Positions 1 through 64,000 of a stretch of 64,000 nucleotides of DNA are shown one piece after another; the stretch's first letter is position 1, and every line of letters begins with the position of its first letter. Below the pieces are notes generated by a model. That model saw nothing but the letters and a program-made list of their open reading frames with translations, made no database searches and was not told the origin of the DNA. The translations under genes and the position numbers were made by a program. The stretch comes from an uncultured Latescibacterota bacterium (GTDB lineage Bacteria > Latescibacterota > UBA2968): the NCBI GenBank assembly GCA_958295785.1, contig OY282377.1, forward strand, positions 3,722,896 to 3,786,895, in the 5' to 3' direction.

Positions 1-1
1 C

Positions 2-901
2 GCCGAGGTGGATGAATCGATCACCCTGTCTCCCGAAGATGTGGCGCGAAAAATTGCCCCGCACACAAAGGCCATCATTCCCGTCCACATGTGGGGGTTG
101 CCCTGCAACATGGACGCGCTGATGGATATTGCAGAAAAACGCAGGGTCAAGGTCTTAGAAGATGCGTGTCAGGCCGTGGGCGGCGGGTACAAAGGGCGCG
201 CGCTCGGTTCGATAGGACACGCGGGCGCGTTCAGTTTTAACTATTTCAAAAATATGACCAGCGGCGAGGGCGGCGCGTTTGTTTCTGCGGATGCGTCTGT
301 TTTCCGGCGCGGCTCAGTCGCCGCCGATTGTTGTTCTTATTATTGGAACCCGGAAGAGCATCGCCCGGATGAACAATTCGCCGGGTTGAATTTTAGAGCC
401 ACGGAAATTTCGGGCGCGATCCTCAATGCACAACTCGAGCGCATCGACGAAATGTTAGATCGGATGCGCGGACACAAGCGCACGCTGACAAAGGTGGGCG
501 AAGACGCGGGCCTGACGTCGATCACCAACAACAGTTTGGACGATGAATGCGGCACGCATGTCGGGTTTATTTTTCAAACGGAAGAACGCGCACGCGCATT
601 TGCCGGGGAGATGAAGACATTGACTGGCCGCGCTTTTTTGCCCATTGATACCGGGCGACACGTCTATACGCGCTGGGACCCCATCATGCGAAAACAGGGC
701 GCGCACCATCCCGCGCTCGACCCGTTTCGCCTGCCCGAAAACGAGGCGTTGCAGATCGCGTATTCAGAGGACATGTGCGCCCAATCGCTGGATATTTTGA
801 GCCGCGCCGTGCTCATTGGCATGCATCCGGACAACGACCGGGAAAAGGTGGAGGAAATCGCAGACGCCATTCGGGAATCCGCAAAGGAGGTTTTGTCGTG
901 A
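2..901 (+). CDS. DegT/DnrJ/EryC1/StrS-family aminotransferase, 5' end outside window
   Basis: C-terminal ~300 residues of a PLP-dependent sugar aminotransferase-like enzyme; the frame is open to the window edge, so the true start is upstream. The fold-type I signatures are in the expected order: EDACQA (Asp contacting the pyridine nitrogen) near base 160, then FSFNYFKN, whose Lys near base 248 is the predicted Schiff-base lysine, followed by GEGG. Family members act on nucleotide-bound keto-sugars or on cyclitols in antibiotic and surface-glycan synthesis; the substrate cannot be read here. The stop overlaps the next gene by 4 nt (GTGA), implying translational coupling. Confidence 0.85.
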   Translation, partial: AEVDESITLSPEDVARKIAPHTKAIIPVHMWGLPCNMDALMDIAEKRRVKVLEDACQAVGGGYKGRALGSIGHAGAFSFNYFKNMTSGEGGAFVSADASVFRRGSVAADCCSYYWNPEEHRPDEQFAGLNFRATEISGAILNAQLERIDEMLDRMRGHKRTLTKVGEDAGLTSITNNSLDDECGTHVGFIFQTEERARAFAGEMKTLTGRAFLPIDTGRHVYTRWDPIMRKQGAHHPALDPFRLPENEALQIAYSEDMCAQSLDILSRAVLIGMHPDNDREKVEEIADAIRESAKEVLS

Positions 902-1509
902 AGACGCAATGGGTATTGATTTTGATGCTGACACTGGTCAGCAGCGGGTTTGCCGCGCCGGGTGGGCCTGCGCCGCGCAAATCCAAAACAAGTGAAAACG
1001 AAGCCGCGCTCCGCCACTATCGGGAAGGCTTGCGCCACCGCGATGCGGCTTGGGTGTACGAAGAAAAAATGGCGGGCACAGAGGGCGAAGAACGCGAGTC
1101 GTACGCGCGGTTTATCCAAACCACTTACCGGCGCGCACTGGACGAGTTTCGGAAAGCGACCGCGCTGGATTCGACCCATTATCAGGCGTTTAGCAGTTTG
1201 GGATATATTTTGCGTAAGACCGGGGATATGGATGGAGCACTGGCGGCTTACGACCGCGCGTTGGCGTTGAATCCAAATTATGCCGAAGCCATTGAATACC
1301 GCGCCGAAGCCTATTTGATGAGGGGGCGTTTGGACGACATGAAACGGGCCTACGGCGTCTTGGCCGCCCTGAACCGCCCCCACGCCGCGCGATTGCTGAC
1401 CTTTGTGACGCAATGGGCAGATCGGGGAGACGATGCTGAATTGCGCGCCTGGGCCGCAGAAAAAAAAGAGGCTCTCGGCGAAGTGAAGGAGTTTGTCGAG
1501 AAGTGGTGA
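898..1509 (+). CDS. secreted tetratricopeptide-repeat protein
   Basis: 203 residues. The GTG start is chosen because it is preceded by a strong AAAGGAGG site and opens directly into a signal peptide (VKTQWVLILMLTLVSSGFAA). After a charged linker come two or three TPR units, including a clear one reading ALAAYDRALALNPNYAEA at about residues 113-130. TPR arrays are protein-interaction scaffolds; here the protein should be periplasmic or surface-associated. It overlaps the upstream aminotransferase gene by 4 nt and is probably cotranscribed with it. No catalytic domain is visible and the function is unknown. Confidence 0.75.
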   Translation: MKTQWVLILMLTLVSSGFAAPGGPAPRKSKTSENEAALRHYREGLRHRDAAWVYEEKMAGTEGEERESYARFIQTTYRRALDEFRKATALDSTHYQAFSSLGYILRKTGDMDGALAAYDRALALNPNYAEAIEYRAEAYLMRGRLDDMKRAYGVLAALNRPHAARLLTFVTQWADRGDDAELRAWAAEKKEALGEVKEFVEKW

Positions 1510-1762
1510 GGAGAGAGGGAAGACGCGAGATGCGAATTTTGCCACAAAAAACACGGGCGGGGTACAACTGGCGACGCCTCACCAGCAGTTCACGGACGCG
1601 AAGGGGTACAAACGTTATCTAGGCGAAGCCGGAGGCCAGATCAGGCTGTGAAACGTGCGGCATGTCATTCAGGAATATAGGGGCGATGCCCCTGTGCTCG
1701 CCTGCGGTGTGTGTAGAGGCGATGCCCCCGTGCCCGCACTCAACAGGATGGAGACATAAGCC
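1510..1762. repeat. intergenic region with short GC-rich repeats
   Basis: No gene seen. Two degenerate copies of the window's common GC-rich palindromic unit (core GGGCGATGCCCC followed by a GTGCCCGC-like arm) lie at about 1677-1740. At about 1559-1600 there is a GGGGTACAACTG ... CAGTTCACGGACGCG block that resembles one at 3358-3400 and an insert inside the interspersed element at 32.5 kb. Confidence 0.6.
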
Positions 1763-3340
1763 ATGCGCTTCTTCAACACTGCCGGCCCCATCAAGCCCGC
1801 AAAACACTACTGCATCCCGCCGCTGGAACGCTTGGATTTAGACGATGTACTCGGCCTCATCCGAGACGAAAAGTACTTTGTCCTGCACGCGCCTCGGCAG
1901 ACGGGCAAGACCTCTGCCCTGCTGACCTTGCGCGACCTGCTCAACGCCGAGGACGCATACCGTTGCGTGTACGTCAATGTCGAAGGCGGGCAGGCCATGC
2001 GCGAAGATGTGGAACAGGTCATGCGCGTCATTCTGGGCGAGTTGGCACTCCGGGCGAGTTTGACGCTGGGCGATGCGTTTCTGGACGAGATTTGGCTCGA
2101 CATCTTGACCAAGAGCGGGCCGGGTGCTGCGTTGCGCGTGGCCTTGACGCGATGGTCCAATGCGGATCCGAAACCGCTGGTGTTGCTCATCGACGAGATA
2201 GACGCGCTAATTGGCGATTCGCTCCTGTCCGTGTTGCGGCAGTTGCGCGCAGGCTACGACCAACGTCCAGAGTATTTTCCGCAAAGCGTGGTCCTGTGCG
2301 GGATACGCGATGTGCGCGATTACCGCATCCATTCCGGTTCTGCCAATGCCGTCATTGCAGGTGGGAGCGCGTTTAACATTAAATCGCGCTCGTTGCGATT
2401 GGGCGACTTCTCGCAGGACGAGGTACACGCCTTGCTCGCACAGCATACGGAGGAGACGGGGCAGGCGTTCACGCCCGACGCACTGGAGACGATCTGGCAT
2501 CAGACACAGGGGCAACCGTGGCTGGTCAACGCCTTGGCAGATCAAACCTGTTTCCGAGATGGTGCCGCGAAGCGAAGCGATCCCGTCACTGCTGCCGCTG
2601 TCATTGAGGCGAAAGAGCAACTCATCCTGCGCCGCGAAACGCATCTCGACCAGTTGACCGACAAGCTCAAAGAAGAGCGCGTGCGGCGCGTTGTCGAACC
2701 GATCTTGAGCGGCGGCGATGAGGAACGCCACTTCACGGATCGCGATTTGGAGTATGTGCGCGACCTCGGACTCGTGGCGCAAGATCATCCGATCCGCATC
2801 GCCAATCCAATCTACGCCGAAGTCGTGCCCCGCGAACTGACGTGGGTGGTCCAAGGGGAATTTGAGCAAGAAACAGCTTGGTACGTCAACGCCGATGGCA
2901 GTTTGGATGTGGTCAAATTGATGGCCGAGTTCCAGACTTTCTTCCGAGAAAATTCCGAGCATTGGATCAAGCGATTCGCGTATCAAGAGGCCGGACCACA
3001 ACTTCTGCTTCAAGCGTTTCTTCAGCGAATCATCAACAGCGGTGGGCGTATTGAACGCGAGTACGGCTTGGGGCGCATGCGTACCGATCTGCTCATCCTC
3101 TGGCCCCAGGGCGAGCGGGAGCGCAAATTTGTGATCGAGTGCAAAGTGCTCCGCAGGACCTTGGAACGGACTATCGCCGAGGGGTTGGAACAGACCGCAG
3201 ACTACATGGATCGTTGCGATGCAGAAGCAGGTCATCTGGTGATCTTTGATCGCCGCGAGGATCGGCGTTGGCGGGACAAGATATTTCGAGATCGTCGAGC
3301 GTCTGACAGTGGCGTTGAGATCGAGGTATGGGGGATGTGA
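1763..3340 (+). CDS. AAA ATPase fused to a C-terminal PD-(D/E)XK nuclease-like domain
   Basis: 525 residues. The N-terminal ATPase has a Walker A-like APRQTGKTS at residues 43-51 (first Gly replaced by Ala) and Walker B PLVLLIDEID near 138-147. The middle (~200-340) looks like the lid/winged-helix part of STAND/archaeal-type AAA ATPases. The C-terminal ~100 residues carry RTDLLI with Asp442 and IECK with Glu459-x-Lys461, the core of a PD-(D/E)XK fold. Proteins with this architecture are common as orphan genes in environmental genomes and are usually annotated only as ATP-binding proteins; a role in defence or mobile-DNA biology is inference. It stands alone between repeat-rich gaps. No strong ribosome site precedes the ATG (GGAGACATAAGCC is the best). 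Confidence 0.8.
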   Translation: MRFFNTAGPIKPAKHYCIPPLERLDLDDVLGLIRDEKYFVLHAPRQTGKTSALLTLRDLLNAEDAYRCVYVNVEGGQAMREDVEQVMRVILGELALRASLTLGDAFLDEIWLDILTKSGPGAALRVALTRWSNADPKPLVLLIDEIDALIGDSLLSVLRQLRAGYDQRPEYFPQSVVLCGIRDVRDYRIHSGSANAVIAGGSAFNIKSRSLRLGDFSQDEVHALLAQHTEETGQAFTPDALETIWHQTQGQPWLVNALADQTCFRDGAAKRSDPVTAAAVIEAKEQLILRRETHLDQLTDKLKEERVRRVVEPILSGGDEERHFTDRDLEYVRDLGLVAQDHPIRIANPIYAEVVPRELTWVVQGEFEQETAWYVNADGSLDVVKLMAEFQTFFRENSEHWIKRFAYQEAGPQLLLQAFLQRIINSGGRIEREYGLGRMRTDLLILWPQGERERKFVIECKVLRRTLERTIAEGLEQTADYMDRCDAEAGHLVIFDRREDRRWRDKIFRDRRASDSGVEIEVWGM

Positions 3341-3437
3341 TCCACGAAGGACGCGGGACGGTGTACAACTGCGATAGCCGTTCACGGGCACGAAGGCGAA
3401 ACGCACACGGCGGGGCAGTGATGGGCGGGGATCGCAT

Positions 3438-4151
3438 TCAACGCACAAAAGAGGTGATCAACCCGATGAGGCCGCCGAAAACGCCGCCCCAGACGACCAG
3501 CCAGCCGAGGTGTTTGCGGATCATGTTCTGGACGATGGTCTTGACCATTTCCGGCGTCAATTCATCGAGACGTTGCACGACGATGGCATCCACTTTGGCG
3601 ATCAGATCGCCTGCCAATGCCGCGCTGCCAAGCCCTTCTTGGATGGTGTGGAGGAAGTTGGGCGATGCGAGCAAGAGGCGAATCTCTGCCCGAATTTTTT
3701 TGATAAAGGGATCTTTGAGTGAGTGCAGCGCGTTGGGGCCGCCGACGATGTTGAGCATGCCGCCGAAGGGAGACGCCATCACCCCATCGACCAAGCGACT
3801 GAAGATGCGGTCGTAGTCAATGGCGTTGAGCACCGGGTCCGGATCGAACGCGGCGGCGATGTCTCGGGTTTGGTCCGCGAGAAATTTTTCGATGTTTTCA
3901 GGCGTGAAAAACTGGTTCATGATCAAGGCGTGGATGCCGGTTTTGAAGTCTTCAAACCGGTTGGGCACAACGCCCGACCCGTAGAGCAAGGGCACTTTTT
4001 CAAACAGCATGTGAACGGCCAAATAGTTGGTGAGCGCGCCAGAGGTGGCAAACAGCCCAACCGCGAGCAAGTGATCGGAATAAACGGGGCTGACATAACC
4101 CACACCGATCACGCCGAGAGCGATCAGATTTGTCGCAAGGCTTTTGTTCAT
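3438..4151 (-). CDS. DUF445-family membrane protein
   Basis: 237 residues. An N-terminal hydrophobic helix (LIALGVIGVGY), then LLAVGLFATSGALTNYLAVHMLFEKVP, the hallmark segment of DUF445 (YheB/YjiN-like) proteins, an amphipathic middle, and a C-terminal membrane helix (LVVWGGVFGGLIGLITSF). The family is membrane-anchored and of unknown function. It lies 9 nt downstream of the M42 peptidase gene on the same strand, so the two probably form an operon. Confidence 0.8.
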   Translation of the reverse strand: MNKSLATNLIALGVIGVGYVSPVYSDHLLAVGLFATSGALTNYLAVHMLFEKVPLLYGSGVVPNRFEDFKTGIHALIMNQFFTPENIEKFLADQTRDIAAAFDPDPVLNAIDYDRIFSRLVDGVMASPFGGMLNIVGGPNALHSLKDPFIKKIRAEIRLLLASPNFLHTIQEGLGSAALAGDLIAKVDAIVVQRLDELTPEMVKTIVQNMIRKHLGWLVVWGGVFGGLIGLITSFVR

Positions 4152-4160
4152 TCGGCTTCC

Positions 4161-5237
4161 TCAAGCATGAAGATAACAGAACAACGTGGCGATCAAATTG
4201 TCAAAAACGCGCAGGCGGCAGACCTCATAGCCGTGGGAATTTTCACGCGGATAGCCAATGGTCGCAACGCGCGGCGCGTGCCCGGACTGAAGAACCCCCG
4301 ACGCATCGGATACTGCGCGGTCATAGACAGCATATTGCAACTGCGTGCCCGCGCGATGGGCTGCGGATGTGAGATCGGCAATCAGGCCCTGGTCAAAATG
4401 GGTCTGGCTGTCCATTGACCAAATCGCAGGGCGAGCGTCGAGTTGGAGGCGTTGATTGCGCGGCATGGGGCATGAATCAACCGCGACAAAAATTTCGACC
4501 GGATTGCGCGCGGCCCAACCCCGCGCGCCGATCAATCCGGTTTCTTCCTGCACGAGAAAACACAGGCAAGCGGTGCGATTGGGTTTTGTTTTTTCCTTTG
4601 AGATGCGCTGTAACAGGCGCAACAGGGTGAGGCTGCCGCCTCGGTTGTCGAATAACCACGCCGAAACGAGCGGGTCGTCGGGCGGTCCGAAAAAGTGAGG
4701 GCCGCGCACGCCAGCTACGGGTACGGCGGTCGAGCCAACGCGCACGCCAGCACGACAGAGTTGTTCGGGTGTGAGGCCAGTGAGCAAGTGACAGTAGGGC
4801 CAGGTGATGCCGCTTTGCCCGGTTGCAAATTGCGTGTTGGGATCCGATGGGTCAACAGTATGCGTAGAGCCAAAACTGAGGTGTGCCGCAACTGTTTTCG
4901 CGCCATCTGTGAGAATTTCAACCGGACATTCACCGAGTTTCCAGGGATGCAATCCCCCACTTGGCCGCACCTGTAGGGTGCCGTCGGCATTGATGGCGGT
5001 GATCACCATGGCGAGTTCGTCCATGTGACAGGCGAGCGCGACGCGCCCCAGCTTGGGATTTTGCCCGGGAATTTCGACCCACACATTGCCTTGCTGGTCT
5101 TGTTGCGGCGCGTGGCCCAAGTCGGCGATGCGCCGCATGATTTCTTTGCCCATAAGCTCTTCGCGGCCCGATGGCGCGGGGATGTGCAAAAGGTCAGTCA
5201 GCAGACAGATATTGGGATCATTGTAAGGATAGGTCAT
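4161..5237 (-). CDS. M42-family metallopeptidase (glutamyl aminopeptidase/FrvX-like)
   Basis: 358 residues, the usual family length. M42 enzymes are dizinc aminopeptidases forming dodecameric tetrahedral shells that trim peptides in the cytoplasm. Visible signatures: ACHMDELAMVI (first metal ligands), the SAWLFDNRGG region holding the bridging Asp, FLVQEETGLIGARG (catalytic Glu-Glu pair), a further ligand in FVAVDS, and RENSHGYEV near the C-terminus (last His ligand). All expected metal-binding blocks are present, so it is likely active. It is followed at once by the DUF445 gene. Confidence 0.85.
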   Translation of the reverse strand: MTYPYNDPNICLLTDLLHIPAPSGREELMGKEIMRRIADLGHAPQQDQQGNVWVEIPGQNPKLGRVALACHMDELAMVITAINADGTLQVRPSGGLHPWKLGECPVEILTDGAKTVAAHLSFGSTHTVDPSDPNTQFATGQSGITWPYCHLLTGLTPEQLCRAGVRVGSTAVPVAGVRGPHFFGPPDDPLVSAWLFDNRGGSLTLLRLLQRISKEKTKPNRTACLCFLVQEETGLIGARGWAARNPVEIFVAVDSCPMPRNQRLQLDARPAIWSMDSQTHFDQGLIADLTSAAHRAGTQLQYAVYDRAVSDASGVLQSGHAPRVATIGYPRENSHGYEVCRLRVFDNLIATLFCYLHA

Positions 5238-5406
5238 AGCGGGTCCCCCGTGCGTTTTGTGATGATTGATGGAAGGATAGAATAAGTGGGCGCGGGCGAT
5301 TTATCAAGCGTTTTCAAAAGCCGTGAAGCCCTTTTGGTGTTTATGCGTCCAACCCCAAAGACGTGAGAGGTAAGACGCAAGAGGGCAGGCCGCCTCAAAG
5401 CAACCA

Positions 5407-5615
5407 CAGATAAACACAGATGAAATGTAGGGACAGGCCCCTGTGCCTGTCCTTGCCGTAAAACAAGCGGTCGGCAAAGCATGTGCCGAAGGGATGGTAT
5501 TCAATATCAAGGATAGCGCGGGGCCGATAGCTGAACGCCAAACGTAACAGCAGATAAACACAGATAAAATGTAGGGACAGGCCCCCGTGCCTGTCCTTGC
5601 CTGGAAAACAAGCGG
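5407..5615. repeat. pair of ~64-bp direct repeats upstream of the RND gene
   Basis: In the 5286-5650 gap a unit of about 64 bp occurs at 5407-5470 and again at 5551-5615. Each holds a CAGATAAACACAGAT motif, then the palindromic GTAGGGACAGGCCCC ... GTGCCTGTCC core, and ends AAAACAAGCGG. The two copies differ at only a few positions. No gene is seen in the gap; the core is a variant of the repeat unit scattered through the window. Confidence 0.85.
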
Positions 5616-5650
5616 AACGCAACAGTTGTTTTTTAGCCTTCGAGAAAACC

Positions 5651-8600
5651 ATGAACGCCAAATACCAATCTGCCCTGTTGCCGCGCATTTCGGTGAATCG
5701 CCCCGTCACAGTTGCGATGTGTTTGGTCGCGCTGCTGCTCGTGGGCATCGTGGCCTATTTTCGCGTGCCGGTGAAATTGTTCCCGTCGGGCTTTACGCCG
5801 CCTTTTTTGTTCGTGGATATCGAATACAACCACCGCAATGCCTCGCCCCAAGAGGCCGAGCAACAAATTGCCCGCCCCCTCGAAGAGCAGTTGCGAACGG
5901 TCAAGGGCATTGAGAAAATTCGCACGTACAGCGCGTCTTATGGCGTGGATGCGCCCATCGAGTTTTTGCCCGATACAGACATGGTTTTGGCGTATAATCA
6001 GGTGGTTGATCGCCTCGAACGCCTCAAGTTGGAATTGCCCGAAGAGGTGCGCGATCAGGTGCATGTGTACAAATTTAATGCCGACAGTTGGTCAATTATG
6101 TGGATCGGCATTGCGTTGGATACATCTGTGGTCGATCCCTATCGATTCTTAAACCTGCATGTGCAACGGCGGTTGGAGCGGGTCGAGGGCGTGGGCAGGG
6201 TGAACTTTTGGGGCGTGTACGAAAAAGAGGTCATGATCGAACTCAACCACGAGCGACTGATGGCCCGAGGCGTGGATTTGGGCACGATGGTGCAATCCCT
6301 GCGAGCGGACAATTTCGCGCTGTCAGTCGGGCAAGTGCGCGAGGGGGGCAAGCGGTTTTACGTGCGGTCACTGGCGCGGTACCAAAATTTGGGCGAGATC
6401 ACAGACATTCTCATCCGCACGCCCCAAGGCGACGTGCGCTTGGGCGATGTCGCCGATGTGATTTACGACGTGCCCGAGCGTTCATGGTATCAGCGCATCG
6501 ACGGGCGGCCCGCCGTGTCTATTGGCGTATCGCAAGAATCGGGCGCCAATATCGTGGCGGTGTGCAACCGCGTGGTAGAAACGCTGCGCGATATTGAACG
6601 CGATCCGCTTTTGGAGGGGCAAATTTCGTTCAACGTGTTTTTCAATCAGGGCGAGTACATCGAAAACGCGATTCAAAACTTGGAGACCACCGGGCTTTGG
6701 GGCGGGCTGTTTGCCGCGCTGGTCTTGCTGTTCTTTTTGCGCGCGTTGCGGATGACGGCCATCATCACCCTGGCGATTCCCCTGTGCGTGATGATCACCA
6801 TTACAGCCCTGTATTTTTTTGGCTGGTCCCTCAATGTGCTGACCATGATGGGCCTGATGGTGGGCGTGGGGTTGGTGGTGGATAATGCCATTGTGATTTT
6901 GGAAAACATCTATCGCATGCGCGGCAAGGATCTGTCCGCCAGAGATGCGGCCGTTGCCGGCGCAGGCGAAGTGGGCCTCGCCATTACCATGGCAACGCTG
7001 ACGACGGTGGTGGTGTTTTTGCCCCTGATGCTGATGAGCGGCAATGCACAACTGACCTTTTTTTTGTCGCGCATTGGGGTGCCTGTCGTGGTCGCGCTGA
7101 TTGGGTCGCTCTTTGTCGCGCTCATTTTTGTGCCGCAGGCCGCGTTGCGATTTGGCGGGCAGAAGGTCGTGGCCGATCCCCCGATCATTCAACGGGCGCG
7201 CGATTGTTATACGCGCATGCTGAACTGGACGCTCGCCCACAGACGCGATGCGTTTTTGATCGCATTGGTTTTGCTCGGCAGCATCAGCATTCCCATGAAC
7301 GGGCTTAAACGCGGGGATTCAGAAGGCAACATGATGAATGATTTTCGCGTCTTTTTTCAATTCCCAAAAGATTTCAGCGTCCAAGAGGCCAGCGACACGC
7401 TCGCAGAAGTAGAGGATTTTTTGGACGCGCGCCGCGAGCAATACGGGATCGAGACCATGCGCGTGTGGTATAGAGCCACTTATGGCAATATTCACGTATT
7501 CCTAAAAAAAACCGATGAAGCCTGGTGGTACACGACCTACAAATCCATGCGTGCATGGCTGGGCATGCCCGTGCAACAACCCTTGCCGCGCAATGCCGTG
7601 ATCGAAGACATAAAAAAGCGAGCGCCGCAATTTGTGGGGGTCAAGGTGACTGTGCAGGGGCAACGCAGCAGCGGCGACAGCGATTCCTCGGTGTCGTTGA
7701 TGCTTTACGGAGATGACGTGGATGTGTTGGCGGATTTGTTGCAGGAGGTCGAGCGACGCTTGCAAAGCGTTCCATCGGTGATCAGCGTGGATTCCGATTT
7801 GGAACGCGCCAATGACGAGGTGCAGATCATCATCAACCGAGACCGCGCACAAAAATTGGGGCTTGCGGCCCGAGAGGTGGGGCGCAACATTGGGTTCGCG
7901 CTTCAAGGCATTCAATTGCCCTATTTGCAATCGGACAACCGCGAGATCAGGGTGCGCTTGTACTTGGAAAAATTGAACCGACAAACCCTGCAACGCCTCA
8001 AGCGGTTGACCTTTCCGTCCGAGGCGGGCACGCGGGTTTCCCTGATGGATTTTGCCGCGTTGCGGGTCGATCAAGGCCGGGGCACGATCAGGCGCGAGAA
8101 TGGCAAGACGCGGTTGCGCGTGCAGGCGTTTGCGACCCAAGACGATGTCAAAGCGCTTTACGGGGAAATCGACCGCGCGATGGCGGGGTTCGAGTTGCCG
8201 CGCGGGTATTCGTGGGACAAGGGCGAGCGGTATTCCAAGTTGCAAGAAGAAGATGATACCATGTATTTCGCCGGGATTATGGCCGTGACGTGTGTGTTCT
8301 TGCTGATGGGCGTTTTGTTCGAGTCTTTTGTGCTGCCGTTTTCCGTTTTGTTCTCCATCCCGTTTGCCTTCTTGGGCATTTATTGGACCCTGTATTTGAC
8401 CCAGACGCCGATGGCCGGCTTAGCGATGGTGGGCATCATCGTGCTGATCGGCGTGGTGGTCAACAATGCGATTGTTTTGGTCGATATGGTGAATCGCCTG
8501 CGCGCAGAGGGCATGGACAGAACGGCTGCCATCATGGAGGCGGGCGCGAACCGCTTTCGCCCCATTATGATGACGACATTTACAACGGTGTGTGGGCTTT

Positions 8601-8818
8601 TGCCGATGGCGCTGGGAAGCAGTGCGATTTTGGGACAGCCCTACGCGCCGATGGGCCGCACCATGATCGGCGGCTTGCTTTCTTCGACCTTGCTCACCCT
8701 GCTGCTCGTGCCGCTGTTTTACATGTTTTTGGACGACCTGCGCGCGGCCCTCAAACGGCTGACCGCCAGCGCGTTCGCCGCGCCGAGTGATGTGCCCGTG
8801 CCCGATGCGGCAGATTGA
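5651..8818 (+). CDS. RND-superfamily efflux transporter, inner-membrane pump (AcrB/MdtBC-like)
   Basis: 1055 residues from an ATG that opens into the canonical RND N-terminus (ISVNRPVTVAMCLVALLLV). Two homologous halves, each with one membrane helix, a large periplasmic porter domain and five further helices (first half about residues 330-520, second about 860-1030). The proton-relay helix reads GVGLVVDNAIVILENI; its Asp is retained. Such pumps use proton motive force to export drugs, lipids or small molecules through a periplasmic adaptor and outer-membrane channel. Neither partner gene is adjacent: the upstream neighbour is divergent and a strong terminator follows. It must therefore work with distant partners or is a solitary RND permease. 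Confidence 0.9.
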   Translation: MNAKYQSALLPRISVNRPVTVAMCLVALLLVGIVAYFRVPVKLFPSGFTPPFLFVDIEYNHRNASPQEAEQQIARPLEEQLRTVKGIEKIRTYSASYGVDAPIEFLPDTDMVLAYNQVVDRLERLKLELPEEVRDQVHVYKFNADSWSIMWIGIALDTSVVDPYRFLNLHVQRRLERVEGVGRVNFWGVYEKEVMIELNHERLMARGVDLGTMVQSLRADNFALSVGQVREGGKRFYVRSLARYQNLGEITDILIRTPQGDVRLGDVADVIYDVPERSWYQRIDGRPAVSIGVSQESGANIVAVCNRVVETLRDIERDPLLEGQISFNVFFNQGEYIENAIQNLETTGLWGGLFAALVLLFFLRALRMTAIITLAIPLCVMITITALYFFGWSLNVLTMMGLMVGVGLVVDNAIVILENIYRMRGKDLSARDAAVAGAGEVGLAITMATLTTVVVFLPLMLMSGNAQLTFFLSRIGVPVVVALIGSLFVALIFVPQAALRFGGQKVVADPPIIQRARDCYTRMLNWTLAHRRDAFLIALVLLGSISIPMNGLKRGDSEGNMMNDFRVFFQFPKDFSVQEASDTLAEVEDFLDARREQYGIETMRVWYRATYGNIHVFLKKTDEAWWYTTYKSMRAWLGMPVQQPLPRNAVIEDIKKRAPQFVGVKVTVQGQRSSGDSDSSVSLMLYGDDVDVLADLLQEVERRLQSVPSVISVDSDLERANDEVQIIINRDRAQKLGLAAREVGRNIGFALQGIQLPYLQSDNREIRVRLYLEKLNRQTLQRLKRLTFPSEAGTRVSLMDFAALRVDQGRGTIRRENGKTRLRVQAFATQDDVKALYGEIDRAMAGFELPRGYSWDKGERYSKLQEEDDTMYFAGIMAVTCVFLLMGVLFESFVLPFSVLFSIPFAFLGIYWTLYLTQTPMAGLAMVGIIVLIGVVVNNAIVLVDMVNRLRAEGMDRTAAIMEAGANRFRPIMMTTFTTVCGLLPMALGSSAILGQPYAPMGRTMIGGLLSSTLLTLLLVPLFYMFLDDLRAALKRLTASAFAAPSDVPVPDAAD

Positions 8819-8844
8819 CTTAGCCCCGTGCCCGCCGAAAAAAT

Positions 8845-8887
8845 AAGGAGCGCGTCCGAGGATCGCGCTCCTTTGCTTTTCGTTTTT
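8845..8887 (+). terminator. intrinsic terminator after the RND gene
   Basis: Perfect 10-bp stem AAGGAGCGCG (8845-8854) with CGCGCTCCTT (8864-8873), a 9-nt loop, then TGCTTTTCGTTTTT. It lies 27 nt after the RND stop codon. Confidence 0.9.
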
Positions 8888-8891
8888 CAGT

Positions 8892-8931
8892 GCCCCAAAT
8901 TGAGCGGGCTGACCCCTGTTCAAATGCGCGG
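8892..8931. repeat. left 40-bp direct repeat bracketing the AbiE-like module
   Basis: GCCCCAAATTGAGCGGGCTG followed by ACCCCTGTTCAAATGCGCGG. The same sequence recurs at 10256-10295 with two mismatches. Confidence 0.9.
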
Positions 8932-8998
8932 CACCGAACTCGGGAGGGTATTTCGCGTTGTTCTATGCCCCTCCCAATTGTCGGGGTACAGGCTACAT

Positions 8999-9027
8999 TT
9001 GACATTGTCCAATGTTTGCCCTAAATT
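8999..9027 (+). promoter_or_regulatory. putative sigma70-type promoter for the AbiE-like module
   Basis: TTGACA at 8999-9004, 17-bp spacer, TAAATT at 9022-9027, 50 nt before the chosen start codon of the antitoxin gene. Read by eye only. Confidence 0.5.
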
Positions 9028-9076
9028 TTCAATATGACATCCAGAATTGTGTGAGCTAAAACTCGGAGGCCATCTG

Positions 9077-9910
9077 ATGAGCACCGGCGCAAAGATCAAA
9101 AAATCCCTCGTCGGGATTGAATTGGCTCGCCTCCTCGCCCACGAGGGGGACCGGGTCTTTTCAACGGATCGGGCAAGGGAACTCGCACCGAGAGTGGGTA
9201 TCGAGGACGCCTACCTCTGTGAGGCCCTGTATCACCTTCGGCGCAATGGCTGGATAGTCTCACTTCGCAGGGGACTATATGCCCTGTCTTCCGCTGTTCC
9301 CGGCGTTATCCCCACGCACGAGTTCGAGATCGCCATGGCTTTGGTTGAGCCATCCGCCATATCTCACTGGTCGGCCCTGCACTACCACACCCTAACAGAA
9401 CAGGTTCCGAGGACAGTATTCGTCACCACGACAACAGAAATGTCGATCCCCCGCCTGAGAAAGGCCAAGCAATCTGGGGATGGGTACCCAGTCGCAGACG
9501 CGATCTACAAGTTCATCCAAGTAAGGCCAGAACGCTTCTTTGGCACTGAGAGAGTGTGGGTCGGCGAGGGCAGGGTATCCATCACAGACCTTGAGCGCAC
9601 GTTGCTAGATGGCCTTTCTATGCCACAGTATTGCGGCGACTTTGCCGAGGTGCTCCACGCCTTTGAGGTCGGCAGTTCTCGATTGAACATCGAGCGGATT
9701 ATCCGATATGCCCTCAGGCTAAATATGGCTACGGTCAAGCGTTTGGGGTGGGTTCTCGAATACCTAGGCCTCCATCCCGACCACCTCGAACAACTCGCTG
9801 AACTTCCAATAAAAGGTTATCGCAAACTCGTTCCTACAGGACCGAGAAAGGGGCCCTACAACAACCGCTGGATGGTTCAGGAAAATCTGTCTGGAAGGAT
9901 TGGCCCGTGA
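9077..9910 (+). CDS. AbiEi-type antitoxin / transcriptional regulator of a type IV toxin-antitoxin system
   Basis: 277 residues from the ATG after GGAGG (spacing 7). The N-terminal ~80 residues form a winged helix (CEALYHLRRNGWIVSLRRGLYAL), followed by the AbiEi-like C-terminal domain with the typical SHWSALHYH segment and ITDLERTLLDGL. In AbiE systems this protein represses its own operon and counteracts the nucleotidyltransferase toxin. The partner toxin gene starts within its stop codon (GTGA, 4-nt overlap), as usual for this pair, but is truncated here. Base use is less G+C-rich than in flanking genes, consistent with horizontal transfer. Confidence 0.8.
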   Translation: MSTGAKIKKSLVGIELARLLAHEGDRVFSTDRARELAPRVGIEDAYLCEALYHLRRNGWIVSLRRGLYALSSAVPGVIPTHEFEIAMALVEPSAISHWSALHYHTLTEQVPRTVFVTTTTEMSIPRLRKAKQSGDGYPVADAIYKFIQVRPERFFGTERVWVGEGRVSITDLERTLLDGLSMPQYCGDFAEVLHAFEVGSSRLNIERIIRYALRLNMATVKRLGWVLEYLGLHPDHLEQLAELPIKGYRKLVPTGPRKGPYNNRWMVQENLSGRIGP

Positions 9911-10255
9911 AGCCCCTCCGCACACGTCTTCAGGAAGCACGGCGGCGTCTCGGCACTCCTTGGGAGGTGCTCGAAAGGGATTACCTGCTGTCATGGATGC
10001 TGGTCGGTATCGGCGAGATACCCGTGCTTCGGGATACCCTGGCCTTCAAGGGTGGCACGGCACTCAAGAAGTGCTACTTCGGCAATTACCGGTTTTCAGA
10101 GGATCTGGATTTCTCCGGATTAGATGGCGTTCCCACAGGGGAGGCGATGGCGAGATCGGTTGGCAAGGCATGCGAGGCCGCCGGGCGATTGTTGAACGAG
10201 TACGCGCCTGTGGAAATCACCTGCGAACGCTATACCGAGCGCGAGGAGCATCCGA
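9907..10255 (+). pseudogene. AbiEii/AbiGii nucleotidyltransferase toxin, 3'-truncated
   Basis: The first ~116 residues are a good match to the AbiEii nucleotidyltransferase core: FKGGTALKKCYFGNYRFSEDLD, shown here as GGTAL at about 59-63 and SEDLD at about 74-78, the metal- and NTP-binding motifs. Family members run to roughly 280-320 residues; here homology ends exactly where the 40-bp direct repeat begins (10256). The frame then runs on, without meaning, antisense through the neighbouring oxidoreductase gene. The C-terminal part is therefore missing and activity is unlikely. Confidence 0.8.
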
Positions 10256-10295
10256 GCCCCAAATTGAGCGGGTTGCCCCCTGTTCAAATGCGCGG
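10256..10295. repeat. right 40-bp direct repeat, at the toxin truncation point
   Basis: Second copy of the repeat at 8892-8931 (38 of 40 bases identical), same orientation. It sits exactly at the breakpoint of the AbiEii gene, 23 nt from the stop of the next gene. Confidence 0.9.
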
Positions 10296-10318
10296 GATGT
10301 TTTTTGAATTGGACGGGG

Positions 10319-11344
10319 TTATGCATGTTCAACATCCACCGCTGCTTTCCGCTCAATGCTGTTGCAGATCGCCTCGCAGACCCCCATTGCCTGACAGGCA
10401 TCGCGCAGGGTTGGCGAATCGGCCTCGCCCTTTCGCACGGCCCGCGCAAAGGCTTGCATCTGCCCCCAGTAGCCCCCGCGTTTTTCCGCATTGTCGCGCA
10501 CAGCGGGCGAATACGACTGCGATGGGATACCGGGCGAGGGTTGATAGCCGCCTTCGGGTGAGTGCGGTTCAAAATCCAAGGTGTGCAAATTCACCAAGCG
10601 CAAATGCGCTCGCGCATCGCCTGTCGCTTCAATTTTGCACGTCCAATTGGGGGTGCAACCCGCGAGTGTAATCACGCCGGTTGCACCGCTGTCAAAATGC
10701 GCGGTGCAGGCAATGGCAAATCGCCCGCTTTGACCGACCGATAGATCCGCATAAACCCGCGTGATTTCCCCGGCCAAAAAGCGCGCGAGATCGACCGCGT
10801 GTGTGGCCTGAAAAATCATATACTGCCAGCCTTCGCGGCAATCTGCACGCTCTGACCACATAGGGCTGGGCATAAAATATCGGCTTTCCAAAAAGAGCAA
10901 CTTTCCGAACGCGGGCGTCGCCATCAACGCCCGAAATTTCCGCACCCCAGGCGCGTGGCGCATGTTGTGACCGATTTGCGTAATCAGCCCTCGGGCTTCG
11001 GCCATATCGGCCAATTCGCGTGCATGGGCGGTCAAACGCGCGGGCGGTTTCTCCATCATCAGCGGCAATCCCGCGGCCAACACCTGCTTTCCGCACGCAA
11101 AATGCATGTCCGGCGGCCCCACGACCATCGCGGCTTCCAGATCTTCCTTCTCGAGCATGTCAGCCAAATTGGTGTACCACCTTTTCGCGCCGAAAAACCG
11201 GGCATTGCGCTCGGCCAGTGACGCTTGCAAATCGCAACAGGCGCGCAAGTCCAATTCGGGCAGCGTGGCAAAATTGGGATACCACGATGCACTGGCCTGT
11301 CTGCCACAGCCGACAAATCCAATGCGGACGGGTTCATCACTCAT
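10319..11344 (-). CDS. Gfo/Idh/MocA-family oxidoreductase
   Basis: 341 residues. The N-terminal Rossmann domain begins VRIGFVGCGRQA (NAD(P)-binding glycine motif) and carries the family's MEKPPA (EKP) motif near residue 95; the C-terminal alpha/beta domain has QATHAVDLARFL, where the His-Asp pair is part of the usual active site. These enzymes oxidise or reduce sugars, inositols and related carbonyls. The ATG at 11344 is preferred over the TTG two codons upstream because GAGAGG precedes it; it lies 2 nt after the msrA stop, so the two genes are probably cotranscribed. Substrate unknown. Confidence 0.85.
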   Translation of the reverse strand: MSDEPVRIGFVGCGRQASASWYPNFATLPELDLRACCDLQASLAERNARFFGAKRWYTNLADMLEKEDLEAAMVVGPPDMHFACGKQVLAAGLPLMMEKPPARLTAHARELADMAEARGLITQIGHNMRHAPGVRKFRALMATPAFGKLLFLESRYFMPSPMWSERADCREGWQYMIFQATHAVDLARFLAGEITRVYADLSVGQSGRFAIACTAHFDSGATGVITLAGCTPNWTCKIEATGDARAHLRLVNLHTLDFEPHSPEGGYQPSPGIPSQSYSPAVRDNAEKRGGYWGQMQAFARAVRKGEADSPTLRDACQAMGVCEAICNSIERKAAVDVEHA

Positions 11345-11346
11345 AC

Positions 11347-11898
11347 TCAACCTCTCAACTTATTTTGAAATGACTTTCGGAACTTTTGCACTTTGGGATG
11401 GATCACCGCGATGCAATACGGTTGATACGGATTTTGAACAAAGTAATTCTGGTGGTAATTTTCCGCGTCGAAAAATGTCGGTAGCGGCGCGATTTCCGTC
11501 ACAATGGAATCGGGCCACAACTCCGACGCGTCTGTTTCGGCAATGGACTGTTCGGCAATTTTTCTCTGCTGTTCATCGTGATAAAAAATCACAGACCGAT
11601 ACTGCGTGCCAACGTCATGGCCCTGCCGATTCAAGGTTGTGGGATCGTGCGTGCGCCAGAAAATAAACAGGATATCTTCAAACGAAATCGCGGTTGGATC
11701 AAACTCAATTTGCACCACCTCGGCGTGTCCGGTGTTGCCCGAACACACCTGATGATAAGTCGGATGCTCAACCGATCCGCCCGCGTATCCGGACACGACG
11801 CGATGCACGCCAATCACATCCTGATAAATCGCCTCCACACACCAAAAGCACCCGCCGCCCAGGGTTGCGGTTTCTATTGTTTTGGATATATCGGACAT
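11347..11898 (-). CDS. msrA: peptide-methionine (S)-S-oxide reductase MsrA
   Basis: 183 residues. Repairs methionine-S-sulfoxide in oxidised proteins using thioredoxin. The catalytic motif GGGCFWCVE is at residues 14-22 with nucleophile Cys17; other signatures are SGYAGG, YHQVCSGNTGHAEVV and FWRTHDPTTLNRQGHDVGTQYRS, all in the normal order. No MsrB domain is fused. First gene of a two-gene unit with the Gfo/Idh oxidoreductase. Confidence 0.95.
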   Translation of the reverse strand: MSDISKTIETATLGGGCFWCVEAIYQDVIGVHRVVSGYAGGSVEHPTYHQVCSGNTGHAEVVQIEFDPTAISFEDILFIFWRTHDPTTLNRQGHDVGTQYRSVIFYHDEQQRKIAEQSIAETDASELWPDSIVTEIAPLPTFFDAENYHQNYFVQNPYQPYCIAVIHPKVQKFRKSFQNKLRG

Positions 11899-11942
11899 AT
11901 TGTATGTTCCTTTCAGTTGTCAGTTGTCAGTTGTCAAAGGAT

Positions 11943-12392
11943 TATACCAATTTGATTTTTATTTTTCCTTATTCCGCATCCCATCAGGGACGAATGAGGA
12001 ATGAGGAACAGACGCTCTGTAGAGATCATGCATTGCTTGTCTCAAGCATTTGGCCTAACTCCTCGTTGGTTATTTTTGATGCCTTCGGCGACTTCCTTTT
12101 TTTCAACAGCAAAAAAAAGGAAGCAAAAAATGCCGCTCTCAAACGCCGAGGGACTGGCACAGCGCAAATCGCTTTTGTAACAGAACGACATGCGCGGGCC
12201 TGCGAAGGAAAGTTGCAAGAGGGAGGTTGGTTGCGAGACGGCCTTGCGCGCTGTGCGTGATGGTTTTATCTGATGGTCTTTTGCGATGGCCTTATTGCAA
12301 TGGCTTCTCTGAATGTCTGGGTAACGTCAAGGGAATCATTTGCTGGCAATATATCGCATCCCATCAGGTCAACAGCTATTCAAATTGGTGTA
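11943..12392 (+). repeat. interspersed ~450-bp element, copy 1
   Basis: Ends are imperfect inverted repeats: TATACCAATTTGA at the left and TCAAATTGGTGTAA at the right. Inside: a TCCC-ATCA-GGGA hairpin; a hairpin CTTCCTTTTTTT (12093-12104), loop CAACAGC, AAAAAAAAGGAAG (12112-12124); and GCACAGCGCAA able to pair with TTGCGCGCTGTGC further on. Related copies lie at 32217-32655 (opposite orientation) and 44995-45409. It fills most of the 11899-12638 gap; the rest (12393-12638) shows no gene. Reading frames in the three copies do not give one consistent protein, so a non-coding mobile or RNA element is more likely than a gene. Confidence 0.8.
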
Positions 12393-12638
12393 ACCCCCGT
12401 TACGCGCTCCGCTCGTTGTAGGCGACACCTGTGCCTACGAGGAAGGGGGAATCAAGCCATCCCGACGAGAAAAGGTGGCAGAACATCTCCCCTCCATTAT
12501 CCCCGTCTCCGCGCGTTTTGTCAAGGTGAAATCCGCAGGCCACCGCGCGATAGGCGTGGATTTTCTGTTTGACACACGCGCCATATCCCGTCAAATTAAA
12601 TTTCCGTTTTAGACCTTTATCTTTTTAAGGAGTGTTGC

Positions 12639-13463
12639 ATGTCCCAACGCGAGTTCAAACTCAAATACGCCCCGCATTACGGCCACTTCGCGCACAGCGC
12701 GGGCAATGACTATCTCGACCAACTCAAATATGCAGCGGACCAGGGCTTTGCGGCCTGGGAAGACAATGGCATGCCCAAACGCGAAGTGGGTTTGCAGAAA
12801 AAGATCGCCGCGGAAATGGCCCGCCTGAACATCGAGATGGGCGTTTTTGTGGCGACGGGTTCTTTTTCGGATGTCACGTTTGCCGGCGACGATGAAGACG
12901 CAAAACAGGCTGTGTTGAAGGATATCAAAGCCGCGATTGACGTTGCCAAGCGCGTGAACGCCAAGTGGTGTACGGTGGTGCCCGGGCTGTACGACTTAAA
13001 ACTCGCATGGGATTATCAGACCGCCAATGTGATCGAATTGCTCAAGCGATGTTGCGATGTGCTCGAAGAATCGGGGCTGGTGATGGTGCTGGAGCCGCTC
13101 AACCGCCTGACGAATCATCCGCGCGTTTTCTTGGCCGGCTCGCCACAGGCGTATTTGATCTGCCAAGCGGTGAACCACCCGTGTTGCAAAATTTTGTTTG
13201 ATATTTACCACCAGCAAATCACCGAAGGCAACCTGATCCCCAATATCGACCGCTGCTGGGCAGAGATCGGCGTGTTTCAAGTGGGCGATACCCCCGGTCG
13301 CAAAGAACCCACGACCGGCGAGATCAACTACAAAAATGTCTTCAAGCATTTGTGCGAAAAGAACTACGCGGGCATTGTCGGCATGGAACACGGCATCAGC
13401 TTGCCCGGCAAAGCAGGGGAAGACCGCTTGATCCAAGCGTATATCGAATCGGATGATTTTTAG
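12639..13463 (+). CDS. hydroxypyruvate isomerase-like TIM-barrel sugar isomerase
   Basis: 274 residues, preceded by AAGGAGTGTTGC. Xylose isomerase-like TIM barrel of the Hyi type: metal/catalytic positions are seen in MVLEPLN (Glu), KILFDIYHQQ (Asp, His), FQVGDTPGRKEP (Gln, Asp) and VGMEHG (Glu). Hyi converts hydroxypyruvate to tartronate semialdehyde; close relatives act on ketopentoses or inositol breakdown products, so the exact substrate is open. It precedes a Gfo/Idh dehydrogenase on the same strand, a pairing common in sugar and inositol catabolism. Confidence 0.8.
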   Translation: MSQREFKLKYAPHYGHFAHSAGNDYLDQLKYAADQGFAAWEDNGMPKREVGLQKKIAAEMARLNIEMGVFVATGSFSDVTFAGDDEDAKQAVLKDIKAAIDVAKRVNAKWCTVVPGLYDLKLAWDYQTANVIELLKRCCDVLEESGLVMVLEPLNRLTNHPRVFLAGSPQAYLICQAVNHPCCKILFDIYHQQITEGNLIPNIDRCWAEIGVFQVGDTPGRKEPTTGEINYKNVFKHLCEKNYAGIVGMEHGISLPGKAGEDRLIQAYIESDDF

Positions 13464-13584
13464 GAAAGCAACCACATAAGAACGCAGATGGAACGCAGTG
13501 CCCTCCCGTCAGGATGGGATCGCACCCGGGGCGGTTGCGGTTGAAGGGTGACCGCCCGATCAAACAACCAAAAGGAGTCTATCT

Positions 13585-14586
13585 ATGAAAGCAATTCTCG
13601 TTGGCCTCGGGGGTCGCGCCCGTCATTGGCAGGCCGCATGTGACCAGCATCCCGAAGTCGAATGGGTCGCGTATGTCGAACCCTCGGAACAAAACAAAAA
13701 CCGCGCGATAGCAGAGCGCGGCGTTCCCGCCGATCTCATCTTTGACGATCTCGGCGATGCCGCTGCATCCGTACAAGCCGATTTTGCGGTGGATGTCACG
13801 CCGCCCGCGGTTCACGAAACCATTGCGATGAAAGCGTTTGATGCGGGTCTCCACCTCTTGGGCGAAAAACCCCTCAGCGATGATTTTGAAGCCGCCAAGC
13901 GCGTTGTTGACGCGGGCAAAAAAGCGGGCGTCAAACACATGATCACACAGAATTATCGCTTTAATGCCCTGCCTCGCACGACCCGGCGTTTGCTCAAAGC
14001 CCAGCGCATTGGCGACGTGGCGCAACTCGATGTCTCGCTGTATGTGGATTGGGCGGACAATCCGGGCAGCCACTACGTCACCGAACCCTACATGTTTCTC
14101 ACCGACATGGGCATCCACCACTTTGACATGATGCGCTATACCCTCAATGCGGATGCGGTCAGCGCGCACGCCATCACTTGGAATTTGCCCTGGGGCTGGC
14201 ATCGGGGCGATGCGTGTCAGATGATCGTTTTTAAGTTTGAAAACGGGATGGTCGCAACGCATCGCGGGATTGGATGCACGATGGGGCATGTGCCGGCCGG
14301 TCACAATGGCGAGTGGCGTTACGAAGGCCCCAACGGCACGCTGACATGGGAGGGATTTGATCTCTTTTACACCCTCAAGCACAAGCGGAATCCGCAAATC
14401 CGCGAGCGAATCGAACTCGACGAGGTTGACGCGCCAAATCCCGTGCTCAACGAATTTGTCCGCGCCCTTTGTGAAGACCGCCAACCCGAATGCAATGCCG
14501 AGGACAATCTGAAATCCATGGCGATGGTCTTCGGCGCGGTCACGAGCGCGAGAGAAGGTCGGGAAGTGCAACTGGCGGAATTGTGA
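13585..14586 (+). CDS. Gfo/Idh/MocA-family oxidoreductase
   Basis: 333 residues after AAAAGGAGTC. Rossmann start MKAILVGLGGRARHW, EKPLSDDF (family EKP motif) at about residues 94-101, and DMGIHHFDMMRY at about 174-185 with the catalytic-type Asp-His pair. The C-terminal domain is complete. Likely oxidises a cyclic polyol or sugar together with the isomerase just upstream; this is inferred from context. An intrinsic terminator lies 139 nt downstream. Confidence 0.85.
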   Translation: MKAILVGLGGRARHWQAACDQHPEVEWVAYVEPSEQNKNRAIAERGVPADLIFDDLGDAAASVQADFAVDVTPPAVHETIAMKAFDAGLHLLGEKPLSDDFEAAKRVVDAGKKAGVKHMITQNYRFNALPRTTRRLLKAQRIGDVAQLDVSLYVDWADNPGSHYVTEPYMFLTDMGIHHFDMMRYTLNADAVSAHAITWNLPWGWHRGDACQMIVFKFENGMVATHRGIGCTMGHVPAGHNGEWRYEGPNGTLTWEGFDLFYTLKHKRNPQIRERIELDEVDAPNPVLNEFVRALCEDRQPECNAEDNLKSMAMVFGAVTSAREGREVQLAEL

Positions 14587-14724
14587 GAAAGGGCTGTGAG
14601 ATGCTCGGCCTGACGCCAAAACAGATTGCACACGCTCGAGTAATCGCCAATATTTCATCTTCGCCGCCAGCTTTGGCACGGCGGGCTGAGGCGTGACATA
14701 AGATCGCTGCGCGCCACAAAACAA

Positions 14725-14763
14725 AAGCCCGGGTTCACTGCGAACTCGGGCTTGTATTTTTTT
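14725..14763 (+). terminator. intrinsic terminator
   Basis: Stem AAGCCCGGGTTC (14725-14736) with GAACTCGGGCTT (14742-14753), 5-nt loop, then GTATTTTTTT. It ends the isomerase/oxidoreductase unit; the converging TRAP permease gene ends beyond it. Confidence 0.85.
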
Positions 14764-14799
14764 GGGCGGGCACGGGGGCACCGCCCCTGCGATTGCCTT

Positions 14800-16704
14800 T
14801 CATCCGCGTTTTTGCACAGCGGTCAGAACGAGCAAGATCGCCGCGCCGATGGCGTGGCACGTCCACAACGGCCAAAGCAGCAAAACAGCGGCGGTCAAAA
14901 ACAAAACCCGGTGCAAAACAGGCAGCGATCTCAGGTGAAACCCCTCGGACGCAGCCGCAAAAGCCAGCAGGCCGAGCAGGGCGGCTATCGCCGTTTCAAT
15001 GACGCGCCACGTTTCCCCTTCAAAAAGGATGGGCGTGTAGCAAAAGAGCAGGGGGATAAAGTAGAGTGCTTTGGCAACGCGCCACGATTCAACGCCCGTC
15101 CGCAATGGGTTGGCTCCTGCAATGCCAGCAGCGGAATAAGCGGCCAGACAAACCGGCGGCGTGACATTGGCATCCTGCGAATACCAAAAAATCAGCAGGT
15201 GCGCGGCAATGAGACTCACCCCCAGATCAGTCAGCGCGGGCGCGGTCAGCACTGCGAGCACGATATAAGACGCCGTGACCGGAAGGCCCATGCCCAAAAT
15301 CAGGGACGCGATGGCGATGAGCACAACCGTGATGAGCACACTGCTTCCGGCTATCGCCGAGATCAACAGGGAGAATTTGATGCCGATGCCCACCATCAGC
15401 ACGATCCCGACAATAATGCCAGCGCACAGGAGAATAATGCCCGTCGCAACCATGTTCTGAGCACCCAGCGCGAGCGCGTCAACAACATCGCGGAGGGTCA
15501 TGCGCGTGTTCTTGTGCAACCAACTCGCAACGACAATGCTCGAGGTCCCGACTGCCGCCGCATAAGTGGGGGTGAACCCGTAAATGAGCGTGCCCACGAG
15601 CACGGCGATGGGAATGGCAAAATGCCAACCCCCGCGCACGGTATCGCGGATGTTTGGGATTTCCGAGGCTGTCAAAGGCGCGATTCCCCGCTTTCGCGCG
15701 CGGAAATGCACAAAAAAGACCACGCTCAAAAAATAGATGAGCGCGGGAATGAAGGAGACCGCGACGATGGTGAGATAGGGAATTTGCGTCCACTGGCTCA
15801 TGATAAACGCGCCCGCCCCCATAATCGGCGGCATGAGTTGCCCGCCCGTAGAAGCCGCCGCTTCCACCGCGCCAGAGAACGTGGGCGAGAAGCCCGTGCG
15901 TTTCATCATCGGAATGGTGAGCGACCCGGATCCCACTGTATTGGCCACGGCACTTCCCGAAATGGAGCCGAGCATGCCGCTGGCAAAAACCGCCATTTTC
16001 GCCGGCCCGCCCACTGTTCGCCCGAGCAGGGCGAGCGACAGGCGAATCATAAAATCGCCCGCGCCCGATCTCAGAAGAAACGCGCCAAACAGCACGAACA
16101 GGGCGACAAAAGTCGATGAAATGGTCGCAATCGTTCCAAAAATTCCATCGGGCGCGAAGTACATGCGGTAGAGCAAACGCGGGACTGACACCCCCGGAAA
16201 CGCCCAAACGCCGGACAAATATCGCCCCCAAAAAAGCGCGTAAGTGAGAAATGCAAGGGCGAGCACTGGAATGAAAAGACCGCTTGTGCGGCGGGTAATT
16301 TCGAGCAACAGGAAAATCGCAAGGCCAGCAAAAATGAGATCAGCCGTATTCGGCACTTCGTTGCGGGCGTGCAGCGCGTCTTCAAAAAACACGAGATACA
16401 GCGCGGCAACCAACGACAGAACAGCCAAAATATAATCCGCGGCCAGCGTGCGCGCGGCATGGCGTTTGGAGATGGGATAGAGCAAATAGCCCAAAAACAG
16501 GATGAGCGCGTAATGGGTTGCGTTGCGCTGCAATTCGGGCAACACGCCCAGCGTATTGCTCCACAAGTGAAACAGAGACAAGCAGACGCCCGCAATAACG
16601 ACGATCAGGCGATGCGGTCCCGCAAGCACGCGGTGCGGGGTACTCGCCTCGCCGCTGAAGTCTGGTTCAACATCGCGGGATCGGGTTTCAGGAGATTTTG
16701 GCAT
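14800..16704 (-). CDS. TRAP transporter, fused small and large permease subunits (DctQM-type)
   Basis: About 634 residues with some 16-18 membrane helices. The first ~170 residues correspond to the four-helix Q subunit; the rest is the 12-helix M subunit, with the typical LLFGAFLLRSGAGDFMIRLSLALLGRTVGGPAKMAV-type region (about residues 230-270) and AEAAASTGGQLMPPIMGAGAF-like segment. Fused QM permeases pair with TAXI solute-binding proteins and use ion gradients to import organic acids. The partner gene lies 205 nt upstream. The start at 16704 (MPKSPETRSR) is preferred; one 29 codons upstream would run into repeat DNA. Confidence 0.9.
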   Translation of the reverse strand: MPKSPETRSRDVEPDFSGEASTPHRVLAGPHRLIVVIAGVCLSLFHLWSNTLGVLPELQRNATHYALILFLGYLLYPISKRHAARTLAADYILAVLSLVAALYLVFFEDALHARNEVPNTADLIFAGLAIFLLLEITRRTSGLFIPVLALAFLTYALFWGRYLSGVWAFPGVSVPRLLYRMYFAPDGIFGTIATISSTFVALFVLFGAFLLRSGAGDFMIRLSLALLGRTVGGPAKMAVFASGMLGSISGSAVANTVGSGSLTIPMMKRTGFSPTFSGAVEAAASTGGQLMPPIMGAGAFIMSQWTQIPYLTIVAVSFIPALIYFLSVVFFVHFRARKRGIAPLTASEIPNIRDTVRGGWHFAIPIAVLVGTLIYGFTPTYAAAVGTSSIVVASWLHKNTRMTLRDVVDALALGAQNMVATGIILLCAGIIVGIVLMVGIGIKFSLLISAIAGSSVLITVVLIAIASLILGMGLPVTASYIVLAVLTAPALTDLGVSLIAAHLLIFWYSQDANVTPPVCLAAYSAAGIAGANPLRTGVESWRVAKALYFIPLLFCYTPILFEGETWRVIETAIAALLGLLAFAAASEGFHLRSLPVLHRVLFLTAAVLLLWPLWTCHAIGAAILLVLTAVQKRG

Positions 16705-16909
16705 GTTGCGGTAATTGTTGGGGTTGAGAACGGGTGTCAGCCCCCGCCCATCCCCGCCGCCGAGTGGCTGGCGGCCGGTGGTCAGTGGCATGTCCCTGTC
16801 TCGTCACTGAGTACGAGGACAGGCACGGGGGCTTATCCCTACGGCTGATGGGGTGCGGGGCGGACTGACCACTTGTTTTGCTGACTGTTGACCGCTGACC
16901 GCTGCTTTT
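16705..16909. repeat. repeat-bearing gap between TRAP genes
   Basis: Contains a variant of the GC-rich unit (GAGGACAGGCACGGGGGCTT ... CCCTACGG, about 16815-16850) and a run of GACTG/TGACCGCTG short repeats (about 16862-16905). No gene or terminator recognised. Confidence 0.6.
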
Positions 16910-17926
16910 TCATTCCCCAACAATAGACGGTGGAATATCCACGCCCATTTCTCGATAATAGCGCGCCGCGCCCGCATGCAGGGGAACGGACAGGCTCGAG
17001 GTGGCTTTTTCTATCGACATGGCGAGCGTGGCTTTGTGGATATTTTGAATTTCCGTTAAATTTTCGTAAATGGTCTTGGTGATCTCGTAGATCACATCTG
17101 CGGGCAAATCTGCCCTGCACGCCAAAAAATTGGGTTGTGCGATGGTCTCAATCGCGTTGGACTGGCCGGGATATGTGTTGGCCGGGATGGTATAGCGCGT
17201 CCACACCGGAAAAGATTTTTGGATGGCATCGAGGTGATCATCGCCAAACGCGAGCACGGAAACCGCGTCCGCGCCGAGTTGGGCAAACACCTGCGTCACC
17301 GCTGCCACGGGAGGCCCTGCCGATAGCGTTGCCCCTGCAATGCGCCCGTCGATCATCGCCTGAGCAGACGGGCTATAACCGAGATATTCCGCAGTGAAAT
17401 CCTCATCTGGAGAAATGCCCAAGGCCGCGAGAATGGATCGGGTCGCGCCTTCGGTGCCACTCCCGCGCTTGCCAATGGCGTATTTGTGACCGAGGTTTTT
17501 CAGGTCGTCAATCGCACCGGTTTTGGCATCGGATGCGCGGAGCACAAAATGTTCGACATTTTCCCACAGCATGGCAATAGATCGGATTTCCCGAACGGGT
17601 TGGCCCTGATACGTTCCCTGCCCGCGATATGCCATCGCGCCGTACAACCCCTGCAAAATCGCCAAATGCGCCTCTCGGTTGAGGAGCATCTGAATATTCT
17701 CGCCCGACCCCGCGGAATTGATGGCCGATACCACAATTTTGGGTTGCAACTTCTGCGTGATGGTCGTGCCCAATGCAACCCCCACCGGATAATACGTGCC
17801 GCCGGGCGTGGCGGTCGCAATAATCAAGCTGTGCGTCTGCATGCCCTCTCGCTCCCCTCCGCAAGAAATGCAGAATATCGCGGCGACCATCCAAAGAAAA
17901 TGCGTGCGCGTCATGGAAAACCTCAT
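16910..17926 (-). CDS. TAXI-family TRAP transporter solute-binding lipoprotein
   Basis: 338 residues. The N-terminus has a lipoprotein signal ending FCISC-G. The mature protein starts with SLIIATATPGGTYYPVGVAL, the diagnostic TAXI opening, and continues with SAGSGENIQMLLNREAHLAI and KRGSGTEGATRSIL in the ligand-binding cleft. It captures a solute (glutamate- or other carboxylate-like in known cases) and delivers it to the QM permease encoded just downstream. The initiator may be either ATG (residue 1 or 5). Intact. Confidence 0.9.
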   Translation of the reverse strand: MRFSMTRTHFLWMVAAIFCISCGGEREGMQTHSLIIATATPGGTYYPVGVALGTTITQKLQPKIVVSAINSAGSGENIQMLLNREAHLAILQGLYGAMAYRGQGTYQGQPVREIRSIAMLWENVEHFVLRASDAKTGAIDDLKNLGHKYAIGKRGSGTEGATRSILAALGISPDEDFTAEYLGYSPSAQAMIDGRIAGATLSAGPPVAAVTQVFAQLGADAVSVLAFGDDHLDAIQKSFPVWTRYTIPANTYPGQSNAIETIAQPNFLACRADLPADVIYEITKTIYENLTEIQNIHKATLAMSIEKATSSLSVPLHAGAARYYREMGVDIPPSIVGE

Positions 17927-18144
17927 CGAAAAAGTGAATGGGTCATAGTTGGTTGCTCTATTATACCCGCCTACCTGTATGCGTCAAGGGAAAATCGACG
18001 GCACAGTGGACAACTCCATCAGTATCGGCAAATCGAAGTGCGTAAGGTTTGGAGGGTGAGACAGAGGTCGTCTATTCGCCTATTCGCCCATTCGCCTTGA
18101 CAACCCTCGTTGCGATTTCTATACTTCCTTTGAGGAGCGAATCC

Positions 18145-19128
18145 ATGAATCACAAACACACCCTTCTGTTTTGCCTGTTCGCGGCTGTGCTGCTCTTGGC
18201 GGGCTGTGCCGAGTATCGGGCGTATCGCCATTTAGACCGTGCGGTGGCCCACGAGGCCCATGGCGACAGCGAAACCGCTCTGGCGATATTTCGAGCCACC
18301 GTAGATATGTGTCCCGAAGACGCGGTTTTGCGCCGGTGGTTGGGCAGGGCATATCTGAGAAGCCACCAATACGCCGCGGCCCAAGCCGAGTTTGAAACCG
18401 CACTCGCGTTGGCCCCTCAGTATCTGATCATCTATCGAGACTTGGCGATAGTCAGCGAGGCCCTGAAGATGCCAGAAGTAGCTATCGGCTGGTTGGAAAA
18501 AGCGGCCGCTCAAGTGCCCGCACATGAGGAAACGCACCGCGATCTCATCGGCCTCTATCTGGCACACGATCAATTGCCCGAAGCCCAATCGCTTTTGGAA
18601 ACCGTTATCGAACGCTGGCCCCGTGCGATGTGGGCACATTTTCAACTCGGCGGTCTTTATCTGGTCTTAAAATGGCACGAGCGCGCCGAAGAAGCGTATG
18701 CACAGGTGCTGGCTATTGAACCCCAAAACGAGCGCGAATCAGAACTCCACGCCCGCACACACGGCGAGTTGGGCAATGTGTATTACGCGCGCGAGGACTA
18801 TGAACGCGCAGAGGAATACTTCAAAAAAGCACTGGCACTCAATCCCCTTGACGACAGCAGCCTGAACAACCTCGCTTGGCTATACGCCATTCAGGGGGTT
18901 CACCTGCGCGAAGGCATTCGCCTGTCGCGGCGGTCATTGCGCCTGCGCCCCCACGCGCCTTCCTACATGGACACGCTGGCCGAATTGTATTACAGAATGG
19001 GCAATACCCAACGCGCCATTCTGATCATTCGCCAAGCCATTGCATTGGATCCTGACGACCCAGACCTGCGCGCACACCTGCATCGGCAATTGGCGAAATT
19101 CATCTCGGGCACGCCGGGAAAGGCGTAA
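18145..19128 (+). CDS. TPR-repeat lipoprotein
   Basis: 327 residues from the ATG after TGAGGAG. The signal peptide ends with lipobox LLAGC (Cys about residue 18), so it should be anchored to a membrane. The rest is a near-continuous array of about seven to eight tetratricopeptide repeats, such as DYERAEEYFKKALALNPLDD and AYMDTLAELYYRMGNTQRAI-like units. Proteins of this design act as assembly scaffolds for envelope machinery or exopolysaccharide systems; no specific partner is visible next to it. Confidence 0.8.
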   Translation: MNHKHTLLFCLFAAVLLLAGCAEYRAYRHLDRAVAHEAHGDSETALAIFRATVDMCPEDAVLRRWLGRAYLRSHQYAAAQAEFETALALAPQYLIIYRDLAIVSEALKMPEVAIGWLEKAAAQVPAHEETHRDLIGLYLAHDQLPEAQSLLETVIERWPRAMWAHFQLGGLYLVLKWHERAEEAYAQVLAIEPQNERESELHARTHGELGNVYYAREDYERAEEYFKKALALNPLDDSSLNNLAWLYAIQGVHLREGIRLSRRSLRLRPHAPSYMDTLAELYYRMGNTQRAILIIRQAIALDPDDPDLRAHLHRQLAKFISGTPGKA

Positions 19129-19194
19129 GACGGGAAAGGCGAGAGGCCAGGCAGAGTGACAACTGAAATTAGTAACTGACGTTAGGCAGTACGC

Positions 19195-19260
19195 CAAAGA
19201 TCCTTCTTGTATCTTTGGGCGAGCACGGGGGCATCGCCCCTACACATACTGCGGGCGAGC
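19195..19260. repeat. GC-rich repeat copy in the 19129-19379 gap
   Basis: TTGTATCTTTGGGCGAGCAC followed by GGGGGCATCGCCCCTACACA: one copy of the scattered palindromic unit. A second degenerate stretch with CTTGTATCTTGCGTCTTAC lies just before the next gene. No coding sequence seen. Confidence 0.7.
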
Positions 19261-19379
19261 TACATACACCGCTCGCCTTTTGTGCCTTTGAACGGGCTGG
19301 CGCCCGTTGTACTTTGCTCGTGTTTTTTGTGGCTAAACTGACATCTTGTATCTTGCGTCTTACTTTTTTTATCGATGCT

Positions 19380-21223
<1,844 letters not shown>

Positions 21224-21294
21224 GCGCGCAGGCATAGTCTCTAGCGGGCCGAAGCGAGTAAGAGACGCAACCCGTTCCGCAGAAAGGCGCGAAA

Positions 21295-22023
21295 ATGAGC
21301 GATTCCCTGTTGCAAATCGCATCGCCAATTTTACCCGAGCAAACGCGCACGCGCTTAAACGCCGTGTACGCACGCATTCCCGCGGTGTCGTGCGCCGGGT
21401 GCGACGCGCCGGGGAGTTGTTGCGAACTGACAGACGCCGAATACGATGACAATTTTGCAACCATGTATCCGCTTTACGCCGTGGAATACGTCCATATCGT
21501 GGATTATGTGCGCGCGCATTTTGACGCCAAAAAACAGCGGGCACTGTTGGACATTGTCGATGAACGCCCGCGGCGGTGTCCGTTTTTGACCGATGAAGGC
21601 GGTTGCTCAATCCACCCGGCGCGCCCCTTGACGTGTCGCACGTACGGGGTTTTGAACCATGTGTCACAAGTCAAAGCCACCGCCGCGTCTGCCCATGGCG
21701 AGGTGCCGGGGCAATGGGTATCGGCTTTTTTAGCCATAGAACAGTACAGCGTGTGTTCTAAAACAAAATTAAAAGAAGGCGACAAAGTCGATCAGCACCT
21801 ACAGGCGATGGTCTCATTGCAATACGAACGCGAGTTGATCGACATGTCCAACGCGCTCAATTGGTTGGATGTGGATCGCCGAGCCGCATTTCAGCAGGCC
21901 GCCCACAAAAACCGCCCCACGCGATGGACGTGGGGCGGTTTTAACGCGCTTGCCCAAAAGCCGATGGCATGGGTCACGCGCGCTTTTGCAAATTTTTGGA
22001 AAGCGTCTTTTTTGGGTGAGTGA
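21295..22023 (+). CDS. YkgJ-family cysteine-cluster protein
   Basis: 242 residues after AAAGGCGCGAAA. Two cysteine groups define the family: CAGCDAPGSCC (Cys33, 36, 42, 43) and RRCPFLTDEGGCSIHPARPLTCRTYG (three more Cys at about 98, 106, 117). They probably bind zinc or an Fe-S cluster; biochemical function is not established. It lies 71 nt after enolase on the same strand. A perfect terminator-like hairpin lies inside the last 40 codons. Confidence 0.8.
   Translation: MSDSLLQIASPILPEQTRTRLNAVYARIPAVSCAGCDAPGSCCELTDAEYDDNFATMYPLYAVEYVHIVDYVRAHFDAKKQRALLDIVDERPRRCPFLTDEGGCSIHPARPLTCRTYGVLNHVSQVKATAASAHGEVPGQWVSAFLAIEQYSVCSKTKLKEGDKVDQHLQAMVSLQYERELIDMSNALNWLDVDRRAAFQQAAHKNRPTRWTWGGFNALAQKPMAWVTRAFANFWKASFLGE
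21908..21942 (+). terminator. terminator-like hairpin inside the ykgJ-like coding sequence
   Basis: Perfect 14-bp inverted repeat AAAACCGCCCCACG (21908-21921) and CGTGGGGCGGTTTT (21929-21942) around a 7-nt loop. The right arm ends in TTTT, as in a terminator, but 81 nt of open frame follow. Confidence 0.65.
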
Positions 22024-22100
22024 ATCCGTTGGCTTTCAAATCGGTTTATCGCCAGACAGATGCCACTCCGGCAAAAGCCGGAGGCCAGTGTCTTTCCCCG

Positions 22101-23042
22101 CTAATATCCCTTCTCTTTATCCACCACATTGAGCAATGCCTCGCCCTGCACATACCGGTGCAAATTATCCACAAATCGCGCCATAGCCCGCCGCCGAATG
22201 TGTTGGGAAGACCCCGCGCTGTGCGAGGTCAAAATCACATTGGGCTCGGTCCACAGGGGGCTGTCTTCCGGGCACGGCTCCGTGTACGTAACATCCAGCC
22301 CAATGCCCGCCAGTTTGCCCGACCGCAAAGCCGCGATCATCGCCTCCTCGTCCACCACTTTTCCCCGACTGACATTGATGAAAAAACTGCCCGGCATCAA
22401 CCGGTCAAACAAGTCCCGAGAGATCATTTTGTGCGTTTCAGGCGTGCTCGGGCAACAACTCATCACCACATGGGACTGCGCCATGAGTTCGGGCAAATAG
22501 GCCATTTTTTCCAATTGATCGACCGTGTCGGGGCAATCCATATCTTCGGGATCAACGGCGAGAACGCGAAACTCAAAGGCTTTTGCGCGGTCTGCGATAG
22601 CCAGCCCAATGCCTCCCAATCCAATAATGCCCATCGTCATACCGGCCAGTTCCAAACACGGCACGCGCTCCCAGTGTTTGCGTTTCATAAATGCCAACTG
22701 CGTGTGAATCTGCCGCGTCAATGCCAGCAAGAGCGCGAACGCATGTTCTGCAATTTGCGGGCCGAACAATCCCCCGGCATTGGTCAAGACGATGTCGCTG
22801 TTCTTAAACTTTTCGTACAAATGCCCTTCGGCCCCCGCATGGGGCTGTTGAACCCACTTCAGCGCGTCAGCCGCGTCAAATTCGGATTCGGAAAGCCGCC
22901 CAAAGAGCACTTTGACCCCCGACAGATAATCGGCCTGCTTTTCGCCCTCGGGCAAAAACGCCACCTCCGCTTCAGGCGGCGCGTCATCTAACAACGCCTC
23001 GACCTCCGCACCATTTCGACTGCCGATCAATACGCGAATCAT
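22101..23042 (-). CDS. D-isomer-specific 2-hydroxyacid dehydrogenase
   Basis: 313 residues. NAD(P)H-dependent reduction of 2-keto acids such as hydroxypyruvate or glyoxylate. The nucleotide-binding loop is GIIGLGGIGLAIADRAKAF (GxGxxG) near residues 137-155; the catalytic triad positions are in NVSRGKVVDE (Arg), a Glu in DVTYTEPCPEDSPLW, and the His in LTSHSAG. The start ATG follows AAGGAGATCGCTT. A GC-rich repeat copy lies just upstream. It may serve the same hydroxypyruvate/sugar-acid metabolism as the Hyi-like gene at 12.6 kb, which is inference. Confidence 0.88.
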   Translation of the reverse strand: MIRVLIGSRNGAEVEALLDDAPPEAEVAFLPEGEKQADYLSGVKVLFGRLSESEFDAADALKWVQQPHAGAEGHLYEKFKNSDIVLTNAGGLFGPQIAEHAFALLLALTRQIHTQLAFMKRKHWERVPCLELAGMTMGIIGLGGIGLAIADRAKAFEFRVLAVDPEDMDCPDTVDQLEKMAYLPELMAQSHVVMSCCPSTPETHKMISRDLFDRLMPGSFFINVSRGKVVDEEAMIAALRSGKLAGIGLDVTYTEPCPEDSPLWTEPNVILTSHSAGSSQHIRRRAMARFVDNLHRYVQGEALLNVVDKEKGY

Positions 23043-23137
23043 AAGCGATCTCCTTTTGGTCTTTTTTTTTCACGCGGGGCCAAGCCCCTGCGATTGCCTT
23101 TCATCTGCGTTTATCCGCGTTCTTATGTGGTTACATC

Positions 23138-23800
23138 TCACTCAATCTCAATCCCCATCATGTTCAACTGCCCGCGTGCAAATCTTGCGACGAATGACGC
23201 GCCGTATTCTGCGACGATCTTTTGATACGCCTCGCTGGCTTGCAGGGGTTGATGCCCGAGTTCGTAACATCTGCCCGCTTCCTTCAACGCAATCGGCGCG
23301 TAGGGCGAATTGCGTTGGGCTTCGGCAAAGGCCGCGAATTGTTGACCTGCTTCGGCAAATTTGCCTTCGCTTTCAAGACATGAAGCCAACCCCGACCACG
23401 CGCCATACCCCAATGGCCCTTCTGACGAGTTTTCATCCAGATATTTTTGAAAAAGTGCGCGTGCCTCTGAGATCTGGCCCTCTTCAAAATGCAAATTGGC
23501 CAAGGTCATCAATGCCTCGGCACTGGCGGATTGGCCTGCATAGGTCTCCATCACATCGTGCGAGGTGGCTATGGCGTCTGCGGTGCGGCCTTCGGAAAGC
23601 GCGATATAAACCGATCCCAACGCTTCACGCGCAACCTGGGCGCGTTGTGTTTGCTCGCGCTGGACAAAGACGACGATCAGCGCGGCGGCAAGTGCAATGC
23701 CAAATCCCGCGAGGATGGGGATATAATTTGCCTCAATTCGGTCCCACACCTTGAGAAACCAGACCAACATGTCTTCTTGTTGCGGCTTTGTTTGTTGCAT
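23138..23800 (-). CDS. membrane-anchored TPR protein (YfgM-like)
   Basis: 220 residues from the ATG after GGAAAGGAAAAATTG. A cytoplasmic N-terminal ~28 residues, one membrane helix (YIPILAGFGIALAAALIVVFV), a short coiled segment, then four to five tetratricopeptide repeats. The arrangement matches YfgM/YtfN-type ancillary proteins that sit beside SecYEG or cell-division complexes; assignment to that role is tentative. The 300 nt upstream hold repeats and no gene. Confidence 0.75.
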   Translation of the reverse strand: MQQTKPQQEDMLVWFLKVWDRIEANYIPILAGFGIALAAALIVVFVQREQTQRAQVAREALGSVYIALSEGRTADAIATSHDVMETYAGQSASAEALMTLANLHFEEGQISEARALFQKYLDENSSEGPLGYGAWSGLASCLESEGKFAEAGQQFAAFAEAQRNSPYAPIALKEAGRCYELGHQPLQASEAYQKIVAEYGASFVARFARGQLNMMGIEIE

Positions 23801-24100
23801 CAATTTTTCCTTTCCTATTCGGTGACGCTGGTTCAGACAGGACATTAACGTAGGGGCGATGCCCCCGTGCCCGCCCGAAAATGCAAGATGAAAGATGCGA
23901 GGATAGAAACGTAGGGGTGATGCCCCCGTGTTCGCCCGAAAATGCAAGATGAAAGGTACACAAATTCCATAATTAGGGCAAGGTCGGTTTTGGCGATCAA
24001 TTCCAGCGGCGCGATATCCTCCCATCGATGAATCGGCGAATCTACAAACGGGATTTACACACAAGATACAAGACGCGAAGATAAAACGCTCCTATCTCGT
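23801..24100. repeat. repeat-filled gap with two tandem GC-rich units
   Basis: Two near-identical units of about 58 bp at roughly 23850-23907 and 23908-23965. Each has GTAGGGGCGATGCCCCCGTG, then CCGCCCGAAAATGCAAGATG (second copy GGTGATG and TTCGCCC variants), and continues into AAAG. The rest (23966-24100) has no recognisable feature. Confidence 0.8.
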
Positions 24101-25162
24101 TCACAAGCGTTCATCTGGGGTTGCTTTTGCCGCTTGAAAAAATTCCCGGTTGATCGCGAACGATTTGGCGACGAGATCGACTTGTCTCAAAACCGGAGCC
24201 TTTTTTTTGTTGGGCGCGTAAACCCCGATGTCGATTAAAAAGAACCGATTGATATCCACATCGACAAACGCATAGCTCTTGAAAGGGCCGCCTTTCCAGG
24301 TGGCTTCGTTTTCCCAAAGGCCCTGAAGCACTGTGGCGAGTTTGCCCGCAAATTCGGCCTGCCGCACAGCGACTTCGCCCGGCGCGATGCGGTCACCGCC
24401 AAACCACCGCCCCATGATGTCGTCGCGTTTTTGAATGCACCAGTCTTCGGTGAGTTGATCCGGGTGTACATCCGATTCCCAATAAACCGAGAGCCAGCGG
24501 TTGGGGTTGTCGCGGGCGAGCACCACAAAACCGCTGTCTGGATAGGCTTCAAGGATGCGATAGCCAAAGGGCACGCGCACGCTCCAACCGTAGGTGTCGG
24601 CCAATTCGCGGGTGATGTTTTCGCGTTCGCCAAAGCTGTACACATTTTCGCGCACACTGTGATCAACGGCATTTTCCAATGTGCGATACAAGCGGTCGGA
24701 CTCCATGTAGAGGTTTTCAAGGGTCGTGGCTAAATTTTTGCCCGACACCACGTAAAAGATTTGGTCTTTTGCCCACACGTCTTTTTTCCAAGACACAGCC
24801 GCGCGGCCTTCCAAAATGGCCTGTTGCACTTCGGGGCTGAGAATGTCTTTGACGAATTGCGCGGTGGGATGATCGGCGTTGAGGGGGGCAATGACCAGGA
24901 GATTTTTGCGCTGCGCGTGTTTGTGTGCCTGAAAAAAATTGACATCGCCTTGTTCAATTTCATACACGCGCTCGGCCTGGGGCGTGTAAATAACCGTTTC
25001 AAAAATCTCTCGGAGGGGGTCTTCGAGCGTCTGCCAATCGGTCGAGTCGGCGAGCACGATCAACTTGCGGGCGGGGCCGAGGGATTCGGGCAGGTAATCG
25101 CCGCAGCCGCCGAAGCACAAGACAAAAAGACAAAGCGAGAATTTCATGGAATATTGGGACAT
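24101..25162 (-). CDS. DUF4837-family lipoprotein
   Basis: 353 residues with a lipoprotein signal (SLCLFVLCFGGC). The body matches the DUF4837 pattern: PARKLIVLADSTDWQTLEDPLREIF, then QAHKHAQRKNLLVIAPLN, and a second half with VRVPFGYRILEAYPDSGFVVLARD. DUF4837 proteins are found mainly in Bacteroidetes and relatives, have no known activity, and are presumed periplasmic lipoproteins. Downstream of alr on the same strand (39-nt gap), probably the last gene of the sbcD-sbcC-alr run. An alternative start five codons in (MKFSLCLF) is possible. Confidence 0.8.
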   Translation of the reverse strand: MSQYSMKFSLCLFVLCFGGCGDYLPESLGPARKLIVLADSTDWQTLEDPLREIFETVIYTPQAERVYEIEQGDVNFFQAHKHAQRKNLLVIAPLNADHPTAQFVKDILSPEVQQAILEGRAAVSWKKDVWAKDQIFYVVSGKNLATTLENLYMESDRLYRTLENAVDHSVRENVYSFGERENITRELADTYGWSVRVPFGYRILEAYPDSGFVVLARDNPNRWLSVYWESDVHPDQLTEDWCIQKRDDIMGRWFGGDRIAPGEVAVRQAEFAGKLATVLQGLWENEATWKGGPFKSYAFVDVDINRFFLIDIGVYAPNKKKAPVLRQVDLVAKSFAINREFFQAAKATPDERL

Positions 25163-25201
25163 GAGAGAGTACCTAAAACCGCGTTTGTAGATTGGAACTG
25201 T

Positions 25202-26317
25202 TCACCAAACATATCGCCGAGGCAGGCGTGCGCCGAGTTGGGAAATAACTTCGTGTGAAATGCAGTTTGCCCATTGCGCGAGGTCGGTCACTGTGATTTT
25301 ATGGTCGCCCTGTCGCCCGATCAAAACGACTTCTTCGCCGGGACAAACCGGCGGTATGTCGGTGACATCGATGAGGGTCATGTCCATGCAAATCGCGCCG
25401 ACAACCGCGCAGGGTTTGCCGCGTATGAGGACATGGGCGTTGTTGGACAGGCGGCGGCTGTACCCATCGGCATAGCCCAAGGGCACAAGGGCGATGCGAG
25501 AAGGGCGCGTAAGCGTGCATGTGCCGCCATAGCTGAGGGTTTGGCCGGGCGCGAAATTTCGCACCTGTGCGATACGCGCTTTGAGGGATAGCGCGGGCGA
25601 AAGCGAGAGGCCGCCCTCGCCTCGAGTTGGGGGAACGCCATAGGTGAGCAAGCCCACGCGCACGAGGTCGAAATGCGATTCGGGCAGGTGAACGGTCATC
25701 GCGCTGTTGGCGGCGTGGTGCCATCGGATCGGAATGTGGGCGAGTTTGGACACGCAGGCGGCGAATGTGTCGATCTGACAGCGCGCCTTGTCCATATCTT
25801 CTGCGCGTTCCCACGCGACATGGGTGGCAATGCCCTCGAAAAACAAGTGGGGGTTTGCAGCGATTTTTTGCGCGAGACCGAGGGCATCGTCAGGGGACAG
25901 GCCAACGCGCCCCATGCCGGTATCGACCTTGAGATGAACCCGCGCTTGTGTCTCGCGGCGTTTGGCAGCTCTTGCCAGCGCGGGTATCGCATCGTCGCCG
26001 CCGATGGTTTGAGACAGGGTGTGGACAACGAGGCTTTCGGCTTGTTCGGGCAGGACAGGGGTAAGCACGACAACGGGTGCGCGAATGCCGGCTTTGCGAA
26101 GGGCAACCCCCTCTTGCAACAGGGCAACCCCCAAGGCAGACGCGCCGCCTTTGAGGGCCGCTTTGGCAACGGGAATGAGACCGTGCCCGTAGGCATTGGC
26201 TTTGACAACGGCCATGACCCGGGTCGTTGGCGAGACGCGATGACAGACAGTGGAAATATTGGTTGCAATGGCCGAAAGATCGACTTCGAGCCAGGCGGGA
26301 CGGTCGGGTTGGGGCAT
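25202..26317 (-). CDS. alr: alanine racemase
   Basis: 371 residues. PLP enzyme making D-alanine for peptidoglycan. The cofactor lysine is Lys39 in VVKANAYGHG; HLKVDTGMGRVGL, WHHAANSAMT, the catalytic Tyr in TLSYGGTC and AICMDMTLIDVT are in the usual order. Its ATG overlaps the sbcC stop by one base (TGATG), so the two genes are translationally coupled, an unusual partnership of cell-wall and DNA-repair functions. Confidence 0.95.
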   Translation of the reverse strand: MPQPDRPAWLEVDLSAIATNISTVCHRVSPTTRVMAVVKANAYGHGLIPVAKAALKGGASALGVALLQEGVALRKAGIRAPVVVLTPVLPEQAESLVVHTLSQTIGGDDAIPALARAAKRRETQARVHLKVDTGMGRVGLSPDDALGLAQKIAANPHLFFEGIATHVAWERAEDMDKARCQIDTFAACVSKLAHIPIRWHHAANSAMTVHLPESHFDLVRVGLLTYGVPPTRGEGGLSLSPALSLKARIAQVRNFAPGQTLSYGGTCTLTRPSRIALVPLGYADGYSRRLSNNAHVLIRGKPCAVVGAICMDMTLIDVTDIPPVCPGEEVVLIGRQGDHKITVTDLAQWANCISHEVISQLGARLPRRYVW

Positions 26318-29300
26318 CAGTAGAGCACCTCAAAGCGCGACCCCTGATCGGGGTATTTGGTGACTTCGATCTGCACGGGAAAAGCTTGTTTGAGCGATTC
26401 GACGTGGGTAATGATCAGGATTTTTTCAAAATCGCTGCTGATGGCCTGGATGGCTTCCACGAGGTGGTCGAGTCCTTCGGCGTCTTGCGTGCCAAATCCC
26501 TCGTCGATGACCAGAGTACGCAGGCGCGTCTCCGTGCGGCGGGCCAAGAGTTTGGACAGGGCAATGCGAATGGAAAAGTCAATGCGAAAGGCTTCGCCGC
26601 CCGAATAGAGCTCGTAATTGCGTTCCCCGAGTTCGTCGCTGATTTTGATGTCCAGAGTTTCGCTCGTGCCCCCCTTTTTGAGATCGCGCAGGGATTCGAG
26701 GGCAATTTGCGTGCGGTTGTCCGTCAGGCGTGCGAGAATGCGATTGGCTTCTTCCTCGATTTCCGGAATGGCCTGTTCGATGATGAGTGCCTGAATGCCA
26801 TCTTTGCCAAATGCCGTGACGAGTTCTCGGTAGATGCGAATGTCGCGCTTGCGCGATTTGATTTCTTTTTCCACCGCGTCTCGTTCTGACCGCAGCGCGT
26901 CGCAGCGCTCGATCTCCGATTGCAGAATGGCGTGTCGCCGAAGCAGGTGTTCGCGTTTGGACCTCATCTCCGCGATGGTTTTCTCCAGCGCATCGGCTTC
27001 TTCAAGGGTGGATTCGGCGCGGTTGATGGCTTCGGTGAGTTCTGCCAAACGCCGGTGGGTCTGCCCGTGCCTCTCGGTGAGATTTGTCAGGCGGTCGGTT
27101 GCGGCATTGAGGCGCGTTTGTGCATTTTCAAAATGGCGTTGGGCACTTTGAAGGCGTTCGTATTGCGCGGGCGCGTCGCCGAGGTCCGCGAGTTGCTGGG
27201 CGAGTTGCCGATGGTGTTCGGCGTTGTAATTCAGGGCGCGGATGCGATTTTGCACTTGTTCGCGCTCTCGTTGCTCGTTGGGCGCGTATTTTTTTTCGTT
27301 GAGCCACTGCTGTGCGAGGTCGCGTTTTTGGCGAAACCCGGGCAATTCCGCGAGGATTTTTTCTCGGCGTTCACGGGCCATTTGGAGTTGGGCATTGCGC
27401 CCCTCAACCGATTCGAGGTCTTTGAGTTTTTCGCGCAGGGTGCGGTGTTCGGCCGGGCTATAGGCCAAATTTTCCAACGCACTGCGGGCATTGGACAGGG
27501 CGCGCGCTTCCGGGCTGTTTTGGGTTTGCTCGCGCAACTGGGCTTTTAGATCGCGGATTTGTGCGGTCGTAGTCTCGCGGGTTTGCGCGGCATTTTCGGC
27601 TTCTTTTACCGCGGCTTCGGCTTCGGCGAGGCGCTGGGCCGCGCCCTCGGTTGGGGCGAGTTGGTTTTTGATGTCTTGATAGCGACGGCGATACTGTTCG
27701 CGTTGGGCTTCGGCTTTTTGAATGCCGGCCTCCAATTGCGCGATTTGTGCGCGCTGTTCGCCCAACTGGTTCGAGAGCTTGACCGCCACTTCTTCGCGGT
27801 GGCGCTGATCGAGTTCGCTGCCGCACAAAGGGCATGAAGCGTCCCGAACATTTTGCAGGGTTTGTTGTTGTTGGGCGATTTCTTCACGGGCAAGGCGCAG
27901 GGTTTTGAGGCGGTCCGAATCGGTTTCGATCTGAATTTTGAGAGCACTGCCTTTGGTGCGAATCTCGTCGCGTTGGGCTTCGAGGGATTGAATTTGTTCG
28001 GTTTGTGCATGGCGTTTTCGCCGCGTTTCCCTGCGGGCCTCCAGTTCGGTCAAGACCGCGTCTGTCTGTTGCAATTGCTGCGTGTGCGTGTTGATGGACA
28101 CTTGCAGGTCTGCACAGGTGCTTTCGATTTTTCGCTCGAGGTCTCGAATGCTGCGCTCGGCGCGTTCTCGGTTTTCGCGCAGGGCTTCCCATTCGCGGTC
28201 CTGCTCTCGGGCGCGGTGCAATGCCTCGACTTGTGCTTGAATGCTTTGGCGATTTGCCAACAGGGTTTCGGTTTCGCGCAACTCGGTCTCTGCTTGCTCA
28301 ACGCGCACTTCCCATTCGCCCAAGCGGCGCTCTACTTCGTGACGCTGGTCCGCGATTTTTTGATCGAGTTCTGCGGCGCGTTGTTCGAGAGGCCGCAGCG
28401 CGTGGAGTTTTTTTTGCCAGTCTGCGTCTTCTCGTTGCAAGGCGCGGTGTTTCTCGGCTGCGCTCGTGATCTCGTCGCGCCTGTCGAGGATTGCGCGGTA
28501 GGTCGCCACGTCTTTTTGAACGCTTTCGCGCTCGGTTTGTCTTTCCCGCATTTCCGATTCGATGCGCGCTACATCCGCTTGCAGGGCGTCGCGCTCGGCT
28601 TCATGGCGTTCGCGCTGGGTGCGTATTTTTTGCAGGGCTTCGCGCCGATTCTCCGCGCTTTCCAAGTCGCGTTCAGCTTCGCGGCGTTGGGTCTCGACCC
28701 CATCGCGCTGCGCCACAAATTCGCCGCGTTTTTCTATCGCCTGCGCGATGTCGTCCTTTTTCGCCTGGGCGGTTGCGAGCGAGATCTCGCCCTTGCGTGC
28801 GCGCTCTCGCGCCCGGGCAGACAGGGCGTCGTAGTGCGATAACCCCAAAATGTCCGAGAGGAGGATTTTTCGATCACTTGCTTTGCAGCGCGTAAATTCA
28901 TCCGCGCGGCCCTGAAGCAGGAACGCCGAATTGATGAAGGTCGGATAGGTCATGCACAACAGGGCGTCGATCCGCGCTTGGGTTTTGCGAACCGCATCTT
29001 GTTCCGAAAGAGCTTTGTACCCGCCGGTTTCCGGCGAGAAAATTTGCAACTCGAGGCGCGTGGTCGCGCTTTTCCCGGTCTTGCGAAAACTGCGCGTGAC
29101 GCGATACCGGTCGTCTTCGAGGTGAAATTCAAAATCGACTCGCATTTCAGTGGCGCCAATCCGCAACAGCCCGTTGTTGGGGCTTTGGTCGCGCCCGAAT
29201 TTGCGGGCTTCGCCCCACAGTGCCCATGTGATGGCGTCGAGCAAGGCGGATTTGCCGTGCCCATTGCGCCCGGAGATGCAGGCGACGTGAAAGCCGGAAA

Positions 29301-29367
29301 AATCCAGGGGCGGCACGTTTTCGCCATAGCTGAGGAAGTTTTGGAGGGAAAGACTGATGGGAATCAT
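26317..29367 (-). CDS. sbcC: SbcC/Rad50-type SMC-like nuclease ATPase subunit
   Basis: 1016 residues. Walker A GRNGHGKSA at 33-41, long heptad-rich coiled coils either side of a zinc hook (SCPLCGSEL near residue 510), then the ABC signature region LYSGGEAFRIDFS, Walker B LRTLVIDEGFGTQD and a late HVESL switch. With SbcD it forms the SbcCD (Mre11-Rad50-like) complex that opens hairpins and processes double-strand breaks; relevant in a window full of palindromic repeats. Overlaps sbcD by 4 nt (ATGA) and alr by 1 nt. Confidence 0.95.
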   Translation of the reverse strand: MIPISLSLQNFLSYGENVPPLDFSGFHVACISGRNGHGKSALLDAITWALWGEARKFGRDQSPNNGLLRIGATEMRVDFEFHLEDDRYRVTRSFRKTGKSATTRLELQIFSPETGGYKALSEQDAVRKTQARIDALLCMTYPTFINSAFLLQGRADEFTRCKASDRKILLSDILGLSHYDALSARARERARKGEISLATAQAKKDDIAQAIEKRGEFVAQRDGVETQRREAERDLESAENRREALQKIRTQRERHEAERDALQADVARIESEMRERQTERESVQKDVATYRAILDRRDEITSAAEKHRALQREDADWQKKLHALRPLEQRAAELDQKIADQRHEVERRLGEWEVRVEQAETELRETETLLANRQSIQAQVEALHRAREQDREWEALRENRERAERSIRDLERKIESTCADLQVSINTHTQQLQQTDAVLTELEARRETRRKRHAQTEQIQSLEAQRDEIRTKGSALKIQIETDSDRLKTLRLAREEIAQQQQTLQNVRDASCPLCGSELDQRHREEVAVKLSNQLGEQRAQIAQLEAGIQKAEAQREQYRRRYQDIKNQLAPTEGAAQRLAEAEAAVKEAENAAQTRETTTAQIRDLKAQLREQTQNSPEARALSNARSALENLAYSPAEHRTLREKLKDLESVEGRNAQLQMARERREKILAELPGFRQKRDLAQQWLNEKKYAPNEQREREQVQNRIRALNYNAEHHRQLAQQLADLGDAPAQYERLQSAQRHFENAQTRLNAATDRLTNLTERHGQTHRRLAELTEAINRAESTLEEADALEKTIAEMRSKREHLLRRHAILQSEIERCDALRSERDAVEKEIKSRKRDIRIYRELVTAFGKDGIQALIIEQAIPEIEEEANRILARLTDNRTQIALESLRDLKKGGTSETLDIKISDELGERNYELYSGGEAFRIDFSIRIALSKLLARRTETRLRTLVIDEGFGTQDAEGLDHLVEAIQAISSDFEKILIITHVESLKQAFPVQIEVTKYPDQGSRFEVLY

Positions 29368-30626
29368 TCACCACCTCTCAATTCTGCTTCGAGTTGCGCG
29401 CCGTAATTCTGGAGGTCTTTTTTGATGTCTGCGAGTTCCGGGCGGTTTTCCAAGTACGCCCGCAGCGCGTCTTGAACGCCCATATTTTCCGAAATGCCGG
29501 CCCTGCGCTGGATTTTTTGGACGTTGGGCTTGGGTGCGATGCTGGCGATCATAAACGCGCCCTCGAGGGCTTTTTTGACGGCTTTGAGATCAACCGTATC
29601 CGTGCGGTTGTCCCCCAAATCGTAGATCACGCGCACAATGGCATCGGTGAGGGTGTGTTCGCCAATGGCTTCGAGAATGGCCGTCGTGGGGTCTCGGTCT
29701 GGGGCGATGTCAACCGATACCGTGCAAAACGGTCGGGCAGGCGTGCGTACAAATTTGTAAGATGTTTTGCGACCGGGGCGATGTTCGTCTGCCGCGCCAT
29801 CGAGATTCTCGATGGTGACCATGACCACGCCCTTGGTTTCTTTTTCTTCGCCAAAATCGATGCGTTCAATGCTGCCCGAATACACCACCGGAGGTTGGGC
29901 ATTGGCGTTGAGGTCTTGAAATTTGTGGATGTGGCCCAAGGCGACATAGTCGAAGGCGGGATTGGCGAGGGTGCTGACGAGAAACACCGGATCGCGCCCG
30001 ATAATTGCGGTTTGTTCAGAGCCGGATAAGGTCGCGTCTGCGGCCGATAGATGCCCCACGAGCACCGCGGGGATATCGCGGTCAACCCGCGCAGCCAGAT
30101 CTTCGATGATGAGGTTGCCCAGGTCTTGCAGTTGCTTGACGATTTCTTCTTGCGACAGGTTGTGGTAGGGGCCTTTGGCGAGCAGGCGACTGCGGTGAAG
30201 CCATGGCAAGCAGGCAATTTGAATGGGGCAGGATTTTGTGGAAATGGTGATGAGGCGATCTTCAGAGGCAATGTGGACGCCTTTGGTGCCCAAGGTGCCA
30301 AAAATATCGACCGATGAGGCTTTGCCATAAGCCACGGGGCTGTCGTGGTTGCCGGTGACCATGACCACGGGGATATCGCGGGCGCTGAGCATGCGAATAA
30401 GCGATGCAAATTCGCGCTGATGCGTGGGCGTGGGATCGCACGAGCGATAGGCGTCACCGGCAAAAACAACGAGATCGACCTCCTCTTTGATCGCTTCTTC
30501 AAACGCGAAATGCAGGCTTTTGATAAAGTCCTGCAAGCGCGTGTGAAGCCCCGTGCCTGAATCGAGACGCCCGTGAGTTTCAACGCCAATATGCGTATCG
30601 GCAACGTGTAGAAATTTGATGGACAT
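29364..30626 (-). CDS. sbcD: SbcD/Mre11-type nuclease subunit
   Basis: 420 residues. Mn2+-dependent phosphoesterase subunit of SbcCD. Metal-binding motifs of the calcineurin-like fold: FLHVADTHIG at 5-14, VVFAGDAYRS, VTGNHDSP, LVGHLSAAD and LGHIHKF. The ATG at 30626 is chosen because it starts directly with MSIKFLHVADTH; the upstream open frame is repeat sequence. Coupled to sbcC by ATGA. Confidence 0.95.
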   Translation of the reverse strand: MSIKFLHVADTHIGVETHGRLDSGTGLHTRLQDFIKSLHFAFEEAIKEEVDLVVFAGDAYRSCDPTPTHQREFASLIRMLSARDIPVVMVTGNHDSPVAYGKASSVDIFGTLGTKGVHIASEDRLITISTKSCPIQIACLPWLHRSRLLAKGPYHNLSQEEIVKQLQDLGNLIIEDLAARVDRDIPAVLVGHLSAADATLSGSEQTAIIGRDPVFLVSTLANPAFDYVALGHIHKFQDLNANAQPPVVYSGSIERIDFGEEKETKGVVMVTIENLDGAADEHRPGRKTSYKFVRTPARPFCTVSVDIAPDRDPTTAILEAIGEHTLTDAIVRVIYDLGDNRTDTVDLKAVKKALEGAFMIASIAPKPNVQKIQRRAGISENMGVQDALRAYLENRPELADIKKDLQNYGAQLEAELRGGE

Positions 30627-30635
30627 AGCAGAAAA

Positions 30636-30738
30636 GATGGATCGCGGATTAAACGGATGGCGCGGATTGCGCGGATGAAAGGCGAAAACCAACCCCACAA
30701 AAACGTAGGGGCGATGCCCCCGTGCCCGCCCAAAGATA
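30636..30738 (-). repeat. composite ~105-bp repeat, copy upstream of sbcD
   Basis: Reading on the minus strand: the GC-rich palindromic unit (GGGCGGGCACGGGGGCATCG), then TGTGGGGTTGGTTTTCGCCT, then ATCCGCGCAATCCGCGCCAT and AATCCGCGATCCATCTTTTC just before the sbcD start. Other copies: 34497-34612, 52531-52640, 53913-54028. Confidence 0.85.
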
Positions 30739-30809
30739 CAAGTTTGGATGTTGGGAAAGCGGCGACAACTGCGCCGGTAGGTCAAGACCGTGGGGAAAAT
30801 TTAAGGAAG

Positions 30810-30837
30810 AAAGTGCAAAGTGCAAAGTGCAAAGTGC
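30810..30837. repeat. short tandem repeat, 4 x AAAGTGC
   Basis: Four perfect consecutive AAAGTGC heptamers in the gap between sbcD and the LRR gene. Such tracts are prone to slippage; here it lies outside any gene. Confidence 0.9.
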
Positions 30838-30978
30838 GAGGATGAACAGCAGGCGCGTCGCGATTGTTTTCGCGGCGATGCCTTCCATGGTCGCGTTTTG
30901 ATTTCTCATCTCAACGGCAACGGGGTTCGTGCGATACTGCGCGAACCCCGCTGGTCATCATTGAGATTTTGCGGACAT

Positions 30979-31845
30979 TTATTCGCCCATGCCCACCTTA
31001 ACCCCTCGTTTCTTCAGGGCAGGAACCTGCATGTTGGTCGATGCGTCGCTCAATGGGTTGCGCCTAATATTCAGCGTGCCCAGTTCGCTCAAGCCGGACA
31101 ACGGCGAGAGGTCAGCGACTTTGTTGTTGTTGAGATTCAAGGTTTTCAACTTCGCCAAGCCAGACAGGGGCGCGAGGTCCGCGATTTTGTTGATATTGAG
31201 ACTCAGCGATACCAGATCAGCCATACCCGACAGGGATGAGATGTCCGAGATGTCGTTGTTGCTCAGATTCAGGGTTCTCAACTTGGCCGCGCCAGACAGC
31301 GGCGAGAGGTCGGATATTTTCTTGTTGCCGGCAAGCGTCAGGGTTCTCAGCTTGGTCGCGCCAGACAAGGGCGCAATATCGGCTATCATGTTGCCGCTAA
31401 GACGCAACGTTCTCAGATTCGTCAGACCCGCCAAGGGCGCGAGATCGGAGATTGACGCGCTGCGGTCAAGGTCCAGCACTCTCAACTTGGTTAGGCCAGA
31501 TAGGGGCGACAGGTCGGATATATCGTTGCTGTTGGCGCGCTTTTTCTCCACGCGCGCATCGCCGAGATCCAGATGTATCAGGCTGGTGGCGTGCTCCAAT
31601 CCCGTCAAATCGCCAATGCCTGCATTCGGCGCGACGAGGCGCGTCACCATGGCCATATCAGCCGTGGTGATCGCCTCATCGCTCGCCTTGTTCAAAGAAT
31701 CCACAATCACCGCACGCAGATTGGCGTCGGGGATGGCGACTGTTTTTTTTTCGTGCATTTTGTGATGGGCGGCATCGCTTGCACCATAGCCGGCAAAACA
31801 TGCAACGACGAAAAGCAGGGCAAAGAGTGGATGTCGATACGTCAT
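30979..31845 (-). CDS. secreted leucine-rich-repeat protein
   Basis: 288 residues. Signal peptide (PLFALLFVVACFAGYGASDA), a ~60-residue N-terminal cap, then about nine internalin-like LRR units of 22 residues with pattern LxxLxxLxLxxNxISDLxPLSG, for example LRTLNLSNNDISDISSLSG. The repeat number is visible as a regular alternation in the DNA as well. Internalin-type LRRs are secreted or surface binding modules; no anchor is seen at the C-terminus. The ATG is preceded by GGAGGAAATTCCC. Confidence 0.85.
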   Translation of the reverse strand: MTYRHPLFALLFVVACFAGYGASDAAHHKMHEKKTVAIPDANLRAVIVDSLNKASDEAITTADMAMVTRLVAPNAGIGDLTGLEHATSLIHLDLGDARVEKKRANSNDISDLSPLSGLTKLRVLDLDRSASISDLAPLAGLTNLRTLRLSGNMIADIAPLSGATKLRTLTLAGNKKISDLSPLSGAAKLRTLNLSNNDISDISSLSGMADLVSLSLNINKIADLAPLSGLAKLKTLNLNNNKVADLSPLSGLSELGTLNIRRNPLSDASTNMQVPALKKRGVKVGMGE

Positions 31846-32216
31846 GGGAATTTCCTCCAGGGGTGAATGGGACAGGTTGTTGAATGAACGCGATGCTACA
31901 ACCGCTTACTGATGGTTTATTGTCCTCCTTTCTTGGGGTTTAAGCGGTATTGAACTCGCTAATCGGTTGAAGTCTTGCCTACATTGGAAGTCGGTCAAGT
32001 TATGTGTTCATCAACCAACTTAATACCCAATATGACCTTTGGCAAGGACTAAAGGCAGGGCCTAACCCGACCTTATCCGCATGAGTTGGATTCTGCGGGA
32101 TGGCTTGAAGAAGGCTTTTGAAACCCGCTTCTATTAGATATGATAAGATTAGCCGAGAAAAACAAAGGAGGTAGGAAAGAGGCAAGACAAAATGCAAAGT
32201 GCTGCGATAAGACCTA
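31846..32216. other. intergenic stretch, nothing recognised
   Basis: Lower G+C than its surroundings. Short open frames occur on both strands but none has a ribosome site plus recognisable protein features. May be remnant DNA. Confidence 0.5.
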
Positions 32217-32655
32217 TAATACCAAATTGATTTTCTGTTGACCTAATGTGATGCGATATGCTACCCGCAAATGATTCCTTTGACGTTACGCAGTCATTCG
32301 AAGAAGCCATGGCAAAAATGCTATCCCAAAAGACCATCAGACAAAGCCATCACGCACAGCGCGCAAGGCAGTCTCGCAACCCACCTCCCTCTTGCAACTT
32401 CCTTCGCAGGGCCAGCGCATGTCGTCCTATTACAAAAGCGGTTTGCGCTGTGCAAGCCCCTCGGCGCATGAGAGCGGCATTTTTGAACTGCTGAGGCAGT
32501 TGTACCCCGCTCGCCTACTTTTTTTTGCTGTTGAAAAAAAGTAGGTCGCCGCACGCCGTAGGCACAGGCGTAGCCAACGCATCAAAGGCAACCCACATAG
32601 AGGCAGAACCAAACGCTTTACGTAAGTCTGTCCCCAATTCTTCATTTTGGTATTA
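32217..32655 (-). repeat. interspersed ~440-bp element, copy 2 (inverted)
   Basis: Terminal inverted repeats TAATACCAAATTGA (32217-32230) and TCATTTTGGTATTA (32642-32655), 13 of 14 matching. Internal hairpin, plus-strand coordinates: CCTACTTTTTTTT (32514-32526), loop GCTGTTG, AAAAAAAGTAGG (32534-32545). The GCACAGCGCAA/TTGCGCGCTGTGC pair is also present. Relative to copies 1 and 3 it carries two small inserts (about 32483-32512 and 32550-32575) and lacks the left TCCC-ATCA-GGGA hairpin. Confidence 0.8.
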
Positions 32656-32674
32656 CGTCTCTCCTCTCACGCCT

Positions 32675-34392
32675 TTACCGTCGAAGATCGAGTTGCGCTG
32701 ACCACGAGGAGGTGCGATGGTGGCTGTAGCGCGTTGACAAGCGGAAATGCGCGTTTGCCCAAGCGATGCGAAGGCCGCGATTGGTGCCATCTCCCGAAAG
32801 GGTGACGAGGCGCGTGCCGCCCCACACATCGGGTTCAAAGTCGTAGATGCGCGCATTGTAAGATGAGATTTTGTGGAGGGAGGCCCAAAGGGCGAGGGAG
32901 AAGCCCGTGGTTTTGCCGAGGGTGAGGCGAAGGCCAGCGGCATCCCCCGAAGTCTCAGCGCGAGCGTGCTGAACCCATGCGGTCAAAGCGTGGGTGGGGC
33001 GTTTGTACGCAAGCGCGAAGCGCAGGCTTTGGCGGGACGGGCGACCCGTGGCACTTCGGGTATCACCCGTGAGACGTGCGGAAACCCCCGCGTTGAAGCG
33101 GTGGGTAAAGTTGAGCCGCAGGCGAGCGCCGCGGCCTGGCAGGGCGCTGTTTTCTGGGACGAGACGCCCGTGGCGGTCGAGGGCGATATCCAGGCGTCTG
33201 CGTTTTGACAAACGCCATGTCAGGCCAAAGAATGTGCCCCATTCGTTGTTCGGCGGCGTGCCATAAGCGGCGTAAGGCGCGCCGTGCAAGCTGTGAAAAT
33301 TTGCGCCATAGCGTCTGCCAACGAGGTGGAAACGCAAGATGGGCGTGCCTGCGACTAGGCCCGCGACAAAAGCACGGGGCGCGATTTCGCCAAAAAGAAC
33401 CACGCGGTTCGTGCGATAGAGGGCGTTGAGGCCAAATAACGCGCCTGCCCGTGCCGTGTTCGGTGTGGCAACCTTACCCGCTGATCCATCAACGGGGGTA
33501 AAGGCCGCATTGAGGAGTGTCACGCCAATGTGTTTTTGCGATGAGCCGATGCCGAGGTGCGCGCCCGCGAGGTTTCCGTGTCGTGGAGGCCGCTCGTGTA
33601 GATGCGCGTGCCCGAGGCATCCCAAGTGATTTGCCCATACATCGCGTGCCAAAACATGCGGATGTGTGAACCGGACTGGTAAATGCCGCGCAGGGCACCG
33701 TGTTCGGTGCTGGTGCGGTTGCCCGATTTCGCAGCAGAGCGGGCGCGGGCATAGCTCAGGCCGGTGGCGATGCGGGTGCGGCGCGAAAAGAGCAATCCCT
33801 GCCCCCATTCTGGGCGCACGTCTCCCAAAATGAGGGTGACGCGGGAAAGGGGTATGGCAACGTAGCCGGTGACATGATCGGTAAAGGTGGGTTCTTTGGG
33901 ATCGCGCTCGGTCAGAAAAAAGGCAGACATGCCCCAGGGCGAGGCGATTTCGAGCCGCTAATAGAGGCGCGTGTCGTCAAATCGGTTGGCGCGATTGGAA
34001 GGGCGAGAGATGCGGGATGTGTACCGGGAACGCCATGGGCGCGTGGGCGCGATAGAGAGATAGGGCGCGATCAGGTCGATGTGTTCTGCGGACAGGCCCT
34101 GCACATCGGCGAGGTCTTCAATGGCGCGATAGGGACGTCGCGCGATGATCTGCTGGACGAGTTCCGAGGTCAGGCCGGGGAGTATGAGCAGGGCTTTCGC
34201 GCTCGCCCGATTGAGTTCGAGGCTGATGCCCTCGAGGTCGCGCAACAAATCGTTGAACGCTTCGGCCTCGCCCTCGGTGTGGACAACGGGCACTTGGGCG
34301 AATAAGAATGCGGGCACGCAAAAGGTGAACACCACGTACCAAGCGAGCGTGCGGATGTGAAAAATCTGTTCTGGCATTGGGCGCGTTTGCAA
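32675..34392 (-). pseudogene. helix-hairpin-helix (ComEA-like) outer-membrane barrel protein, in-frame stop plus frameshift
   Basis: Three collinear pieces. 33958-34392: signal peptide and two HhH motifs (LLILPGLTSELVQQIIARRP and IEDLADVQGLSAEHIDLIAP). The frame then meets TAG (33958-33960) and continues unchanged in 33520-33957 (PWGMSAFFLTERDP, VTGYVAIPLSRVTLILGDVRPEWGQGLLFS). Near 33556-33583 the reading frame shifts and continues to 32675 as an aromatic-rich, alternating beta-barrel-like C-terminus. Similar HhH-plus-barrel proteins occur in FCB bacteria with unknown role. Two independent lesions suggest a pseudogene; a sequencing error could explain one of them. Confidence 0.7.
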
Positions 34393-34496
34393 GATAATGT
34401 TCTGATTTTACAATAGGTTGCGTTATTCCTGCATCCTATCCTATGCAAACAACATGCCAATTTAAGGCCTCCACCGCGCCGCCCATCCGCCTTGCA

Positions 34497-34612
34497 TCTT
34501 GCCTTTTCGGGCGGGCACGGGGGCACCGCCCCTACGTTTTTGTGGGGTTGGTTTTCGCCTTTCATCCGCGCAATCCGCGCCATCCGTTTAATCCGCGATC
34601 CATCTTTCTTAT
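34497..34612 (+). repeat. composite ~105-bp repeat, copy after malate synthase
   Basis: GGGCGGGCACGGGGGCACCG, CCCCTACGTTTTTGTGGGGT, TGGTTTTCGCCTTTCATCCG and the CAATCCGCGCCATCCGTTTA / AATCCGCGATCCATCTTTCT tail, in plus orientation. The malate synthase stop codon lies in a neighbouring ATGCGTTCATCTGCGGATGC motif of the same type. Confidence 0.85.
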
Positions 34613-34616
34613 GCGT

Positions 34617-36797
34617 TCATCTGCGGATGCTTTTCGCCTCTCGCCGCCGCGTATGCAAAACCGGTTCGGTATATCCATTTTCGACTTCGCGGCCTTTGAA
34701 AACGAGATCGAGCGCGGCTTGAAATGCGATGCTCCGATCAAAATTTGGCGCCATGTTGCGATAGGCCGCATCGCCCGCATTTTGTCGATCCACAACCGCA
34801 GCCATCTTCTCGAAGGTCGCGCGGACTCGCTCTGCGCTCACAATGCCGTGATGCAACCAGTTGGCGATGTGCTGGCTGGAAATACGCAGGGTCGCGCGAT
34901 CTTCCATCAGGCCCACATCGTGGATATCGGGCACTTTGGAGCAACCAATGCCCTGATCGATCCAGCGCACCACATAGCCCAAAATGCCTTGCGCGTTGTT
35001 GTCCAATTCTCGCGCGATCTCCTCGTCCGTCAATTTTCTATCCAGCAAGGGCGGGGTCAAAATCGCATCCAAGCTGGCGCGTTCGCGCGTTGCGAGTTCT
35101 TTTTGCCGCGCCGAGACATTCACCTGATGATAGTGCATGGCGTGCAGGGTGGCCGCGGTTGGCGAAGGTACCCACGCGGTCGTCGCGCCGGCTTCGGGGT
35201 GATTCATCTTGGTTTCCACCATCTCCCGCATGGCATCGGGCATCGCCCACATGCCTTTGCCAATTTGCCCCTTGCCGATCAATCCCGTCTCGATGCCCAC
35301 ATCCACATTCCAATCTTCATACGCCGCCAGCCATGGCTGCGCCTTAATCTCATTCTTGGGCAACATGGCCCCGGCTTCCATGCTCGTGTGAATCTCATCC
35401 CCCGTGCGGTCCAAAAATCCCGTATTGATGAAAATGACGCGGTCGCGCGCTTCCCACATGGCGCGTTTCAAATTGACGGTGGTGCGCCGTTCTTCATCCA
35501 TAATCCCGATCTTCAGGGTGTTGCGATCCAGCCCCAGCGTGTCTTCCACGCGGTCGAACAAGGCCGCGGTTGCCGCCACTTCTTCAGGCCCGTGCAGCTT
35601 GGGCTTTACGATATACACGCTGCCCGACCGGCTGTTTTGAAATGCGCCATTGCCCTTCAAGTCGTGCAGGGCCGCCAGCGCGGAGATCATCGCGTCCAAA
35701 AACCCTTCGGGAATCGCCGCGCCATCGGCAGTCGTCACCGCGTCGGTATAGAGGTGAATGCCCACGTTGCGAATCAGCAGGGGGCTGCGCCCCGGCAATG
35801 TCAACGCGCCGCCGTCTGGGCGGATGAACGCTCTGTCGGGATTCAGTTTGCGATTGACGAGGCGTCCATTTTTCTCAAAGGTCGTCTCCAACGTGCCTTT
35901 CATCAGGCCGCACCAGTTGCGATACACGCGCACCTTGTCTGCGGCATCCACAGCCGCCACGGAATCCTCGCAGTCCTGAATTGTGGTGAGGGCGGCCTCT
36001 AGCACCACGTCTTTGACCCCGGCCGGATGATCTCGGCCAATGGGATGCGCGGGATCGATCTGAATCTCGATATGCAACCCATGGTGCGCCAACAACGCGC
36101 TGGACAAGTGCCCCTCTCGCGCTGTATAGCCCACAAACTGCGCTGGCTCTGCCAAGCCCACATCTCGGCCATCCACTCTTGCGACGAGCACCTTGCGCCC
36201 GTCTGATTCGCAAAGGGCAAACGCCGTGACCGCGGCATAAGACCCCTTGCACAGCGGGACAGTGGAATCCAAAAATTCATTCACTGCAACAATCACCTTT
36301 TCGCCGCGCACGGGATTGTACGCCGCGCCCCTTTCCGCGCCCCCGAACTCGGAAATCACGTCTGTCCCATACAGCGCGTCGTACAAACTGCCCCAGCGCG
36401 CATTCGCCGCGTTCAAACAATACCGCGCATTGTCCACGGGCACGACCAACTGCGGGCCGGCCAGTGTTGCAATTTCCGGATCGACATTGTGTGTCAACAC
36501 CTGAAAGTGATCGCCTTCGGGCAGCAAATACCCAATGTCTTGCAAAAATGTCCGGTACGCGCCGCGATCTATCGGTTGCCCTTTGCGCGCAATGTGCCAC
36601 GCATCGATCTCGGCCTGCAAGACATCGCGCTTTTCCAATAACCGCCGATTCTGCGGTGCCAAGTCGCCCACAATTTCCCCCAACGCACGCCAAACCGCTT
36701 CGGCATCTACGCCTGTGCCGGGTGCGATTTCGTCCTTGACCAAGGCGTGGAGTTCGGCATCTACGTTCAATTTTCCAACCGCAATTCGGTTTTTCAT
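34617..36797 (-). CDS. glcB: malate synthase G
   Basis: 726 residues, the normal length for the G isoform. Condenses glyoxylate with acetyl-CoA to malate (glyoxylate/glycolate metabolism; cytoplasm; Mg2+). The start is the ATG after AAAAGGAGGGAGAT. Seen: [79 protein letters not shown] (Glu/Arg region), [13 protein letters not shown] and [11 protein letters not shown]. No isocitrate lyase lies nearby, so glyoxylate probably comes from glycolate or purine breakdown. Confidence 0.95.
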
Positions 36798-36816
36798 ATC
36801 TCCCTCCTTTTGAGCG

Positions 36817-37662
36817 TTAAGTATATCCGCCTTTGCCGAGTAAAATACGCGCCTCTTCATCATCACCTTCTAAGACCGCCTGTGTCAATCCGCTATCTGG
36901 CGGCGGGCCGCCGTGGGGAGACCGCCGCAGCCAAGTCGGCGTATAGCTCAAAATCAGCATCCTGCGCTTTGTTCGCAGCGTCGGCATGCCCCGATGCCAA
37001 AGATTGCCGTGAATCAACACCGCGCCACCGGCTTTTACACAAATCACGCGCTCGCCATCAACGGGCGAGTACGCATCTCGTGGCGGTTCTCGATGTAGCC
37101 AATTGTGCGACCCCGGCACAACGGCTACAGGTCCCGTATCTTCATTCAAATCATCCAGATAAATCAGAGCATCCAATCCGTGCGGTCTGGAAAACCACGG
37201 CGGCAAGGGCTTGGAAATCACGCGCAAATGCTGGTGCCATGGCGTCTGATGAGGCGTTGCGGCCGGGTAACTGATCCGCGCACTCAGGCCGCGAAGCCTG
37301 ACCAAAGGGCCCATCATGGCCCGCGCCACAGACAACACGGGTGGATATTTCAGCAAGTCCAAAAACACCGGATCTTTGTCCATCAAATGCCGCGGAATGC
37401 GCCCCCATGACCGCTTTCCGCCATCTTGAAACGCGCTCGATTCCCGCTCCTCCAATCGATCCAATGCGTCTTGCAACGCGCTTAGAGCCTCGCCTGTGAA
37501 CAAGCCCTCGCGCAGCAGGTACCCGTCCCGATCAAATTGCCGCAATTCCTCGGGCGATGCACAGACATCGATCTCGCAATGGCGGTCGGATTCATGGGCA
37601 TTCTGGTTGAGCACTTCATAAGATAGGGTGTGGGTTGCGTCAGATTTTCTCTGGATAGACAT
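36817..37662 (-). CDS. phytanoyl-CoA dioxygenase (PhyH)-family protein with altered metal motif
   Basis: 281 residues from the ATG after CAGGAGATTGCG. Cupin/double-stranded beta-helix protein of the PhyH family, which are usually Fe(II)/2-oxoglutarate oxygenases. [13 protein letters not shown] near 43-55 is the common N-terminal motif; PWHQHLRVI at 141-149 occupies the place of the HxD iron ligand pair but reads His143-Gln-His145; the distal His lies in [12 protein letters not shown] (218 or 223) followed by Arg residues for 2-oxoglutarate. The Asp-to-His change makes standard chemistry uncertain. Ends 20 nt upstream of glcB on the same strand, so probably cotranscribed. Confidence 0.8.
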
Positions 37663-37928
37663 CGCAATCTCCTGATACAAAAAATAGAATCTCATTGCGT
37701 TAGGCAGAAGGCAACCGGTCCCGTTGAGGATGTTTGACAACGCGCACGCGGGAGCGGTTTGGGCAATTTTATGCCTGCGCTCTCTTTCGCCTGCCCATCG
37801 CCTGATCGAGATCGCGGCATGTTTCTTTTTTGATGCAGATGTTCATGATCGGGATACAGGCCCATACTGGCAGTGTGGGCCTAATCAACAGGTAAAAAAA
37901 TATGTTGCGTCGTTGATTAAACAGAATC

Positions 37929-37957
37929 CTTGACGGGGTTCCGTACCCTCATTATCA
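37929..37957 (+). promoter_or_regulatory. putative promoter of the restriction-modification operon
   Basis: TTGACG (37929-37934), 17-bp spacer, TATCAT (37952-37957), 47 nt before the first start codon. The rest of the 37663-38004 gap is A+T-richer with no other gene seen. Confidence 0.45.
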
Positions 37958-38004
37958 TGGCCATGCAAATCATCACTGCAAACGAGCTATAAAGGATTTA
38001 AAAA

Positions 38005-38502
38005 ATGAATAATATACCAAAAGGTGTTGAAAAAAAAGGATATTTAACTTGGAATCTTGAGTTACTGGCAAAAGCCATGAGAATTACCCATGAGGATGTT
38101 CGCGCTTATTTTACTGATGGCCGTCGGGTGTCTTTCATTATGGAGAGAAGGATTGCCTACGAGGTCATAGGAGGAACTTTGGCAGCTAGCGAAGGGGCTG
38201 GATTCGATTTGCGTGATAAGAGAGGTGGTAAATGGGAAGTCCGAAGTATTACAAAAGGAGGTGTCTATTTTTGCCCAAGTTATATGGTAGGCTCAGGGCG
38301 AAAATTTGAATTACGAGGATTTCTCAGCAAACTCAATGAAATTCGAGGATACATTCTTTCTGATGTCCAATCTTTTCCCGAAGTACCTTATTGGATCATT
38401 CCAAAAGAGATCGTTAGAAACTGGTGGAATAAAGGACTATTGGGATCCGCAACGAAGATATCGAGAAAGAAAGCACTAACGTTAATCAGCGGGATAGAAT
38501 AA
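38005..38502 (+). CDS. putative type II restriction endonuclease
   Basis: 165 residues, noticeably A+T-rich compared with neighbours. The central part has a PD-(D/E)XK-like arrangement: GFDLRDK with Asp68, then GKWEVRSITKGG with Glu78-Val-Arg80 (Arg in the usual Lys position), followed by GVYFCPSYMVGSGRKF and a C-terminal VPYWIIPKEIV strand-helix. The function is inferred chiefly from its position: its TAA stop overlaps the ATG of a DNA methyltransferase by one base (TAATG). It would cut unmodified DNA at the methylase's site. The site is not predictable from this sequence. Confidence 0.65.
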   Translation: MNNIPKGVEKKGYLTWNLELLAKAMRITHEDVRAYFTDGRRVSFIMERRIAYEVIGGTLAASEGAGFDLRDKRGGKWEVRSITKGGVYFCPSYMVGSGRKFELRGFLSKLNEIRGYILSDVQSFPEVPYWIIPKEIVRNWWNKGLLGSATKISRKKALTLISGIE

Positions 38503-39812
38503 TGGCATCAAACGCAAGCCAACTGGTTTTTGATTTTTCCGGTCATGTGCAGCGAAAATCAAATGACTGCCCTACTTCCTTAGTAGAGGATATTAAAAAT
38601 TTCAATGCGTTTGGCAAAGAGACGATAGTGACTTCAACCGAGGCCGAACATGTGGGCGGGGATTTAGGACGCCATCGGATTCGGGTTGAAACGTATGTGA
38701 ACGAATTTTGGACCTCAAAACAACGGGCCGCAAACGCGCTCCACGAGATCTCGTACCGGGCGTGTTTCAAACCCCAACTGCCCAGGTTTTTTGTTGACCG
38801 ATTAACCGCGCCGGGCGACGCGGTCTATGACCCCTTTGCCGGACGGGGCACAACGCTCATCGAATCCGCGCTGTTGGGGCGCGTGCCCATCGGGTGCGAT
38901 ATCAATCCGTTGAGTTCAACCCTTACGCTTCCCCGTCTGCATCCGCCCACAACCGAGCAAGTCGCCGATAGGCTGTCGCGCATCGCTCTCGATGAAGGGG
39001 ATGAATATCCCGAAGAGTTATTGGTCTTTTACCATCCGGAAACCCTAAAGCAGATTTGCGCCCTAAAAAAATATCTGACAGAAAAAGCGCGCGGCGAAAA
39101 ACTCGATGGGGTCGATCAGTGGATTCGCGTGGTCGCGCTGAACAGATTGACGGGTCACTCATCGGGGTTTTTCTCTGTTTATACCCTGCCGCCCAATCAG
39201 GCGGTCTCGGCTGACGCGCAGCGGAAAATCAACAAAAAGAAAAATCAAACACCCCCATTGCGAGATGTCAAAACCATCGTCCTGAAAAAAACGCGCGCCC
39301 TTTTGAAACACTGCGACGACCACACGCGGGACACCTTGCGCCGCGTGTCGCATCGAGCGCAATTCCTCACGCAACCATCCGATAGCGTGCCCGAAATCGC
39401 GTCCAATTCCATCGCCCTGACCGTGACCTCCCCGCCGTTTCTCAATGTCGTCAACTACGCGCAAGACAATTGGCTCAGATGCTGGTTTTGCGGCATAGAT
39501 GCCCAATCCGTTCCCCTGACGATGCCAAAAAAAATTGCAGATTGGCAGCGTGTTATGACGCGGGTTTTTGCCGAATTGGAACGGGTATTGAGACCCGGCG
39601 GGTATGTCGCCTTTGAGGTCGGCGAAGTCCGCCGCGGCAAAGTGAAACTCGAAGAAGCGGTGATCCCGTGCGGGCTCAAGGCGGGCCTGATGCCCATACT
39701 GGTTTTAATCAATGCCCAGAAATTCACAAAAACCGCCAATGTTTGGGGCGTTGACAATGGCAAAAAGGGGACAAACACCAACCGAATCGTCGTTTTCAAA
39801 AAGAATGCGTGA
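38502..39812 (+). CDS. DNA methyltransferase, beta class (N4-cytosine/N6-adenine type)
   Basis: 436 residues. AdoMet-binding motif I DPFAGRGTT at 110-118 precedes catalytic motif IV TSPPF at 309-313, the beta-class order; SPPF favours N4-cytosine methylation. A target-recognition region lies between them (about 150-300), and RPGGYVAFEVGEVRRG follows. It protects host DNA against the upstream endonuclease. Start overlaps the endonuclease stop by 1 nt. The methylase is closer to the chromosomal G+C than the endonuclease. Confidence 0.88.
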   Translation: MASNASQLVFDFSGHVQRKSNDCPTSLVEDIKNFNAFGKETIVTSTEAEHVGGDLGRHRIRVETYVNEFWTSKQRAANALHEISYRACFKPQLPRFFVDRLTAPGDAVYDPFAGRGTTLIESALLGRVPIGCDINPLSSTLTLPRLHPPTTEQVADRLSRIALDEGDEYPEELLVFYHPETLKQICALKKYLTEKARGEKLDGVDQWIRVVALNRLTGHSSGFFSVYTLPPNQAVSADAQRKINKKKNQTPPLRDVKTIVLKKTRALLKHCDDHTRDTLRRVSHRAQFLTQPSDSVPEIASNSIALTVTSPPFLNVVNYAQDNWLRCWFCGIDAQSVPLTMPKKIADWQRVMTRVFAELERVLRPGGYVAFEVGEVRRGKVKLEEAVIPCGLKAGLMPILVLINAQKFTKTANVWGVDNGKKGTNTNRIVVFKKNA

Positions 39813-39860
39813 CCGACATTGATAAACGCGCCTTGTAGAAATGGGTGTTCCAATTTCTCT

Positions 39861-41912
39861 CTATGGAGCGGCGCAGGAGACGATGCGCCCGCCCGTGATT
39901 TTGATTTCGCCTTTGCACTGGAGGGCTTCAATAGTGATGTTGCCGTTATCCCATAAGATAGTCCCCGTGCCCATGGCCTCAATGTAGAGTTCGCCCTCGG
40001 GCACGCTGAGGGTCAACGGTTCGGGCTCGGCGCCGTGGAAGGCCGCGACGTAACGCTTGGTTTGGGGGCAGGCGAAGAGCCAAGCGGGTCGGTTTCCGCA
40101 GGTAAGCGCGGCGTTTTCGACTGCAATGCGACCCGTGCGGTTTTGACGGGCCAAGGGAGATTCGAGTTGGGGCCAGCCGAGAATGCCTTTGTGCGTCCAG
40201 CGTTTCTGGAGGTGCCATTCCAGCAGGTCGATCTGGATGCCGAGGGCCTGGTTGTCGCGGGCATATTCGACAGACCACGGTCGCGTTTTGCCCGCTTCGT
40301 ACGCGATGGGAGGCACCGCTTCGTCTTTGAGCGTGCCAGCGGCGACGGTCTGGACAAAGGTTTGTACATTGGGATAATCGGCGCGTTCGGCCAGTTCCGC
40401 ATAAAAACCGCACTGGGGTTTGCCCTGGTAAAAAGAGCCGGGATGGCCCTGCTCCCAGAAGGTTTTGGGCGGGCCGAGGTAGTTGTAGAGTTCGAGAAAG
40501 AGGTGGGTGTCGTGTTTGACCAAGCGCAGGGGTGCGTTGCGGCCCAAGTCCGTGCGGCCGAGGGGCCGAATGCCGACGAGGACGGGGCCCGCGGCGATGG
40601 CGATGGTGGCGGGTTCGGGAATGTCAAAGGGAAGGGTTTCGACTTTTTGGTCATTGACCCAAATTTCCTCGATTAGACGGCGGTCGTGCCAGCAGACGAC
40701 GGCTTTGGCGCTGGTTCGGGGCGTCATTGCGCCCAGGTCTTTGGGCGAATACAGAACAATGGCCCGGGGGCCGTCTTGAACATTGTGACACTGGCCTTCT
40801 TCAAAGAGGATCTGATCGTTGGACCGAGCAGGCGTCGAGCGGAACGATCCGAGCCAGTGGTCGTCGAGTACGTAGCGAGAATAGATGACGCCCGTTTGAT
40901 CTGTATCGGTTTTGTGGTGCGCGATAAAGACGCTGGACTGGCCCGCGATGAAGCGATTGGCCTGACTTCGCAGTTCGCAAGTAGAGACGCCCAGCGCGAA
41001 AGAGGGGCTGTGGTACGTGGTGATGCCCACGCCGTTTTCCGAGTCGGCGGTTTCGCTCAAAAAGAAAGCCTCCGGACGGTGGTTGAGGGCGTCGTCGAGC
41101 CAGGCGGGCAAAAGACCCGTTGCTATGTATTCGCGGAAGACGCCGATTTCGGGTGGGGTCTGGCAAAAGAGTGCCTGACGGTACGCGCGGCTAAAAGGGC
41201 CTGCCCAGCGTCCGGTGGGTGGGTGAATGTGCAAAGCTGCTGAAAGGCCAATTCTGGCACGCATGGTTTTGGCGCCCATGCGCGTGGGGCCGTGCTGGAC
41301 GAGTTCGCCGAGTTTATGCAGAACGCGCATTGCGACATCGGCGTAATTGGGGCTGTTAAATTCGTAGGCACAGCCGTTTTGAAGGGTGAAGGTCATCCAA
41401 GCCTGAAATTTCCGATAGCCCCTGTTTTTGAACGCCTCATCCCCGAGGAGTTCGCCGCCTAGGCAGGTGTTGGTGATGTCTTTGACCGCGATATTGGTGT
41501 AGCGCAAATGGACATCGATCCGGCGAATTTCTTCCAGGCCCAGACGGATGCTTTGGAGGACGCGGTTTTGCAGGTCAGCAGAAAGCGCGTTTCGGTGCGC
41601 GATCATCAACGGAATGAGTTGGAAAAGGCAGAACTGCACCGCGTTGAGGTCTTCAATGGCTTCGTCTTCGCGCTCCCAAAGAAAATTGCCCAAGTGGGGA
41701 TCTGCCTCATGGGTCTCTTGGCACGCGAGCACGGCATCGAGTACTTTTTCGGCCAGGTCGATATCTTCGCGCGTGCCATTGTCCAGAAGGGCGTTGGCAA
41801 ATTCAGCGGCCAGACGGGGCGCGTGATAAGTCTTATCGCCTTCCCGGCGGGCGAGCATGTGGGTTTCGGGATTGAAGTTCGGAGGCAGTGAGAGGGATTG
41901 CGTTTCGGACAT
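39861..41912 (-). CDS. large protein of unknown function, possible (alpha/alpha)-toroid plus beta-sandwich
   Basis: 683 residues from the ATG after TTAGGAGTTTGTG; no signal peptide. The first ~330 residues are helical with spaced Trp/Tyr-rich segments (GYRKFQAWMTFTLQNGCAYEF, YRQALFCQTPPEIGVFREY), then a beta-rich half (GVSTCELRSQANRFIAGQSSVFIAHH, VIYSRYVLDD). This resembles the layout of heparinase/alginate-lyase-type polysaccharide-acting proteins, but no catalytic Tyr/His set can be named with confidence. It could equally be a glycan-binding or unrecognised hydrolase. Stands alone on the minus strand, convergent with the methyltransferase. Confidence 0.55.
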   Translation of the reverse strand: MSETQSLSLPPNFNPETHMLARREGDKTYHAPRLAAEFANALLDNGTREDIDLAEKVLDAVLACQETHEADPHLGNFLWEREDEAIEDLNAVQFCLFQLIPLMIAHRNALSADLQNRVLQSIRLGLEEIRRIDVHLRYTNIAVKDITNTCLGGELLGDEAFKNRGYRKFQAWMTFTLQNGCAYEFNSPNYADVAMRVLHKLGELVQHGPTRMGAKTMRARIGLSAALHIHPPTGRWAGPFSRAYRQALFCQTPPEIGVFREYIATGLLPAWLDDALNHRPEAFFLSETADSENGVGITTYHSPSFALGVSTCELRSQANRFIAGQSSVFIAHHKTDTDQTGVIYSRYVLDDHWLGSFRSTPARSNDQILFEEGQCHNVQDGPRAIVLYSPKDLGAMTPRTSAKAVVCWHDRRLIEEIWVNDQKVETLPFDIPEPATIAIAAGPVLVGIRPLGRTDLGRNAPLRLVKHDTHLFLELYNYLGPPKTFWEQGHPGSFYQGKPQCGFYAELAERADYPNVQTFVQTVAAGTLKDEAVPPIAYEAGKTRPWSVEYARDNQALGIQIDLLEWHLQKRWTHKGILGWPQLESPLARQNRTGRIAVENAALTCGNRPAWLFACPQTKRYVAAFHGAEPEPLTLSVPEGELYIEAMGTGTILWDNGNITIEALQCKGEIKITGGRIVSCAAP

Positions 41913-41951
41913 CACAAACTCCTAATTGTGAAAAGCAACTCGTCATGAACG

Positions 41952-41982
41952 ACAAAGCCACTTCGCACGGAAGTGGCTTTGT
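41952..41982. terminator. hairpin between redoxin and upstream-unknown gene
   Basis: Perfect 13-bp inverted repeat ACAAAGCCACTTC (41952-41964) / GAAGTGGCTTTGT (41970-41982) with a 5-nt loop. Position suits termination of the redoxin gene, but no T-run follows on the minus strand, so it could instead be a processing or folding site. Confidence 0.5.
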
Positions 41983-42003
41983 TGCGTTTTGAACTGAACG
42001 CCA

Positions 42004-42636
42004 TCAAGAGTCTCTGTTGAATTTGATGCTGCAACCCAGGGCTTTGGTCTCGGGTATTGAAACGGCTTTTCCAGCCAACAATGCGTCGAGTGCGTCTTTG
42101 AGATAGGCCGCTTCCACAGCGTTGGCATCCGAGGCATTGTCGTCTATGGCGCCGCGGTAAACGAGCCTGCCGTCGGCATGAAAGAGAAAGACCTCGGGCG
42201 TGCGACTGGCGCCAAAGGCGCGGGCAACTCGAGATGTGGAATCGGCGACGTAGGGAAATTCGTAAGACAGACTATCGGCGCGGGCGACCATTTCGTCAAA
42301 GCCATCTTCCGAAACGCGGGCGGGATCGTTGGGATTGATCACCATGACGCCAAAGCCCTTGTTGCGATACGCATTGCCAATACTGGCGACGCGGCGTTCC
42401 CACTTGACCGCCCACGGGCAGGAGTTGCACGAAAAAATGACCAGCGTGCCTTTCTCGCCCCGCACATCCGTCAAGGTGTACATCGCGCCATCGGTGCCTC
42501 TCATCTGCAAATCGGCTGCGGGTGCTTCTGATCCTAATGCGAGGGGTTCGCTGCCATCCGCTTTGGCATTGAGACCCATCGTCAAACCCATCGCTGCAAC
42601 GAGTGCAAGGGCTAAAGTGCTGTACAATTTACGCAT
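42004..42636 (-). CDS. secreted redoxin (AhpC/TSA-like) protein
   Basis: 210 residues from the ATG after AGGAGGATCCC. Signal peptide (LYSTLALALVAAMGLTMGLNAKA), then a thioredoxin-fold domain: LGSEAPAADLQMRGTDG, GTLVIFSCNSCPWAVKWE with Cys70-Asn-Ser-Cys73, and TPEVFLFHADGRLVYRGAIDDN (cis-Pro region). The CxxC suggests a periplasmic thiol oxidoreductase/peroxiredoxin-like role. It lies 31 nt downstream of the TlpA-like gene on the same strand, so the two form a periplasmic redox pair. Confidence 0.8.
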   Translation of the reverse strand: MRKLYSTLALALVAAMGLTMGLNAKADGSEPLALGSEAPAADLQMRGTDGAMYTLTDVRGEKGTLVIFSCNSCPWAVKWERRVASIGNAYRNKGFGVMVINPNDPARVSEDGFDEMVARADSLSYEFPYVADSTSRVARAFGASRTPEVFLFHADGRLVYRGAIDDNASDANAVEAAYLKDALDALLAGKAVSIPETKALGCSIKFNRDS

Positions 42637-42667
42637 GGGATCCTCCTGTTGGTTGGGGGTGGGTACA

Positions 42668-43156
42668 TCAATGGGGCAACACATCGCGTATTTTCTTTTC
42701 CAATTGTTCGCGCGAGGCTTTTCCGATCCAAAAATGGCGTTTCTCGCCCTCGCCGTCGTATATCCATGTGGCGGGCATTGCGCCCGACCAGTTGGGGTCT
42801 AATGTATTGATGAATGCCCTGTCGTCGCTCAATTTGAGATAGGTCGGAAAATCCACGCCTTGGGTTTTGAGAAAAGCACGCGCGTCATCGGCTTGGTCTT
42901 CAAAATCGACAGAAACAAAAACGACCCTCAAACCCCGACTTTTGTACTGCTGATAAACCGCCATAATATCGGGAAATTCTTCCACACATGGCACACACCA
43001 AGTCGCCCAGACATTGACGAGAACAACATTGGCATTGGCATTTTTGATCACATCCAGGACCTCTGCCGCAGTCGCAGGGATGAGTTGGAGATCGGTTTGC
43101 GATGCGTCACAACTCAAAAAGAGAAACGCGAGAAAGACAAAGCATTTCCGTTTCAA
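42668..43156 (-). CDS. TlpA/ResA-like thioredoxin-fold lipoprotein
   Basis: 162 residues. Lipoprotein signal ends LFLSC (Cys16). VVLVNVWATWCVPCVEEFP holds the Cys54-Val-Pro-Cys57 redox centre, with MPATWIYDGEGE giving the cis-Pro loop. TlpA/ResA proteins reduce periplasmic disulfides, often for cytochrome c maturation; no cytochrome genes are adjacent. Upstream of and probably cotranscribed with the redoxin gene. Confidence 0.85.
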   Translation of the reverse strand: MKRKCFVFLAFLFLSCDASQTDLQLIPATAAEVLDVIKNANANVVLVNVWATWCVPCVEEFPDIMAVYQQYKSRGLRVVFVSVDFEDQADDARAFLKTQGVDFPTYLKLSDDRAFINTLDPNWSGAMPATWIYDGEGEKRHFWIGKASREQLEKKIRDVLPH

Positions 43157-43354
43157 AAAAGACCTCCAAAGCGAATCTACGAACGGGTTACAACTGACCG
43201 TTTCTCAGTTCATCAGCGGTCAGCAGTCAGCAGTCAGCAAAACAAGCAATCAGCGGTGGAGCGACGGGGGCTGATAGCTGATAGCATCTTGTATCTTCGG
43301 ACGGGCACAGGGACCACGCCCCGACGTTTCATCTGCGGATACTCACTCCTCGCC
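43157..43354. repeat. repeat-bearing gap before purE
   Basis: Contains CAGCGGTCAGCAGTCAGCAG-type short repeats (about 43213-43245) and a degenerate GC-rich unit (CGGACGGGCACAGGGACCAC, about 43297-43330). No gene seen. Confidence 0.6.
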
Positions 43355-43810
43355 TTAGCCCCCCTGCGCGTCTTTATAGGCTTGCAGGCGTTTTTGGATG
43401 CCCGCGTCTGAGAGCGCGAGGATTTGTGCGGCCAGCACAGCGGCATTGCGCGCATTGTCAATGCCCACAGTCGCAACGGGAACGCCCGGGGGCATCTGGA
43501 CAATGGCGTAGAGGGCATCCACACCGTTGAGCGCGCCCGAAGCGCATGGAACGCCAATCACCGGCAAAGTGGTATGCGCCGCGATCACGCCGGGCAGTGC
43601 GGCGGCCAAGCCAGCACCTGCGATGATCACTTTGAGGCCACGCGCTTTGGCCGCGCGGGCGTATTCTGCGGTGCGGTCGGGGTTGCGATGGGCAGAGCAT
43701 ACAGTAATGTCGTAGGGAATCTGGAGTTCGTCGAGAATGGTGCAGCCCTTTTGCATCGTGGGTTCATCCGATGAACTGCCCATAATAATGCCAATAACGG
43801 GGTCTGCCAT
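43355..43810 (-). CDS. purE: N5-carboxyaminoimidazole ribonucleotide mutase
   Basis: 151 residues from the ATG after CAGGAGATTTTT. Purine biosynthesis: moves the carboxylate from N5-CAIR to CAIR. Signatures: [12 protein letters not shown] at the N-terminus, [43 protein letters not shown] and [16 protein letters not shown]. No purK is adjacent; purD lies 11 kb away. An IS element is inserted just upstream (57 nt from its start), which may affect its promoter. Confidence 0.95.
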
Positions 43811-43867
43811 AAAAATCTCCTGTGGTAATGGGTATTGCAAGACAAAAAAACTATCGGCTTTGTATAG

Positions 43868-44959
43868 TAGGACTTACGCATGCTGAGTTAAAAAAGGGTG
43901 CAATTCCGTAAAATTTATCACTTTGAGGAGGTGTCAATGCGCCAACCGACGCGTTTGGATTACTGTCAGTATCTGCTTAGCAGTCCCCTCAACGATACCC
44001 TGACCCCTTTCGCCGACCATAGCGAAGGGTTCAGTCATGATATGATCAACCGCTATCTCGCCGGTGAGCGTATCCCACCCCGCTTGGTGTGGGAACACGT
44101 CAAAGACCACATCGCGTTGACGCCTGAAGGCTATGTGATCTTTGATGACACGGTTTTAGACAAGCGACACGCACGCAAGATCGCGTTAGTGCGCCGTCAA
44201 TATAGCGGCAACGCCCAAGGCGTCATCAATGGCATTGGGGTGGTCACATGTGTCTATGTCCATCCGCAACAGGATCGGTTCTGGCTGATTGACTATCGGA
44301 TTTATGACCCGCAAGGCGATGGCAAAACCAAATTGGATCATCTCAAGGACATGCTCTCTGGGTTGGTCTATCAGAAGGACCTTCCTTTTACCGGGGTCTT
44401 GATGGACAGTTGGCATGCGACCAAAACGGTCATGCTACACATAGAGCAGATGCAAAAAACCTATTATTGTCCCCTCAAGACGAACCGGCGCGTGGACGAG
44501 TAGGCAGGCACAATCCCCTACCAGCGCGTAGATAGCTTAACTTGGACTCAAGCGCAACGCAAACAAGGCAAGTCAATTAAAATCAGAGGGTTCCCCAAAG
44601 ACCACAAAGTGAAATTATTCCGGGTGGCGTCTGCTGATAGACGCACGGCGTATGTCGTGACCAACGACCATGCTCAAAACGATTCTTCAGGGGTACAACA
44701 GGTGTGTCACCAAAGATGGAAAATTGAGCCATTTCACCGCGAAGTCAAACAAGTGACCGGGCTTGAAAAGTGTCAATGTCGGTTGGCACGCATTGTACGA
44801 AATCATATTGGGTGTGCGATGTTAGTTTGGATTCGACTCGAGCAGGTGGCCTATCAAACAGGACAAACCATTTATCAAGTCAAATACCGAGGGCTGGCTG
44901 ACTTCTTGAGACAACAACTCAAAGCACCTCATATTCCAATGGTGATTGCGTAAGTCCTA
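43868..44959 (+). mobile_element. IS701-like insertion sequence, 1.09 kb
   Basis: Perfect 13-bp terminal inverted repeats TAGGACTTACGCA (43868-43880) and TGCGTAAGTCCTA (44947-44959), flanked by the direct repeat TATAG (43863-43867 and 44960-44964), probably the target duplication. One transposase gene. The insertion separates purE from the third interspersed repeat. Confidence 0.85.
43937..44953 (+). pseudogene. IS701-like DDE transposase interrupted by an amber codon
   Basis: 338 codons in a single frame after GAGGAGGTGTCA. DDE residues are recognisable: FDDTVLDK (first Asp), LMDSWHATK (second Asp), KIEPFHREVKQ (Glu). Closely follows the pattern of cyanobacterial-type IS701/IS4-superfamily enzymes. 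A TAG at 44501-44503 (after NRRVDE) splits it; the frame resumes with AGTIPYQRVDSLTW and no shift. As TAG is a normal stop elsewhere in the window (for example enolase), this is most likely an inactivating point mutation. Confidence 0.85.
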
Positions 44960-44994
44960 TATAGGTGTTGTGCGGAGACTGCCCGCTGACTGCT

Positions 44995-45409
44995 TATACC
45001 AATTTGCTTTCAAGTTGTCCGTATCCTGCCTCCCATCAGGGAGGAATGAGAAATGAGGAACAGACTTACGTAAAGCGTTTGATTCTGCCTCCTTGTGGGT
45101 TGCCTTCGATGCCTTCGGCGACCGACTTTTTTTCAACAGCAAAAAAAGTAGGCAAAAAATGCCGCTCTCAAACGCCGAGAGGCTTGCACAGCGCAAACCG
45201 CTTTTGTAGCACTACGACATGCGCTGGCCTGCCAAGTGGGTTGCATCATGGCTGTGGGTTGCGAGACGGCCTTGCGCGCTGTGCGTGATGGTTTTGTCTG
45301 ATGGTCTTTTGGGATGGCCTTGTTGCAATGGCTTCTTTGAATGACTGTGTAACGTCAAGGGAATCGGGTAGCATATCGCATCACATCAGGGCAACAGAAA
45401 ATCAATTTA
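44995..45409 (+). repeat. interspersed element, copy 3, right end cut by an IS5-family remnant
   Basis: Starts TATACCAATTTGC and ends at ATCAATTTA, where IS5-type sequence takes over, so the right terminal repeat is lost. Contains a perfect CCTCCC-ATCA-GGGAGG hairpin (about 45031-45046), the CCGACTTTTTTT (45122-45133)/AAAAAAAGTAGG (45141-45152) hairpin around CAACAGC, and the GCACAGCGCAA/TTGCGCGCTGTGC pair. Same orientation as copy 1. Confidence 0.8.
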
Positions 45410-45483
45410 GAAGCTCTAACATAAAGAAATCAAGCGTCTGAAACAGAGGAGTGAACACCCGCAGGAACGCCTCAAAGTCGGCC
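45408..45483 (-). mobile_element. IS5-family right-end fragment A
   Basis: About 75 bp starting TTAGAAGCTCTAACATAAAG. On the minus strand it reads DFEAFLRVFTPLFQTLDFFM, parallel to the C-terminus of the next fragment (IHEAFLSMGCSLICFRCLIS). Only the extreme end of the element remains. Confidence 0.6.
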
Positions 45484-45521
45484 TCTCACAAATCCATGTC
45501 AACCCTTTTTGTTAGGGACTC

Positions 45522-45835
45522 TTAGAAGCCCTAACAAAAAGAAATCAAGCATCTGAAACAGATGAGAGAACAGCCCATGGACAGGAACGCCTCATGGATG
45601 TCCGCTCTGCGCTCGTCGCGCACCCGCAGTCTGCGGAACTGCCGGAGCCAGGCCAGAGTCCGCTCAACGACCCACCGGTACGCGCCCAACCCGCTACCAT
45701 GCCCTGCGCCCCGGCGGGCTATCACCGGCGAGATGTGGCGCAAACGCAGGGCCTTCCGGTGCGCCCTCGAGTCATAGGCACGGTCCGCATACAGCCGTTG
45801 GGGTCTGCGGCGCGGACGACCGCATTTGCCCCTGA
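45522..45835 (-). pseudogene. IS5-family transposase, C-terminal fragment B
   Basis: Begins at the element end TTAGAAGCCCTAACAAAAAG. On the minus strand it encodes the C-terminal third of an IS5/IS427-type transposase: GRPRRRPQRLYADRAYDS, ISPVIARRGAGHGSGLGAYR and WVVERTLAWLRQFRRLRVRD (holding the catalytic Glu), ending in LICFRCLISFC. The N-terminal two thirds are absent. It abuts the 3' end of a methyltransferase pseudogene. Confidence 0.75.
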
Positions 45836-45866
45836 CCGCGTGCCCTGCGCTCTGGAGCCTTGCCAT

Positions 45867-46517
45867 CTATGGCCGCCGGTAAATCGCATATACGGAAGCC
45901 GCAAGGTAGTCGCGCAACACCGGCACGCGCAGCAATAGGTTGGAAAGTCGCCAGAGCGCGGGCCAGCGTTTCAGTTGCGTGTTCACAATCAGCCGTTCCT
46001 TTTTTCATCCCATTTCTTCGACGTAACGAAGAAACTCCGAAAACTTCATTTTGTTCAGTCCTTCTCGCGTATCTTCGAACGACTCGGCCTCATCCGCTAC
46101 CGGTCGCCAGAACTCGCGCCTGAGACGCATCAGCGCGTCTTCCGAAAACAGGACACCGGCCCACGGTATTCGGAATCTGAAGAACCGGTTCAGGTGGTCT
46201 CCGAACGGTGAATGAAACAGCGGGCCAAAGGCTATAATTATTACGCCTCCCGGACTTTTTGACTTGAGGACCCCGTCCATACGGCGGAGGCAGTCGCCAG
46301 GGCGTTCCACTTCTCCCATGCCGCACCCGACGTCCAAGTAGCGCATATCCGGCTCAATGGGAATTTCGTTGTCCAGTCGGCGATTCCATTTTTCAAAGCG
46401 AGCCGTCGCGGATTCGATGCCGAGATCACGCTCAAGCTGACGAAGCTCCTCCGCTTCGGGATGCCTGCCATGCGCGAAGGGCCGAAGCAACCAGTAATCA
46501 ATCGTCTTACCAAACAT
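45867..46517 (-). pseudogene. class I SAM-dependent methyltransferase, internally deleted and with TGG-to-TGA stop
   Basis: Start MFGKTIDYWLLRPFAHGRHP. AdoMet motif I (YLDVGCGMG) is followed at once by VERPGDCLRRMDGVLKS, so the ~80 residues normally between motif I and this segment are missing. IIIAFGPLFHSPFGDHLNRF and LFSEDALMRLRREF match the family. After FLRYVEEMG a TGA (46005-46007) replaces an expected Trp; the same frame then continues KKERLIVNTQLKRWPALWRL ... YLAASVYAIYRRP to a TAG at 45867. Two lesions make it a pseudogene. It probably belonged to a glycan or lipid methylation locus like the neighbouring envelope genes. Confidence 0.75.
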
Positions 46518-46676
46518 TTGGCTTCCCTCCCGCGAGGTCGTCTTGTTCTGTGTGTATAGCAGCATCGCCAAAGCGCGCCACAGATTATTCACTGCGAAAC
46601 CTTGTGGGCCGTTCCCGCTGCCGTTCAAGGCGGAACGCCACCTCCCAAGCGATGCGGCATCGGGGCGGCAGCACGG

Positions 46677-47807
46677 CTAAGGGCGCGGGCGAAGCACGTA
46701 GGGCCGCTCGTTTGGCTTGAGTGAAAGCGCGGCGGCCTGTGTGTCGAAGACGAGTTCATCCAGCACTTCACCGTTCTGAGAGACGGTGAATGTTCTGCCG
46801 ACCCAATCCGTTGGTTGGTCGAACAGGATGGTCAGCGGTTGGTTGAACCTGACGTTGTCCAGACCGTCGGACAGCGTGATTTCGATGCTTTCGGTTCCGG
46901 CGCCGCCCTCAACCACATCAACCGTTATCACGGCGTTCTCTCTTTCCCGGACATAAAGGGTTATGTCGTTCATCGAAGCGGTCCAGAAATCCCGCGCCGC
47001 GATGGATTGAACGTCTTTGCGAAATTCATCCCAATCGTACCATCCCCAATGCCTCTGTCCGATGCTATGGTAGGTCAAGATAACCCACGCAGTCCGCGCC
47101 AATGCCTCATCGAGGATAGGCGTCAACTCGTCATTGTCGTTGATGCAGTTGTCGCAGCCTTCAAACTCGATACTTTGCATCTCCAGCGACATCAAGCCAA
47201 ACCAATTATCCGGCGCCAACTGATCTCCCGGGATATTGTAAGATTCGCTGGGGTTCCTAGTTAATAGTCTGCCGCTCAAAAACCCTGAAGCCTCCAGAGC
47301 CCGTTGCGTCTCTTCTTCATGCCCGGCGCTTCTTGGATAGCCATAGGCGACGGGCGTCATTCCCCAATCTATCATGGTGTCATAATTGGCTTGGAACGAT
47401 TCGAGGGCCTCTTCGTAAGACAACTCGTCGTGGTCGATGTGATTGTGTCCATGCCCAAAGTAGCTGAACCCCTGGGGGACCAGTTCCGACATCAGATAGG
47501 CGATCCGCTCATCGTCAGGCCCGCTGAATATGCGATCACCGGAAAAGGAATTTCCGGTCACCACTTCATAGCCCATTACCAGGCCCTGCTCCAACACGTA
47601 GCTGTCTATGTCCGGTTCCCTTCCGGGGATGGGCCAGTCATCGTTGGTAATCGAGATTGCGGCGGCGTGGTTGTCAAACCACTTTGCGACTGATGCGTTC
47701 AGAGGGGTGTTGGACTGGCATCCCACCGCCAGGACCAAAACGCCGAGTAACAGCGCCGTCGCGATCATTGCAACGCAATGTTGCCGGGGGGTGAGTGAAT
47801 GGGTCAT
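46677..47807 (-). CDS. NodB-like (polysaccharide deacetylase-related) lipoprotein
   Basis: 376 residues. Lipoprotein signal ending LAVGC (Cys30). The deacetylase-type fold is suggested by SITNDDWPI (Asp56-Asp57 in the place of the catalytic Asp pair), FGHGHNHID with His119 and His123 (HxxxH metal motif), VAYGYPRSAGHEEE, and the late VILTYHSIGQRHW with the catalytic-type His. The C-terminal ~100 residues form a beta domain. Family CE4 removes N- or O-acetyl groups from glycans; activity here is inferred. Its ATG overlaps the stop of the preceding glycosyltransferase gene by 4 nt, tying it to glycan assembly. Confidence 0.7.
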   Translation of the reverse strand: MTHSLTPRQHCVAMIATALLLGVLVLAVGCQSNTPLNASVAKWFDNHAAAISITNDDWPIPGREPDIDSYVLEQGLVMGYEVVTGNSFSGDRIFSGPDDERIAYLMSELVPQGFSYFGHGHNHIDHDELSYEEALESFQANYDTMIDWGMTPVAYGYPRSAGHEEETQRALEASGFLSGRLLTRNPSESYNIPGDQLAPDNWFGLMSLEMQSIEFEGCDNCINDNDELTPILDEALARTAWVILTYHSIGQRHWGWYDWDEFRKDVQSIAARDFWTASMNDITLYVRERENAVITVDVVEGGAGTESIEITLSDGLDNVRFNQPLTILFDQPTDWVGRTFTVSQNGEVLDELVFDTQAAALSLKPNERPYVLRPRP

Positions 47808-49791
47808 GGTGAGCCTATCTTCCTCATTACTGCCGCATTAAAAGGGAACTCCGCCTTCCAAAGGTGGTTGAAACCGCCTCCCACGCGCACATACTGGCCG
47901 GCGCCGATGCGAGCAATATCATACTCCGGGAGAGGGATTCTCACCATACACTTCCCGTCGAATATCACGCCGCGCTTATAAAAATTGAAGTCCAGGTTGT
48001 CGAAGCCATGCCCCCGGCGATGGTCGGGCAGGTCGTTCACGTCAACCGGGTACAGGTGGAGGAAGAACATTGCTTTGGTGTCGGCCGGGGCGCATGGGTC
48101 TTTGACGTAGCCCAGCGTGTTCTCGCTGAGATATACGTCAAAGTCGGAGCGAATGACGGGTTCGCCGTCGTAGGCGGGGAGGGCCGCCAGTTCGCGGGAC
48201 GCTTTGATGTTCTCAATCAGAGCGATCTTGAATACTCCGTCGTCGGTGACATGCTCAACTGAAACTTGCCAGCCCAGCAGTTCCAATTTCTCCGGTATTG
48301 ATATTTTGCTAACTAGGAAGATTCTATCTGGAACATTGGAGAACGAGGCGATCAAGGTGATCAAATCGATCATCTCACGGAGACACCGACGGAGACCCGG
48401 TCCGGCGGAGGCCCCACACCAGCGGGTCCCATAGTAGTAATTGTCTGGGCTTCCCTCTTCTCCGTGGTAGAACCGGATGGCCGGGACCGTCCCCGAGACT
48501 GCGTAAACCATGTCATCTTCCCGCACCCGTTCTTCTAGTGCGGCAAGAACGGATTTGATGTTTTTACGTGTCTTGTATGGACTGTCCTGCCTCATGGCGT
48601 CCACTCCGGCTAGGGCTGTGGCGCCAACGACCGCGACGACCAGTGCCGGCGCAGCCACACCCGGTGCGTCGGCGCAGCCAGACTATCAGCTATCCAATGG
48701 ATGGCGACGCCTGCGACCAGGAAGACGACCGGCCCCAGATAGATAACCTGGCGAATGCCCCCAAGGGGGTATATTCCCAGCAAGGCGGCGCCGACGGAAA
48801 CCGCGATGCAAAGCGTAAATAAAACCGCGATGGCACCGCCGGGAAACTCTCCTTGAAACTTTCCAAGGAATGCCGCGACCAGGAGGAGCGCGAAGGCGAC
48901 AAGCGCCGCTGTCGCGACAACCCACGGCAAATGATACGTCAATAAACCCCAGGTCCCGTCGATCGAAAACTCGAAGATCGAGTGCGCTTCAAATTTCCCC
49001 TGGTAGTAATTCTTCTGTAAGTAGCTTTTCGAGGCAAATCCTCCTTCTTGCCATTGATAGCGCAAAGTGACCGCGTAGCTTATGGCGCACCCCGCCAGGA
49101 AGCACCCCGCCGGCCAGACCAGAGCGATGCGTTGCCTGAGCCAATGAGGAATCCGGCTCAGGTACGAGTTCTCTTCCGATGCCCCCAAAGTCGGGGGAGG
49201 CAGAACCACAGCGGTGCCAATGACGGCGACGCCGAACAGAACCAGGCCGTACTGGAGCAAGGGCGCGAGGAACAGTGAAACGCAGAGCAGGGACTTCCTG
49301 CCGTCCCGCAGATACCCCAGCAGCCCCGCTATCATCAGCGCGGCAAGCAGCGCGTCGATGGAGTATTCGCGCGCATCCTGGGCGTGCTCTATTGCGGCAA
49401 CCGAAAGAGTCGCCAGCAGAGCCGCCAGAAACGCGGCCCACCGGTTCACTCCGGCGCGGGGAAGCAGAAAGAGCAGGGCCGCCACGGTCAGAACGCTGGC
49501 CGTGGCCGGTAGAATGCGGATGCTGAAGGCGGATACATCTACTTTCTGTACCGCCCACAGTGCCAGAGGATACAGTATTGGCGAGGAGTTCCTGTGGCGG
49601 GTATTGGGGATTACTTCCGAGAGGGTGCCACTCGAATTATTGGCGGCAACCGCTTCGTCATACCATACGGAATGCCCCGGCAGGTCATAGAAGCGCAACC
49701 CCGCCGCCACTACGAGCAGGCACACGAACGCCGCAAGAACCAGCCGTTCCGGAGAAACACGTGCGGGGAGGGAGCGGACGGGAATGCTCAT
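47804..49791 (-). pseudogene. GT39-like membrane glycosyltransferase, second tandem copy, frameshifted
   Basis: Paralogue of the next gene upstream. The N-terminal ~393 codons (49791 down to about 48650) contain the catalytic WYDEAVAANNSS loop and about 9-11 membrane helices (for example VWPAGCFLAGCAISYAVTLR). Near 48650, after THRVW, the frame is lost; the C-terminal soluble part continues in another frame to 47804 (LAALEERVREDDMVYAVSGT, NLDFNFYKRGVIFDGKCMVR). It starts with ATG overlapping the upstream stop (ATGA) and ends overlapping the deacetylase start. A one-base loss explains the break; whether it is mutation or sequencing error is not decidable here. Confidence 0.75.
49324..49695. 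repeat. 372-bp near-identical tract shared by the two GT39 genes (copy in second gene)
   Basis: Matches 51282-51653 at 371 of 372 bases by direct reading (difference at 49373/51331), while sequence either side is clearly divergent. Encodes the catalytic loop and the next two to three membrane helices. Confidence 0.9.
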
Positions 49792-51749
49792 TTGCCTTCT
49801 CTCCAAGGGAACTCCGCCTTCCAAAGGTGGTTGAAACCGCCTGCCACGGGCACGTACTGGCCGGTACTGATGCGGGTAATATCATACTCAGGGAGAGCCA
49901 CCGTCGCCATACATCTCCCGTTGCCGAAGAGTGCCACGCTATACCCCCTGAAGGTGAAATCCAGGTTATCGAAGCCGTACTGCTTGCGATGGTCGGGTAG
50001 GTCAGCCACATCAGCGGGAATCAGGTGCAGAAAGAATTTCGCATCCGTGTCGGCGCGGTCGCACGCCTCCCTGACATATACCAGCGTGTTGTCGCTGATG
50101 TATATGTCGAAGTCGGAGCGAATTACGGGTTTGCCGGTTGCCAGCGCCTCGTAAGCGGAACGGTCCTCCGCTTCGACCGACCCTCTAGCGTTCATAATCA
50201 GATTGACCTTGAGACGTCTGCCATCAATGACACGCTCAACTGAAAATTGCTCTCCCAGCGGTTCCAACACATCCCATAATGACGATCTGCACTCATGTAC
50301 CCAGAAGATTCTATTTGGGACATTGGGTTGCGAGATGACAAAATCGGCCATCTCCTGGATGTACTTTTTGCCGCCGTCCGCGCATCTTGTCTTCCCATAG
50401 TAGTAGTTGCCCGGTTTTTCATCTTGATAGAGCTTCAGAAAGCGGGCCGCATATGCGGTTGCGTAAACCATGTCTCCTTCTTCCACATGTTCTTTTAGAA
50501 ACTTGGTGGCGTCGTAGGTTTTTTCATACGGACTGTCTCGCCACAGGTCGCCCACTCCGGCAAGTGCTATTGCGCCGACCGCCGCGGCGGCAAGCATCGG
50601 AGCCACCCACGCCCGGCGCGTGAGCGCGGACAGACTCTCAATCATCCAATGGATGGAGACGCCGGCGGCCAGAAAGATGACCGGTCCCAGATAGATGTTT
50701 TGGCGAATCCCTCCAAAGGGGTAAAGGTTCAGTATGACGGCAGCGACGGAAACCGCGATGCACAACAAAAATAAGACTGCGATGGCACTGTCTTGAAGAT
50801 TTCCTTGAAACCTTCTGAAGAATGACGCGACGAGGAGGAGCGCGAAGGCGACAAGCGCCGCTGTCGCGACAACCCACGGCAAATGATACGTCAATAAACT
50901 CCAGAGCCCGTCAATCGAAAACTCGAAGATCGACTGTGCATCGAGTTTTCCCTGATAGTAATACGTCGACAAATAGCCATCCGGGCCGAAGAGCGGTATC
51001 CCCCAGTGATAGCGCAAAGTGACCGCGTAGCTTAGGGCGCACCCGGCCAGAAAACACCCTGCCGGCCAAACCAGGGCGATGCGTTGCTTGAGCCAATGAC
51101 GAAGCCGGATTAGGGATGTATCCCGTTCCGGCGGCGCTGAATTCGGGGGGGGGCGGGGTAGAACCATAGCGGCGCCCATTACGGCAACGCCGAACAGAAC
51201 CAGACCGTACTGGAGCAACGGCGCAAGGAACAGGTAAAGGCAGAGCAGGGCCTTCCGGCCATCCCGCAGATACCACAGCAACCCCGCTATCATCAGCGCG
51301 GCAAGCAGCGCGTCGATGGAGTATTCGCGCACATCCTGGGCGTGCTCTATTGCGGCAACCGAAAGAGTCGCCAGCAGAGCCGCCAGAAACGCGGCCCACC
51401 GGTTCACTCCGGCGCGGGGAAGCAGAAAGAGCAGGGCCGCCACGGTCAGAACGCTGGCCGTGGCCGGTAGAATGCGGATGCTGAAGGCGGATACATCTAC
51501 TTTCTGTACCGCCCACAGTGCCAGAGGATACAGTATTGGCGAGGAGTTCCTGTGGCGGGTATTGGGGATTACTTCCGAGAGGGTGCCACTCGAATTATTG
51601 GCGGCAACCGCTTCGTCATACCATACGGAATGCCCCGGCAGGTCATAGAAGCGTAGCCCCGCCGCCACTAGGAGCAGGCATACGAACGCCGCAAGAACCA
51701 GCCGTTCCCGAGAAACGCGCACGGGCCGGGCGGGGACGGGAATGTTCAT
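49788..51749 (-). CDS. GT39-like membrane glycosyltransferase
   Basis: 653 residues from MNIPVPARPV; the same initiator position is used by the tandem copy. GT-C fold: first membrane helix LVLAAFVCLLLVAAGLRFYD, then VWYDEAVAA with Asp45-Glu46 in the first periplasmic loop, as in PMT/ArnT-type enzymes, about ten further helices, and a ~220-residue C-terminal soluble domain (LKEHVEEGDMVYATAYAARF). Such enzymes transfer sugars from polyprenyl-phosphate donors to proteins or lipids outside the membrane. First gene of a three-gene envelope operon (GT39, GT39, NodB-like). A longer start at 51797 is possible. Confidence 0.82.
   Translation of the reverse strand: MNIPVPARPVRVSRERLVLAAFVCLLLVAAGLRFYDLPGHSVWYDEAVAANNSSGTLSEVIPNTRHRNSSPILYPLALWAVQKVDVSAFSIRILPATASVLTVAALLFLLPRAGVNRWAAFLAALLATLSVAAIEHAQDVREYSIDALLAALMIAGLLWYLRDGRKALLCLYLFLAPLLQYGLVLFGVAVMGAAMVLPRPPPNSAPPERDTSLIRLRHWLKQRIALVWPAGCFLAGCALSYAVTLRYHWGIPLFGPDGYLSTYYYQGKLDAQSIFEFSIDGLWSLLTYHLPWVVATAALVAFALLLVASFFRRFQGNLQDSAIAVLFLLCIAVSVAAVILNLYPFGGIRQNIYLGPVIFLAAGVSIHWMIESLSALTRRAWVAPMLAAAAVGAIALAGVGDLWRDSPYEKTYDATKFLKEHVEEGDMVYATAYAARFLKLYQDEKPGNYYYGKTRCADGGKKYIQEMADFVISQPNVPNRIFWVHECRSSLWDVLEPLGEQFSVERVIDGRRLKVNLIMNARGSVEAEDRSAYEALATGKPVIRSDFDIYISDNTLVYVREACDRADTDAKFFLHLIPADVADLPDHRKQYGFDNLDFTFRGYSVALFGNGRCMATVALPEYDITRISTGQYVPVAGGFNHLWKAEFPWREGK
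51282..51653. repeat. 372-bp near-identical tract (copy in first GT39 gene)
   Basis: Partner of 49324-49695 at a fixed offset of 1958 bp. The sharp boundaries indicate recent gene conversion or unequal crossover. Confidence 0.9.
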
Positions 51750-51907
51750 TTGCGTTCTTTCCAAGGGAACTCCTCCTTCCATTGGCCTGTTGTCCATTTC
51801 TGTAGCTTACCCCTTATAGGTTGCAGCCTGATCGTTTGCTCGATTTCGGATTTTATTTCCGCGATAGCTGTTTGCAACAAGGACATTTCCATAGCGTAAA
51901 TCCTTTA

Positions 51908-52500
51908 TCAATGCGGCTTTTTAAGCGGTTTTTTGAAGATAACCGGGGCGAGTTCGCGGGCGAGTAAACGCTCGAGGCTGGGTTTGAGGTGCCAAAAATC
52001 GCGCAGGGTGCAATACTCTTGAACAGCGGTCTGATCGCCTGTTCGGGAGGTTTTTTTTGCGCGGATGAGGAGGTTTTTGGGCGTGTGTTTGGAGTCGATA
52101 AATTCCATAACTTCAGCGCGATAGCCCAATATGCGGAGGAGTTGGGCGCGGCAGGCGTCGGTGAGGATATCTGCGGTGCGGCCTTTGAGAATGCCGTGTG
52201 CCAGGACTGGCGCGAAGACAGACGCGCCGAGTTGGGGGCGCAGTTCGCGTTGGCAGCAGGGCGCCGCGAGAATGACTGCACTTTGCCACTGCACGGCGCG
52301 GGCAATGGCGTCGTCGGTTGCGGTGTCGCAGGCGTGCAGGCTAAACACAATGTCGGGCCGCGTTTGCGGTGTGAAATCCGCAATGCTGGACTCGCAAAAC
52401 GCGATGCCTGTCCAGCCGAGGGTGTGGGCCAAGGCGCGACATTTGGCCATGAGAGATGGGTTGCGGTCAACGCCAATGAATCGCGCCGGAATATTTTGGA
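51908..52500 (-). pseudogene. SAM-dependent methyltransferase (METTL25/Methyltransf_32-like), 5'-truncated
   Basis: About 195 residues resembling the C-terminal half of the family: ARFIGVDRNPSLMAKC, DIVFSLHACDTATDDAIARA, AVILAAPCCQRELRPQL, HGILKGRTADILTDACRAQL and EFIDSKHTPKNLLIRAKK. The N-terminal half, including the glycine-rich AdoMet motif normally just before this, is absent; upstream of 52500 the sequence changes into the composite repeat. It is therefore a decapitated gene, though the remaining frame is open and could still be translated. Confidence 0.75.
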
Positions 52501-52530
52501 TGTCGTTCTTAGTCTTACGTCTTGTATCTT

Positions 52531-52640
52531 GCATTTTCGGACAGGCACAGGGGCCGCGCCCCTACGTTTTTGTGGGGTTGGTTTTCGCCTTTCATCCGCG
52601 CAATCCGCGTCATCCGTTTAATCCGCGATCCGTCTTTCCA
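52531..52640 (+). repeat. composite ~105-bp repeat, copy at the methyltransferase breakpoint
   Basis: TTGCATTTTCGGACAGGCAC, AGGGGCCGCGCCCCTACGTT, TTTGTGGGGTTGGTTTTCGC and the ATCCGCG tail, ending CGATCCGTCTTTCC. Lies between the truncated methyltransferase and the Gfo/Idh stop codon. Confidence 0.85.
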
Positions 52641-52652
52641 TTGCCGACTGCT

Positions 52653-53750
52653 CTACTGCTTCAACCTGCGAATCCGCGCAGGCGTGTGGTCCGCGTGGGT
52701 TTCGCTGGAGAAAATTTTGAGCGCACGATCTTCGATGGGCAGGTCAATGCGAACCCCGCCTTGGCGGTGGGATTCCCGCAAGGCGATGGCAACTTCGAGC
52801 GCGGCGCGTCCATCGGCCCCAGAACAGCGCGGCGGCCGGTTGTTTTCCATTGCGTCAATGAGGTCATTGACAACGGTGATCCCCTGCCCTTCGGGCCTCG
52901 CGGGTTGCGGGAAAGGCGACCGTGCGGGAATGCCCCGATCTCGGAGACCGCCTGAAACCCTTTGAAAAAACTCAAACTCAAGCGCGTCTGACAAGGTGCG
53001 TACGCGTCCCTTTGTGCCGATAATGTCAAACTCCCACGAGGCCACGCCGGTCGATGTGCTGCGAAGATAGGCCCGCGCGCCGTTGTCAAAGGCGAGATAC
53101 CCATTGCCCATCAAATCGTTGTCCGCGGCGGCGGCTTCGTCAGACGCCATTTCTCCAAAAACCCACGCGACATTGCCCCCTGCGAGATAGCGAATGGTGT
53201 CGATGGCGTGGCTGCCATTGTGCGACAGACCGCATGACGCATAAGCCGTGATCTGGAGGACATCGCCCAAATCGCCCGCTTCGATCATGCGACGGGTTTC
53301 ACTGAAATAGGTGTTGTAGCGGCGCGAGCAAAAGATGGCCAGGGCAACGCCATTTGCCCGGCAGGCGTCGACCATGGCATCGGCTTCTTCAAGGCTGAAC
53401 GCAATGGGCTTTTCCGCCCAAATCGCTTTGACTCCTGCTTGGGCCGCGTCGAGCACAATTTGCGGGCGGTGACGCGCTGTGGTGGTCACGCTGACGATAT
53501 CGGGTTTTGCGCTTTCGAGCATGTCTTTGTGATTGGTGTACAGGTGATCGCGATCAATGCCCCACCGGTCGCCAAACAGGGCGCGTTGCTCATCGTGGGG
53601 ATCGGCCCCTGCGATGAGATCGATTTGCGGATGGGCATGATAGGTGGGGCCGTGGCAATAGGGCAAGAAAATCGCCCCGCCCTGCGTGATCTCATCGTCA
53701 AATGTACTGCCCATCCGCCCCAAGCCAATAACCGCTGCTTTGTAAGACAT
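52653..53750 (-). CDS. Gfo/Idh/MocA-family oxidoreductase
   Basis: 365 residues. Rossmann start YKAAVIGLGRMGSTFDDE (NAD(P) motif GLGRMG), AEKPIAF (EKP motif) near residue 115, and LSHNGSHAIDTIRYLAGG with the His-Asp active-site positions. Complete C-terminal domain. Third member of this family in the window; substrate unknown. Flanked on both sides by composite repeats, so it is likely a single-gene unit. Confidence 0.87.
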   Translation of the reverse strand: MSYKAAVIGLGRMGSTFDDEITQGGAIFLPYCHGPTYHAHPQIDLIAGADPHDEQRALFGDRWGIDRDHLYTNHKDMLESAKPDIVSVTTTARHRPQIVLDAAQAGVKAIWAEKPIAFSLEEADAMVDACRANGVALAIFCSRRYNTYFSETRRMIEAGDLGDVLQITAYASCGLSHNGSHAIDTIRYLAGGNVAWVFGEMASDEAAAADNDLMGNGYLAFDNGARAYLRSTSTGVASWEFDIIGTKGRVRTLSDALEFEFFQRVSGGLRDRGIPARSPFPQPARPEGQGITVVNDLIDAMENNRPPRCSGADGRAALEVAIALRESHRQGGVRIDLPIEDRALKIFSSETHADHTPARIRRLKQ

Positions 53751-54063
53751 GACGTTTCTCCCGTAGATGTCGGATTGTTTTTTTATCGACTCAAAATTAT
53801 GACGCGCAACCGCCGAATGGGTTGACCAAGATCAAAAAATCCCAAACCCTATCGCGCCATCGCCATCCAGATCGCACCTCATGCGCCCCCTTATTGCGGG
53901 GAGATGTTCTTGCATCTTGCATTTTTGGGCGAGCACGGGGGCATCGCCCCTACGTTTTTGTGGGGTTGGTTTTCGCCTTTCATCCGCGCAATCCGCGTAA
54001 TCCGTTTAATCCGCGATCCATCTTTCATTTTTGGGCGAGCACGGGGGCATCGCCCCTACGTTT
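53751..54063. repeat. repeat cluster between Gfo/Idh and antitoxin-like gene
   Basis: A full composite repeat at 53913-54028 (GGGCGAGCACGGGGGCATCG, CCCTACGTTTTTGTGGGGTT, TTTAATCCGCGATCCATCTT), then a second GC-rich unit with TTTCTATCCTCGCATCTTGC at 54029-54080, running into the next gene's 3' end. No gene in 53751-54063. Confidence 0.85.
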
Positions 54064-54351
54064 CTATCCTCGCATCTTGCCTTTGCCTTTCATCCGCGTA
54101 ATCTGCTTAATCCTCGATCCGCATCTTTCCTTTCGCACCCATAAGGCACTATCGCTCATATCCTTGCGTTCCGCCCACATCCCAAAGAAAGGCAAGGCAA
54201 CGAAATTTTTGCGTTCATTGGACGCAAGGCTTTGACGAGCGGTGTTGATCGGTTCAATATGTATGATCACTTCTGTTCCTTCGGGCAGGGACAAAGGCTT
54301 GGAAAACAAAATGTTTCCATCTTGTATCTTACCGCGTTCCACAAACGCCAT
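54064..54351 (-). CDS. small antitoxin-like protein with a repeat-derived C-terminus
   Basis: 95 residues. The N-terminal beta-hairpin (VERGKIQDGNILFSKPLSLP, then EGTEVIIHIEPIN) matches small type II antitoxins of the AF2212/AbrB-like kind, and FVALPFFGMWAERKDM-SDSALWVRKER is the usual toxin-binding tail. After WVRKER the last ~19 residues (GSRIKQITRMKGKGKMRG) are encoded by the ATCCGCGTAATC-type repeat, which also supplies the stop. No VapC/PIN toxin follows, so it is an orphan. Start overlaps the purD 3' end by 23 nt. Confidence 0.65.
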   Translation of the reverse strand: MAFVERGKIQDGNILFSKPLSLPEGTEVIIHIEPINTARQSLASNERKNFVALPFFGMWAERKDMSDSALWVRKERCGSRIKQITRMKGKGKMRG

Positions 54352-55678
54352 TTTTCACCTCCGAGTCGAATATTGATTGGGCAGGCTCTTGAATGTTGCT
54401 ATCAATGCCTCTATTCAGTGCGCGGTGTCCAATATCTCGGCGGAAGTACGCGTTGTCAAAGTCAATTTTTTCCACGGCTTCGTACGCGCGATCAATGGAC
54501 GATTGGATGGTATCGCCGATAGCAGTCACGCCGATCACGCGCCCGCCATTTGTGACGAGTTGCCGATCTCGGCGTGCCGTGCCCGCGTGGAAGACCACGA
54601 CATCGCCCAATGCTTCGGCGCGAGCAATGCCGGCAATGGGAAAACCGGTCTCGTACGCTTCGGGATAGCCGCCCGATGCCATCACCACGCAGGTCGCCGC
54701 GCGGTCGTCGAGTTCAATAGCGAGGTCCGCGACAGAGCCATCGCAAACCCCTGCGACGATATCGACGAGGTCGGTTTTGAGCAAGGGGAGCACCACCTGC
54801 GCTTCTGGATCGCCCATGCGACAGTTAAATTCAATGACCTTGGGGCCGGCGGGCGTGACGATGATGCCCCCGAAGAGAATGCCACGATACGGGCGGCCTT
54901 CCAATGCGAGGGCGCGTATTGTGGGTTTCATAATGCGCTGCACGATCTCGTCGAAAAGTTCGGGCGTGATGACCGGCGCGGGGGCATACGCGCCCATGCC
55001 ACCCGTGTTGAGACCCACATCGCCTTCGCCAATGGTTTTGTGGTCTTGCGAGGGCACAATGCAAACGATGTTCTGCCCATCGGAAAAGCCAAATATGGAC
55101 GCTTCTTCGCCTTCGAGCAATTCCATCGCCACGAGTTTATCACCTGCGGCGCCAAATGCGCGTTGCACCATAACCTCATCCACAGTTCTGAGGGAATCGC
55201 ACGGGGTTTCGCAATAAATCGCCCCCTTGCCCGCTGCGAGGCCGCTGACTTTGAGATAGAGCGGGTGTTGCCATGCTTTGAGGCGTTCTCGGGCGGTTTC
55301 TGCATCGACAAAGGTTTCGTAAGCCCCGGTTGGAATGTCGTATTTGTGCATGAGTTTGAGGGCAAAATCTTTGTCCGCTTCAATTTGCGCCGCCGCCTGC
55401 GTGGGGCCAAAGACCGCGAGGCCGCGTTCCGAGAAGATATCGACAATGCCATCTGCAAGCGGGGCTTCAGGGCCGATCACCGCAATGTCAATGTCCGCTC
55501 GGTGTGCAAAGTCCGCGAGGCCCTCGAGATCGCCGTCCGCAATATCGACACATTCGGCGTACCGCGCCATGCCCGGGCTGCCGGGCGCGGCGTATAATTT
55601 TGTGATTTTATTGCTCTGCGCGAGTTTCCAAACATAGGCGTGTTCGCGCCCGCCCGTGCCAACGACGAGGAATTTCAT
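54329..55678 (-). CDS. purD: phosphoribosylamine-glycine ligase
   Basis: 449 residues. ATP-grasp enzyme of purine synthesis: 5-phosphoribosylamine + glycine + ATP to GAR. Seen: FLVVGTGGREHAYVWKLAQS, APGSPGMA, PEAPLADGIVD, YLKVSGLAAGKGAIYC (ATP-binding), DHKTIGEGDVGLNTGGMGAY, PYRGILFGG and VIEFNCRMGDPEAQVVLPLL (Mg2+ ligands). The last ~25 residues (SNIQEPAQSIFDSEVKNGVC) extend a little beyond the usual end. Overlaps pyrH by 4 nt (ATGA). Confidence 0.95.
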   Translation of the reverse strand: MKFLVVGTGGREHAYVWKLAQSNKITKLYAAPGSPGMARYAECVDIADGDLEGLADFAHRADIDIAVIGPEAPLADGIVDIFSERGLAVFGPTQAAAQIEADKDFALKLMHKYDIPTGAYETFVDAETARERLKAWQHPLYLKVSGLAAGKGAIYCETPCDSLRTVDEVMVQRAFGAAGDKLVAMELLEGEEASIFGFSDGQNIVCIVPSQDHKTIGEGDVGLNTGGMGAYAPAPVITPELFDEIVQRIMKPTIRALALEGRPYRGILFGGIIVTPAGPKVIEFNCRMGDPEAQVVLPLLKTDLVDIVAGVCDGSVADLAIELDDRAATCVVMASGGYPEAYETGFPIAGIARAEALGDVVVFHAGTARRDRQLVTNGGRVIGVTAIGDTIQSSIDRAYEAVEKIDFDNAYFRRDIGHRALNRGIDSNIQEPAQSIFDSEVKNGVCGTR

Positions 55679-56418
55679 GGGTTTATCTCCAAAACATCTT
55701 CTGGCGTTTGGGTGATGAGCGTGCCGACATTTTGGCCTTCGACAATGCGGCGCATCATGCCTTGTTGCCCAAAGTCGAAAACGTGGATTGGCAGATTGTG
55801 GTCTCGGGCGAGAATCACCGCGGACTGATCCAATGCACCCAGGTTGTTGCGGATAATGGTGTTGTGGCTGATGCGGCGATAGAGTTTGGCACCGGGGTTT
55901 TTGTTTGGATCGTCCGTATAGATGCCATTGGTTTTGTGCTTGGCAAACAAGATGGCCTCTGCACGCACTTCGAGGGCGCGCTGCACGCCGGGATAGTCGG
56001 TGGTGAGAAAGGGATTGCCAATGCCGCCGGCAAAAATGACAATATACCCTTTGTCGAGGTGCCGAGCGGCCACCAAGCGGATAAACGGCTCTGCGACCGC
56101 GTTGATCGGAATGGCGGTCATAACGCGCACTTCGGCATCGCTTTTGGCGTTGAGCACGCCGCGCAGCATCAGGCTGTTGATGATCGTGCCCAGCATGCCG
56201 ATATTGTCGGCCTCGGATCGCTCGATGCCCCAGCGCGCACTTTGTTCGCCGCGAAAGATATTGCCGCCGCCAATCACAATGCCAATTTCAATGCCACGCG
56301 CGCGGAGGTCGAGAATTTCGTCGGCAATGTGTTCGAGGGCTTCGGGGTCAAATCCCGATTCCAAAGTGCCCGAAACAGCGCCGCCACTGAGTTTGAGAAC
56401 AACCCGTTTGTACCGCAT
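55675..56418 (-). CDS. pyrH: UMP kinase
   Basis: 247 residues from the ATG that follows GAGGAG; this start gives the standard MRYKRVVLKLSGGAVSG N-terminus. Phosphorylates UMP with ATP; hexameric. Motifs: GIEIGIVIGGGNIFRG, EADNIGMLGTIINSL, VIFAGGIGNPFLTTD and FAKHKTNGIYTDDPNKNPGA. Heads a pyrH-purD operon, an unusual coupling of pyrimidine and purine steps; no tsf or frr is next to it here. Confidence 0.95.
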   Translation of the reverse strand: MRYKRVVLKLSGGAVSGTLESGFDPEALEHIADEILDLRARGIEIGIVIGGGNIFRGEQSARWGIERSEADNIGMLGTIINSLMLRGVLNAKSDAEVRVMTAIPINAVAEPFIRLVAARHLDKGYIVIFAGGIGNPFLTTDYPGVQRALEVRAEAILFAKHKTNGIYTDDPNKNPGAKLYRRISHNTIIRNNLGALDQSAVILARDHNLPIHVFDFGQQGMMRRIVEGQNVGTLITQTPEDVLEINP

Positions 56419-56602
56419 GCGTTCCGACTCCTCTGAGAAAGGCAATACGTTCACGATGGCGGTTTCCAATATATACCGATGCGAGACAGAGCGAAAGGGG
56501 AAAGACATTGACATTTGAGGAATTTTCAACTTACTTGAGACTTGACGCACGCGACTTGTCAATCTATTTTTTTTCTGAAATCCCCAACGACGAGATGCCC
56601 AC

Positions 56603-57712
56603 ATGAATTCCAATGACAATGCCTACGTTGAATTTGAGCGCGTCTGCAAGAGCTATGACGGGCACACGATGGTTGTTCACAACGTCGATCTCAGCGTCCA
56701 AAAGGGCGAGTTTTTGACCCTGCTCGGGCCGTCTGGCTCGGGCAAGACGACCTGCCTGATGATGCTCGCCGGCTTCGAGGTGCCCACCTCGGGCGCCATT
56801 CGCATTGACGGGCGTTCTGTTCACGCGCTACCCCCGCGCAAACGCGGCATTGGGATGGTGTTTCAAAACTACGCGCTTTTCCCCCACATGACCGTGAGCG
56901 GCAACCTCGCCTTTCCGCTGGAGGTGCGCGGGTTCAACCGCGAGGAGTGCCGCGAGCGCGTGGCGCGTGCCCTGCGCTTGGTGCGCCTCAGCGGCATGGA
57001 AGACCGGCGCCCTGGGCAACTCTCGGGCGGGCAGCAACAGCGCGTGGCAATTGCCCGCGCGCTGGTATTCGAACCCGATCTCGTGCTGATGGACGAACCC
57101 TTGGGCGCGCTCGACCGCCGTTTGCGCGAGGAAATGCAGTACGAAATTCGGCGCATCCACAAAAGCCTCGGCGTGACCGTGGTCTATGTCACGCACGACC
57201 AGCAAGAGGCGATGGTCTTGTCGGATCGCATCGCGGTTTTGCGCGGCGGAGACATCGAGCAAATCGCCGAACCCGAAGCCCTCTACGAAGAGCCGAAACG
57301 CTCATTTGTCGCCCGCTTCATCGGCGAAAACAACCGCCTGCACGGATGGGTGAGAAAAGTTGGGGGCGACATCTGCGAGGTGGAAACCGGCGGTCAGGTC
57401 ATTCAAGCGTTGCGCGTCGTGCCCTGCCGGCTCGGCGATTCCATCACGCTTTCAATTCGCCCAGAGCGCGTCGCCATCGCGCCCGATCCCGGCCTATACA
57501 CCAATGAATTCGACGCAAAAATCGAGGACATCACTTTTTTGGGCGACCACTTGCGCCTGCGCTTGACCGTGTGCGACCGTTCGGATTTCATCGCCAAAAT
57601 TCCCAATATCGTGGGGCACGGCGCCATCTTAGAGGGCGACCAGATCCGCATTGGCTGGACGCCGACGGACTGCAGGGTGCTCGATCCAGACGACGAGGAG
57701 GACACCCTGTGA
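56603..57712 (+). CDS. ABC transporter ATP-binding protein, PotA-like
   Basis: 369 residues. Walker A GPSGSGKTT at about 43-51, Q-loop VFQNYALFPHMT, signature LSGGQQQRVAIARAL, Walker B DLVLMDEPLGALD, switch VTHDQ, then a TOBE-type C-terminal domain. The family powers uptake of polyamines, thiamine-type cations or similar. It is divergent from pyrH (185-nt gap), and followed by solute-binding and permease genes, so it energises that system. The stop overlaps a GTG start by 3 nt. Confidence 0.9.
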   Translation: MNSNDNAYVEFERVCKSYDGHTMVVHNVDLSVQKGEFLTLLGPSGSGKTTCLMMLAGFEVPTSGAIRIDGRSVHALPPRKRGIGMVFQNYALFPHMTVSGNLAFPLEVRGFNREECRERVARALRLVRLSGMEDRRPGQLSGGQQQRVAIARALVFEPDLVLMDEPLGALDRRLREEMQYEIRRIHKSLGVTVVYVTHDQQEAMVLSDRIAVLRGGDIEQIAEPEALYEEPKRSFVARFIGENNRLHGWVRKVGGDICEVETGGQVIQALRVVPCRLGDSITLSIRPERVAIAPDPGLYTNEFDAKIEDITFLGDHLRLRLTVCDRSDFIAKIPNIVGHGAILEGDQIRIGWTPTDCRVLDPDDEEDTL

Positions 57713-57879
57713 ACCAGAAGACCTTTTGCAGCGCGGTTCTGATCGCACTAGGAGTGTTGATGTGGAATCGCGCTGGCGCGGACCACCAAGTGCTGACCGT
57801 GACTTCTTGGGGCGGCTCGTATGAACGGGCATGCGTCAAGGGCTACCACGAGTGCTTCAGCACTTGGCTTGCCCGCTGA
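57709..57879 (+). pseudogene. collapsed first copy of the solute-binding protein gene (56 codons)
   Basis: GTG start overlapping the ATPase stop. Encodes a signal peptide (FCSAVLIALGVLMWNRAGA) and LTVTSWGGSYERACVKGYHE, almost the same as the next gene's N-terminus, then jumps straight to CFSTWLAR, the equivalent of that gene's last residues (RFSTWLAQ). About 310 internal codons are deleted in frame; ACGA occurs at both sides of the join. It may still be secreted as a tiny peptide. Confidence 0.85.
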
Positions 57880-57934
57880 GGCCATATCCCACAACCTGCC
57901 GGGTGCTCAACCCAAACCACGAGGAGGACACACC

Positions 57935-59038
57935 ATGACGTGCAAACACACACATAGGAAGGCAATCGCGGCGCTGATCGCTTTGGCGATGCTGGCGTGG
58001 AATCGCGCTGATGCGGACGAGCATCAGACGCTCACTGTGGTTTCGTGGGGCGGCTCTTATGCACGCGCATGCGTCAAGGGCTACCACGAACAATTCACCG
58101 CTGAAACGGGTATCGAGATCAAACTCGAAAGCTACAACGGCGGGTTGGCGGAAATTCGCGCACAGGTCGAGACGGGCAATGTCCACTGGGATGTGGTCGA
58201 TCTGGACCTCACCTACATCGTGCGCGGCTGTGACGAGGGTTTGTTGGAACCCTTCGATACCAGTTCCCTGCCCCCAGGCGCAGATGGAACACCCGCCTCA
58301 GAAGATTTTTTTATCGGCACAGAGACGGAATGCGGCGTGGCAACCCTGTTCGCCTCCAATGTATATGCCTATAACTCAGAGCTCATCTCGGGCGAAAAAC
58401 CGACCACAGTGGCCGACTTTTTTGACCTCGAGAAATTCCCGGGCCGCCGCGGAATGCGCCGCGCGCCCCAAGTAAATCTGGAATTCGCGCTGATTGCCGA
58501 CGGGGTGTTGCCCGACTCGGTGTACGCGGTGCTCGCCACGCCAGAGGGGATGGACCGCGCCTTCCGAAAGCTGGACACCATCAAAGACCACATCGTGTGG
58601 TGGGAGGCCGGCGCCCAGCCACCGCAGATGCTCGCCGATGGCGAGGTGGTGATGAGCACGGCCTACAACGGACGGATCTTCAATGCCCAAGTAATGGAAA
58701 AACAGCCTTTTGTCATTGTTTGGGACGGCCAGATCCTCGAGGTCGGCGGGCTTGCGATAGTCGCGGGTGCGCCCAACCGCGAGGCCGCGGAAAAGTTTCT
58801 CAATTTTGCTGCAAAGGCAGAGTCCATGGCCGGTGTCGGGCGCTACATTGCCTACAGCCCCACGCGCCATTCTGCAATGCAACTGATCTCCACGCACGTC
58901 GCGACCGGCGTGGAGATGATGCCGCACATGCCCACGAGCCCGCAAAATACCAAGCGCGCCGTGCGAAATTCCTGGGAGTGGAGAAGCGATCACGACGACG
59001 AAATGAACGAACGCTTCAGCACTTGGTTGGCGCAATGA
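57935..59038 (+). CDS. ABC transporter periplasmic solute-binding protein (PotD/PotF-like)
   Basis: 367 residues from the ATG after GAGGAGGACACACC. Signal peptide AIAALIALAMLAWNRADA, then a two-lobed binding protein: TLTVVSWGGSYARA, IEIKLESYNGGLAEIRAQVE, WDVVDLDLTYIVRGC, ETECGVATLFASNVYAYNS, and GEVVMSTAYNGRIFNA. The pattern is that of spermidine/putrescine-type binding proteins; the actual ligand could be another cation or amine. Downstream permeases are separated from it by a ~1.2-kb cassette. Confidence 0.87.
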   Translation: MTCKHTHRKAIAALIALAMLAWNRADADEHQTLTVVSWGGSYARACVKGYHEQFTAETGIEIKLESYNGGLAEIRAQVETGNVHWDVVDLDLTYIVRGCDEGLLEPFDTSSLPPGADGTPASEDFFIGTETECGVATLFASNVYAYNSELISGEKPTTVADFFDLEKFPGRRGMRRAPQVNLEFALIADGVLPDSVYAVLATPEGMDRAFRKLDTIKDHIVWWEAGAQPPQMLADGEVVMSTAYNGRIFNAQVMEKQPFVIVWDGQILEVGGLAIVAGAPNREAAEKFLNFAAKAESMAGVGRYIAYSPTRHSAMQLISTHVATGVEMMPHMPTSPQNTKRAVRNSWEWRSDHDDEMNERFSTWLAQ

Positions 59039-59260
59039 GGCGAGATGGGAACGAGAGCAACAGAAGGGCGCGAGCTTCTGTGCTCACCTCAACTACCAAG
59101 CGGTTCGCAGTCCATTGCCCCATCCCCCGTAGGGACAGGCCCCCGTGCCTGTCCGCGCACGCAACCCCTAAGCAGTCAACGGGCGGTCTCCGCACAACCC
59201 CCATACAAATGTTGAATGCAAGATACAAGAGGGGACGCTTTTCCGCAGGAGAGGATAGAC
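59039..59260. repeat. gap with a GC-rich repeat at the cassette's left edge
   Basis: CCCGTAGGGACAGGCCCCCG / TGCCTGTCCGCGCACG at about 59127-59162, then CGGGCGGTCTCCGCACAACC and TTGAATGCAAGATACAAG. No gene. Confidence 0.7.
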
Positions 59261-59566
59261 ATGCATGTACTCGTCTCTTGGGACATAAAGGCCGAAGGTG
59301 CCGAGTGGAAAGAACTCAACGAGGAACTCAAAGCGTGTCTTGAGGGTTACTCGTGGGTCAAGCCACTCTCCACGCTGTATATCGTCCAAGTTGAGGATGC
59401 CCACGACCTCTTGAACCTCAAAGAGTCTCTGACGGAAGTCTGTCGCGACCATCCCAAGCTGATCCACTTTGTGATGGGCCCGCCGGTTCAGGGCGGCAAC
59501 TACGATGGGTGGCTCCCAAAATCTCTGTGGCCCGCGATCCGCAAGCGCGCGGAAGGAGCCGCCTGA
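59261..59566 (+). CDS. small conserved-looking protein, possible ferredoxin-like (Cas2/VapD-type) fold
   Basis: 101 residues from the ATG after GCAGGAGAGGATAGAC. The order strand (MHVLVSWDIKA), helix (ELNEELKACLEG), strand (WVKPLSTLYIVQV), helix (LNLKESLTEVCRDH), strand (LIHFVMGPPV) suggests a ferredoxin-like alpha/beta fold as in small Cas2/VapD-like proteins. No cas genes are near and no catalytic residue can be assigned. It starts a three-gene cassette inside the ABC transporter operon and is coupled to the next gene. Confidence 0.6.
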   Translation: MHVLVSWDIKAEGAEWKELNEELKACLEGYSWVKPLSTLYIVQVEDAHDLLNLKESLTEVCRDHPKLIHFVMGPPVQGGNYDGWLPKSLWPAIRKRAEGAA

Positions 59567-59949
59567 CAAAGAACAGAGTCGAACAGATCGATGTCGATGA
59601 AATTTCCCCTTCAGAGGATTCACAGGACAATACATCTGGCGACTTCAATATTTCTTTGCTCGTTCCGGAGAACATTGAGATCCGAATGGTTGACGCGACT
59701 CAGTTGGGTCAATACGAGATTTGGTTTTTTAGTGCCGCTGTCATCTTGTCGGTTGCTATGAGTTTTATCACGGCCTGGATTTTGGATACGAATCTCGACA
59801 CGAAGCCCATTCTCGGAGGCGTCAGCCTTATCTTTCTCGCACTCTTTGTCTTCTTCCTCGTCATGACGCTCGTCACCCGTCACGCTCTCAGGAAAAAGGG
59901 AAAGGTCGTCAAGCTATATACATCCCGAGTTGTGGAGTCAAAGAAATGA
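59563..59949 (+). CDS. small two-helix membrane protein
   Basis: About 128 residues. No ATG/GTG lies near the frame's start; CTG at 59563, which overlaps the upstream stop (CTGA) and is 5 nt after AAGGAG, is the best initiator. An acidic N-terminus (VEQIDVDEISPSEDSQDN), a soluble segment, then two membrane helices, WFFSAAVILSVAMSFITAWI and LIFLALFVFFLVMTLVT, with a basic tail. Unknown function; the coupling suggests it works with the 101-residue protein. Confidence 0.55.
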   Translation: MTKNRVEQIDVDEISPSEDSQDNTSGDFNISLLVPENIEIRMVDATQLGQYEIWFFSAAVILSVAMSFITAWILDTNLDTKPILGGVSLIFLALFVFFLVMTLVTRHALRKKGKVVKLYTSRVVESKK

Positions 59950-59995
59950 TCTAAGGGAAGGTATAAACGGCGCAAACAACAGAGAGAATAGCAAT

Positions 59996-60220
59996 ATGGC
60001 ACTTACATGTGATTTCAAAGAGGTGATACAGGCCCGTGTCCAGCGAGATCCTGCTTTCCGCGAGGAACTCATGAAAGAAGGCATCGGATGTATGCTTGCC
60101 GGCGATGTGGACACCGGCAAGGTCGTGTTGCGCGACTATATCGACGCGACTCAAGAACACGCGCATGAAAGTGGCGAGATTATGAAACCAAAGATATATA
60201 TGGAGCGAGATCCAATCTAA
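59996..60220 (+). pseudogene. HigA-like antidote/transcriptional regulator, 3'-truncated
   Basis: 74 residues. MALTCDFKEVIQARVQRDPA, FREELMKEGIGCMLAGDVDT and GKVVLRDYIDAT match the N-terminal half of the small HTH antidote family that pairs with RelE/HigB toxins. The DNA-binding half expected after this point is missing; the frame ends in EIMKPKIYMERDPI. No toxin is present. Probably a decaying antitoxin carried in with the cassette. Confidence 0.6.
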
Positions 60221-60227
60221 AACCGAT

Positions 60228-61442
60228 ATGAAACCCAAGACAGACATCAAAATCTCCGTCCTCCGCCCGCGCCTGCGCGCCGCGGGATTGGTGTTGCCAT
60301 TGCTGGCCTTTATCGGCATCACCTTCATCGCGCCGCTCGGGACAATGCTCATCCGGAGTATTTACGACCCGGTGGTCGCCGATGCCCTGCCCGAAACCCT
60401 GGATCTGCTTTCGCAATGGGATGGCACGGGCACGCCCGACGAGGCGGTCTATGCAGCCCTCGCACGCGAACTCCGAAAAGCTTATGAGGAGCGGACGCTC
60501 GGTCGGGTTGCCGGGCGCGTCAACCGCGTGCATGCCGGGCTTCGCAGTGTGATGACGCGCAGCGTGCGGCGGTTGCGAAGCATGGACGAGGGGCCAGGGC
60601 GAGACGCGATGATCGGCATAGACGCCGCCTGGGGCAATGTGCAAACCTGGCATGCGATCCGCAGCGCGGGGGCGCGTTTCACATCGCGGCACTACCTCAA
60701 CGCGCTCGACCTGCAACGCCTGCCCGATGGCGCCATCGCCAGCCAACCCGCTGAACGCCGCATCTATTTGTCCCTCTTGTGGCGCACCCTTGTCGTGAGC
60801 TTGACCATCACCGGCCTTTGCCTATTGCTCGGCTATCCCATCGCCCACTTGATCGCGCATGCGTCTGCGCGCGTCTCAAACCTGCTGTTAATCCTCGTGC
60901 TCGTGCCCTTTTGGACGTCGCTCCTCGTGCGGACGACCTCGTGGATCGTCTTGCTCCAAAAACAGGGCGTGCTCAACAGTTTGCTCGTCTCACTCGGGCT
61001 GATTGGCGACGACGGTCGGATCGCCATGGTCTATAACATGACCGGCACCCTGGTGGCGATGACCCATGTGCTCTTGCCTTTCATGATCTTGCCCCTCTAC
61101 TCGATCATGCGCGCCATTCCGCCGACCCAAATGCGCGCTGCCTCTTCGCTGGGCGCGAGTCCCTTTCAGGCGTTTTGGCGCGTGTATTGGCCGCAGACCC
61201 TGCCCGGCGTGGGCGCGGGGTCCCTCCTCGTGTTCATCCTCGCCATTGGCTACTACATCACCCCCGCGCTGGTGGGCGGCAGCAGCGGGCAACTCATCTC
61301 CAACATGATCGCCTACCACATGCAGACCTCGCTCAACTGGAGTTTGGCCGCGGCACTCGGCGGCATCCTCTTTGTTTGCGTTGTCGCGCTCTATCTGTTC
61401 TACGACCGCTTGGTCGGCATCGAACGCATGAGATTGGGCTGA
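60228..61442 (+). CDS. ABC transporter permease, PotB-like
   Basis: 404 residues, longer than a standard PotB because about 130 residues of mostly hydrophilic sequence lie between helix 1 (LVLPLLAFIGITFIAPLGTM) and helix 2. Five further helices follow; the EAA loop reads MRAASSLGASPFQAFWRVYWPQTLPG, the coupling site for the ATPase. Extended-loop permeases like this are known in this subfamily. Starts 7 nt after the cassette's last gene and ends 1 nt before the second permease. Confidence 0.88.
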   Translation: MKPKTDIKISVLRPRLRAAGLVLPLLAFIGITFIAPLGTMLIRSIYDPVVADALPETLDLLSQWDGTGTPDEAVYAALARELRKAYEERTLGRVAGRVNRVHAGLRSVMTRSVRRLRSMDEGPGRDAMIGIDAAWGNVQTWHAIRSAGARFTSRHYLNALDLQRLPDGAIASQPAERRIYLSLLWRTLVVSLTITGLCLLLGYPIAHLIAHASARVSNLLLILVLVPFWTSLLVRTTSWIVLLQKQGVLNSLLVSLGLIGDDGRIAMVYNMTGTLVAMTHVLLPFMILPLYSIMRAIPPTQMRAASSLGASPFQAFWRVYWPQTLPGVGAGSLLVFILAIGYYITPALVGGSSGQLISNMIAYHMQTSLNWSLAAALGGILFVCVVALYLFYDRLVGIERMRLG

Positions 61443-61443
61443 T

Positions 61444-62253
61444 ATGATCCCAAAACAAAACCTCGGTCGGATTGCCTACTTGGTCTGTTGTGTCCTGATC
61501 TTCGCGTTTTTGATCGCGCCAATTTTGGTGATTGTGCCCCTGAGTTTCAACGCCGAACCCTACTTCACCTTCACCGAGGGCATGGTGCGCCTCGAGGCCG
61601 AAGCGTATTCCCTGCGCTGGTACCGGCAGATCATCCAAGACGAAGTGTGGACGCGCGCACTCGGCAACAGCCTGATCATCGGCATTGCCGCAACCGCGCT
61701 GGCAACCGCGCTGGGCACCCTCGCCGCGCTGGGGTTGTCCAGCCCCGCCATGCCCGGTCGCCGCTTCGCCATGGGACTGCTCATTTCCCCGATGGTCACG
61801 CCGGTGATCATCTCCGCAGCGGGCATGTTTTTCTTTTTTTCCAACCTGGGCCTCGCCCAAACCCACCTCGGATTGATCCTCGCCCACGCCGCGCTGGGCA
61901 CGCCCTTTGTCGTGATCACAGTCACCGCGACCCTGTCCGCCTTTGACACAAACCTGACGCGCGCTGCCGCGAGCCTGGGCGCCGGCCCTTTGCGTACGTT
62001 CCGCCGCGTGCAACTCCCGCTGATCGCGCCGGGCGTGATTTCCGGCGCGCTTTTCGCATTTGCAACGTCTTTCGACGAAGTGGTCGTCGTGCTCTTTATG
62101 GGCAGCGTGGAGCAACGCACCATCCCGCGCCAAATGTGGGCGGGCATCCGCGAACAAATTAGCCCGGCCATCTTGGCCGTGGCGACTTTCCTGATCGCGT
62201 TTGCGGTGTTGCTGTTGCTCGCGGTCGAATGGCTACGACGGCGCGCCACATGA
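61444..62253 (+). CDS. ABC transporter permease, PotC-like
   Basis: 269 residues, six membrane helices. The conserved coupling loop reads LTRAAASLGAGPLRTFRRVQ LPLIAPG (about residues 168-194), followed by SGALFAFATSFDEVVVVLFM, typical for the second permease of polyamine-type importers. Completes the transporter with the ATPase, binding protein and first permease. The next gene begins at its stop codon. Confidence 0.9.
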   Translation: MIPKQNLGRIAYLVCCVLIFAFLIAPILVIVPLSFNAEPYFTFTEGMVRLEAEAYSLRWYRQIIQDEVWTRALGNSLIIGIAATALATALGTLAALGLSSPAMPGRRFAMGLLISPMVTPVIISAAGMFFFFSNLGLAQTHLGLILAHAALGTPFVVITVTATLSAFDTNLTRAAASLGAGPLRTFRRVQLPLIAPGVISGALFAFATSFDEVVVVLFMGSVEQRTIPRQMWAGIREQISPAILAVATFLIAFAVLLLLAVEWLRRRAT

Positions 62254-62262
62254 GTGATAACC

Positions 62263-63576
62263 ATGGCTGATTTACAGGCGACAGTCCGCGATATCCTCAC
62301 CTTTATCCAAGATCGATTGTATTTCAACCGCGCCGATCTGGAAATCAAGGGGCAGAAGCACAATGCCGCTTTGTTGTTCAGCGTGCTGACCGGCTTGCTG
62401 GGGGGCAAAATTTTGATCGTGGGCGAACCCGGACTGGGCAAAACCACGTCCGCAGAGTACATCGGCGCGCTGCTGTATCGCCTGCCGCTTGGGGCCGTGT
62501 GGGAAGCCGAGGTGAGCGGGCATCCCGAACAGACCGAAGAAAAAATTGTCGGGCGGCCAAACCTGGGCGCGCTCAACCGCGGCGACGAAGAAGTGGTGTG
62601 GTCCGCGTTTTCCGTCTTGCCCGTCAAGGTGGTGGATGAAATCAACCGCCTGCCGGAAACCAAGCAGAGCTTGATTTTGAACGGCGTGGATCGCGGCAAT
62701 TGGACGTATTTGAACCAGGTGCAGATCAACGAGGAATACTGTTTGTTTGCAACGGCCAATTATCAGGATCGCGGAACAAATACCATCGTCGTCCCCCTGT
62801 TGGATCGCTTTGACGTGATGGTGGAATCCAAATACCCGGGCGCGAATTTGTCGTGGATGATCGGCGCGCAATCCTCCCCGGCATCGCTGTTGCGCGACCC
62901 GCAGCGCGAGCGGGCCATCCAAGCGCGTTTGGCAAAGCGCGATGCGGATGTGGAAGCGATTTGTACAGACTATGGCAAAGCGATTTCCAAGCGTTTGTCC
63001 GTGCCCACCTTGGGGCGCGCCGAACGCGAGGCCATTCGCAGCGAGATGGGCGCGTTGTCCGTTCGCCCAGACGCCAGTGCCTTTGTGCGAACCTTTTTGG
63101 CCGAGTTGTCTTTTTGTTGCAAATACGGGCAAAAACGCACCCATGAAGTCTGCGGCGAAGGCTGTCACTACACGGGCTATCTGTGTTACGAAGTGCAAAC
63201 CTGTCCGTCCAATCGCCTGCCCATTTCCCTGCGGCGCTACGCTCAGGCCCTCGCATGGTTGCTACGCGATTCACATGTCGATCTCGAACACATCCGCGCG
63301 GTCTTGCCATACACCTGCGCGCACCGCATTCAATGGCGCGATGAACACGAGGCACGAGATCGGCGCGAAGACGCGCTGCCCATCCACAGGGCGCGCGAAG
63401 CGGTTCGGCGCGTTTTTCGCCGCTATACCGAGCAGAGCGACCACATCCAATCCGCGCTGATCGCGGCCAATCGCATGGTCAATGGCGAAGACGTGCAACC
63501 CGTTCAGGGCGAACATCCGATTTACATGGAGATTATGCGCGACTTGGGTCGGGAATGCGCGAATAGACGGATTTGA
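62263..63576 (+). CDS. MoxR-like AAA ATPase with a cysteine-rich segment
   Basis: 437 residues. Walker A GEPGLGKTT at 54-62, Walker B region VKVVDEINRLP near 122-132, sensor 1 LFATANYQDRGTNTIV and an arginine-finger region LLDRFDVMVES: the MoxR/AAA_5 pattern of chaperone-like ATPases. Unusually, residues 285-314 hold six cysteines (285, 286, 297, 301, 308, 314), suggesting a metal-binding insert. MoxR proteins normally act with a von Willebrand A-domain partner; none follows here. The ATG at 62263 is preferred, though a GTG three codons earlier is possible; neither has a good ribosome site, so translation may be coupled to the permease. Confidence 0.8.
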   Translation: MADLQATVRDILTFIQDRLYFNRADLEIKGQKHNAALLFSVLTGLLGGKILIVGEPGLGKTTSAEYIGALLYRLPLGAVWEAEVSGHPEQTEEKIVGRPNLGALNRGDEEVVWSAFSVLPVKVVDEINRLPETKQSLILNGVDRGNWTYLNQVQINEEYCLFATANYQDRGTNTIVVPLLDRFDVMVESKYPGANLSWMIGAQSSPASLLRDPQRERAIQARLAKRDADVEAICTDYGKAISKRLSVPTLGRAEREAIRSEMGALSVRPDASAFVRTFLAELSFCCKYGQKRTHEVCGEGCHYTGYLCYEVQTCPSNRLPISLRRYAQALAWLLRDSHVDLEHIRAVLPYTCAHRIQWRDEHEARDRREDALPIHRAREAVRRVFRRYTEQSDHIQSALIAANRMVNGEDVQPVQGEHPIYMEIMRDLGRECANRRI

Positions 63577-63837
63577 TCAATGGTTTGGTCGTTTGCGAAA
63601 ACGCGATTCTCATGCTTGGAAGCGCGTTGGTGATCGAGTTCGTCGTGCTTCTATGGGCAATCTTGGTGATTTTAAGTCGGTTGGTAGTGGGGGTTTAGAA
63701 TTTCGCATTGATTGCGGACCTGGATATCGCATATATTTTATTTGGCATAAGGGTGTATTATTGTTGCTTTGGGTGGTACAAAGACAACGCAGAGCCGAGA
63801 TATTAAAAAGGCTGAGGATTTGGTTAAAAATTTGTGA
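63572..63837 (+). pseudogene. RelE/HigB-like toxin, 5'-truncated and frameshifted
   Basis: Frame 1 (from 63572) reads FDQWFGRLRKRDSHAWKRVG, then MGNLGDFKSVGSGGLEFRID and CGPGYRIYFIWHKGVLLLL. Near 63765 the frame shifts by one base and continues GGTKTTQSRDIKKAEDLVKN to TGA at 63835. This is the addiction-module killer (plasmid RelE/HigB-2) pattern. No start codon is visible upstream; its first codons overlap the MoxR-like gene's end. Likely inactive. Confidence 0.75.
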
Positions 63838-63847
63838 GGAGGTCAAA

Positions 63848-64000
63848 ATGGCGAAAACGCGAACAATGCCTTGGGACATAGTGGATTATTTGGAGACGCC
63901 ACAATATATTGTAGGGTATTTGGAAGCTGTGATCGAGGGCGATGAAAATGATTCTCAATCTCTATTTGATGTCGCCTTACAAGACGCAGTAAAGGCTGTT
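63848..64000 (+). CDS. HigA-like addiction-module antidote, 3' end outside window
   Basis: First 51 residues after GAGGAGGTCAAA: MAKTRTMPWDIVDYLETPQY, IVGYLEAVIEGDENDSQSLF, DVALQDAVKAV. This is the N-terminus of the small HTH antidote that normally follows the RelE/HigB-2 toxin; the DNA-binding domain would lie beyond the window. A different subfamily from the truncated regulator at 59996. Confidence 0.75.
   Translation, partial: MAKTRTMPWDIVDYLETPQYIVGYLEAVIEGDENDSQSLFDVALQDAVKAV

Follow-up and report, generated by a model that had tools for sequence, protein, structure and literature searches.

Copies of the element in the window

The window, which is the whole stretch of 64,000 nucleotides analysed here, lies in a 5.66-Mb single-contig Latescibacterota genome (the host genome). 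It contains three copies of a dispersed element with terminal inverted repeats (TIRs) and an internal hairpin. All three are found where the sequence-only reading had placed them, copies 1 and 3 on the + strand and copy 2 on the - strand. The TIR core, the CAACAGC loop and the long-range pair GCACAGCGC/GCGCTGTGC that it described are all present, and the hairpin arms are those it gave, with CTTCC/GGAAG in copy 1 and CCGAC/GTAGG, including one mismatch, in copy 3. The CCTAC/GTAGG stem of copy 2 was read by eye, because an altered linker made the parsing script miss it.

11942..12393, + strand: copy 1, full length (TTA, TACCAATTTG ... CAAATTGGTG, TAA)
11945..11954, + strand: left TIR of copy 1, TACCAATTTG
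12081..12089, + strand: mini-hairpin H0, GCC-TTC-GGC (GTC-TTC-GAC in two relative sequences)
12092..12123, + strand: hairpin P1, CTTCC-T7-CAACAGC-A8-GGAAG
12132..12154, + strand: hairpin H2, GCC.CTC-loop-GAG.GGA (exchanged in relatives for a GC-rich alternative)
12157..12165, + strand: 5' arm of the long-range stem P3, GCACAGCGC
12248..12256, + strand: 3' arm of P3, GCGCTGTGC
12381..12390, + strand: right TIR of copy 1, CAAATTGGTG
32217..32655, - strand: copy 2, left end partly deleted, CCTAC/GTAGG stem, long-form H0 module
44994..45409, + strand: copy 3, CCGAC/GTAGG stem with one mismatch, right end fused with another repeat

Family size and occurrence

The hairpin motif TTTTTCAACAGCAAAAA, with at most one mismatch, has 118 + 72 = 190 matches in the host genome and none for the reversed-pattern control, and the TIR motif has 107 + 80 = 187 matches versus 1 for its reversed pattern. 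A profile search of 2.45 Mb (43% of the host genome), comprising regions picked around the hairpin and TIR motifs, tiles, and the window, finds 214 stretches, about 93 of them near full length at about 420-520 bp. The MITE-like family has roughly 200 copies in the host genome, and the three window copies are a sample of it. Full copies are mostly 84-96% identical to their nearest neighbour (median 89%, maximum 96%), so the burst is not fresh.

The hairpin-core pattern matches GTDB contigs only in MAGs titled Latescibacterota or Latescibacteria. A BLAST search of the core against plasmids gave no match, and a literature search found no description of the Latescibacterota element. The left-shell pattern occurs 151 times in the host genome and is absent from ten genomes of the same genus. 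Copies show a modest preference for gene 3' ends (178 of 296 flanks), too slight to suggest a cis-regulatory role.

Ends and target-site duplication

The family TIRs are TACCAATTTG/CAAATTGGTA, and aligned ends read TTA or TAA, TACCAATTTG...CAAATTGGTA, TTA or TAA. The check for target-site duplications that the sequence-only reading proposed yields identical 3-bp TNA flanks in 40 of the 54 copies with settable ends (TTA 23, TAA 15, TGA 2), compared with a mean of 20.4 and a maximum of 30 in the shuffle control. The non-identical flanks of the other 14 count against a MITE. For a few copies, e.g., e3657903, queries made by joining the two flanks match paralogous repeats that lack the element, with the alignment running through the junction.

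The element is shorter than 600 bp, has no coding sequence, and carries both TIRs and a target-site duplication. Together with the lineage-specific burst, these features back the MITE-like possibility raised from the window alone, and the element is very probably a non-autonomous, MITE-like transposable element. In its 3-bp TNA duplication it resembles the IS5 subgroup (IS1031-like), of which such a duplication is a trait. An IS5-like DDE transposase would move the shell in trans; the 3-bp TNA duplication is what points to this family, as no autonomous element with these ends is found in the searched 43% of the host genome. Solitary left ends, exact-TIR places and TIR pairs 120-3000 bp apart were inspected for such a partner, and the candidates proved to be other transposons inserted into copies.

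Two other transposons, one with ends GGGAATTATATA and one with ends TAGGACTTACGC, sit in the T-run of the hairpin, which looks like an insertion hotspot. The copies that they split are as follows (genome coordinates):

520412-522062: L145
946840-948371: L154
1174385-1176073: L158

Inner cassette and other shells

The sequence-only reading did not foresee a division into shell and core. Conservation within the genus is limited to an inner core of about 180 nt, in the order GCCTTCGGC (H0), P1, GCAAAAAA, H2, and GCACAGCGC...GCGCTGTGC (P3). Relatives of the same genus carry this core in other shells and in low copy, about 1-13 each by DNA search or model. Genome G014, from another genus, has 48 core copies, and weaker matches occur in another family of the order and in one further family of the class. 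The cassette is older than the shell and recognisable to class level.

Two shells were read by eye in the relatives. Type A has the inverted ends GGGTGTGCATAA/TTATGCACACCC, and type B has ends like TGACGTTACGCA. In some relatives, the alignment to the host element covers positions 83-410 of the 473 in the model. The host element therefore looks like a type B element, and may be an older one of about 330 bp that came to lie inside a new outer shell. In place of H0, a long palindrome (GCGT..GGCTACGCC..GCCTACGGCGTGC) is seen at L268 and at window 32217-32655; both the host genome and genome G008 have it, and it is probably another exchangeable module.

Hairpin pairing and module exchange

Pairing was assessed over 24 distinct sequences, 22 from relatives and 2 from the host genome. 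H0, P1 and H2 are paired in 99.4% of cells, and seven pairs are changed on both sides, a number reached by 0 of 500 shuffles; structures slid along the alignment drop to 40-60% paired. P1 in the relatives comprises several different stems, with 395 of 396 pairs Watson-Crick, no G-U and one mismatch. An outer long-range helix, P0 (GCCTTCGGCG/CGCCGAGGGGC), is favoured by energy and was rejected, since it fits the substitutions worse than the local H0 and H2; outside P1, no pair of P0 is changed on both sides versus two in H0/H2.

In the host genome, a perfect 5-bp stem is present in only 54 of 103 parsed copies. Stem pairing there is still above that of shuffles (442 versus a mean of 386 and a maximum of 415), and CCGAC/GTAGG, CCTCC/GGAAG and others are mixed arms of subfamilies. 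Five groups of orthologous loci with conserved flanks contain different hairpin cassettes in the same place (L098, L099 and L105 versus L264; L108 versus L265 and L257; L262 versus L111; L263 versus L260; L097 versus L113), and a swap of the H2 cassette alters the length by about 4-5 nt. The orthologous pair L092 and L266 differs by paired changes.

The paired changes show that the hairpin is preserved or re-copied as a unit within the genus, and they are no proof of an RNA fold selected in the host genome. The claim that compensatory change reflects a maintained fold therefore stands in part: near-perfect pairing and the seven double changes in same-genus relatives uphold it, while the imperfect half of host stems, the lack of G-U in P1 and the replacement of whole cassettes do not. 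Modules may be exchanged by gene conversion between dispersed copies. Copying en bloc or template switching could keep the pairing perfect, and selection for a hairpin may contribute.

Orientation and replication

The GC skew is too weak to place the origin or terminus, and dnaA, at 4.696 Mb, is therefore used as the presumed origin reference. Copies are co-oriented with the replication fork in 29 of 30 cases within 0.5 Mb of dnaA (p = 6e-8), in 52 of 63 within 1 Mb, and in 120 of 178 overall. The bare hairpin motif gives 26 of 27 near dnaA. Four other dispersed repeats have no such bias near dnaA (15/34, 16/29, 4/10 and 2/3 co-oriented). As orientation tracks the fork in this region, both arms have the same strand of the element as lagging-strand template. 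With distance from dnaA the bias weakens, and the far left arm lacks it; the whole left arm has 41 copies on the + and 44 on the - strand. A rearrangement or a misplaced terminus could account for the loss. In the relative G008, 7 of about 8 copies point the opposite way; these copies are few and without the host shell.

This orientation bias is unusual and is the most surprising observation. DDE MITEs do not ordinarily show it, which counts against the MITE-like reading. The bias might arise at insertion or by later selection. The match between orientation and fork near dnaA suggests, in a testable manner, that the insertion or survival of a MITE is tied to replication.

Alternative explanations

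Orientation near dnaA, together with the strong hairpins, would also suit single-strand movement on the lagging strand, as in IS200/IS605, with the hairpin acting as the folded end of the DNA. That mechanism involves neither TIRs nor target duplication and has terminal hairpins, whereas the element has both TIRs and duplications and its hairpin is internal, which makes such movement very unlikely. A decayed protein gene or a short peptide gene deserves almost no credence. The longest stop-free stretches (median 110-119 aa) do exceed those of mono-shuffles (60-75), but the copies are related, so the excess amounts to about one sample. Two mostly open frames share one strand, codon-phase substitution rates are nearly equal (0.079/0.102/0.104), and indels and cassette swaps disrupt the frame. 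A protein-coding origin was rejected on the nearly equal phases and the frame-breaking swaps; no frame shows coding constraint, in agreement with the earlier statement that the copies have no common open frame.

The core could be a dispersed structured RNA gene or a cis-acting RNA whose fold is selected, perhaps on the strand opposite to that of the sequence-only reading. The pairing in the 24 sequences favours this, as do the six P3 departures on the + strand, all of which become G-U wobbles when the - strand is read. On that strand H2 also precedes a T-run, scored as terminator-like in a GC-type relative copy. Set against it are P1 without G-U, double changes that are a few discrete hairpin types swapped whole, and the broken half of parsed host-genome stems. 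P4 departures favour neither strand, and a scan of copy 1 gave terminator-like sites on the + strand only. Rfam, at gathering and relaxed thresholds, has no match in the window or in L001, L092 and L096, and no consistent gene neighbour or orientation was found for the copies. Paired changes often come from whole-hairpin replacement, which weakens the case for a selected fold; a functional RNA is unlikely. The same lack of G-U and discrete hairpin types, with in-place replacement in five orthologous groups and mosaic arms in the host genome, would be expected if the paired changes owed nothing to selection on the fold and were produced solely by copies recombining and by template switches that copy one arm. 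Template switching is a published route by which perfect hairpins are created and maintained (PMC8794818). This is compatible with a MITE and a serious contender, at a little short of even chances; against it, all the alternative cassettes, even the GC-type one, which is unrelated, still form hairpins laid out alike, and recombination by itself would not call for this. A bolder view, and rather a long shot, is that the cassette is itself a modular hairpin element with fork polarity. It would pass from one MITE shell to another, unrelated one and exchange its hairpin modules in place, and it would spread or survive only where a particular strand serves as lagging-strand template close to the origin.

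Comparison with known elements

As a non-autonomous MITE-like element, the family is new; its shell is ordinary in kind, while its cargo and fork-polar distribution are not. Bacterial MITEs such as ERIC/RU, Correia elements and MITEAba12 (PMC2229807) are likewise short and non-coding, with inverted ends, target duplication, many intergenic copies and a foldable interior. In the Latescibacterota element, by contrast, the interior predates the shell, is shared with other shells of relatives and swaps hairpin modules in place, and the orientation of copies tracks replication near dnaA. TIMEs, mosaic non-autonomous elements derived from Tn3 (PMC4133298), are similar in being mosaic and passenger-carrying with inverted ends; the Latescibacterota ends and target duplication differ, and the passenger is a structured cassette. 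Non-autonomous derivatives of the IS5 family (IS1031-like) share the 3-bp TNA target duplication, whereas no transposase or matching autonomous IS is found here in the searched 43%.

The family separates the shell of a bacterial MITE from its cargo, with an old hairpin cassette in several shells within one genus and about 200 copies in one lineage. It is also a natural case in which 'compensatory' changes can arise when hairpins are copied whole, and so a warning for RNA discovery that relies on covariation.

A similar hairpin repeat from Proteobacteria, GTTACTTTTCTTTG...CAAAGAAAAGTAACCAAAAGAAA, was used as a query. Burkholderia, Paraburkholderia, Pseudoalteromonas, Ilyobacter and other plasmid or secondary-replicon records contain it, often more than once. 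The Burkholderia, Pseudoalteromonas and Ilyobacter repeats are likewise multi-copy and resemble the element in layout, with a hairpin of T-run and A-run arms, then CAAAA(G)AAA, then a structured stretch. Their sequence is mostly different, and the covariance model scores them weakly, 26 bits at best; the likeness is one of layout, and common ancestry is not claimed. In two Pseudoalteromonas records (L275, L277), the stretch beside the repeated T-run/A-run hairpin has an opposite-strand match to Rfam TwoAYGGAY, suggesting that this RNA motif may belong to a dispersed repeat; the Latescibacterota elements lack such a match. TwoAYGGAY is listed as a probable RNA with probably no cis-regulatory role (PMC2864571).

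Other repeats and transposons nearby

Beside copy 3, positions 43898-44953 contain pieces of DDE transposase genes (PF13546 and PF01609 matches). The dispersed repeat CCTAACAAAAAGCGTTG/TTTAGAAGCCCTAACA, at 45400-45540, abuts copy 3 and several other copies and has 93 matches in the searched sequence. Another dispersed repeat, with the core GATGCCCCCGTGCCCGCCC, has 238 matches in the searched 2.45 Mb, of which 93 are co-oriented, slightly against the fork. Its places in the window are as follows:

1702-1757, 14750-14794, 19203-19247, 23839-23955, 30633-30749
34491-34608, 43285-43329, 52521-52638, 53909-54078

Positions 47842-51450 comprise tandem segments about 1.95 kb apart and 76-93% identical, apparently a duplicated gene.
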